Shown here: piece by piece, positions 1-38,916 of the stretch
Layout: the number at the start of each line of letters is the position of its first letter
How positions within the stretch are numbered: position 1 is the stretch's first letter
Source: Pseudomonadota bacterium
GTDB taxonomy: Bacteria; Pseudomonadota; Alphaproteobacteria; Rhizobiales; JAKPQE01
Direction: 5' to 3'
Assembly (NCBI GenBank): GCA_029572955.1
Contig: JAKPQE010000058.1
Location: forward strand, 1 to 38,916
DNA: 38,916 nt
The notes under the pieces: model-generated
Told to the model about the DNA's origin: nothing
Seen by the model: only the letters and a program-made list of their open reading frames with translations
The model's database searches: none
Position numbers and translations under genes: made by a program

Positions 1-729
1 GAAGATCACCGAGAGGAAATGGCGGTGCGAGGCATCGCCGCCCGGCTCCTTTTCGGCGCGGGCGGCCGAGACGCGCGAGGCGGCGGCCGAGCGGTGGTGG
101 CCATCGGCGATGTAGAGCGCCGGCAGGGCATCGAACGCCTCGGTCAGCGCGGCGACCATCGCGGCGTCGCAGATCGGCCAGAGGCTGTGGCGGATGCCGT
201 CGTCGGCGGTGGCGTCGAGCGCCGGCTCGATCGTGGTCGCCGCGGCGATGATGGTGTCGATCGCCGGGGCCTGCGGATAGGCGAGCAGCACCGGGCCGGT
301 CTCGGCATTGATCGCCTCGATCTGGTGGACGCGGTCGTCCTCCTTCACCGGCTGGGTGAATTCGTGCTTGCGCACGCGGTTGACGTCGTAGTCGGCGACC
401 GAGGCCGCGGCGACGAGGCCGGTCTGGCTGTGATCGCCCCAGACGATGCGGTAGGCGTAGTAGCAGGGCTCGGCGTCGCGGACGAGAACGCCGGCCTCGA
501 CCATGCGCTGAAGGTTCTCGGCGGCCTTGGCGTAGACGGCCTCGGAATAGGGATCGGTGCCCTCGGGCAGATCGATCTCGGGCTTGGAGATATGCAGGAA
601 GCTCCACGGCTTGCCGGCGGCGCGGGCCCTGGCCTCGGCGCTGTTCAGCACGTCGTAGGGCGGCGCGAGAACCTCGGCGGCGCGACCGGCAGCCGGGCGG
701 AGACCACGAAACGGCTTGATCAGAGTCAC
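1..729 (-). CDS. DUF1015 family protein, N-terminal part (runs off left edge)
   Basis: The frame is open for 243 codons from a GTG at 729 to the window edge without a stop. The start is supported by an AAGGAG eight bases upstream on the minus strand. The protein begins VTLIKPFRGLRP and continues with an APPYDVL segment and later a YIADGHHR segment, which I recognise as typical of the DUF1015 family (some archaeal members are free-serine kinases). Full members are about 400 residues, so roughly the last 40 percent lies outside. It is divergent from miaA, with about 190 bases between them holding a perfect 20-bp palindrome. The function in bacteria is unsettled; the kinase role is known only for distant relatives, so I do not assign it. 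Confidence 0.85.
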   Translation of the reverse strand, partial: MTLIKPFRGLRPAAGRAAEVLAPPYDVLNSAEARARAAGKPWSFLHISKPEIDLPEGTDPYSEAVYAKAAENLQRMVEAGVLVRDAEPCYYAYRIVWGDHSQTGLVAAASVADYDVNRVRKHEFTQPVKEDDRVHQIEAINAETGPVLLAYPQAPAIDTIIAAATTIEPALDATADDGIRHSLWPICDAAMVAALTEAFDALPALYIADGHHRSAAASRVSAARAEKEPGGDASHRHFLSVIF

Positions 730-814
730 GGGGCGAGCTCCTTGAGAGGCCGACCGGTCGGGCGTTTTTCGGCGATTGTCGCCGATCGGCGTGGTAGTTT
801 TCGGGCGCGACGAC

Positions 815-834
815 GGTTCCACCGCGGTGGAACC
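815..834. promoter_or_regulatory. Perfect 20-bp palindrome between DUF1015 and miaA, candidate operator
   Basis: GGTTCCACCGCGGTGGAACC is its own exact reverse complement, ten bases each side with no central spacer. It lies 83 bases upstream of the chosen miaA start and 86 bases upstream of the DUF1015 start, in the divergent intergenic region. A TGATAT follows directly at 835-840. The symmetry suits a dimeric DNA-binding protein. With no loop it is a poor terminator, and there is no T-run. No regulator is identified. Confidence 0.45.
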
Positions 835-916
835 TGATATCCTCCGGGCACCGGGCGGCCGGTCAGTCTCTTTTCGGACTGGCGGACCGGCGCGGGCAAG
901 CGAAAACAGGTGCGCG

Positions 917-1852
917 GTGCAGCATTCGGTGGTCCTTATTGCAGGTGCGACGGCCAGCGGCAAGTCCGCGCTTGCCGTCGAACTCGCCGTGCGGCTCGGC
1001 GGCGTCGTCATCAATGCCGACGCGATGCAGGTCTATCGCGAACTCGACGTGCTGACGGCGCGTCCCGGACCGGACGATCTCGCCCGCGTCCACCACCTGC
1101 TTTACGGCCATGTCCCTGCGCATCGGCGCTATTCGGTCGGCGCCTGGCTCGCCGATCTCGGCGTCGCGCTCGAAGAGGCGCGGGCGGCCGGCGAGGTGCC
1201 GGTGATCGTCGGCGGCACCGGGCTCTACTTCAAGGCCGCGACGGAAGGTCTCGTTCCGCTGCCGCCGATTCCGGCCGCCATTCGCGCCGGGATCGCCGGG
1301 CGGCTCGCCGGCGAGGGCCTCGAAGCGCTCTTTTTGGAGCTTTCCCGTCTCGATCCGGTCGGGGCCGGACGGCTGCAGCGCAGCGACCGCACCCGCATCG
1401 TGCGGGCGCTCGAGGTGCTGACGGCGACCGGCCGACCGCTGCACGTCTGGCAGGCCGAGGCCAGGGCGCAGCCGCTCGTCGATCCGGCGCGCGCGCTGAA
1501 GCTCGTCGTCGCCGTGCCGCCGGCCGAGCTCGCGGCGCGAATCGCCCGGCGCTGCCGGCAGATGGTCGAGGCCGGGGCGCTCGCCGAGGCGGCGGCGCTC
1601 GCCGGGCTCGGGCTCGACGGGAATTTGCCGGCGATGAAGGCGATCGGCGTCGGACATCTGGCCGCCGTATCGCGCGGCGAACTCGATCTCGAAGCGGCGC
1701 TCGAGCGCATGGCGGCCGAGACGCGGCGCTACGCCAAGCGTCAGCGCACCTGGTTCCGCCACCAGATCTCCGGCTGGCGCGAACTGGCGAGCCCGGAACC
1801 GGCTGTGGCGGGGCGGGAACTCGCCGGCCTCTTCGCCGCGCTCGTTGGCTGA
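917..1852 (+). CDS. miaA: tRNA dimethylallyltransferase MiaA
   Basis: MiaA transfers a dimethylallyl group to N6 of A37 in tRNAs that read codons starting with U, the first step to (ms2)i6A. The protein has the P-loop GATASGKS at residues 10-17, the NADAMQVYREL segment just after it, VIVGGTGLYFKA in the middle, and the RYAKRQRTWFRHQ motif near the C terminus. I chose the GTG at 917 because it leaves the usual short lead before the P-loop and gives 311 residues, the family norm. The frame is open upstream as far as an ATG at 776, but that lead has no family resemblance and would run through the 815-834 palindrome. The Shine-Dalgarno is weak (ACAGG, six bases away). The gene is followed by 248 non-coding bases. 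Confidence 0.95.
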   Translation: MQHSVVLIAGATASGKSALAVELAVRLGGVVINADAMQVYRELDVLTARPGPDDLARVHHLLYGHVPAHRRYSVGAWLADLGVALEEARAAGEVPVIVGGTGLYFKAATEGLVPLPPIPAAIRAGIAGRLAGEGLEALFLELSRLDPVGAGRLQRSDRTRIVRALEVLTATGRPLHVWQAEARAQPLVDPARALKLVVAVPPAELAARIARRCRQMVEAGALAEAAALAGLGLDGNLPAMKAIGVGHLAAVSRGELDLEAALERMAAETRRYAKRQRTWFRHQISGWRELASPEPAVAGRELAGLFAALVG

Positions 1853-1900
1853 ACGGAGCCTGGCACGGGGCACGACTTTGTCCCCCTAAGATATGGAAAC

Positions 1901-1928
1901 TTGCGTATATTCGCATTCCAATCATAAT
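1901..1928 (+). promoter_or_regulatory. Putative promoter with overlapping palindromic operator for the ArsR-type gene
   Basis: A TTGCGT (1901-1906) and a CATAAT (1923-1928) stand 16 bases apart, a fair sigma-70-type pair in an AT-rich patch of otherwise GC-rich sequence. TGCGTATATTCGCA (1902-1915) is a near-perfect palindrome (12 of 14 positions) lying over the -35 box. A wider TGGAA (1894-1898) and TTCCA (1916-1920) pair brackets it unevenly. An operator here would let the regulator encoded at 2101 repress itself, as is common in the ArsR family. The implied 5' leader is about 165 bases. The promoter and the autoregulation are inference. Confidence 0.45.
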
Positions 1929-1960
1929 CGAGGCCTGCCACGCTTCTTCGAGGGGTGGCT

Positions 1961-1984
1961 GGTGCCCTTTGGGGGAAGGGCGCC
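1961..1984 (+). other. Stem-loop in the leader of the ArsR-type gene
   Basis: GGTGCCCTT (1961-1969) pairs with AAGGGCGCC (1976-1984) across a TGGGGG loop, nine pairs with one G-T. No T-run follows, so it is not a normal intrinsic terminator. It sits in the long non-coding stretch before the regulator gene, whose Shine-Dalgarno is more than 100 bases further on. It may be a leader structure or a 3' end for miaA mRNA. Confidence 0.3.
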
Positions 1985-2100
1985 TACGGGCCGACCGGCC
2001 GAGGCCGGGCGAGGGAAATAGGTCGAATCGACGACGTGGCCGTCCTTTGGCGGAGCCAGGGCCTGTGCTCCCGGGCGGCAGCGTGCGGGGGAGGAATGTC

Positions 2101-2424
2101 GTGGCCGATCTTGCGGACCTGCAGGACAATGCGACGCATGCCAGCGCCCTCCTGAAGACGCTGGCCAACGAATGGCGCCTGATGATCCTGTGTCATCTGA
2201 GCGAGGGAGAGCTGTCGGTCGGGGAGCTGGAGCGCATGCTCGGCCTCAACCAGTCGGCGCTTTCGCAGCATCTGGCGGTGCTGCGCCGCCAGAACATCGT
2301 CAAGACACGGCGCCAGGCGCAGCAGATCTACTATTCGATCGCCAACGACAAGGCGACGTCGATCATCTCCAAGCTCTACGATCTCTATTGCGCGACCGAC
2401 GTCGGCGCCAAGCCGAAGACCTGA
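2101..2424 (+). CDS. ArsR-family regulator resembling BigR/SqrR persulfide sensors
   Basis: A 107-residue winged-helix repressor. The helix-turn-helix covers LSVGELERMLGLNQSALSQH (38-57) and the wing follows at KTRRQAQQIYYSI (68-80). Two cysteines, C31 (in RLMILCHL) and C97 (in YDLYC), are 66 residues apart. I recall the same spacing between the paired cysteines of SqrR (C41/C107) and BigR (C42/C108), which form a polysulfide bridge on exposure to reactive sulfur and release DNA. The flanking EGELSVGELE also resembles that subfamily. The GTG at 2101 is chosen because GGGGAGG lies six bases upstream; an ATG at 2096 is out of frame. No sulfide:quinone reductase, rhodanese or persulfide dioxygenase gene is next to it; its neighbours are miaA and gltA. 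The sensor role is inferred from the cysteine pattern. Confidence 0.85.
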   Translation: MADLADLQDNATHASALLKTLANEWRLMILCHLSEGELSVGELERMLGLNQSALSQHLAVLRRQNIVKTRRQAQQIYYSIANDKATSIISKLYDLYCATDVGAKPKT

Positions 2425-2473
2425 GCGCGGGCGCGGTCCGACCGGCGGGCGCGGCCCGACCGGCAAACGAAAA

Positions 2474-2498
2474 GCCCGCCGCGACGATCGCGGCGGGC
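2474..2498. terminator. Bidirectional intrinsic terminator between regulator gene and gltA
   Basis: An 11-bp perfect GC-rich stem (2474-2484 with 2488-2498, loop CGA) is followed by TCTGTCTTTT on the plus strand and by TTTTCGTTT on the minus strand. It lies between two convergent genes, 49 bases after the regulator stop and 29 bases after the gltA stop, so it can serve both. Confidence 0.85.
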
Positions 2499-2527
2499 TC
2501 TGTCTTTTCGGCCGAAGGCCGGGCGCG

Positions 2528-3820
2528 TCAGTCGCGCTTGTCGTAGGGCAGGTAGTCGCGCGGCGCGGCGCCGGTATAGAGCTGGCGCGGTCGGCCGATC
2601 TTCTGGTGCGGATCCTCGATCATTTCCTTCCACTGGGCGATCCAGCCGACGGTACGCGCGACGGCGAACAGCACGGTGAACATGGCGGTCGGGAAGCCGA
2701 GCGCCTTCAGCGTGATGCCCGAATAGAAGTCGATGTTCGGGTAGAGCTTCTTCTCGATGAAATAGTCGTCGGTGAGCGCGATGCGCTCCAGCTCCATGGC
2801 GACCTGCAGCAGCGGATCGTCGGCATGACCGACCTCGGCCAGGACCTCGTGGCAGGTCTTCTGCATGATCTTGGCGCGCGGGTCGTAGTTCTTGTAGACC
2901 CGGTGGCCGAAGCCCATCAGACGGAACGGATCGTTCTTGTCCTTGGCGCGGGCGACGAATTCCGGGATGCGGTCCGGGGTGCCGATCTCCTGCAGCATGA
3001 GGAGGGCGGCCTCGTTGGCGCCGCCGTGGGCCGGGCCCCAGAGGCAGGCGATGCCGGCCGCGATGCAGGCGAACGGATTGGCGCCCGACGAGCCGGCGAG
3101 ACGGACCGTCGAGGTCGAAGCGTTCTGCTCGTGATCGGCGTGGAGGATGAAGATCCGGTCCATCGCGCGGGCGAGGATCGGGTCGATCGGATAATCCTCG
3201 CACGGCGTCGAGAAGCACATGTGCAGGAAGTTCGCCGAATAATCGAGCGAGTTCTTCGGGTAAACGAACGGCTGGCCGATGTAATACTTGTAGGCCATCG
3301 CGGCGATCGTCGGCATCTTGGCGATCATCCGCAGACTGGCGATCATGCGCTGGTGCGGATCGGAGATGTCGAGCGAGTCGTGATAGAAGGACGAGAGCGC
3401 ACCGACCACGCCGACCATGACCGCCATCGGATGGGCGTCACGACGGAAGCCCGAGAAGAAGCGGGTCATCTGCTCGTGGATCATGGTGTGGCGCGTCACG
3501 CGCCGGTCGAAGTCTTCCTTCTGGGCATGGTTCGGCAGCTCGCCGTAGAGCAGCAGGTAGCAGGTCTCGAGGAAATCGCCGTTCTCGGCGAGCTCGTCGA
3601 TGGCATAACCGCGATAGAGCAGAACGCCCTCGTCGCCGTCGATATAGGTGATCTCGGACGAGCACGAGGCCGTCGAAGTGAAACCGGGGTCGTAGGTGAA
3701 GGCTTTGGTCTGACCATAAAGCTTTGTGATATCAATGACATCTGGGCCGATAGAGCCCGAATGGATGGGCATCGACCAGCTCTGGTCGCCAATTGTCAGG
3801 GTAGCCGTCTTTTCGGACAT
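2528..3820 (-). CDS. gltA: Citrate synthase
   Basis: Condenses oxaloacetate and acetyl-CoA to citrate at the entry of the TCA cycle. The 430-residue protein matches the length of type II hexameric citrate synthases. The catalytic residues are in place: H265 in [12 protein letters not shown]306 in [14 protein letters not shown] and D364 in NIDFYSGIT. The ATG at 3820 is preceded by GAGGAGG; upstream open frame is not conserved-looking. It ends just before the two-way terminator. gltX lies upstream on the same strand with a 198-base gap, enough for a separate promoter. Confidence 0.98.
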
Positions 3821-3986
3821 CAGGGGAGCCTCCTCGTTGGAAGACGTGTCTCGGGCCGTGGGCACAATCCTCCACCGAGGGCCGTTACGGCCGCGATAAG
3901 ATGGATTATTGCCACGGAGGAAAGGGCGGTCCTCGTCGTGGGTAGCCCATTTGCAAAGGGGTCGCAAGCACTCCTCTAGGCCAATA

Positions 3987-4004
3987 CGCCCGCCGGGGCG
4001 GGCG
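3987..4004 (-). terminator. GC-rich hairpin after gltX, weak terminator candidate
   Basis: CGCCCGCC (3987-3994) pairs with GGCGGGCG (3997-4004) just downstream of the gltX stop on the minus strand. The loop is very tight and only a TATT follows, with no proper U-tract. It could pause or stabilise the gltX 3' end; true termination is doubtful. Confidence 0.35.
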
Positions 4005-4018
4005 GATGCCGCACTGCG

Positions 4019-5443
4019 TCAGGCGGCCGCCGAATCGCGGATTCGCCCCAGACTCTCGTCTTTTCCGAGCACCGCCAGTACCTCGAAGATGCCGGGCGAG
4101 GTCGAGCGCCCGGTGAGCGCGGCGCGCAGCGGCTGAGCCACCTTGCCGAGCTTCAGGCCTTCGGCCTCGGCGAAGGTCCGCACCGCCTCGTCGGTGGCCT
4201 CGACGGTCCATTCGGCGACCTTTTCGAGGTGCGGCAGCAGCGCTTTCAGCACCTCGGCACCGCCGTCGGCAAGGATCTTCGCGGCCTTTTCGTCGAAGGC
4301 GAGCGGGCGGCTGGCAACGAGGAACTGGACGCCGTCGAGGAGATCGAGAAGCGTCTTGGCGCGTTCCTTGAGGCCCGGCAGCAGCGCCTCGATGCGGCCG
4401 CGGCCGGCATCATCGAGACGCTCGGCGAGGGCCGGGCCGCCTTCGAGATGGGGCAGCGTGGCGAGAAACGCCGCCATCAGCGTCGCGTCGTCGGTCGCGC
4501 GCATGTAGTGGCCGTTGAGGTTTTCCAGCTTGGCGAAGTCGAAGCGGGCGGCGGACTTGCCGATGCCCTCGAGGGTGAACCACTCGATCATTTCGTCGGT
4601 CGAGAAGATCTCGTCGTCGCCGTGGCTCCAGCCGAGGCGGGCGAGATAGTTGCGCATCGCGGCCGGCAGGTAGCCCATCGCCCGGTAGGCCTCGACGCCG
4701 AGGGTGCCGTGGCGCTTGGAGAGCTTGGCGCCGTCCGGCCCGTGGATCAGCGGGATGTGGGCCATCACCGGCACGTCCCAGCCGAGCGCGTCGTAGAGAT
4801 TGGTCTGGCGGGCGGCGTTGGTCAGGTGATCGACGCCGCGCACGATGTGGGTGACGCCCATGTCGTGATCGTCGACGACGACCGAGAGATTGTAGGTCGG
4901 GGTGCCGTCGGACCTCAGGATGATGAGGTCGTCGAGGTCCTTGTTGGGGATGACGACGCGGCCCTGGACGGCATCGTCGACGACGGTCTCGCCCTCGGCC
5001 GGGGTGCGGAAGCGGATCGCCGGGGCAATGCCTGCGGGCGCCTCGGCGGCGTCGCGGTCGCGCCAGCGGCCGTCGTAGCGCGGCGGGCGGCCCTCGGCCA
5101 TGGCGGTCGCGCGCATTTCCTCGAGCTCGGCGGGCGTCGCATAGCAGCGATAGGCCTTGCCCTCGGCGAGCAGGCGCTCGGCGATCTCGCGATGGCGGTC
5201 GGCGCGGGCGAACTGCGAGATCGCGTCGCCTTCCCAGTCGAGGCCGAGCCAGGTCAGTCCGTCGAGGATCGCCGTGACGGCGGCATCCGTCGAGCGTTCG
5301 CGGTCGGTGTCCTCGATGCGCAGCAGCATCTTGCCGCCGGTCGACCTGGCATAGAGCCAGTTGAACAGCGCCGTGCGGGCGCCGCCGATGTGGAGAAAGC
5401 CGGTCGGCGAGGGCGCGAAGCGGGTGACGACGGGTTTGGCCAT
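4019..5443 (-). CDS. gltX: Glutamate--tRNA ligase
   Basis: Class I aminoacyl-tRNA synthetase that charges tRNA-Glu. The N terminus [20 protein letters not shown] contains the HIGH-type signature as HIGG (18-21), and the KMSKS loop appears as KLSKR (240-244). The length of 474 residues is normal. Most alphaproteobacteria lack GlnRS, so a GluRS here may also misacylate tRNA-Gln for the amidotransferase route; the sequence alone does not settle this. It is divergent from comEC across 121 bases and upstream of gltA, an arrangement I recall from other Hyphomicrobiales. Confidence 0.97.
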
Positions 5444-5564
5444 GCTGTTTTCGGTTCCCGGTTGCGAGGCGCTCGTTCAATATACCTTGGCGCGCCGTTC
5501 CGGCGCGTTCGGCCCCTCGTCTAGCACGCGCGGGGGACGGTGACAAAAGGGTGGCCGGCAGACG

Positions 5565-8249
5565 ATGGTCGGGGAGGCGAAAGAGCGGACGCGGGATGCC
5601 GGCGCCCTCGGGGCAGGGGTGCGCACGGGGTACGCCCGGCCGGTGCCGGCCGGTGCCAACTGGCCCGTCGTTTCCGACGCCGGGGCCGGCGCCCGGCTGG
5701 TCGCCCGGCTCGGCCGCGCCCGCGACGATGTCGTTCTTTCCGTGCGGCACGAGGCCGAGGCCGGGCGCGGCTTCCTCTGGCTGCCGGTGGTGTTCGGGCT
5801 CGGCATCCTCGGCTATTTCGCCCTGCCGCGCGAGCCGGCCTTCGCCGCGGTCGCCGGGCTCTTCCTGGCGCTGCTTGCCGCGACGGTGGCGACGCGCGGG
5901 GCGGGGCGCGGCTTCCACATCCTCCTTGCCGCCACGGTCTTTGCCGGCGGGCTCGCCGACGCCAAATGGCGCACCGACCGGGTGGCCGCGCCGATGCTGA
6001 CGGCGCGGATGGACGCGCGCCTCACCGGCCTCGTCGTCGACATCGAGCCGGGCCGGCGCGGCGGGCGGCGGCTGACCATCGCGCCGCGCGAGATCGAGGG
6101 CCTTGCCGCCGAGCGCACGCCACGGCTCGTCACCGTCGTTGCGCGCACCAAGGCGGCGATCGCGCCGGGCGACACGGTGTCGATGCGGGCGGTGCTGATG
6201 CCGCCGCCGGGGCCGGTGCAGCCGGGCGGGGCGGATTTCCGGCGGATGGCGTTCTACGAGGGGCGGGGGGCGACAGGCTTCTCGCTCGGCCAGCCGGAGA
6301 TCGTCGCCGCGACCGGGCCGGTGTCGCTGCCCATGCGATTCGAGGCCGCGCTCGCCGGCGCGCGCCAGTTCGTCGGCGGGCGCATCCGCGACGTGCTCGA
6401 CGGTGCCGCGGCGGGCATCGCCGTCGCCCTCATCACCGGCGAGCGCGGCGGCATTCCACAGAAGGCCGAGGAGGCGCTGCGGGTCGCCGGGCTCGCCCAC
6501 GTGCTGGCGATCTCCGGGCTGCACATGGCGCTCGTCGCAGGCACGGTGTTCTTCGTCGTCCGGGCGCTGCTGGCGCTCGTGCCGCGCCTGGCGCTCACCC
6601 GGCCGATCCGCAAATGGGCGGCGGTTGCCGCACTCCTCACCGCGGCCGGCTATACGGCGCTCTCGGGGGCGAGCGTCTCGACCCAGCGCGCCTTCGTCAT
6701 GCTGGCGGTGATGCTGATCGCGGTGATCGCCGACCGGCGGGCGCTTTCAATGCGCAATGTCGCGCTCGCCGCGCTCTTCGTTCTCGTCGTCGCGCCCGAC
6801 AGCCTGCTCGGGCCGAGCTTCCAGATGTCGTTCGCCGCGGCGATGGCGCTGATCGCCGCCTACGAAACGGGCTCGCGGCGCCGGCAGCGGCGCGCCGGCG
6901 AGCCGCCGGCCGGTCCGGTCGGGCGCGCCGGGCGGCGGGCGCTGCGCTATGGCGGCGGGCTGTTCTGGACGTCGCTGATCGCCGGGTCGGCGACCGGGCC
7001 GATCGCCGCCTTCCATTTCCACCGGATCGCCGTCTGGGGCCTCCTCGGCAATCTCCTCGCCATGCCGGTCGTCGGCACGATGGTGATGCCGGGCGCGCTC
7101 ATAGCGATGATCCTGATGCCGTTCGGCCTCGAGATCGTCGGGCTGAAGCTGATGGAGGCCGGCATCGGCATCGTGCTCGCGGCGGCCGACTGGGTCGCCG
7201 CGCTGCCGGCCGCGGCGCTCGTCACGCCGGCGATGCCGCCGCTCGCCGCCGGCCTCATCGGCCTCGGGCTCCTCGTCCTCTCGCTGCTGGTGACCCGCCT
7301 GCGGCTCCTCGGCATTGCGCTTTTCGCGCTCGCTCTCGCCGTGCCGCGCGAGGAGCCGGCCGACCTCATCGTCGCCGACAGCGGCCGCACGGCGGCGCTG
7401 CGCCTCGAAGACGGGCGGCTCGCCATTCTCGGCGGCAAGTCGGACCGCTTCGCCGCCGAGGAATGGCTGCGCGCCGACGGCGACGGGCGGCCTTACGCGA
7501 AGGCGCGGCTCGCCGCCAAGGACCATTGCGCCGACGGCGTCTGCCGGGCCGTCGGCCAAGGCGGCGTCCGCGTCGCGATCGTCACCGAACTCGACGCGCT
7601 GCGGGCGGCCTGCGCCGAAGCGGACGTGGTGGTGACGCGGTTCTGGGGGCGGCGCAGATGCCCGGATCACCCGATGCTGATCGACCGCGATGCGCTCGAG
7701 CGCCACGGTGCCCACGAGCTGGTGTTCCGGCGGGCGGTGGCGGAAGGGCATGGCGTCGATGCCGCGGCCGATACGGCTGCCGAGGCCGATACGGCAGCCG
7801 GAGCCGGAGCACCGGCCGGACCGGGGGGCGGCGGGGGTGCCGCGACGATCACCTCGGGAGCCGGCGGAGGTGCGACGACCATCTCCTCCGGGCCCGGCGG
7901 AGCGACCGGTCAAAAACCCCTCGGTGGTCTTGCCGGCCACGGGACCGATACGGCCCACGGGACCGATACGGCCGCGGCGCCGGCGCACAGGGCAGCGGGC
8001 GAACGGGATCGAATCACCGGCCGCCGGCTGCCGGCTTTCGTTGCCGAACTCAGGGTCGCCGAGCCGCGCCTGCGCCGGCCCTGGCACGGCCCGCCGCGCG
8101 GCGAGGACCCGGATGACAAGCGGCAGGGCGCCGGCGCGCGCAGCGGCGCTCCTGCCAAGGCCGCGCCTGCCGATGAGCCTGCGTCGGGGCCGTCAGCGGT
8201 GCCGGACGCCCGGCAACGTCGGCCAGCAGCGGCGCCGGGCGGTCGGTAG
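5565..8249 (+). CDS. comEC: ComEC/Rec2 family DNA-uptake channel protein
   Basis: A large inner-membrane protein of 894 residues, related to the channel that moves transforming DNA into the cytoplasm. Hydrophobic segments begin near residue 70. An N-terminal DUF4131-like region is followed by the Competence core, with LAHVLAISGLHMAL (ISGLHM at 316-321), SGASVSTQRAFVM and SFQMSFAAA. The last third (about 600-725) is the position of a metallo-beta-lactamase-like domain, but no HxHxDH metal motif is visible. Residues about 730-815 are a Gly/Ala/Thr-rich stretch with small tandem repeats, then a more ordinary end (RRPWHGPP). The start at 5565 has no strong Shine-Dalgarno, so a later start is possible. 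It converges with lexA. Whether the strain is competent cannot be told; dprA is also present at 30069-31226. Confidence 0.93.
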   Translation: MVGEAKERTRDAGALGAGVRTGYARPVPAGANWPVVSDAGAGARLVARLGRARDDVVLSVRHEAEAGRGFLWLPVVFGLGILGYFALPREPAFAAVAGLFLALLAATVATRGAGRGFHILLAATVFAGGLADAKWRTDRVAAPMLTARMDARLTGLVVDIEPGRRGGRRLTIAPREIEGLAAERTPRLVTVVARTKAAIAPGDTVSMRAVLMPPPGPVQPGGADFRRMAFYEGRGATGFSLGQPEIVAATGPVSLPMRFEAALAGARQFVGGRIRDVLDGAAAGIAVALITGERGGIPQKAEEALRVAGLAHVLAISGLHMALVAGTVFFVVRALLALVPRLALTRPIRKWAAVAALLTAAGYTALSGASVSTQRAFVMLAVMLIAVIADRRALSMRNVALAALFVLVVAPDSLLGPSFQMSFAAAMALIAAYETGSRRRQRRAGEPPAGPVGRAGRRALRYGGGLFWTSLIAGSATGPIAAFHFHRIAVWGLLGNLLAMPVVGTMVMPGALIAMILMPFGLEIVGLKLMEAGIGIVLAAADWVAALPAAALVTPAMPPLAAGLIGLGLLVLSLLVTRLRLLGIALFALALAVPREEPADLIVADSGRTAALRLEDGRLAILGGKSDRFAAEEWLRADGDGRPYAKARLAAKDHCADGVCRAVGQGGVRVAIVTELDALRAACAEADVVVTRFWGRRRCPDHPMLIDRDALERHGAHELVFRRAVAEGHGVDAAADTAAEADTAAGAGAPAGPGGGGGAATITSGAGGGATTISSGPGGATGQKPLGGLAGHGTDTAHGTDTAAAPAHRAAGERDRITGRRLPAFVAELRVAEPRLRRPWHGPPRGEDPDDKRQGAGARSGAPAKAAPADEPASGPSAVPDARQRRPAAAPGGR
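7937..7972 (+). repeat. 18-bp exact tandem duplication in the comEC tail
   Basis: CCACGGGACCGATACGGC occurs twice head to tail (7937-7954 and 7955-7972), encoding two HGTDTA-type hexapeptides in frame. A related pair of GCCGATACGGC words lies about 160 bases earlier, near 7768-7800. The multiple of three keeps the frame. This looks like slippage in a low-complexity linker. Confidence 0.8.
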
Positions 8250-8276
8250 GGGCGGGCATTCAGTCGCGACGGGGGC

Positions 8277-8981
8277 TCAGTAGCGGCGGATGAGGCCGAT
8301 CAGCTTGCCCTGGATGCGCACCCGGTCGGGGCCGAAAATGCGCGTCTCGTAGGCCGGATTGGCGGCTTCGAGGGCGATCGAGGCGCCACGCCGGCGCAGG
8401 CGCTTCAGCGTCGCCTCCTCGTCGTCGACGAGGGCGACGACGATGTCGCCGGTGTCGGCGGTCTGGGTCTTCTTGATGAGCACGGTGTCGCCGTCGAGGA
8501 TGCCGGCCTCGATCATCGAATCACCGCGCACCTCGAGGGCGAAGTGCTCGCCGGTGGCGAGGAACTCCGGCGGCACCGCGATGGTGTGGCTGTGGGTCTG
8601 GATCGCCGAAATCGGCGTGCCGGCGGCGATGCGGCCCATCACGGGAATCGCCACGGTCTGCGGCCGTTCCTCGTCCTCGACCATCGGGCGCACCTTGCCG
8701 AGATTGCCCTCGATGACGTTCGGCGAGAAGCCGCGGCCGCGATTGGCCGCCGGGCTCGGCGCGACCGATTCGGGCAGCTTGATCACCTCAAGGGCGCGGG
8801 CGCGATTGGGCAGGCGGCGGATGAAGCCGCGCTCCTCGAGCGCCGTGATCAGCCGGTGAATGCCGGACTTGGAGCGAAGGTCGAGCGCGTCCTTCATTTC
8901 GTCGAAGGAAGGCGGCACACCGGTCTCCTTCAGCCGCTCATGGATGAACATGAGAAGCTCGAGCTGCTTGCGGGTCAGCAT
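8277..8981 (-). CDS. lexA: SOS repressor LexA
   Basis: A 234-residue LexA. The N-terminal winged helix (about 1-68) begins [17 protein letters not shown] and has the recognition region [17 protein letters not shown]. The self-cleavage bond is A120-G121 (in [10 protein letters not shown]), with the serine-lysine dyad S155 (RGDSM) and K193 (ATLKRL). RecA filaments on single-stranded DNA trigger cleavage and derepress repair genes. The ATG at 8981 is chosen because it begins the conserved domain and follows AGGAG; the open frame upstream would read through the promoter. It has its own promoter and operator, although moeA lies upstream on the same strand. Confidence 0.98.
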
Positions 8982-9042
8982 TCGGGTCCGTCTCCTGTGT
9001 ATTCGGGCGTGCCTCGACGAAGCAAGGTACAAATCAAGAACG

Positions 9043-9071
9043 AAGATACGTGTTCCAGTTGTGTTCCGCAA
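9043..9071 (-). promoter_or_regulatory. lexA promoter
   Basis: On the minus strand TTGCGG (9066-9071) and TATCTT (9043-9048) are separated by exactly 17 bases. The SOS box occupies most of the spacer, the classic position for a repressor that blocks polymerase. The implied start of transcription near 9036 gives a leader of about 55 bases. Confidence 0.7.
9052..9066. promoter_or_regulatory. LexA operator (SOS box), GTTC-N7-GTTC
   Basis: GTTCCAGTTGTGTTC fits exactly the direct-repeat SOS box known for alphaproteobacteria (GTTC, seven bases, GTTC). It lies 70 bases upstream of the lexA start, inside its promoter, indicating autoregulation. It is the only full match I noticed in the intergenic regions of this window. 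Confidence 0.92.
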
Positions 9072-9154
9072 GCTTTTTTTGCCGGCGATCCGGTCAGGAC
9101 GATGAAATGGTTTCGGTTTTGCGAAGAACCCGGGCGGCGGGCAGGCGCGGCGGT

Positions 9155-9176
9155 CGGCCGTTACCGGAAACGGCCG
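9155..9176 (-). other. Perfect 8-bp stem-loop after moeA
   Basis: CGGCCGTT (9155-9162) pairs with AACGGCCG (9169-9176) around an ACCGGA loop, 18 bases beyond the moeA stop codon. No U-run follows on the minus strand, so it may protect the 3' end of the trp-moa transcript or act with Rho instead of as an intrinsic terminator. Confidence 0.4.
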
Positions 9177-9194
9177 GCCGGACGGGTGCTCGGC

Positions 9195-10406
9195 TCAGCG
9201 ATCGAGCGGGATGATCCGGCAGGGGTCGCCGGCCGCGGCGGCGGGCGCGAGGGCGGGGCGCACGACCAGGCAGCCGGCCTTCGACATCAAGGAGAGGATC
9301 GAGGAATCCTGCGCGACGAAGGGGGTGGCGACGAGGCGGCCGTCGGGGGTGCGCTCGAGGGTCGCGCGCAGATGATCCTGGCGCTGGTCGTTGGCCTTGA
9401 GGTCCTTGCCGAGCACCGCCTCGATGGTCGGGTCGCCGGCGTCGGGACGGCCGAGCAGGGCGCCGATCAGCGGCTTCAGGTAGATCAGCGAGCAGACCAG
9501 CGAGGAGACCGGATTGCCGGGCAGGCCGAGGACGCGCATCGGGCCGCGGCTGCCGAACATCATCGGCTTGCCGGGGCGCATGGCGATCTTCCAGAAGTCG
9601 AGGGTGACACCGGATTTCTCGAGCGTCGGCTTGACGAGATCGTGGTCGCCGACCGAGGCGCCGCCGAGGGTGACGAGGACGTCGGCGCCGGCGGCGATGG
9701 CGCGCGCGATCGCCGCCTCGATGGCCTCGGGGCGGTCGGGCGCGATGCCGAGGTCGAGGATGTCGGCGCCGGCGGCGCGCGAGATGGCGGCAACGCCGAC
9801 GGTGTTGGAGGCGATGATCTGGTCGGGGCCGGGCTCGGTGCCCGGCGGCACCAGCTCGTCGCCATTGGCAAGGAGCGCGACGAGCGGGCGGCGGCGCACC
9901 GAGACGGTGGCGTGGTTCATGGCGGCGGCGAGCGCGGCGTCGGCGGCCGAGAGGGTGCGACCGGTCGCGAGCAGCACCTCGCCCCTGGCGAAGTCGAGAC
10001 CTTGCTTGCGCACATAGGTGCCGGCCGGCGCGCCTTCGCGCACGGTGATCACGTCGCCGTCGCGGTCGACGTCTTCCTGGATGACGATGGTGTCGGAGCC
10101 GTCGGGCATCGGCGCGCCGGTGAAGATGCGCACGGCGGTGCCGGGAGCGACGGCGCCGTCGAAGCGCCGGCCGGCCGCCGATTCGCCGACGACCGTCAGC
10201 CGCGCCGGCACGCCAGCGACGTCGGCGGCGCGCACCGCATAGCCGTCCATCGCCGAATTGGCGAAAGGCGGCTGGGTCCGGGTCGCGGCGAGGTCGGCGG
10301 CGAGAACCCGGCCAAAGGCCGCGTCGACGGCGACCGTCTCGGCCGGGGTCGGCGCGACGTCGGCGAGAACGCGGGCAATGGCTTCGGAGACCGGGAGCAG
10401 CGCCAT
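9195..10406 (-). CDS. moeA: Molybdopterin molybdenumtransferase MoeA
   Basis: Inserts molybdate into adenylylated molybdopterin to give molybdenum cofactor. The 403-residue protein starts MALLPVSEAIARVLADV and has the family segments PPFANSAMDGYAVRA, FTGAPMPDGSDTIVIQED, a GGASVGDHDLVK loop (MoCF-binding fold) and GLPGNPVSSLVCSLIYLKP. It lies 30 bases after moaC, and the two are likely co-transcribed with the trp genes upstream. No moaA, moaD or moaE is in the window. Confidence 0.96.
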   Translation of the reverse strand: MALLPVSEAIARVLADVAPTPAETVAVDAAFGRVLAADLAATRTQPPFANSAMDGYAVRAADVAGVPARLTVVGESAAGRRFDGAVAPGTAVRIFTGAPMPDGSDTIVIQEDVDRDGDVITVREGAPAGTYVRKQGLDFARGEVLLATGRTLSAADAALAAAMNHATVSVRRRPLVALLANGDELVPPGTEPGPDQIIASNTVGVAAISRAAGADILDLGIAPDRPEAIEAAIARAIAAGADVLVTLGGASVGDHDLVKPTLEKSGVTLDFWKIAMRPGKPMMFGSRGPMRVLGLPGNPVSSLVCSLIYLKPLIGALLGRPDAGDPTIEAVLGKDLKANDQRQDHLRATLERTPDGRLVATPFVAQDSSILSLMSKAGCLVVRPALAPAAAAGDPCRIIPLDR

Positions 10407-10436
10407 GTCGTTTCCTCTTGTGCTTCGGGCGGGTCG

Positions 10437-10931
10437 TCAGGCGTCGGGGGCGCGATAGCTGCCCGAGGCGCCGCCGGTCTTCTCGACAAGGCGGATGCCG
10501 GTCAGCGTCATGCCGCGATCGACGGCCTTGGCCATGTCGTAGATGGTGAGGCAGGCGAGAGAGGCGGCGGTCAGCGCCTCCATCTCGACGCCGGTCTGGC
10601 CGGTAACCTTGGCCAGCGCGGTGACGCGCAGGCCCGGCAGGTCCGGATCGGGCACGATGTCGACGGCGACCTTGGAAAGCTGCAGCGGGTGGCAGAGCGG
10701 GATCAGCTCGTGGGTCCGCTTGGCCGCCATGATGCCGGCGATGCGGGCGGTGGCGATGACGTCGCCCTTCCTGGCGTTGCCCGAGAGGATGAGGTCGAGG
10801 GTTTCCGGCTTCATGATCACCGCGCCCTCGGCGATCGCCGTGCGGGTCGTCTCGGGCTTTGCCGAAACGTCGACCATGTTGGCCGCGCCGGTCGCGTCGA
10901 TATGGGTGAGGGTGGTGCCGTCCTTGGTCAT
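10437..10931 (-). CDS. moaC: Cyclic pyranopterin monophosphate synthase MoaC
   Basis: Acts with the radical-SAM enzyme MoaA to turn GTP into cyclic pyranopterin monophosphate in molybdenum cofactor synthesis. The 164 residues are full length. Conserved parts are [14 protein letters not shown] (19-32), the run [29 protein letters not shown], read here in two steps from 55 to 83, and [12 protein letters not shown]. Its ATG overlaps the trpC stop in an ATGA, so its translation is probably coupled to TrpC. Confidence 0.97.
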
Positions 10932-11734
10932 GCGCCGGCTCCTTCGCGGGCGAGGAGTTCGCGGGTCGCGGCGGCGACGTCGTCCTTGCGCACCAGGCTT
11001 TCGCCGACGAGGAAGGTCGAGATGCCGACCTTCTCGAGGCGGGCAAGGTCGGCCGGGGTGAAGATGCCGCTCTCGCCGACGACGATGCGGCTCTCGGGGA
11101 TCATCGGGGCAAGGCGCTCGGCGGTCGCGAGCGTCACCTCGAAGGTCTTGAGGTTGCGGTTGTTGATGCCGACGAGCGGCGATTTCAGCTTCAGCGCCCG
11201 CTCCAGTTCTTCCTCGTCGTGCACCTCGATCAGCACGTCCATGCCGAGCGAGAAGGCGAGGCTTTCCAGCTCGGCGGCGGTCGCATCGTCGAGCGAGGCC
11301 ATGATGAGGAGGATGCAGTCGGCGCCCCAGGCGCGCGCCTCGAACACCTGATAGGGCTCGAACATGAAATCCTTGCGCAGCGCCGGCAGGGAGACGGCGG
11401 CGCGGGCGGCGACGAGATAGTCGGGACTGCCCTGGAAGGAGGGCGTGTCGGTCAGCACCGAGAGGCAGGCGGCGCCGCCGGCCTCGTAGGCGCGGGCGAG
11501 CGCCGGCGGATCGAAATCGGCGCGGATGAGGCCCTTCGACGGGCTCGCCTTCTTGATCTCGGCGATGAGGGCGAAATCGCCGGCGGCGATCCTGGTGCGG
11601 ATCGCCGCGGCAAAGCCGCGGGTCGGGGCGGCGGCGCGGGCGCGGGCCTCGATCTCGGCCGGCGCCACGGCGGCCTTGGCCTCCTCGATCTCGACGCGCT
11701 TGTAGGCCTCGATCTTCTTCAGAATGTCGGTCAT
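10928..11734 (-). CDS. trpC: Indole-3-glycerol phosphate synthase
   Basis: Closes the indole ring from CdRP in tryptophan synthesis. The TIM-barrel protein of 268 residues has [12 protein letters not shown] (57-68, catalytic lysine and phosphate loop), [28 protein letters not shown] and GESGI. It is a stand-alone TrpC without a fused TrpF. The ATG at 11734 is chosen by the conserved MTDILKKI start. It follows trpD by 22 bases and overlaps moaC by four. Confidence 0.97.
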
Positions 11735-11756
11735 GTCGCGTCTTCGGCCTTGCGGG

Positions 11757-12770
11757 TTATCGGTTCGAGACCTCGACGAGCTTGTCGAGGGCGGCGTGGG
11801 CGGCGCCCGTGTCGATCGACTTTTTGGCCGCGGCGATGCCCTCGGCAAGGCCCGAGACGCGGCCGGCGGCGGCCAGCGTCGCGCCGGCGTTCATCAGCAC
11901 GATGTCGCGATAGGGGCCGTGCTCGCCGCCGAGAACGGCGCGCAGGGCGGCCGCGTTGGTGACGGCGTCGCCGCCCTTCAGGTCCCCGGGTGTCGCGACC
12001 GGAATGCCGAACTGCGCCGGCTCGACGGTGAAGGTCGAGACCTTGCCGTCCTTCAGCTCGGCGACCCTCGTCGGGCCGGTGGTCGTCACCTCGTCGAGGC
12101 CGTCCGAACCGTGCACGACCCAGGCGCTGGTGGTGCCGAGATTGTGGAGGGCGTGGGCGAGCGGCTCGACCCACTCGTCGGAAAAGACGCCGAGGAGCTG
12201 GGACTTGACGCCGGCCGGATTGGAGAGCGGGCCGAGGAGGTTGAAGATGGTGCGGGTGCCGAGCTCGACGCGGGCCGGGCCGACATGCTTCATCGCCGAA
12301 TGGTGGGCCGGGGCGAACATGAAGCCGACGCCGGCCTCGACGATGCAGGCCGAGATCGCCTCCGGGCCGACCTCGAGGTTGACGCCGAGGGCGGCGAGAA
12401 CGTCGGCGGCGCCGGATTTCGAGGAGAGCGCGCGGTTGCCGTGCTTGGCGACAGGGACGCCGGCGCCGGCAACGACGAAGGCCGAGCAGGTCGAGACGTT
12501 GTAGGAGCCGGAACCGTCGCCGCCGGTGCCGACGACATCGACGGCGTCGGCGGGGGCCGCGACCTTCAGCATGCGGTCGCGCATCACGGTGACGGCGCCG
12601 GTGATCTCCTCGATGGTCTCGCCGCGCACGCGCAGGGCCATCAGGAAACCGCCGATCTGGGCCGGCGTCGCGGCGCCCGACATCATCACCTCGAAGGCGG
12701 CGCGGGCCTCTTCGCGCGACAGGGTCGCGCCGGTCGCGACCTTGGCAATGAAGGGCTTCATGTCGTTCAT
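11757..12770 (-). CDS. trpD: Anthranilate phosphoribosyltransferase
   Basis: Joins anthranilate to PRPP. The 337-residue protein has the glycine-rich PRPP loop GTGGDG (81-86), the [23 protein letters not shown] region read across residues about 92-114, and [26 protein letters not shown] around the anthranilate site. It is a separate gene from trpG, unlike the enterobacterial fusion. It is 45 bases downstream of trpG. Confidence 0.97.
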
Positions 12771-12815
12771 CGGAAAGGCTCCCCTCCCGTCATCGGCCGG
12801 CGTTCGTTTCGCCGG

Positions 12816-13409
12816 TCATTTCTGCCGCCCGGATTTCTGCGTCCGGGCAATGTCGAGGAAGTTCCGCAGCATCGCGTGGCCGTATTCGGAGGCGATGCTC
12901 TCGGGGTGGAACTGCACGCCGTAGACCGGGTGCGTCTTGTGGCGCAGGCCCATGATCAGGCCGTCCTCGGTCCAGGCGGTGATGGCAAGGTCGGCCGGCA
13001 GCGTCTCGCGCTCGACGATCAGCGAGTGATAGCGGGTGGCGCGGAACGGCCCTTCGATGCCCTTGAAGAGGCCGGAACTGCCGTGGTGGATGGTGCTGAT
13101 CTTGCCGTGCATCAGCGTCGGGGCGCGCATGACGACGCCGCCATAGGCCTGACCGATCGACTGGTGGCCGAGGCAGACGCCGAGGATCGGCGTCGTCGCG
13201 CCGGCGGCCTTGATGAGATCGAGGCAGATGCCGGCCTCGTTCGGCGTGCAGGGGCCGGGCGACAGCACGATCGCTTCCGGGCCCATCGCCATCGCCTCGT
13301 CAACGGAGATCTTGTCGTTGCGGTGGATCTCCATCTCGGCGCCGATCTCGCCGAGATAGTGCACGAGGTTGTAGGTGAAGCTGTCGTAGTTATCGATGAC
13401 GAGAAGCAT
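12816..13409 (-). CDS. trpG: Anthranilate synthase glutamine amidotransferase subunit
   Basis: Supplies ammonia from glutamine to TrpE. A class I glutamine amidotransferase of 197 residues starting [20 protein letters not shown], with the nucleophile C79 (GVCLGHQ) and the H168/E170 pair (GVQFHPES). It could also serve aminodeoxychorismate synthase (PabA role), as in many bacteria with a single such subunit. The start ATG at 13409 lies 11 bases after the trpE stop. Confidence 0.96.
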
Positions 13410-13420
13410 CTCCCGCCCTC

Positions 13421-14935
13421 CTACTGGCCGCGGCCGGTCTGGGCCGCGAAGCGCACCGCTTCCTCGGCGGCGCGGAACAGCGCCTTGGCCTTGTTGACGC
13501 ATTCCTGCTGCTCGGCCTCGGGCACCGAGTCGGCGACGATGCCGGCGCCGGCCTGGACGTACATGCGGCCGTCCTTGATCACCGAGGTCCTGAGCACGAT
13601 GCAGGTATCCATGGCACCGTCGGCGGAGAAATAGCCGACGCAGCCGGCATAGATGCCGCGCTTCTCGCGCTCCAGCTCGTCGATGATCTGCATGGCGCGG
13701 ACCTTCGGGGCGCCCGACACGGTGCCGGCCGGGAAGCCGGCGGCGAGGGCGTCGAGCGCGTCGTGCTTCGTCTCGTCGAGCCGGCCGGTGACGTTCGACA
13801 CGATGTGCATCACCTGGCTGTAGTATTCGAGGAAGAACCTGTCGGTGACCTTGACGGTGCCGATCTCGGCGACGCGGCCGACGTCGTTGCGGCCGAGATC
13901 GAGCAGCATCAGGTGCTCGGCGCGCTCCTTGGGATCGGCGAGCAATTCCTCGGCGAGCGCCTTGTCCTCGGCGGGCGTCGCACCGCGCGGCCGGGTGCCG
14001 GCGATCGGGCGGATGGTGACCTCGCCGTCGCGCACGCGCACGAGGATTTCCGGGCTGGAACCGGCGACGGAGAACGTGCCGAAGTCGAGATAGTAGAGGA
14101 ACGGCGCGGGATTGACCCGGCGCAGCGCCCGGTAGAGCGAGAACGGCGGCAGCGTGAACGGCGCCTCGAAGCGCTGCGACAGCACCACCTGGAAGATGTC
14201 GCCGGCGGCGATGTAGTCCTTGGCGCGGGCGACCATCGCCTTGTAGTCGGCGGCCGGGGTGTTGGAGACGGGTGCCTCGAAGCGGATGCTCTCGTCGGCC
14301 TCGGCCTTGATCAGCGGCCGGTCGAGGGCGAAGACCGCGTCGGTCAGCCGGTCGATGGCGCGGGTGTGGGCGGCCTCGGCGGAGAGCCGCGGCTCGGGCC
14401 GCACCGGGGTGACGACGGTCAGCTCGTCCTTCACCGCGTCGAAGACGAGGATGACGGTCGGGCGGATGAGGATGGTGTCGGGCAGGCCGAGCGGGTCCGG
14501 GTTCGGCGGCGCCAGCTCCTCCATCTCGCGCACCATGTCGTAGCCGAGATAGCCGAAGATGCCGGCGGCCATCGGCGGCAGGCCCTCCGGCATGTCGATG
14601 CGACTCTCCTCGATGAGGGCGCGCAGGGCGACGAGCGGCGGCGCGTCGACCGGCTCGAAGCGATTCGGGTCCTGGCCGGCGGTGCGGTTGATCTCGGCCT
14701 TGCCGGCCCTGGAGCGGAAGATCAGGTCGGGCTCGATGCCGATCATCGAATAGCGGCCGCGCACGGCGCCGCCCTCGACCGATTCGAGCAGGAAGCAATT
14801 GGCGCGGCCCTCGCCGATCTTCAGCATCGCCGAGACCGGGGTCTCGAGGTCGGAGACGAGCCGCGTCCAGACGACCTGCGGCTTGCCGGCCTCGTAGGCG
14901 GTGGCGAACTCGGCGAGATCAGGTTCGATCTTCAT
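13421..14935 (-). CDS. trpE: Anthranilate synthase component I
   Basis: Converts chorismate to anthranilate. At 504 residues it is full length. The LLES motif (49-52), which binds tryptophan for feedback inhibition, is intact. The chorismate-binding half carries [24 protein letters not shown] and [19 protein letters not shown]. It is separate from trpG, whereas several Rhizobium-type bacteria have a fused trpE(G). It lies 116 bases after ppiD; no Trp-codon leader peptide is seen in that gap. Confidence 0.97.
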
Positions 14936-15051
14936 TTTCGGGCCGGGGCTCCGTGGGCGGGACAGGAACGGCAGTCTGGGAATTGGCCGGCGCCGCGTGT
15001 CCTCGTGGTCGCTTCATGTCACTTCGTGGTCGCGGCGTCCGGCCGCGCGGG

Positions 15052-16944
15052 TCAGCGTCCGGTGCCGACGATCTGGGTCAGCAGGCGCTCGTTGAGGTGG
15101 ACGCCGTAGCGGGTCTGGAGGCCGCCGACATACTGCTCGAGCAGGCCGTCGGCAAACAGCCGGTCGAGCTGCTCGCCGACCCGCTTGTTGACCGCCGATT
15201 CCTTGAAGAAGGCCTGCAGGCCGGCGCTGGCGACGACCATCACGATCTCGTCGACGCCGTTCTCGCCGGTGGTCGTGGCAGCCAGGCCCTTCGGTCCGCC
15301 GAAGGCCGCGTCGGCGGCGTTGGCGGTCAGCGGCGCCTTGGTCTCGAGCCGGGTGAACGGCTCGGAGACGGCGACCGTGAGGCCCGCCTCGGCGGCGAGA
15401 TCGGCAAGGGTCGTGCCGGCCTCGATCTTCTTGACCCAGTCGGTGCCCTTCTCGCGCAGGCGCCGGCGCACCTCGTCGTCGCGCCAGGCCGCGGCGATCT
15501 TGTCGCGCACCTCGGCGAGTTCGCGGTCGCGGGCCGGCGTCACGTCGACGACGTCATACCAGAGGAAGCCGGTGGCACCGACCTGGATCGGGTCGTTCTC
15601 GACGCCCTTGTCGCTCTCGAAGACGTTGTTGACGAGGGCATCCTTCTCGGGAAGGTCGTCGATCGCGGTGCCGTCCGGGCGGTCGCCGTTGCGCGACACC
15701 GCCTCGACGGTGACGAGCGGCAGGGAGAACTTCTCGGCGATCTCGGCGAAGGTGCTGCCGGAGGCGCGGGCGTCCTCGATGGCGTCGTGCAGATCGAGCA
15801 CCTCGGCTTCGGCGCGCGACAGGGCGATGTCGGCCTTGATGCCGGCGGCGACCTCTTCGAACGCCTGCACCGATGCCGGTTCGATCTTGCGCACCAGGAC
15901 GACGACCGGGCCGAAGCGTCCCTCGACGACACCGCTCGGGGTGTTCTCGGCAAGGCCGAAGGCGGCTTCGGCAACGGCCGGATCGATCAGCTTCTCGCGA
16001 ACGACGAGGCCGAGATCGACGTCGGCGTCCTTGAGGTTGCGGGCGGCGAGCAGGTCGTCGAAGGTCTTGCCGGCGGCGATCTCGGCGACGGCGGCCTCGG
16101 CCTCGGCCTTGTCCTTGAAGAGCAGCTGCAGCACCTGGCGGCGCTCCGGCGTCGAGAACTTGCCCTGCTGGCTGTCGTAGCGCTGGCGCGCCTCGGCGTC
16201 GGTGACCTCGCCGGGCTTGGCGATGTTCTGCGGCTCGAGCGTCATATAGGAGAACTTGCGGTATTCCGGCGCCCGGAAGGCGGCCTTGCGGCTCTCGTAA
16301 TAGGTGCCGAGGACAGTATCGTCCGGCTCGGCGATGTCGCCGGCATTGGCCGCGGTCAGAATCACGTAGTCGACGGTGCGGGTCTCGTTCTCGTAGCGAT
16401 AGTAGAGTTCCAGCATCGCCTCGGGGGCGCGGAAGCCGCCGGCGAGGCCACTGGCGATCTGGCGGCGCAGGGCGGTGGCGCGCTGCTCCTCGATATAGAC
16501 GTCTTCCGAATAGCCGTTCTGGCGCAGCAGCTGGCGGAAGAAATTGCGGTCGAAGCCGCCGGTCGGGCCCTTGAAGTTCGGGTCCTCGGCGATCTGGCGG
16601 GCGACTTCCTTGTCGGTGACGCCGAGCGACATGCGCCGCGCCGCCTCGTCGAGGGTAGCCTCGGTGATGACGCGGCCGACGACGCGACCGGGAATGCCGA
16701 GCTGGCGGGCTTCCTCCATGCCGATCTGGTGGCCGGCATCGCGCCCGGCGAAGGTCATTTCGAGATTGAGGATGCGCTGAAACGCCTCGGCGCTGATCGT
16801 GGTGTCGCCGACGGTCACGACGTCGTTGCTGCCATAGCCGCGAAAGATGTCGTTGATGCCCCAGATCGCGAAGCTCGCCACCAGCATGGCGATGAACACC
16901 TTGGCGACCCAGCCGGCCGCGGCCTTGCGCATGAATTCCATCAT
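15052..16944 (-). CDS. ppiD: PpiD/SurA-like peptidylprolyl isomerase, membrane anchored
   Basis: A 630-residue periplasmic folding factor held by one N-terminal membrane helix (about 13-33, [19 protein letters not shown]). A SurA_N-like region follows, then a parvulin-type segment near 220-370 ([14 protein letters not shown] onward) and a long C-terminal region. This is the usual layout of PpiD-like chaperones, which help newly exported proteins fold at the Sec exit. The parvulin part is only loosely conserved, so isomerase activity is uncertain. MM at the start leaves two adjacent ATGs, and a third nearby; the Shine-Dalgarno is weak. It heads the trp-moa run and is divergent from tpiA. Confidence 0.88.
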
Positions 16945-17118
16945 GGCTCTACGGAAACCCCGTTCTCGATTGGCTTTTCCGCATGCGGGCGCTCGCGGAA
17001 GCGCGGCATCATAGTGAGGCGTTCCGACGCTCGCAAGGATCAGGGCCTTTTCACTTGCGGCCGGCTCTGCTACGCGGACGGAGAGAAAACTCGAGCATCG
17101 ACTTTTGGAGAGGGGGAC

Positions 17119-17880
17119 ATGATGGGCGCGACGGTCAAGCCGCTGGTAGCCGGCAATTGGAAGATGAACGGCCTCAAGGCGTCGATGAAGGAAATCGCGG
17201 CGCTTGCCGAGGGTTACGACGAGCGCCTGCGGTCGCGGGTCGACGTGATGATCTGCCCGCCGGCGACGATGGTCTTCACCGCGGCGACCTCGGCGATCGG
17301 CACCCGCGTCAAGATCGGCGCGCAGGACTGCCATGCCAAGGTCTCGGGCGCCCATACGGGCGACGTCTCGGCGGAAATGCTGGCCGATGCCGGCGCCGTG
17401 GCGATCATCGTCGGTCATTCCGAGCGCCGCGCCGACCACGGCGAGTCGAACGCCGACGTCAAGGCGAAGGCCGAGGCGGTGTGGCGCTCGGGGCTCGTCG
17501 CCATCGTCTGCGTCGGCGAGACCGACGCCGAGCGCGAGGCCGGCAAGACCCTCGACGTCGTCGGCGACCAGCTCGCCGGCTCGCTGCCGGACGGCTCGAC
17601 CGGCTTGAACATGGTCGTTGCCTACGAGCCGGTCTGGGCGATCGGCACCGGCAAGACGCCGACGCCGGCCGACGTCGCCGAGGTGCACGGCTTCATCCGC
17701 GCCCGCCTCGTCGAGCGCTTCGGGGCCGAGGGCGAGAAGATCCGCCTGCTCTACGGCGGCTCGGTGAAGCCCTCGAACGCCAAGGAGCTGATGGCGGTCG
17801 CCAACGTCAACGGCGCCCTCGTCGGCGGCGCCAGCCTGAAGGCGGCGGACTTCCTCGGCATCATTGCCGCCTACGCCTGA
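17119..17880 (+). CDS. tpiA: Triosephosphate isomerase
   Basis: Interconverts DHAP and glyceraldehyde 3-phosphate. The 253-residue TIM barrel has K15 (AGNWKMN), the electrophile H100 (GHSERR), the base E170 ([12 protein letters not shown]) and the phosphate loop [11 protein letters not shown]. The start ATG at 17119 (followed by a second ATG) is preceded by a strong GGAGAGGGGG. secG follows after a 12-bp stem-loop. Confidence 0.98.
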
Positions 17881-17932
17881 TCCGTCTTTCCGCCCGGTTC
17901 CGGGCGACAGACGCAAGGACGATGCTGGTCAG

Positions 17933-17961
17933 CGCGGGCCTTCTGGTGTAGAAGGCCCGCG
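17933..17961 (+). terminator. 12-bp perfect stem-loop between tpiA and secG
   Basis: CGCGGGCCTTCT (17933-17944) pairs with AGAAGGCCCGCG (17950-17961) around a GGTGT loop. ACTTCTGTTT follows, a broken T-tract. It lies 53 bases after the tpiA stop and 28 before the secG start. It could be an attenuating terminator that sets the tpiA:secG ratio, or a stabilising 3' hairpin for tpiA mRNA. Confidence 0.5.
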
Positions 17962-17989
17962 ACTTCTGTTTGCCAAGACCCGAGATCCC

Positions 17990-18520
17990 ATGGAATCCGT
18001 ACTCATCGTCATCCATCTCCTGGTCGTCACCGCGCTCGTCGCGGTGGTCCTCGTGCAGCGTTCCGAGGGCGGTGCCCTCGGCATCGGCGGCGGAGGCGGC
18101 TTCCTCAGCAGCCGCGGCACCGCGAACATCCTGACGCGCGCGACGGCGATCCTGGCGGCGGCCTTCTTCGCCACCTCGATCCTGCTGACCATCCTTGCCC
18201 GCTACAGCGCGCCGCCGTCGGCGATCCTCGACGAGGTTCCCGCGGCGCCGACGAGCCCGGCCGCGCCCGACGCCGGCGGCAGCCTGCTCGACCAGCTGCG
18301 CCAGCAGCAGGGTGGCGAGGCGATCCCGACCCCGGCCGCGCCGGCCGCCCCGATCGCGGGCGATCAGGCACCGGCGGGCGAGCCCTCGGCGATCCCGACC
18401 CCGGCGGCGCCCGCCATTCCGGCTCCGGCGACCGATGCTGCCCCGGCGGCTCCGGCGACCGATGCGGCTCCGGCGGCTCCGGCTGCGCCGGAGAGCGAGA
18501 CCAAGCCGGCAGCCAACTAG
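17990..18520 (+). CDS. secG: Preprotein translocase subunit SecG with Pro/Ala-rich tail
   Basis: Part of the SecYEG channel in the inner membrane. The first 75 residues are ordinary SecG: helix MESVLIVIHLLVVTALVAVVLV, the polar QRSEGGALGIGGGGGFLSSRG loop and a second helix LAAAFFATSILLTIL. The remaining 100 residues are Pro/Ala-rich with internal repeats (IPTPAAPA twice and APATDAAPA units), bringing the protein to 176 residues, about 1.6 times the E. coli length. Such tails are known in alphaproteobacterial SecG. Start ATG at 17990. Confidence 0.93.
   Translation: MESVLIVIHLLVVTALVAVVLVQRSEGGALGIGGGGGFLSSRGTANILTRATAILAAAFFATSILLTILARYSAPPSAILDEVPAAPTSPAAPDAGGSLLDQLRQQQGGEAIPTPAAPAAPIAGDQAPAGEPSAIPTPAAPAIPAPATDAAPAAPATDAAPAAPAAPESETKPAAN
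18421..18474 (+). repeat. 27-bp tandem repeat in the secG tail
   Basis: Two 27-base units (18421-18447, 18448-18474) differ at two positions, and the first bases of a third follow at 18475. Each encodes nine residues of the APATDAAPA type. Units are multiples of three, so copy-number change would keep the frame. Confidence 0.75.
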
Positions 18521-18527
18521 GCTGCCG
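18507..18527 (+). other. Stem-loop enclosing the secG stop codon
   Basis: CGGCAGCC (18507-18514) pairs with GGCTGCCG (18520-18527). The five-base loop AACTA holds the first two bases of the TAG stop codon, whose last base is in the stem. No T-run follows. It may protect the mRNA end or be incidental to the GC-rich codons. Confidence 0.3.
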
Positions 18528-18707
18528 ATCGGCACCCGCGGCGCCCGGCGCGCCGCGGCTTTCCGCCGCTGGCGCGGCGGCGATCGTCATTTGTTCGCGG
18601 CGTGAAGCCGGGCTCAGCCCCGGTGCCTCGCGCCATCGTCCACAAACCGTTTCGGCGATCGGGGAGATCGCGCGTAATTTCGACTCCCCGAATCGGCCCC
18701 GGCGTGA

Positions 18708-20351
<1,644 letters not shown>

Positions 20352-20359
20352 GGCCGACG

Positions 20360-21229
20360 ATGGGCGAGACCGTCCGCGCCATCGATCATCTCGTCCTGCC
20401 GGTCGCGGATCTTGCCGCGGCCGTCGCGTTCTACGAGGCACTGGGCTTCACGGTGGCGCCGGTCGCCCACCATCCGTTCGGCACGGCCAATGCCGTCGTC
20501 CAGCTCGGCAATGCCTATCTGGAACTCCTCACCGTCGAGGCGCCTGAGAAGATCCCGGCGGCGAGCGGCTTTTCCTTCGCCACCTACAACCGCGATTTCC
20601 TCGCCCGCCACGAGGGCTTCTCGATGGTGGCGCTGACCAGCGTGGACGCGGTCGCCGATGCGGCGCATTTCGCCGCCGGCGGCTTTCTGCCACTGCCGCC
20701 CTTCGATTTCGCGCGCGACACGGTGACGGCCGCCGGCGAGACCAGGCGGCTCGCCTTCTCGCTGGTCTTCGTCGTCGAGCCGCAGCTGTCGGAGGCGGTG
20801 TTCTTCACCTGCCGGCATCACCATCCGGAGAATTTCTGGTCGGACGCCTATCGCCGCCACCAGAACGGCGCGGGCGACCTCGCCGGCATCCTGATGACGG
20901 CGCCGGACCCGGCCGACTTCCACGAATTCCTCTATGTGATGACCGGCCAGCACGACATCCACGCCTCGAGCGCCGGCGTGCGCATCCCGATGACCGGCAC
21001 CGAGATCGACGTGCTCTCGCCACTGGCGGCGCGGGCGCTCTTCGGCGACATCGTGCCGGCGGGCGAGGCGCCGCGGCTGGTCGGCTTCCGCGTCGCGGTC
21101 GGCGATCTCGCGGCGATGCGGGCCCGGCTCGAGGCGGCGGGCATTGCCCATGGCGAGCGCGGCGGCGCCCTCGTCGTGCCGCCGGCTGCGGCCTTCGGCA
21201 CGGCGATCGTCTTCGAGGCGGCTCGCTGA
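20360..21229 (+). CDS. VOC superfamily (glyoxalase-like) protein
   Basis: A 289-residue protein with two paired beta-alpha-beta-beta-beta units. The first begins IDHLVLPVADLAAAVAFYEALGF, with H10 in the place of a metal ligand in this superfamily. A middle HHHPENFW and a second unit ending GTAIVFEA follow. It resembles the Glyoxalase_5-type group (a lactoylglutathione-lyase relative). The substrate is unknown and the glyoxalase reaction should not be assumed. It lies eight bases after pyrG and ahead of kdsA, a placement I recall from other Hyphomicrobiales. Confidence 0.85.
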   Translation: MGETVRAIDHLVLPVADLAAAVAFYEALGFTVAPVAHHPFGTANAVVQLGNAYLELLTVEAPEKIPAASGFSFATYNRDFLARHEGFSMVALTSVDAVADAAHFAAGGFLPLPPFDFARDTVTAAGETRRLAFSLVFVVEPQLSEAVFFTCRHHHPENFWSDAYRRHQNGAGDLAGILMTAPDPADFHEFLYVMTGQHDIHASSAGVRIPMTGTEIDVLSPLAARALFGDIVPAGEAPRLVGFRVAVGDLAAMRARLEAAGIAHGERGGALVVPPAAAFGTAIVFEAAR

Positions 21230-21321
21230 GGCTGGTCGGCGCGATTGCGATCCGATAAAGGTGCAGCAGACCGGCCGTGATGCCTGCGGGCAGCGGGCAA
21301 GACCCCATTTGGAGAGAGCGG

Positions 21322-22155
21322 ATGAACCCCGATCGGGTAGTGGACGTGCGCGGCGTCGAATTCGGCAACGACCTTCCCCTGGCGCTGATCGCCGGGCCGT
21401 GCCAGCTCGAAAGCCGTGCCCACGCGCTCGAAATGGCGTCGGGCCTGAAGGAAATCTGCGCGCGCGTCGGTATCGGCCTCGTCTTCAAGACCTCGTTCGA
21501 CAAGGCCAACCGGACGAGCGTTGCCGGCCAGCGCGGCGTCGGCCTCGAGGCGGCACTGCCGGTCTTTGCCGAGATCCGCGAGAGCCTCGGCCTGCCGGTG
21601 CTGACCGACGTGCACGAGGCGGGGCAGTGCCGGATCGTCGCCGAGGCGGTCGACATCCTGCAGATCCCGGCGTTTCTCTGCCGCCAGACCGACCTGCTCC
21701 TCGCGGCGGCGGCGACCGGGCGGGTGGTCAACGTCAAGAAGGGCCAGTTCCTCGCCCCCTGGGACATGAAGAACGTCGTCGCCAAGGTGGTCGCCGGCGG
21801 CAATCCGCGGGTGCTCGTCACCGAGCGCGGCGCGAGCTTCGGCTACAACACGCTCGTCACCGACATGCGGTCGCTGCCGATCATGGCCGAGACCGGGGCG
21901 CCGGTGATCTTCGATGCCACCCATTCGGTGCAGCAGCCGGGCGGGCAGGGCACGAGTTCGGGCGGCCAGCGCGAATTCGTGCCGGTGCTGGCGCGGGCGG
22001 CGGTGGCGGTCGGCGTTGCCGGCGTCTTCATCGAGACCCATCAGGATCCCGATCACGCCCCGTCCGACGGGCCGAACATGGTGCCGCTCGCCGAACTCGA
22101 GAGCCTGCTCCGGCGGCTCGTCGCCTTCGACAGGCTCGCCAAGCTCGACGCCTGA
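21322..22155 (+). CDS. kdsA: 3-deoxy-8-phosphooctulonate synthase (Kdo-8-phosphate synthase)
   Basis: Condenses arabinose 5-phosphate and PEP to Kdo-8-phosphate for the LPS inner core. The 277-residue protein has IAGPCQLES (23-31), [33 protein letters not shown] and [19 protein letters not shown]27 sits where metal-dependent KdsA enzymes have their metal-binding cysteine and where the metal-free E. coli enzyme has asparagine. The ATG at 21322 is preferred because GGAGAG precedes it and the upstream extension to 21277 is not family-like. It ends four bases from the convergent MFS gene. Confidence 0.97.
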
Positions 22156-22159
22156 TTCG

Positions 22160-23341
22160 TCAGTCGATGCCGCGGCGGGCGAGCCGCACCATCACCAGCA
22201 GCACGTAGATGCCGGTCATCACCGAGAGGATGATCGGGAAGCCGTAGGCCGTCACGTCGAGGGCGGCGCCGATGAGCGCCGGCCCGACCAGCATGCCGAG
22301 CGAATACATCAGCACGAAGGCGGCGTTGGCGGCGACGAGGTCGTCGCCCTGGAAGCGGCTGGCAAGGTGGGTGAGGCCGATCGTGTAGAGGCCGGCGACG
22401 ATGCCGCCCCAGAACAGCAGCACGATCGAAAGGGCGAGCGGCGAGGCCGAGGCCGGGATGATGGCGAGCGCGCCGACGAGGCCGACGATACCGCAGACGA
22501 GGAGCAGCCGGCGGCGGTCGTAGTGGTCGGCGAGAATGCCGAGCGGGATGAGCAGCAGGATGGCGCCGACATTGACGGCGGCCGGCAGGAAGGCGGCGGT
22601 CGTCTCGTCGTAGCCGAGGCGCAGGCCGAACAGCGGCAGCATCGCGAGCGAGCCGCTCTCGATGGCGCCGAAGACGAGCACGCCGAAGGTGGCGAGCGGT
22701 ACGGCGAGGACGAAGCCGGTCAGCGGCAGCTTCGGTGCCTTCTCGACGACCGGGACGCTGCGATAGGCGAGAATCGGCAGGGCCGTGGCGGCGAGGAAAA
22801 ACACCGTGCCGATGACGAAGGGCAGGGCGGTCTCGCTGCCGACGATGCCGAGGAGGGTCGGCCCGACGACGAAGCCGACCGACAGCACCGAGGCATAGAT
22901 GCCCATGACGAGGCCGCGCCGGGCGGGCGGGGCAAGGGCGATGATCCAGAACTCGGAGAGCACGAAGGCGACGACGATGCCGCCGTGGAAAACGACGCGC
23001 AGGGCGAACCACACGGCGATCGAGTGGCTGAGATAGAACATCGGAAACGAGACGGCGACGGCGAGGATGGCGCCGACGAGCAGCCGCGCCGCGCCGACAC
23101 GGCGGGCCAGCGGCGCGATGACCGTGCTCGCCAGGATCGACACGATGCCGGCGACGGCGGCGTTGAGGCCGATGATGGTGTTGCTGACGCCGCGCGCCTC
23201 GAGCACCAGCGAGAGCAGCGGCAGGCCGAGGCCGAGACCGATACCGACGACGGAAATGGAGAGGATCGCCGCGGCGATCGACGTCAACCGGCCACTGGAA
23301 AGGGTGCCGCCGTCGTCGGGCGTGGTGGCGGTTTCGGACAT
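22160..23341 (-). CDS. MFS transporter
   Basis: A 393-residue membrane protein with about twelve hydrophobic helices, starting with ILSISVVGIGLGLGLPLLSL after a polar N terminus. The loop between helices 2 and 3 (APLARRVGAARLL) and the middle loop (LADHYDRRRLLLV) resemble the MFS signature positions. The family covers drug, sugar and metabolite carriers; nothing here identifies the substrate. It is the last gene of the minus-strand run, 122 bases after the Nudix gene, and converges with kdsA. Confidence 0.88.
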   Translation of the reverse strand: MSETATTPDDGGTLSSGRLTSIAAAILSISVVGIGLGLGLPLLSLVLEARGVSNTIIGLNAAVAGIVSILASTVIAPLARRVGAARLLVGAILAVAVSFPMFYLSHSIAVWFALRVVFHGGIVVAFVLSEFWIIALAPPARRGLVMGIYASVLSVGFVVGPTLLGIVGSETALPFVIGTVFFLAATALPILAYRSVPVVEKAPKLPLTGFVLAVPLATFGVLVFGAIESGSLAMLPLFGLRLGYDETTAAFLPAAVNVGAILLLIPLGILADHYDRRRLLLVCGIVGLVGALAIIPASASPLALSIVLLFWGGIVAGLYTIGLTHLASRFQGDDLVAANAAFVLMYSLGMLVGPALIGAALDVTAYGFPIILSVMTGIYVLLVMVRLARRGID

Positions 23342-23463
23342 CTGGGACCCAGGACTCTCGGCTATTGCCCGCGGCCGGCGGATGAGCACCCCCGCGTGTC
23401 GCCGAAAACGGTGAGGCGACGACGGCCGGAGCGGGCCGGCGCCATTCTCCCCGGGGCGGGGCC

Positions 23464-24204
23464 TCAGATCAACTGGCGAACGAAGCCGCGGCGCTGCCAG
23501 GCATAGTAGGGCACGAGGGCGGCCGGATCGTCGTAGGAGCCGTCGGCGAGCTTCTCGGCGAGTTCGTCGAGGATGGTGAGGGTGATCGTCGGCAGTTCCA
23601 GGTGCCTGGCCTCCGAGAGGGTCGGCCAGGCGACGTCCTCGAGCTCGCCGGAGGGTCCGCCCTCGGGCAGGCGGGTCGCGATGGCGTCGTGGTCGAGGGC
23701 GAAGAAGCGCGTGTCGAAGCGGCGCGGCCGGCGCGGCGGCGTGATTGCCCGAGCGATGAAGCGCATGCGGTCGAGGGCCGGGACGATGCCGTGTTCGAGG
23801 AAGGCCTGCCAGTCGGGATGGGTCGGCGCGCTCGCGTCGGCGTCGGCCGGCACGCCGACGAGGATGCCGGCCTCCTCGTAGGTCTCGCGGATCGAGGCGA
23901 GGGCGAAGGCGCGGGCGCGGGCGGGGCTCGGCCGGGTCTTCATGTCGAACATCAGCTTTTCGAGCACGGCCGGCGCGTAATCGGCGGCAAAGGGGGCGCG
24001 CCAGTCGGTCGGATCGACGCGGCCGCCGGGGAAGACGAACTTGCCGGGCATGAACTTGTGGCGCATGTGGCGGCGGCCCATCAGGACGCGCGGCTCGGGC
24101 CCGGAGCGGTCGAGGATGATCAGCGTCGCGGCGTCGCGCGGCCGGGTATTGTCCCAGTCCATGCGGCGTTCGTCGGCGTTGAGGCGGGCTTCGAGGTCGG
24201 TCAT
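23464..24204 (-). CDS. Nudix hydrolase with a long insert in the Nudix box
   Basis: A 246-residue protein that should cleave a nucleoside diphosphate linked to another group. The fold begins TLIILDRSG and reaches FPGGRVD (58-64), but the catalytic RETYEEAGI helix comes only at 106-114. The canonical box has about 14 residues between these parts; here it is about 45, an insert seen in the NUDT19-like group, some of which act on CoA derivatives. The substrate is not known. Its ATG overlaps the DUF983 stop in an ATGA. Confidence 0.9.
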   Translation of the reverse strand: MTDLEARLNADERRMDWDNTRPRDAATLIILDRSGPEPRVLMGRRHMRHKFMPGKFVFPGGRVDPTDWRAPFAADYAPAVLEKLMFDMKTRPSPARARAFALASIRETYEEAGILVGVPADADASAPTHPDWQAFLEHGIVPALDRMRFIARAITPPRRPRRFDTRFFALDHDAIATRLPEGGPSGELEDVAWPTLSEARHLELPTITLTILDELAEKLADGSYDDPAALVPYYAWQRRGFVRQLI

Positions 24205-24641
24205 CTGCCGGTCTCCGTCGGGTCGTCAACTGTCCCTGCGGCTTCGTCGTCGTCGGGATCGAAGCCGTGCATATAGAGCGCCCATTGCTGGGCGACGATC
24301 GCGCCTTTGAGGCGCGGCAGCAACAGCAGCGCTGCAAGGATGGTCAGCGGTGCGAGTATGGCCAGCTGCAGCCAGACGGGCGGGTGCCAGGCCATTTCCA
24401 CGGTGAGCGCCAGGCCGACCATGAAATGGCCGACGATCAGGATCGTTAGATAGGGCGGGGCGTCGTCGGCGCGCTGGTGCGACAGGTCCTCGGCGCAGGT
24501 CGGGCAGGCGGCATTGACGCGGAGATAGGAGCGGAACATGGCGCCCTCGCCGCAGGCCGGGCAGCGCCCGAGCGCGCCGCGCCGCAGGGCTTCGAGGAGC
24601 GGCCGGGGCGGCCGCCGGGGATCGCGGATCTCGATCGGCAT
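24201..24641 (-). CDS. DUF983 membrane protein with zinc ribbon
   Basis: A 146-residue protein with a four-cysteine zinc-ribbon-like head (C27, C30, C46, C49 in RCPACGEG and ACPTCAED) followed by two membrane helices (about 64-84 and 89-111). This is the DUF983 pattern. The function is unknown. It lies between rnr (15-base gap) and the Nudix gene (4-base overlap), an order I recall from rhizobia. Confidence 0.92.
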   Translation of the reverse strand: MPIEIRDPRRPPRPLLEALRRGALGRCPACGEGAMFRSYLRVNAACPTCAEDLSHQRADDAPPYLTILIVGHFMVGLALTVEMAWHPPVWLQLAILAPLTILAALLLLPRLKGAIVAQQWALYMHGFDPDDDEAAGTVDDPTETGR

Positions 24642-24656
24642 CGCTCGTCGGTCCTC

Positions 24657-26909
24657 TCAGCGGCGCCTGCTGCGGCCGGCGGGCGGGCGCTTGGGGCCGC
24701 GCTTGGCGGGACGGCGGGAGCCGCGCGGCGGCTTGCCGGCCCGGCCCTCCGAGAGGAGTTCGAAACGCAGGGCGCCGGCGACGGGGGCAGCCTCGACGAG
24801 GCGCACCTCGACCGTGTCGCCGAGGCGGTGGGTGGTGCCGGTCATCTCGCCGACCATCGAGTGGGCGGCCTCGTCGTAGCGGAAATACTCCTCGCCGAGG
24901 GTCGAGACCGGGACAAAGCCGTCGGCGCCGGTGTCGGCGAGCTTGACGAACAGGCCGGCCCGCGTCACGCCGGCGATGCGGCCGGTGAAGCGGGCGCCGA
25001 TGCGGTCGACGAGGAAGTGGGCGATGAGACGGTCGACGGTGTCGCGCTCGGCGGCCATGGCGCGGCGCTCGGCGAGCGAGATCTGCGCCGAGATTTCGTC
25101 GAGGCCCTTCTCGGCGCCGGCCGGCAGGCCGCCCGCCCCGAGATGCAGGGCGGCGACGAGGGCGCGATGGACAATGAGGTCGGCATAGCGCCGGATCGGC
25201 GAGGTGAAGTGGGCGTAGCGGCGCAGGTTGAGGCCGAAATGGCCGATATTGGCCGGGCTGTACTCGGCCTGCGCCTGGGTGCGCAGCACCACCTCGTTGA
25301 CGAGGGCGTCGTGCTCGCTGTCGGCGACCCGTTCCAGGATCTTGTTGAACTGCGAGGGGCGCATGGCGCCGCCCTTCGGCAGCTTGATGTCGATCGAGGC
25401 GAGGAATTCGCGCAGCGCTTCGAGCTTGGCGAGGGAAGGGGCGTCGTGGATACGGTAGACGACCGGCGAGCCCTTTTCCTCGAGCGCCTCGGCGGCGGCG
25501 ACGTTGGCCTGGATCATGAACTCCTCGATGAGGCGATGGGCATCGAGGCGTTCGGGCACGATGACACGGTCGATCGAGCCGTCGGGCTTCAGGAGGATCT
25601 TGCGCTCGGGCAGGTCGAGTTCCAGCGGCTCGCGGGCGGCGCGGCCACGGGACAGGGCCTCGTAGGCGGCATAGAGCGGCTCGAGGATCGGCCCGACGAG
25701 AGGTTCGGTGCGCTCGTTCGGCATACCGTCGATGGCGGCCTGGACCTCCTGATAGGAGAGCTTGGCGGCCGAGCGCATGAGGATGCGGTGGAAGCGGTGG
25801 CCACGCTTGTCGCCGTTCGCACCGAACACCATGCGCACGGCGAGGGCCGGGCGGTCCTCGGCCTCGCGCAGCGAGCAGAGGTCGTTGGAGATGCGCTCGG
25901 GCAACATCGGCACGACGCGGTCGGGGAAGTAGACCGAATTGCCGCGCTTCAGTGCCTCGCGGTCGAGGGCCGAATTCGGGCGGACGTACCAGGAGACGTC
26001 GGCGATGGCGACGGTGACGACGAAGCCGCCGGGATTCGTCGGATCGCTGTCGGGCTCGGCATGGACGGCGTCGTCGTGGTCCTTGGCGTCGGCCGGGTCG
26101 ATGGTGACGAGCGGCAGCTTCCTCCAGTCCTCGCGGTCCTTCAGCGTCACCGCCTCGGCGGCGGCGGCCTCGGCGAGGACCTCGGGCGGGAAGACGTAAG
26201 GGATGCCGTGGGCGTGCAGGGCGATGAGGCTGACCGCCTTCTCGCTCTTCAGATTGGCGATGCGCTCGGTGACGCGGGCCTTCGGGCGCACGAAGCGGCC
26301 GGCCTTGTCGACCTCGACGACGACGAGATCGCCGTCGGACGCTCCGGCCTCGTTGAGCGAGACGGTGAGTTCGGCCTGCTTCCTGTCGACGGGCTCGATG
26401 CGGGCGCCGAACTCGCCCTCGCGATAGACGCCGAGCACGGCGCTCGGGCGGCGGGCGAGGAGCTTGATGACGCGGCCGGTCATCGGCCCTTCGGCGGGCT
26501 CGCTGATGCGGGTGAGGACGCGGTCGCCGATGCCGGGCGCGCGGCCGCGCTCGCGCTGGCGGCCGGGGACGATGACGATGCGCGGCGGTCGGCCCTCGGT
26601 CTCCTCCTGCCATTCGGCGGGCACGGCGACGAGTTCGCCGTCGCGGTCGCGGCCGGTGATTTCGAGGACGGTGACGGGCGGCAGGCGTCCGGGCGGGCGC
26701 AGCCGCTTGCCGCGGCGCTCGACGTCGCCGTCGGCGACGATCTCCTTCAGGAGCGCCTTCAGGGCGATCTTGTCCGACCCCTTGATGCCGAAGGCGCGCG
26801 CGATCTCGCTCTTGCCGGCGTTACCGGGGTTTTCGGCGATGAACGCCAGGATCTCGGCCCGTGTCGGCAACGGCGGCCGCTTGGCCGGACCTTTGGTATT
26901 CGTGCTCAA
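24657..26909 (-). CDS. rnr: Ribonuclease R
   Basis: A processive 3'-5' exoribonuclease that degrades structured RNA. The 750-residue protein has an N-terminal winged helix (about 15-75), cold-shock-type domains, the RNB catalytic domain with IDPADAKDHDDAV (near 268-280, metal-binding aspartates), the HFTSPIRRYADLIVHR signature, an S1 domain (FTGRIAGVTRAGLFVKL) and a basic Lys/Arg-rich tail. It follows topA by 13 bases, so the two are likely one transcript. Confidence 0.97.
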   Translation of the reverse strand: MSTNTKGPAKRPPLPTRAEILAFIAENPGNAGKSEIARAFGIKGSDKIALKALLKEIVADGDVERRGKRLRPPGRLPPVTVLEITGRDRDGELVAVPAEWQEETEGRPPRIVIVPGRQRERGRAPGIGDRVLTRISEPAEGPMTGRVIKLLARRPSAVLGVYREGEFGARIEPVDRKQAELTVSLNEAGASDGDLVVVEVDKAGRFVRPKARVTERIANLKSEKAVSLIALHAHGIPYVFPPEVLAEAAAAEAVTLKDREDWRKLPLVTIDPADAKDHDDAVHAEPDSDPTNPGGFVVTVAIADVSWYVRPNSALDREALKRGNSVYFPDRVVPMLPERISNDLCSLREAEDRPALAVRMVFGANGDKRGHRFHRILMRSAAKLSYQEVQAAIDGMPNERTEPLVGPILEPLYAAYEALSRGRAAREPLELDLPERKILLKPDGSIDRVIVPERLDAHRLIEEFMIQANVAAAEALEEKGSPVVYRIHDAPSLAKLEALREFLASIDIKLPKGGAMRPSQFNKILERVADSEHDALVNEVVLRTQAQAEYSPANIGHFGLNLRRYAHFTSPIRRYADLIVHRALVAALHLGAGGLPAGAEKGLDEISAQISLAERRAMAAERDTVDRLIAHFLVDRIGARFTGRIAGVTRAGLFVKLADTGADGFVPVSTLGEEYFRYDEAAHSMVGEMTGTTHRLGDTVEVRLVEAAPVAGALRFELLSEGRAGKPPRGSRRPAKRGPKRPPAGRSRRR

Positions 26910-26922
26910 GGGCGGTGTCCGC

Positions 26923-29544
26923 TCATTTCGCGGCTTTTGACTTGGCTTTCGGCTTGGCCGGCGCCTTGGCCTTGGTGGCCGTCTTGCCGGTGATCTTGGT
27001 CTTGGCGGCGGCCTTGCCGGCCTTTGGCTTGATGCCGTCGCGTTCCTGCTTGGCGGCGATGAACTGCATCGCCTGTTCGAGCGTGACCGCGGCGGGCTCC
27101 AGACCCTTCGGCAGCGTCGCGTTGACCTTCCCGCAGTTTACATAGGGTCCGTATCGGCCATCGCGAACAGTTATTTCGCCGCCGAGCTCGGGATGTTCGC
27201 CAAGGCTCTTCAGCGCGGCCGGTGTTCCGCGGCCGCGGCTGCCCTTCGACTGCTTCTCGGCGATCGCCGCGACGGCGCGGTTGAGGCCGACGGTGAAGAC
27301 CTCCTCGACCGAATCGAGATTGGCGAAGGTGCCGTCGTGCAGCACGAACGGGCCGTAGCGGCCGATGCCGGCGGTGATCATCTTGCCGGTCTCGGGATGC
27401 AGGCCGACCTCGCGCGGCAGCGAGAGGAGGGAAAGGGCGCGGTCGAGATCGATCGTCGCGGGCTCCCAGCCGCGCGGCAGCGAGGCGCGCTTCGGCTTCT
27501 CACCCTCGCCGAGCTGCACGTAAGGGCCGAAGCGGCCCTGGCGCAGGGTCACGGCGAGCCCGGTCTCGGGATCCTCGCCGAGCGCCTTGTCGCCTTCCTC
27601 GGCGGCCGCCTGGCCGTCGCCCTCGCCGTTGGCGAGCTGGCGGGTATAGCGGCATTCGGGATAGTTGGAGCAGCCGACGAAGGAGCCGTAGCGGCCGATC
27701 TTCAGGCTGAGGCGGCCGGAACCGCAGGACGGGCAGACGCGCGGGTCGTCGCCGGTCTCGGGCGTCGGGAAGATGTGCTCGGAGAGCATCTCGTTGAGCG
27801 CTTCGAGGACATCGGCGACGCGCAGTTCCTTGATGTCGTCGACGCTCGCCGAGAAGGCCTTCCAGAAGTCGCGCAGCACGTCCTTCCAGGAAAGTTCGCC
27901 GTTGGAGATGCGGTCGAGCTGTTCTTCCAGCGAGGCGGTGAAGTCGTAGCCGACATAGGTGTCGAAGAAGCTCTCGAGGAAGGCGGTGACGAGGCGGCCC
28001 TTGTCCTCGGGCAGCAGGCGCTTTTTCTCGAGGGTGACGTAGCCGCGGTCGCGCAGCACGGCGAGCGTCGAGGTGTAGGTCGACGGCCGGCCGATGCCGA
28101 GCTCTTCCATCTTCTTGATGAGGGTCGCTTCGGTGTAGCGCGGCGGCGGCTCGGTGAAATGCTGGCTTGCCTCGACGGCGCGGCGCTGGAGCGCTTCGTT
28201 CGGCGCGACGGCGGGCAGGCGGCGGCCTTCCTCGTCCTCCTCGTCGTCCTTGCCCTCCTGGTAGAGGGTGAGGAAACCGTCGAAGCGGATGACGGCGCCG
28301 GTGGCGCGCAGCACGGCGACGCGGCCGCCGTTCCTGGCCTCGACGTCGATGGTGGTGCGCTCGAGTTCGGCCGATTCCATCTGGCTCGCGACGGTGCGCT
28401 TCCAGACGAGTTCGTAGAGGCGGGCCTCGTCCGGCTCGAGCATGCGGCGCACCTCGTCCGGGTGGCGGCCGAGTTCGGTCGGGCGAATCGCCTCGTGCGC
28501 TTCCTGGGCGTTCTTGGCCTTGGTCGAGTAATGGCGCGGGACGTCGGGCAGGTAGCGCCCGCCGAAGCGCGACAGGATCGCGTCGCGGGTGGCGCGCACC
28601 GCTTCCGGGGCGATCTGCACGCCGTCGGTACGCATATAGGTGATGAGTCCGACGGTCTCGCCGCCGAGATTGACGCCCTCGTAGAGGCGCTGGGCGACGC
28701 GCATGGTGTGGGTCGCCGAGAAGCCGAGCTTGCGCGAGGCCTCCTGCTGCAGCGTCGAGGTGGTGAAGGGCGGCTGCGGATGGCGCTTCTGCGGCTTCGA
28801 TTCGATGTCGATGACGCGGAAGGCGGCACCGTCGAGCATCTTCTTGATGTCGTCGGCCTCGGCCTTGGTGCCGATGTCGAGGCGGCCGATCTTGCGGCCG
28901 TCGAGGCCGGCGAGACGGGCGTCGATGGCAGCGTCGCCGGCGGTCGCGAGGCGCGCGAGGATCGACCAGTATTCCTGCGTCCGGAAGCGCTCGATCTCGG
29001 CCTCGCGGTCACAGACGAGGCGCAGCGCGACGGACTGGACGCGGCCGGCCGAGCGGGCGCCCGGCAGCTTGCGCCAGAGCACCGGCGACAGGGTGAAGCC
29101 GACGAGATAGTCGAGGGCGCGGCGCGCCAGATACGCATCGACCAGCGGCGCGTCGATGGCGCGCGGCTTCTTCATCGCGTCGAGCACGGCCTGCTTGGTG
29201 ATGGCGTTGAAGACGACGCGCTCGACCGGCTTGTCCTTCAGCGCCCGCTTCTGGCGCAGTACCTCGAGCACGTGCCAGGAAATCGCCTCGCCCTCGCGAT
29301 CCGGGTCGGTGGCGAGAATCAGGCGGTCGGCGTCCTTGACGGCCGCGGCGATCTCTGCGAGGCGCTTCTTGGCCTTGCCGTCGACCTCCCAGAGCATGTC
29401 GAAATCGTCGTCGGGCTTGACCGAGCCGTCCTTGGCCGGCAGGTCGCGGATGTGGCCGTAGGACGCCAGAACGCGGTAGCCCGAGCCGAGATACTTGTTG
29501 ATGGTCTTGGCCTTGGCCGGCGACTCGACGATGACGATGTTCAT
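26923..29544 (-). CDS. topA: DNA topoisomerase I
   Basis: Relaxes negative supercoils. The 873-residue protein starts MNIVIVESPAKAKTINKYLG with the Toprim domain. The active-site tyrosine is Y303 in ITYMRTDG. One four-cysteine zinc finger lies near 603-630 (CPSCGSGRL through NYPEC), then several Toprim C-terminal repeat units (GRYGPYV or GRFGPYV motifs), and a Lys/Ala/Pro-rich tail of about 40 residues. The ATG at 29544 is the family start. It leads the topA-rnr-DUF983-Nudix run. Confidence 0.97.
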   Translation of the reverse strand: MNIVIVESPAKAKTINKYLGSGYRVLASYGHIRDLPAKDGSVKPDDDFDMLWEVDGKAKKRLAEIAAAVKDADRLILATDPDREGEAISWHVLEVLRQKRALKDKPVERVVFNAITKQAVLDAMKKPRAIDAPLVDAYLARRALDYLVGFTLSPVLWRKLPGARSAGRVQSVALRLVCDREAEIERFRTQEYWSILARLATAGDAAIDARLAGLDGRKIGRLDIGTKAEADDIKKMLDGAAFRVIDIESKPQKRHPQPPFTTSTLQQEASRKLGFSATHTMRVAQRLYEGVNLGGETVGLITYMRTDGVQIAPEAVRATRDAILSRFGGRYLPDVPRHYSTKAKNAQEAHEAIRPTELGRHPDEVRRMLEPDEARLYELVWKRTVASQMESAELERTTIDVEARNGGRVAVLRATGAVIRFDGFLTLYQEGKDDEEDEEGRRLPAVAPNEALQRRAVEASQHFTEPPPRYTEATLIKKMEELGIGRPSTYTSTLAVLRDRGYVTLEKKRLLPEDKGRLVTAFLESFFDTYVGYDFTASLEEQLDRISNGELSWKDVLRDFWKAFSASVDDIKELRVADVLEALNEMLSEHIFPTPETGDDPRVCPSCGSGRLSLKIGRYGSFVGCSNYPECRYTRQLANGEGDGQAAAEEGDKALGEDPETGLAVTLRQGRFGPYVQLGEGEKPKRASLPRGWEPATIDLDRALSLLSLPREVGLHPETGKMITAGIGRYGPFVLHDGTFANLDSVEEVFTVGLNRAVAAIAEKQSKGSRGRGTPAALKSLGEHPELGGEITVRDGRYGPYVNCGKVNATLPKGLEPAAVTLEQAMQFIAAKQERDGIKPKAGKAAAKTKITGKTATKAKAPAKPKAKSKAAK

Positions 29545-29648
29545 TGGGTTCCGTGACGTTCGTTCAGACGCATGCGGGAGCTGGGCGCGTGGCCGGCGCG
29601 ATGGGCCCGGCTCCCCGAAACGGTCCGGCGGCCCCTCGTTCGCGGGCG

Positions 29649-29677
29649 AGGATGTGGAAAACACGGCGAACTGTCAA
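29649..29677 (-). promoter_or_regulatory. Putative topA promoter
   Basis: On the minus strand a consensus TTGACA (29672-29677) stands 17 bases from CATCCT (29649-29654). The -10 is poor but the -35 and the spacing are good. The implied leader is about 95 bases. Confidence 0.45.
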
Positions 29678-29780
29678 ATGGCGATGCGCCGAAGCGGTTT
29701 CCGGCCCGGATTACACGTCGCCACAACCTAAGCGCTAGAACTTGTGTCTTGCCAAACAAGAGAGTAGGTTTCATTTTAAC

Positions 29781-29812
29781 ATACAACAGGGCAATACAAC
29801 CAAGAGTTGTAT
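29781..29812 (+). promoter_or_regulatory. ATACAAC repeat cluster with palindrome, candidate operator
   Basis: ATACAAC occurs at 29781-29787 and 29794-29800, and its inverse GTTGTAT at 29806-29812. The last two form a perfect 7-bp inverted repeat with a five-base spacer (CAAGA). The cluster lies in an AT-rich stretch (about 29740-29825), unlike the rest of the window, and ends 26 bases before the start of the small gene at 29839. It may bind a dimeric regulator or fold in the leader RNA. A single TTAAC lies just upstream at 29776-29780. Confidence 0.45.
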
Positions 29813-29838
29813 AGGTGTTTTTGCAAGAGGGGATCCGG

Positions 29839-30060
29839 GTGACTTCGGACAACCGCCACAAACAGCAGCTCGAAGCATTCGATCATAGCACGCCGATCGA
29901 GGTTGCCGGCTTCGTCGGGCGTCTGGTCGGCGAGCTGAAGACCCTGGCGCAGCGTCACGACCTCGATTTTCTCGCCTATCTCCTTGAAATGGCTCGCGAA
30001 GAAGCGATTTCACAGTCCGAGCGAATCCGCATCGCCGAGGTCGACGCGTCGCGGCGCTGA
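29839..30060 (+). CDS. Small protein of unknown function
   Basis: A 73-residue protein that I cannot name. It looks mostly helical: a charged start (TSDNRHKQQLEAFD), then PIEVAGFVGRLVGELKTLAQ and a segment FLAYLLEMAREEAISQSER. I have a general memory of similar short proteins with LAYLL-MAR-EA endings in Hyphomicrobiales, but no function. The GTG at 29839 is preferred because AAGAGGGG lies just upstream; starting at the earlier GTG (29815) would translate that Shine-Dalgarno. It stands alone on the plus strand between topA and dprA, converging with dprA across eight bases. No membrane helix or signal peptide is seen. Confidence 0.7.
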   Translation: MTSDNRHKQQLEAFDHSTPIEVAGFVGRLVGELKTLAQRHDLDFLAYLLEMAREEAISQSERIRIAEVDASRR

Positions 30061-30068
30061 GACTGCCA

Positions 30069-31226
30069 TCATCCCGTCAACGAGACCTTTCCGCCCGGAT
30101 GGCGCTCCAGCCGTCCGGCGAGATCGAGTTCGAGAAGGACGAGATAGACGGTCTGCAGGGCAAGGCCGGTATGGCGCACGATCTCGTCGATTTCGACCGG
30201 CGTCGGCCCGAGGGCGGCGAGAATGCGCCCGCGGTCGTTCTCGGCCGGCTCGGCGGCGACGGTTCCCGGCCGTTCCTCGATCGGTTCGCGCGCCTCGCCG
30301 TCGAACGGGCGCCCGAAAAGATCGCCCACCAGCGGCTTCAGGATATCGATGATGTCGCGCGCCTCGGTGACGAGGGCGGCGCCGCGCTTGATCAGGCGAT
30401 TGGAGCCCTCGCAGCGCGGATCGAGCGGCGAGCCGGGGACGGCGAAGACCTCGCGGTTCTGCTCGAGGGCGAGGCGGGCGGTGATCAGCGAGCCCGAGCG
30501 AGTAGCGGCCTCGATGACGACGACGCCAAGGGAAAGGCCGGAGATCAGGCGATTGCGGCGCGGGAAGTCGCGGCCGCGCGGGCTCCAGCCGAACGGCATT
30601 TCGCTGATCGCGGCGCCGCCGGCCGCGACGATGCGCTCCAAGAGCGGCCCGTTCTCGGGCGGATAGAGCCGGTCGATGCCGCCGGCAAAGACCGCGATGG
30701 TGCCGCTCGCGACGCTCGCCTCGTGCGCCGCGGTGTCGATGCCGCGGGCAAGGCCCGAGACGACGACGAAGCCGGCATCGCCGAGGCCGGTGGCGAGGAT
30801 CGTCGCCATCTTGCGCCCGGCGATCGAGCAGTTGCGCGAGCCGACGATGGCGACCATCGGGGCGGCGAACGCGGCGGTGCTGCCGCGCACGGCGATGAGC
30901 GGCGGTGGCCCGTCGATATGGCGCAGCGGTGCCGGATAGTCGGCCTCGCCGAGGGCGACGAAGCGGGCGCCGGCGCGCGCGGCGGCGACCATCTCGCGCT
31001 CGGCATCCTCGATCGGCGAGACGCGGATGCGCCGGCTCGCGCCGCCGCGGCGCGACAGCTCGGGCAGGGCGGCGAGGGCGGCTTCGGCGGTGCCGAAATG
31101 ATTGACGAGGTCGCGGAAGGTGGCCGGGCCGACATTCTCACTGCGGATCAGCCGCAGCCAGTTCAGCCTCTGATTATCGCTGAGCGTGATGCCGGTGGTG
31201 TTCGATCCCGCCGCCGGGCGGGTCAT
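30069..31226 (-). CDS. dprA: DNA-processing protein DprA
   Basis: Binds incoming single-stranded DNA and loads RecA during transformation; it is also kept in non-competent bacteria. The 385-residue protein has an N-terminal helical region ([22 protein letters not shown]), the Rossmann-like core with [42 protein letters not shown] and [15 protein letters not shown], and a C-terminal winged helix (from about 320). It follows plsY by seven bases. Confidence 0.96.
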
Positions 31227-31233
31227 CGGCGGC

Positions 31234-31863
31234 TCATCCCTTGCTCCCGATGCGGCTTTCCGTGCCGGCCAAAAGCCTAGAGATGTTTTCGCGGTGCTTC
31301 CACCACAAGAAAGCAGTGAGGACGGCGAAGAGCACGGCCTGGTGCCAGTTGCCGACGGCGACCTGGATGACCGGGGTGACGGCGCTGGCGATCAGCGCCG
31401 AAAGGCTCGAATAGCGCGTGATGAAGGCGCTGGCGAGCCAGATCGCGCCGAAGACGAAGGCCATCGGCCAGTAGACGCCGAGCAGGACGCCGATATAGGT
31501 GGCGACGCCCTTGCCGCCCCTGAACTTCAGCCAGACCGGGAAGAGATGGCCGAAAAAGGCGCCGAGGCCGGCGACGAGGCTGGCGATCTCGCCGCCCTGC
31601 GAGGCCGCGAGCAGCACCGGCACGGTGCCCTTCAGCATGTCGCCGAGGAGGGTCGCGGCGGCAATGCCCTTTTTGCCGGTGCGCAGCACGTTGGTGGCGC
31701 CGATATTGCCCGAGCCGATCGAGCGCACGTCGCCGAGGCCGGCAAGCCGGGTGAGGACGAGGCCGAAGGGGATCGAGCCGAACAGGTAGCCGATGAGGAA
31801 GGCGACGACGAGCCCGCCGATCAGGATGGTCTCGGGAAGGGTCTGGCTCATCTCGGCGGCCAT
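31234..31863 (-). CDS. plsY: Glycerol-3-phosphate acyltransferase PlsY
   Basis: Integral membrane enzyme that acylates glycerol 3-phosphate from acyl-phosphate, the first step of phospholipid synthesis. The 209 residues carry about five helices and the motifs [25 protein letters not shown], and [19 protein letters not shown] second ATG four codons on (MSQTL) is also a plausible start. It lies between pyrC-like and dprA, with 24 and seven bases. Confidence 0.96.
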
Positions 31864-31887
31864 GGCGGGGTCTCGGTCAGAGGGGTG

Positions 31888-33204
31888 TCAGGCGACCGGT
31901 GGAGCGTATTCGTAGACCGTGCGGCCCGCAACCAGCGTGCGCAGCACGCGGCCCTGCATGCGGGCATCCTCGAAGACGGTGTTCTTGGACCGCGACTTGA
32001 GGGCATCGTTGGCGACCACCCAGGGCATGTCCGGATCGAAGACGACGATGTCGGCCGGGCTGCCGGGCTTCAGCGTGCCGGCATCGAGGCCGAGGAGCTT
32101 CGCCGGCCGGCTCGACATCGCCGCGAGCATCGGCAAGAGCGCGATGTCGCCGGCATGGACGAGGCGCATCGCCGCGGCGAGCAGGGTTTCCAGGCCAATG
32201 GCGCCGTCGGCGGCCTCGGCGAAGGGATGACGCTTGGTCTCGACGTCCTGCGGGTCGTGGGCCGAAACGACGACGTCGATCAGCCCCTCGGCGAGGGCGG
32301 CGACCATCGCCCGGCGATCGTCCTCGGTGCGCAGCGGCGGCGACATCTTGAAGAAGGTCCGGTAGGGGCCGATGTCGAGCTCGTTGAGGGTGAGGTGGTT
32401 GATCGTCGTGCCGCAGGTGACGGCGAAGCCCTCGTCCTTGGCGCGGCGGATCGCCTCGAGCGATTCGGGCACCGAGATCTGCGCGGCGTGGTAGCGGCTG
32501 CGCGTCAGGCGGGCGAGGCGCACGTCGCGCTCGACCATGATGATCTCGGCTTCCTTGACGATGCCCTTGAGGCCGAGCCGGGTCGAGGTCTCGCCGGAAT
32601 TCATCACGCCGTCGCCGACGAGGTCGGGGTCCTGCGTATTGTTGACGACGAGGGCGTCGAAATCGCGGGCGTAGGTCAGGGCGCCGCGCAGCATGCGCGG
32701 GCTGCGGATGGCGTTGTGGCCGTCGGTGAAAGCGACGGCGCCGGCGGCCTTCAGGAGGCCGATCTCGGTCAGCGCCTCGCCCTTCAGTTCCTTGGTCAGG
32801 GCCGCCATCGGCCGGACATGGACGAGCGAGGTCTCGCTCGCGCGGGCGAGCAGGTAGTCGACGAGGGCGATGTCGTCGATCACCGGGTCGGTGTCGGGCA
32901 TCGTCACGATCGTCGTCACGCCGCCGGCGGCGGCGGCCTGCGAGGCCGAGGCGAAGGTCTCGCGATGCTCGAAGCCGGGCTCGCCGACGAAGACGCGCAT
33001 GTCGACGAGGCCGGGGGCGACGACGGCGCCCTTGCAGTCGTAGATCTCGGCGCCGTGCAGGCGCGCGCTGGTCGCCTCGGGGCCGGCGGCGATGATGCGG
33101 CCGTCGGCGACGAGCACCGAGCCCGCGGTGTCGATGTCGCGCGAGGGATCGACGATGCGCGCATTGGCGAGCACCAGCGGACGGTGGCCGTCGACCTCGG
33201 TCAT
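31888..33204 (-). CDS. pyrC: Dihydroorotase-like protein lacking metal ligands (PyrC pseudoenzyme)
   Basis: A 438-residue type I dihydroorotase homologue next to pyrB. The metal site is gone: the HxH after beta-strand 1 is R70-V-F72 (DMRVFVGEPGFEH), the later histidines are replaced (N188/N189/T190 in VVNNTQD and Q242 in YHAAQIS), and the catalytic aspartate of the TDHAPH motif is A315 (VVSAHDPQD). Only D161 (FTDGH) matches a ligand-region residue. Inactive PyrC homologues that structure the ATCase complex are known from Pseudomonas and others, so a role as partner of PyrB is likely. An active dihydroorotase should be encoded elsewhere. Start at the ATG at 33204, 17 bases after pyrB. Confidence 0.92.
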   Translation of the reverse strand: MTEVDGHRPLVLANARIVDPSRDIDTAGSVLVADGRIIAAGPEATSARLHGAEIYDCKGAVVAPGLVDMRVFVGEPGFEHRETFASASQAAAAGGVTTIVTMPDTDPVIDDIALVDYLLARASETSLVHVRPMAALTKELKGEALTEIGLLKAAGAVAFTDGHNAIRSPRMLRGALTYARDFDALVVNNTQDPDLVGDGVMNSGETSTRLGLKGIVKEAEIIMVERDVRLARLTRSRYHAAQISVPESLEAIRRAKDEGFAVTCGTTINHLTLNELDIGPYRTFFKMSPPLRTEDDRRAMVAALAEGLIDVVVSAHDPQDVETKRHPFAEAADGAIGLETLLAAAMRLVHAGDIALLPMLAAMSSRPAKLLGLDAGTLKPGSPADIVVFDPDMPWVVANDALKSRSKNTVFEDARMQGRVLRTLVAGRTVYEYAPPVA

Positions 33205-33221
33205 CTCGTTTCCCCCCGGGA

Positions 33222-34178
33222 CTAGTGGTTCGGCAGGTTCGAGGCGAGCGCCTCGAGCACCGCCATGCGGATCGCCACGCCCATCTCGACCTGGTCGCGG
33301 ATCAGGCTGCGCGGACCGTCGGCGACGGCCGAGTCGATCTCGACGCCGCGGTTCATCGGGCCCGGGTGCATGACGAGAGCGTCGGGCTTGGCGTAGGCGA
33401 GCTTCTCTTCGTCGAGGCCGAAGAAGTGGAAATACTCGCGCACCGACGGCACCAGCGAGCCCTTCATGCGCTCGCGCTGCAGGCGCAGCATCATCACGAT
33501 GTCGGCGCCGTCGAGGGCGTCCTTCATCGACTTGTGGACTTCGACGCCCATGCGCTCGATGCCGCGCGGCATCAGCGTCGACGGGCCGACGACGCGGACA
33601 TGGGCGCCGAGCGCGTTGAGGCAGTGGATGTTGGAGCGGGCGACGCGGCTGTGCAGGACGTCGCCGCAGATGGTGACCGTGAGGCCGGCGATGCGGCCCT
33701 TGGCGCGGCGGATCGACAGCGCGTCGAGAAGCGCCTGGGTCGGGTGCTCGTGGGCGCCGTCGCCGGCATTGATCACCGAGCAGCCGACTTTCTGGGCGAG
33801 CAGCTCGACCGCGCCGGCGGACGAATGGCGCACGACGAGGATGTCGGGGTGCATCGCGTTCAGCGTCACGGCGGTGTCGATCAGCGTCTCGCCCTTCTTC
33901 ACCGAGGACGAGGCGACGGCCATGTTCATGACGTCGGCGCCGAGGCGCTTGCCGGCGATCTCGAAGGACGACTGGGTCCGCGTCGAGGCCTCGAAAAAGA
34001 GATTGATCTGGGTGCGGCCGCTGAGCGTCCGGCGCTTTTTCTGGACCTGCCGGTTGACCTCGACCGCCTCTTCGGCAAGGTCGAGAAGCCCCAGAATCTC
34101 CTGCATTGTCAGCCCCTCGATGCCGAGGAGATGGCGGTGCGGGAAAGCGATTTTGGCAGTCGCGTCGGTGTCGGTCAT
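33222..34178 (-). CDS. pyrB: Aspartate carbamoyltransferase catalytic subunit
   Basis: Forms carbamoyl-aspartate in pyrimidine synthesis. The 318 residues have the carbamoyl-phosphate loop [13 protein letters not shown] (S65-T-R-T68), the HPTQ motif (145-148), [10 protein letters not shown] and the C-terminal [11 protein letters not shown]. The ATG at 34178 is the family-like start; a good promoter ends only 11 bases before it and there is no clear Shine-Dalgarno, so the mRNA may be nearly leaderless. No pyrI follows; the PyrC-like gene does, as in ATCases with a DHO-like partner. Confidence 0.97.
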
Positions 34179-34259
34179 TAAAGCCCGTTCTATAGGCGGA
34201 GTCGCCACGTGCGGCAAGGATTGATATCCCATGGGGCGGGACGCGGTTAACGGGCTTTA
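34179..34259. repeat. 11-bp inverted repeat framing the pyrB / proline dehydrogenase divergent region
   Basis: TAAAGCCCGTT (34179-34189) directly before the pyrB start codon is matched by AACGGGCTTTA (34249-34259) directly before the Shine-Dalgarno of the proline dehydrogenase gene, 59 bases apart. The arms are exact. They could be two half-sites for one regulator of both genes, or arms of a long stem in a through-transcript. Confidence 0.6.
34189..34217 (-). promoter_or_regulatory. pyrB promoter
   Basis: On the minus strand TTGCCG (34212-34217) and TATAGA (34189-34194) are 17 bases apart. The expected transcription start, about 34182, is only a few bases from the pyrB ATG at 34178. The left inverted-repeat arm occupies the space between the -10 box and the ATG. 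Confidence 0.65.
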
Positions 34260-34269
34260 CGGAGGAAAG

Positions 34270-35226
34270 ATGCTGCGGCGGATTTGGCAATCGGTGATGA
34301 TCGCGCTGGCCCGTTCCGGCCGGCTGACGGGGCTCGTTCAGGGCACCTCGGTGCTCGCCTCGCTCTCGCGCCGCTATGTCGCGGGCGGCGATGCGGCGGC
34401 CGGCATGCGCCGGGCCCGCGACCTCGCCGCCGCGGACGGCATCCGTGCCTCGCTGTTCTTCCTCGGCGAATATGTCGAGGACCGCGGCAAGATCGCCGAG
34501 GCGGTCGAGAACAAGCTGGCGGTCGCCGGCGAACTCGCCGAGGCCGGCCTCGACATTCACGTCTCGGTCGATCCGACGCAGATCGGCGGCAGTCTCGACG
34601 ACGCGCTGATGGACGCGAACGCCGATGCCATCGCGGCGCGGATCGGGGTGCTCGCCGGGCCGCCCGGTGGCGTCCACTGCATGATGATCGACATGGAAGA
34701 CCACAGCGTCGTCGACAAGACGATCGCCCTCCACGACCGCCTGCAGGCGGCGGGCTATCCGGTGGCGCTGACGCTGCAGGCCTATCTCAGGCGCACCGAG
34801 GCCGATATCGCCCGCCTCGTCGAGCGGCCGAGCCGGGTGCGCCTCGTCAAGGGCGCGTTCGTTGCCGCGGGCGACATCGCCTTTACGAGCCAGGCCGAGA
34901 TCAAGGCGAATTATCGCCGGCTGATCGACCTGATGTTCTCGCCGGCGGCGAGGGCCAGCGGCTTCTATCCGATCATCGCCACCCACGACGACCGGCTGCA
35001 TGCCCATGCGCGCGACGTCGCCCGGCGCAATGGCTGGCCGGAAGGCACCTATGAGTTCGAGATGCTGATGGGGGTGCGCGGCGATGTCGCCGGCGCCCTT
35101 GCGGCAGCGGGCGAACGGGTCCGCCTCTACGTGCCGTTCGGGCGCGACTGGTGGCCCTACGCGATCCGCCGGATCGGCGAGAATCCGCGCAACGCGCTGC
35201 TGCTCGCCCGCTCGCTGGTTTCCTGA
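34270..35226 (+). CDS. Monofunctional proline dehydrogenase
   Basis: Oxidises proline to P5C with FAD, passing electrons to the quinone pool. The 318-residue barrel lacks the DNA-binding and P5C-dehydrogenase parts of PutA, so it is the PutB/PRODH type. The proline-binding YxxRRxxE motif is YAIRRIGE (297-304), within VPFGRDWWPYAIRR; ATHDDRLH and LVKGAF are also typical. GGAGG lies four bases before the ATG at 34270. The AidB-like gene follows after 31 bases, probably in one transcript. A P5C dehydrogenase is not in the window. Confidence 0.9.
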   Translation: MLRRIWQSVMIALARSGRLTGLVQGTSVLASLSRRYVAGGDAAAGMRRARDLAAADGIRASLFFLGEYVEDRGKIAEAVENKLAVAGELAEAGLDIHVSVDPTQIGGSLDDALMDANADAIAARIGVLAGPPGGVHCMMIDMEDHSVVDKTIALHDRLQAAGYPVALTLQAYLRRTEADIARLVERPSRVRLVKGAFVAAGDIAFTSQAEIKANYRRLIDLMFSPAARASGFYPIIATHDDRLHAHARDVARRNGWPEGTYEFEMLMGVRGDVAGALAAAGERVRLYVPFGRDWWPYAIRRIGENPRNALLLARSLVS

Positions 35227-35257
35227 GCAGAGCCTTCAGGCAAAGGGACACGAGGCC

Positions 35258-36907
35258 ATGACCGAGACGCCGTTCGAGACCCACGAGGTCACCAACCAGT
35301 CGCCGCCCCTCGCCGGTGCCAACCTCTATGCCTCGGATCCGGTGCTGGCGAGCGCGGTGAAGGTCGCGGCGGGGGCCGGCTTCGACGACGGGCTTCTCGC
35401 GCACGGCGCCTATTGGGGCTCGGCCGATGCCTTCGAGCTCGGGCGCCTCGCCAATGTCCACGCGCCGATGCTGCGGCCGTTCGATGCCAAGGGCCGGCGC
35501 AGCGACACGGTCGAGTTCCACCCGGCCTGGCATGCCCTGATGAGCCGCAGCGCGGTCGCCGGCCTGCACTGCTCGACCCGGGAGGAGGGCGGGGCCGAGG
35601 CGGGGCATCGCAACCTGTTGCGCGCCGCCCGCTTCTTCATGACGGCGCAGGCCGAGTGCGGGCACCTCTGTCCGATGACGATGACCAATGCGGCGGCAGC
35701 GGCGCTCGCCCACGGGCCGCAGGTCGCGGCCGACTGGCTGCCGGCGATCCGCCGGCGCGCCTATGACGGCACCTTCCGCCCGGCCGGCGAGAAGGCCGGC
35801 GTCACCCTCGGCATGGGCATGACCGAGAAGCAGGGCGGCACCGACGTGCGCGCCAACACGACGCGGGCCGAGCCGGCGGGCGAGGGCGGCGCCTACCGTC
35901 TCACCGGCCACAAGTGGTTCCTCTCGGCGCCGATGAGCGATGCTTTCCTCGTCCTCGCCCAGGCGCCGGGCGGGCTCAGCTGTTTCCTGATGCCGCGCTT
36001 CACGCCGGACGGGCGGGTCAACGACATCCGCCTGATGCGCCTCAAGGACAAGCTCGGCAACCGCTCCAACGCCTCGTCCGAGGTCGAGTTCCAGGGCGCG
36101 CTCGCCTTCCGTGTCGGCGAGGAGGGGCGCGGCATCGCGACGATCCTCGAGATGGTGACGCTGACCCGGCTCGACTGCGCCGTCGCCTCGGCCGGCCTGA
36201 TGCGCATCGCCCTTGCCGAGGCGGTCAACCACACGCGGCACCGCACGGTGTTCCAGAAGCGTCTCGTCGACCAGCCGATGATGGCGCGGGTGCTCGCCGA
36301 CATGGCGCTCGACACGGCGGCGGCGACGGCGCTCGCGCTGCGCCTTGCCGAGGCCTTCGACCGGGCGCCGCGCGACGAGAGCGAGGCGGCCTTCGCCCGT
36401 CTGATGACGCCGGCGGTGAAATACTGGGTGTGCAAGGCGACGCCGCCGCTCGTCTACGAGGCGATGGAGTGCCTCGGCGGCAACGGCTATGTCGAGGAGA
36501 GCACGCTGCCGCGGCTCTATCGCGAGGCGCCGGTCAACGCCATCTGGGAAGGCTCGGGCAACGTCATGGCGCTCGATGTGCTGCGCGCCCTCGCCAAGGA
36601 AAAGGACGCCCTCGACGCGGTCGCGCACGAGGTCAACCGGCATCTCGGCGGCCATGGCGGGCCGGCGATGGACGTGCTGAAGTCGGCGGCGGAGCTGGCG
36701 GTCGCCGACCAGGGCTCGGCGCGCTTCTTCGTCGAGCAGCTGGCGCTGACGGTGGCCGGGGCGGCGCTCGCCCGGCTCGGCGGCGGCGAGATCGCCGAGG
36801 CGTTCCTCAATTCGCGGCTCGGCGGGCGCTGGCGGGCGACTTACGGCATGCTCGACCGGCGGTTCGACGCGCGGCGGATCGTCGATCAGGTCTGTCCGCA
36901 GGCCTGA
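35258..36907 (+). CDS. AidB-like acyl-CoA dehydrogenase family protein
   Basis: A 549-residue FAD protein, the length of E. coli AidB (541) and longer than common acyl-CoA dehydrogenases. It has the AidB-like MTEKQGGTDVRANT (188-201), the GHKWFLSAPMSDAFLVLAQ substrate/FAD segment, LGNRSNASSEVEF and the REAPVNAIWEGSGN motif (from R422) with the conserved glutamate, then a four-helix end domain. AidB is tied to the alkylation response in E. coli, but many relatives probably act in acyl-CoA or branched-chain breakdown. Its place after proline dehydrogenase favours catabolism; this is inference. Confidence 0.88.
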   Translation: MTETPFETHEVTNQSPPLAGANLYASDPVLASAVKVAAGAGFDDGLLAHGAYWGSADAFELGRLANVHAPMLRPFDAKGRRSDTVEFHPAWHALMSRSAVAGLHCSTREEGGAEAGHRNLLRAARFFMTAQAECGHLCPMTMTNAAAAALAHGPQVAADWLPAIRRRAYDGTFRPAGEKAGVTLGMGMTEKQGGTDVRANTTRAEPAGEGGAYRLTGHKWFLSAPMSDAFLVLAQAPGGLSCFLMPRFTPDGRVNDIRLMRLKDKLGNRSNASSEVEFQGALAFRVGEEGRGIATILEMVTLTRLDCAVASAGLMRIALAEAVNHTRHRTVFQKRLVDQPMMARVLADMALDTAAATALALRLAEAFDRAPRDESEAAFARLMTPAVKYWVCKATPPLVYEAMECLGGNGYVEESTLPRLYREAPVNAIWEGSGNVMALDVLRALAKEKDALDAVAHEVNRHLGGHGGPAMDVLKSAAELAVADQGSARFFVEQLALTVAGAALARLGGGEIAEAFLNSRLGGRWRATYGMLDRRFDARRIVDQVCPQA

Positions 36908-36997
36908 TCGTCTGATTCTTCGAGCGCGTTTTCCCACCCGAAAAGTCGAGCAACTTTTCGGGAAAGCGCGCGCCAGACCTGTCCGCAGGCCTGATCG
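36892..36997. repeat. Palindromic element flanked by a 19-bp direct repeat
   Basis: CTGTCCGCAGGCCTGATCG occurs at 36892-36910 (spanning the stop of the AidB-like gene) and again exactly at 36979-36997. Between them CCCGAAAAGT (36937-36946) pairs with ACTTTTCGGG (36953-36962) around CGAGCA, with weaker GCGC-rich outer arms. The core resembles intergenic palindromes common in Hyphomicrobiales genomes. The flanking duplication suggests that an element arrived with copying of its target, or that a gene end was duplicated. Confidence 0.7.
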
Positions 36998-37000
36998 CTC

Positions 37001-37020
37001 CCGCCCTGGCGCGGTTTTTT
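37001..37020 (+). terminator. Possible terminator for the proline dehydrogenase / AidB-like transcript
   Basis: CCGC at 37001-37004 can pair with GCGG at 37011-37014, followed by six T residues (37015-37020). The stem is short and interrupted, so the call rests mainly on the T-run and position between two convergent genes. Confidence 0.4.
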
Positions 37021-37034
37021 CGGTTGAGCGCGCG

Positions 37035-37979
37035 TCAGATCTGGCCGGAGGCGAGGCCGGCGAGATAGAGCGCGAGCGGCATCGTCAGGAACGACAGCAG
37101 CGTCTCGATGGTGGTCGTCGTCGCGTAGAGCGGCGCGTCGCCACCCATGCGGCGGGCGAGCACATAGCCGTTGGTGGCGGCCGGCACGGCGCCGCAGACG
37201 ATGGCGACCATCAGGGCATTGCCGTCGAGGCCGAAATTATAGCCCCAGAGGAAGACCAGCACCGGCATCACCGCGAGCTTCAGCGTGCTGGCGACGACGA
37301 CCGGCAGGCTGGGCTTCAGGAGCGTGTTGAGGGCGAGGCCGGCGCCGACGAGGAAGAGCGTCGCGGCAAGGGCGCCGCGGCCGAGGATGTCGAGGGTCGT
37401 CTCGATCGGCCCGTAGAGCCGGATGCCGAGGAGGTTGACGACGATGCCCGCGACCGTCGACCAGATCAGCGGGTTCTTGACGATCGTGAACAGGATGGCG
37501 CCGATGCGCCGGTCGCCGCCCGAGCCGAAGACGGTCAGTACCGCGACGTTCTCGATATTGATCACCGGCACCATGATCGCCATGGCGACCGCGACGAGGG
37601 TCAGCCCGCTCTCGCCATAGAGCCGCGAGACGACGGCAAGGGCGATGAAGCCGTTCCAGCGCGTCGCCGTCTGGAAGACGGTGGTGAAGGAGGCGTCCGA
37701 GACCTTTGCGAGGGCGCGCATCGGCCAGCGCGTCGACAGCGCGATGACGCCCATGGTGAGGACCGCGGCGAGCAGCGTCAGCGTGAAGGTCGAGACCGAG
37801 GACGCGCCGAGGTCGGCCTTGTAGGTCGCCGAGAAGAGGAGGGCCGGGATCATCACGTAATAGGTGATGAGCTCGAAGCCCTGCCAGGCGCCGTCGTCGG
37901 GCACGAGGCGGCGCTTGACGATGGCGCCGACGACGATGACGAGGAAGACGGGCAGGAGGCTCTCGAAGAAGGCGGTCAT
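37035..37979 (-). CDS. AEC-family (auxin efflux carrier-like) transporter
   Basis: A 314-residue membrane protein with about ten helices, starting [24 protein letters not shown]. Typical AEC features are a first half with [20 protein letters not shown] and a second half with [12 protein letters not shown] and [20 protein letters not shown]. Bacterial members carry malate, malonate or other acids; the substrate here is unknown. Its start overlaps the ruvX stop by four bases, so it is translated after ruvX in one transcript. Confidence 0.92.
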
Positions 37980-38476
37980 TGCGCATTGCTCCGGTCGGCG
38001 GCGGCGAAGGCCTTCAGGCGGTCGAGCGCGCCCTGCAGGATGTAGCCGGCGGCGAGCTTGTCGACGAGTTCGGCGCGCCGGGCGCGGCTGCGGTCGGCCT
38101 CGATCAGCGTGCGGGTGACGGCGGCGGTCGAGAGCCGTTCGTCCCAGAACAGCATCGGCAGGTCGGTCAGCGGCGCGAGATTGCGCGTGAAGGCCCGGGT
38201 CGACTGGACGCGCGGGCCTTCCGTGCCGTCCATGTTGAGCGGCAGGCCGATGACGAGGCCGCCGACGCCTTCTTTCTCGGCGATCTTCAAGAGCTGCCCG
38301 GCATCGGCGCGGAACTTGGTGCGCCGGATGGTCTCGAGCGGCGAGGCGATCATCCGCGAGACGTCGGAGAGCGCAAGGCCGATGGTCTTGTCGCCGAGGT
38401 CGAGGCCGAGAAGGCGCGCGCCGGGGGCGAGCCTTGCGGCGAAATCTTCGATCGTGAGGGTCGGGTCGGCGGCCAT
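37976..38476 (-). CDS. ruvX: RuvX/YqgF family resolvase-like nuclease
   Basis: RNase H-like protein of 166 residues, described as a putative Holliday junction resolvase and as an enzyme for 16S pre-rRNA 5' processing. The acidic residues are in place: D26 ([16 protein letters not shown]), E113 (WDERLST) and D139 ([10 protein letters not shown]). [11 protein letters not shown] is also typical. It has an extra N-terminal 20 residues. It overlaps the AEC gene by four bases and follows the acyltransferase gene by 30 bases, a gap that contains a 10-bp direct repeat (38481-38490, 38499-38508). Confidence 0.94.
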
Positions 38477-38506
38477 TCTTGCCTGTCTCTGCTCGCGTGC
38501 CTGTCT

Positions 38507-38916
38507 CTACTGGGCGGCTTCGGCGGCGGTATCGGCGCGGGCCTCCAGCTCGGCGACGAGCCTTGCGGCGATCGCGGCCGGCGGCACGCGGGCGCCCTTG
38601 CCGGGAATGACGGTGAGGTGGGCCGTGCCGGCATAGGTGATGACGGCGACGGCGAGCGGGATCGGCCCGGAAAGCGGCGGCACGCCGAAGACGGCGGTGA
38701 TTTCGGCGCCGCCGAGGGCGACGGCGCGGGTCGGGCCGGGGATCAGCGAGATCATCGCGTCGAAACGGGAGATCCAGATGCGCATGGCGAGCCGGGCGAT
38801 CGGCGGCGGCGCCTTGGCGACGAGATGCTGGCTCCAGGACGAGGTCTGCGCCCGCTCGATGCCGGGCAGGCGGAAGCGCGACGGCTTCCGCGGTGCCTGC
38901 GGCCGCGTCTCGGTGA
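38507..38916 (-). CDS. WS/DGAT-type acyltransferase, C-terminal part (runs off right edge)
   Basis: The frame is open from the window edge to a TAG at 38507, 136 residues. The readable part contains LAMRIWISRFDAMISLIPGPTRAV (in two steps), a GGAEITAVFGVPPL segment and PLAVAVITYAGTAHLTVIPG, which match the pattern of the DUF1298 domain that ends wax ester synthase/diacylglycerol acyltransferases (SNVPGP, then GLNI-SY-G). The HHxxxDG active site would be outside the window. The end is variable Ala/Glu-rich. I am fairly sure of the family but cannot confirm activity. Confidence 0.65.
   Translation of the reverse strand, partial: TETRPQAPRKPSRFRLPGIERAQTSSWSQHLVAKAPPPIARLAMRIWISRFDAMISLIPGPTRAVALGGAEITAVFGVPPLSGPIPLAVAVITYAGTAHLTVIPGKGARVPPAAIAARLVAELEARADTAAEAAQ

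Follow-up and report, generated by a model that had tools for sequence, protein, structure and literature searches.

An unlinked two-cysteine ArsR-family protein as a candidate trans-acting repressor of sulfur oxidation genes in an alphaproteobacterium

Results

The arsR Gene and Its Surroundings

The window analyzed here is a stretch of 38,916 bases that makes up the whole of contig C182 of its own genome (G000; 3.76 Mb, 182 contigs, 98.7% complete, 3.6% contamination). It carries a gene for an ArsR-family regulator, arsR, which stands alone, flanked by miaA and the convergent gltA (Table 1). The first-pass annotation had noted that no sulfide-oxidizing gene lies next to it, and our search agreed with this: none of the sulfur-oxidation markers used as queries was found in the whole window. 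No RNA element of the window gave an Rfam match. In a tblastn search covering 97 sequences, many of them only 3 kb long, the only pieces in which miaA and gltA adjoined arsR came from the contig of the window itself; because the arrangement was not found at other loci, miaA-arsR-gltA was rejected as a conserved unit.

The sigma-70 scan found no promoter in the upstream region of arsR, and the promoter boxes in Table 1 were read by eye. On this reading, the candidate dyad lies between the -35-like and -10-like boxes, a position from which a repressor would shut off its own transcription. If the reading is right, the arsR mRNA would also have a leader of about 165 bases (window 1930-2100); the folding of this leader was no better than that of shuffled sequences (z -1.18).

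Table 1. Features at the arsR locus, with positions in the window.
Feature	Position	Strand	Remark
miaA, upstream neighbor	917..1852	+	context only
19-base block AAACTTGCGTATATTCGCA, shared without a mismatch with the region ahead of the dsr-linked ortholog in G001	1897..1915	+	promoter comparison
-35-like box CTTGCG	1900..1905	+	read by eye
Imperfect dyad TGCGTATATTCGCA, candidate autoregulatory operator	1902..1915	.	inside the 19-base block
-10-like box CATAAT, 17 bases past the -35-like box	1923..1928	+	read by eye
Ribosome-binding site GGGGGAGG ahead of the arsR start	2087-2094	+	read by eye
arsR, two-cysteine ArsR-family regulator, 107 aa	2101..2424	+	GTG start
C31 codon TGT (helix 2)	2191..2193	+	
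C97 codon TGC (end of helix 5)	2389..2391	+	
Terminator-like stem-loop separating arsR from convergent gltA	2473..2499	+	1 found vs 0.6 expected (shuffles)
gltA, downstream neighbor, convergent	2528..3820	-	context only

The Cysteine Pair and the Predicted Fold

The product matched PF01022 (E 3.8e-15), the ArsR-type winged helix. Its cysteines C31 and C97 are 66 residues apart, and phmmer aligned the protein without gaps across both of them to HlyU (5znx, 3jth, 4k2e), BigR (3pqj), and SqrR (13ct). The pairs Cys41/Cys107 of SqrR and Cys42/Cys108 of BigR are both 66 residues apart (PMC9774590, excerpts), and the HlyU pair is given as C38 and C104, with Cys101 printed elsewhere in the same paper (PMC10509353, excerpts). 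A pair at the spacing of the window protein was present in 91 of 99 distinct relatives, which exceeds chance: 87 fitted the script pattern (Cys-65-Cys), and four (L012, L129, L226, and L237) were added by inspecting the 12 that the pattern had missed. One further relative, L239, has both cysteines, 67 residues apart, and seven (L029, L074, L238, L245, L247, L248, and L250) lack one or both.

The predicted structure (pLDDT 89, in a model built from an 18-row alignment) has helices at residues 4-21, 24-33, 40-47, 51-63, and 83-97 and strands at 67-72 and 75-80. In this model, C31 falls within helix 2 (residues 24-33) and C97 closes helix 5 (residues 83-97). The cysteines of persulfide sensors lie in helices 2 and 5 (PMC10509353, excerpts), and the window protein fits this placing. 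The two-cysteine signature described by the first-pass annotation thus stands, and assignment of the protein to the reactive-sulfur-sensing two-cysteine class of ArsR regulators is well supported.

Placement Among Known Regulators

The best NCBIfam model for the protein was BigR (NF040642), with 113.6 bits against a curated cut-off of 155, and identity with BigR was therefore rejected. A tree built from 74 rows and 113 columns, without NolR, SoxR, and sHdrR, puts SqrR and BigR in a clade (97/90) separate from the window protein. Trees uniting the window protein with SqrR (p-AU 2.4e-5) or with SqrR and BigR together (p-AU 1.5e-4) were excluded on these few columns, with long BigR and YgaV branches, so the identity with SqrR and the joint grouping were both rejected. 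Accordingly, the protein does not belong with SqrR and BigR; the SqrR-like protein of this genome is a paralog on contig C100. In the proposed phylogenetic check, the tree neighbors of the window protein carry both cysteines, and the grouping with cysteine-less ArsR proteins that the first-pass annotation had named as counterevidence was absent; the protein stands apart from BigR/SqrR and YgaV. NolR, which is outside the rows of the tree, scored 74.9 bits against the window protein in phmmer.

Comparison with characterized regulators revealed likenesses and differences in each case. SqrR of Rhodobacter capsulatus is likewise an ArsR winged helix protein with its cysteines (C41/C107) 66 residues apart, but it belongs to the other clade. 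BigR of Xylella (3pqj) has the same cysteine pair; it differs in that the window protein falls below the NF040642 cut-off and that its gene has no adjoining dioxygenase marker. YgaV of E. coli, a two-cysteine ArsR protein with 46% identity to the window protein, lies in another tree group on a long branch, and its gene adjoins the sulfurtransferase gene ygaP. HlyU of Vibrio (3jth, 5znx) was the top phmmer match among solved structures and has the same cysteine pair, but it falls in a different tree group. Its target is a hemolysin gene, not sulfur oxidation. HlyU is persulfide-responsive (PMC10509353, excerpts). SoxR and sHdrR of Hyphomicrobium denitrificans are two-cysteine ArsR repressors of sulfur-oxidation genes, and each acts at several promoters (PMC10451225, PMC12423496, excerpts). 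When sulfur bridges its two cysteines, SoxR of Hyphomicrobium drops its DNA (PMC10451225, PMC12423496, excerpts), and by homology the window protein should show the same sulfur-dependent release. SoxR and sHdrR differ in that their known targets are the sox and lip-shdr-lbpA genes, and neither text contains any mention of dsrAB (PMC10451225, PMC12423496).

Relatives and Their Gene Neighborhoods

The nearest relative, from the same family, is encoded in G001 and shares about 75-76% identity with the window protein (81% over residues 1-100); the two form a group of their own in the tree (100/82). The G001 gene follows cysG; dsrA is 3.5 kb away, and dsrB and dsrE come after it. The longest block common to the two arsR upstream regions was 19 bases (Table 1), compared with 10 bases in 60 shuffled pairs. 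As judged from their position as tree sisters and this common promoter block, the window gene is an ortholog of the dsr-linked arsR gene of G001.

More distant relatives are also found among sulfur genes. The genes of G023 (67% identity) and G162 (63%) are divergent to yeeE, which is followed by genes for DsrE2, TusA, and a FadL-like protein; that of G048 is divergent from those for DsrE2 and TusA, close to a persulfide dioxygenase gene; and at locus L014 the order is dsrKLJOPN, tusA-dsrE2, and then the arsR relative. The window row clusters with those of G001, G023, G162, and the gammaproteobacteria in a single group of 30 rows (84/87, on an unstarred branch), outside which the G048 and L014 rows lie. 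Among the 26 gammaproteobacterial loci, LbpA is encoded upstream in 24, and sHdrB2 as well in 22 of these. One of the remaining two has TusA-DsrE2, and the contig of the other (L022) starts 53 bases before the match, too short a stretch to back the sHdr-LbpA label that it bears in the tree. Thus, the description of the regulator as an orphan is correct for this genome and fails for its relatives, which have dsr, TusA-DsrE2, YeeE, persulfide dioxygenase, or sHdr-LbpA neighborhoods.

A sulfur marker was found within 5 kb at all five loci with ≥ 64% identity, at 44 of 56 loci with 55-63%, at 16 of 23 with 50-54%, and at 5 of 11 below 50%; these counts include marker queries drawn partly from the counted loci, and the 55-63% row is inflated by the 26 gammaproteobacterial loci, which are mutual close relatives. 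In that row, 12 of the 56 relatives had no marker within 5 kb. L001, being one and the same contig as L075, was left out of the count. Of 385 genomes sampled from the class, 32, including G000, gave a match of E 1e-28 or better, and the wide loci from these genomes contained a marker in 21 of 31 cases (mostly TusA, TauE, YeeE, or a dioxygenase) and none in 10. The names DsrA, DsrB, and DsrE2 rest on matches above NCBIfam cut-offs, and TusA, YeeE, DsrC, and CysG on matches above Pfam cut-offs; the dioxygenase matches Blh but stays below its cut-off, and for the remaining Dsr, sHdr, LbpA, and Qmo proteins the names follow resemblance and gene order.

The gammaproteobacterial arrangement is an observation in its own right. 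In 24 loci of metagenome-assembled genomes from Woeseiaceae and other gammaproteobacteria (L002-L013, L015-L021, L023, L024, and L026-L028), the two-cysteine arsR follows lbpA, mostly ending an shdr-like operon and preceding a FadL-like gene. Two-cysteine relatives of sHdrR are described as seldom encoded near shdr genes (PMC12423496 section 2.1), and these loci are an exception to the rarity stated there.

Sulfur Oxidation Genes and Paralogs in the Same Genome

The own genome carries dsrA, dsrB, dsrK, a dissimilatory-type sat with adjoining qmo-like genes, three DsrE2 genes (one cut by a contig end), two TusA genes, and fccAB with FCSD domains. The remaining dsr genes are on contig C60. The reverse-Dsr (rDsr) set, sat, tusA-dsrE2, and fccAB are all on contigs other than that of the window. 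SoxB gave only a match below the cut-off in G000 and one above it in G001. The sHdrB1 and LbpA queries had no match in either genome, and the dioxygenase query matched only weakly and in part.

Two features of the dsr contigs should be mentioned. First, pieces of dsrA lie at the ends of contigs C7 (L098 3-638, minus strand) and C60 (L097 1-924, plus strand); they overlap by 287 bases with only 80.8% identity (78 of 95 residues), which could mean that the genome has two copies of dsrA or that the bin is mixed. Second, the place after cysG that arsR takes in G001 is occupied in G000 by a YafQ/RelE-RelB toxin-antitoxin pair (L098 4101-4632, minus strand).

The window regulator has four close and three weaker paralogs in G000. 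Both cysteines are kept in three of the four close ones, on contigs C136 (60% identity), C100 (SqrR-like), and C117, and the C181 copy lacks the first.

Candidate Operators in G000 and G001

The sequence TTGCGTATATTCGCA (1901-1915) has exactly one exact match in the 3.76 Mb genome. With up to three mismatches, it was found at 24 places in G000 and 35 in G001, compared with 14 and 22 for the reversed pattern, so many of these weak matches must be due to chance. The 24 places in G000 correspond to 22 distinct sites, 12 of them intergenic, and five of the 12 precede arsR itself, the rhodanese gene (two mismatches), the two-cysteine paralog on C117, the tusA-dsrE2 genes on C117 (three mismatches), and fccAB. 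The fccA promoter contains TTGCGTATAATTGCG 45 bases ahead of the start and a second TGCGTATA. Among the 24 places inspected in G001, no recognized sulfur-oxidation gene was found besides the dsr-linked arsR.

GAATAT or its complement ATATTC was present upstream in 8 of 10 arsR or sulfur regions of G000 versus 5 of 93 others (p 2e-7, for a hexamer picked after the regions had been seen). When k-mers were compared between 46 target regions and 230 controls from other genomes, the 15 top-ranking 6-mers did not include GAATAT; the best 7-mer was ATACGCA/TGCGTAT (8 of 46 target regions versus 2 of 230 controls). A profile of arsR sites from other genomes ranked the own arsR promoter first in G000 (27.2; next score, 21.3) and gave 16.2 for the fccA and tusA-dsrE2 promoters and 9.6 for the dsrA promoter (rank 20 of 190), although these ranks are biased because most of loci L149-L167 were chosen for matching the operator. 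The genome-wide operator search that the first-pass annotation had suggested therefore yielded candidate sites at fccAB, the rhodanese gene, and tusA-dsrE2 and a weak one at dsrA.

The operator of SqrR has the form ATTC-N8-GAAT. This form, with spacers of 6-10, matched 4 of 18 regions: arsR-yeeE in G023 and, in G000, dsrA, the dsrE2 gene on C127, and sat-qmo. A comparison of dsrA and dsrE2 promoter regions (L098 639-1046, the C7 dsrA-tauD intergenic region; L075 11413-11808; L099 10228-10533; L104 9247-9464) showed that the dsrA promoters of G000 and G001 have TTGCTGATATGAA and ATCGATATATGAT in common, and the dsrE2 promoters AATTTTCTGATATAT. These blocks are perhaps the site of a second regulator. 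The pattern TTNCTGATATNNA occurred three times in G000 and five times in G001, compared with 0 and 4 for its reversed form.

Operator-like sites were also seen beyond the sulfur genes. Two lie upstream of an RND efflux operon (L152 4757-5089, contig C44); RND pumps are named as targets of such regulators (PMC12423496 section 2.1). Another (L163 5001, contig C136) precedes genes for ArsR, an ArsE-like thioredoxin, and a permease.

A Dyad Common to the arsR and dsrA Promoters of Two Relatives

In each of G023 and G162, GCATATNNGAATATG matches exactly at two places and no more, one in the arsR-yeeE and one in the dsrA-tauD intergenic region, which are on different contigs. Since GCATATNNGAATATG was built from these arsR and dsrA promoters, their matching is by construction; the informative part is that unlinked promoters have one dyad in common, with no further exact site in the genome. 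When one mismatch was allowed, the reversed pattern still gave no sites in either genome, and GCATATNNGAATATG gave one extra site in G023, flanked by genes not recognized as sulfur genes, and three in G162, one of them ahead of sat. No exact site was found in G048, G167, G001, or G000, and GCATATNNGAATATG was rejected as an operator of G000 and G001, where no site was found even at one mismatch. This arsR-dsrA dyad, found in relatives, is the strongest link. The unlinked position of the window gene is no obstacle to such regulation, since G023 and G162 too carry arsR and dsr on separate contigs.

Discussion

Based on these results, we consider it fairly probable that the window gene encodes an unlinked ArsR repressor that is released by sulfane sulfur and acts in trans on sulfur oxidation. 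The family, the cysteine placing, the orthology to the dsr-linked gene, and the presence of sulfur-oxidation genes are read from the sequence, as are the dyad conserved in the promoter of the gene itself and the exact arsR/dsrA dyad in two relatives. From these we infer a dimer, a sulfur bridge, release from DNA, and the identity of the genes controlled in G000. The gene is the unlinked ortholog of a regulator that close relatives house in reverse-Dsr or TusA-DsrE2-YeeE sets. The reduced protein would occupy, as a dimer, a short A+T-rich dyad overlapping promoters, its own included, and would repress its own gene and the sulfur-oxidation genes until sulfane sulfur accumulates. Sulfane sulfur bridging C31 and C97 would then cause the protein to leave the DNA, and sulfide and sulfur oxidation genes elsewhere in the genome would be switched on. 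A point against this explanation is that the three further two-cysteine paralogs in G000 could bind the same candidate sites. In the first-pass annotation, the protein was proposed to be a global sensor acting at a distance. Action at a distance is the likely mode, given the exact dyad common to arsR and to dsrA on another contig in G023 and G162 and the weaker operator-like sites ahead of fccAB, the rhodanese gene, and tusA-dsrE2 in G000; the term "global" found no support.

A sulfur sensor with a narrower regulon, limited to itself and perhaps fccAB, the rhodanese gene, and one tusA-dsrE2, with dsr under another factor or paralog, is unlikely but fits several of the observations, namely the two elements in the fccA promoter, the rhodanese and tusA-dsrE2 sites, and the other blocks common to the G000 and G001 dsrA promoters. 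This does not agree well with the relatives, because the dyad of the G023 and G162 ortholog also stands ahead of dsrA, and arsR lies inside the dsr cluster in G001 and L014. It is improbable that the window gene is a redundant, translocated, and relaxed copy, with the work done by the paralog on C136, the SqrR-like one on C100, or the one on C117. All three retain both cysteines, but the window gene itself keeps 75% identity to the G001 protein, both cysteines, and the 19-base promoter block, and GAATAT is absent upstream of the C136 paralog. Sensing of peroxide or disulfide stress instead of sulfane sulfur is suggested by RexT, a dithiol ArsR protein that responds to H2O2 (PMC10509353, excerpts), and we regard it as very improbable here, since the RexT cysteines are in helix 3 (PMC10509353, excerpts), those of the window protein are in helices 2 and 5, and the neighborhoods of the relatives consist of sulfur genes. 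Local action on gltA or miaA, which adjoin arsR, has equally little to recommend it, because a terminator-like site separates arsR from the convergent gltA, miaA is the upstream gene and runs in the same direction, and among the 97 sequences searched, many only 3 kb long, the two genes flank arsR in the window's own contig only.

The mechanism of a two-cysteine repressor released by sulfur is already known. In contrast, no ArsR-type regulator of rDsr was met in the literature searched, including the excerpts of PMC11582611, PMC9774590, and PMC4959651; within dsr operons, dsrD has been named as a putative regulator of transcription (PMC4959651, excerpts). Beyond the trans-acting sulfur-released repressor that we favor, there is about an even chance that a dedicated sulfane-sulfur-released repressor of rDsr exists, that the window gene is a member that left its cluster, and that it runs sulfur import, the DsrE2/TusA relay, and DsrAB in trans via one operator. 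The Dsr pathway of sulfur oxidizers must come on only when sulfur is available, and a candidate regulator with a dyad common to the arsR and dsrA promoters makes the question of rDsr regulation testable.
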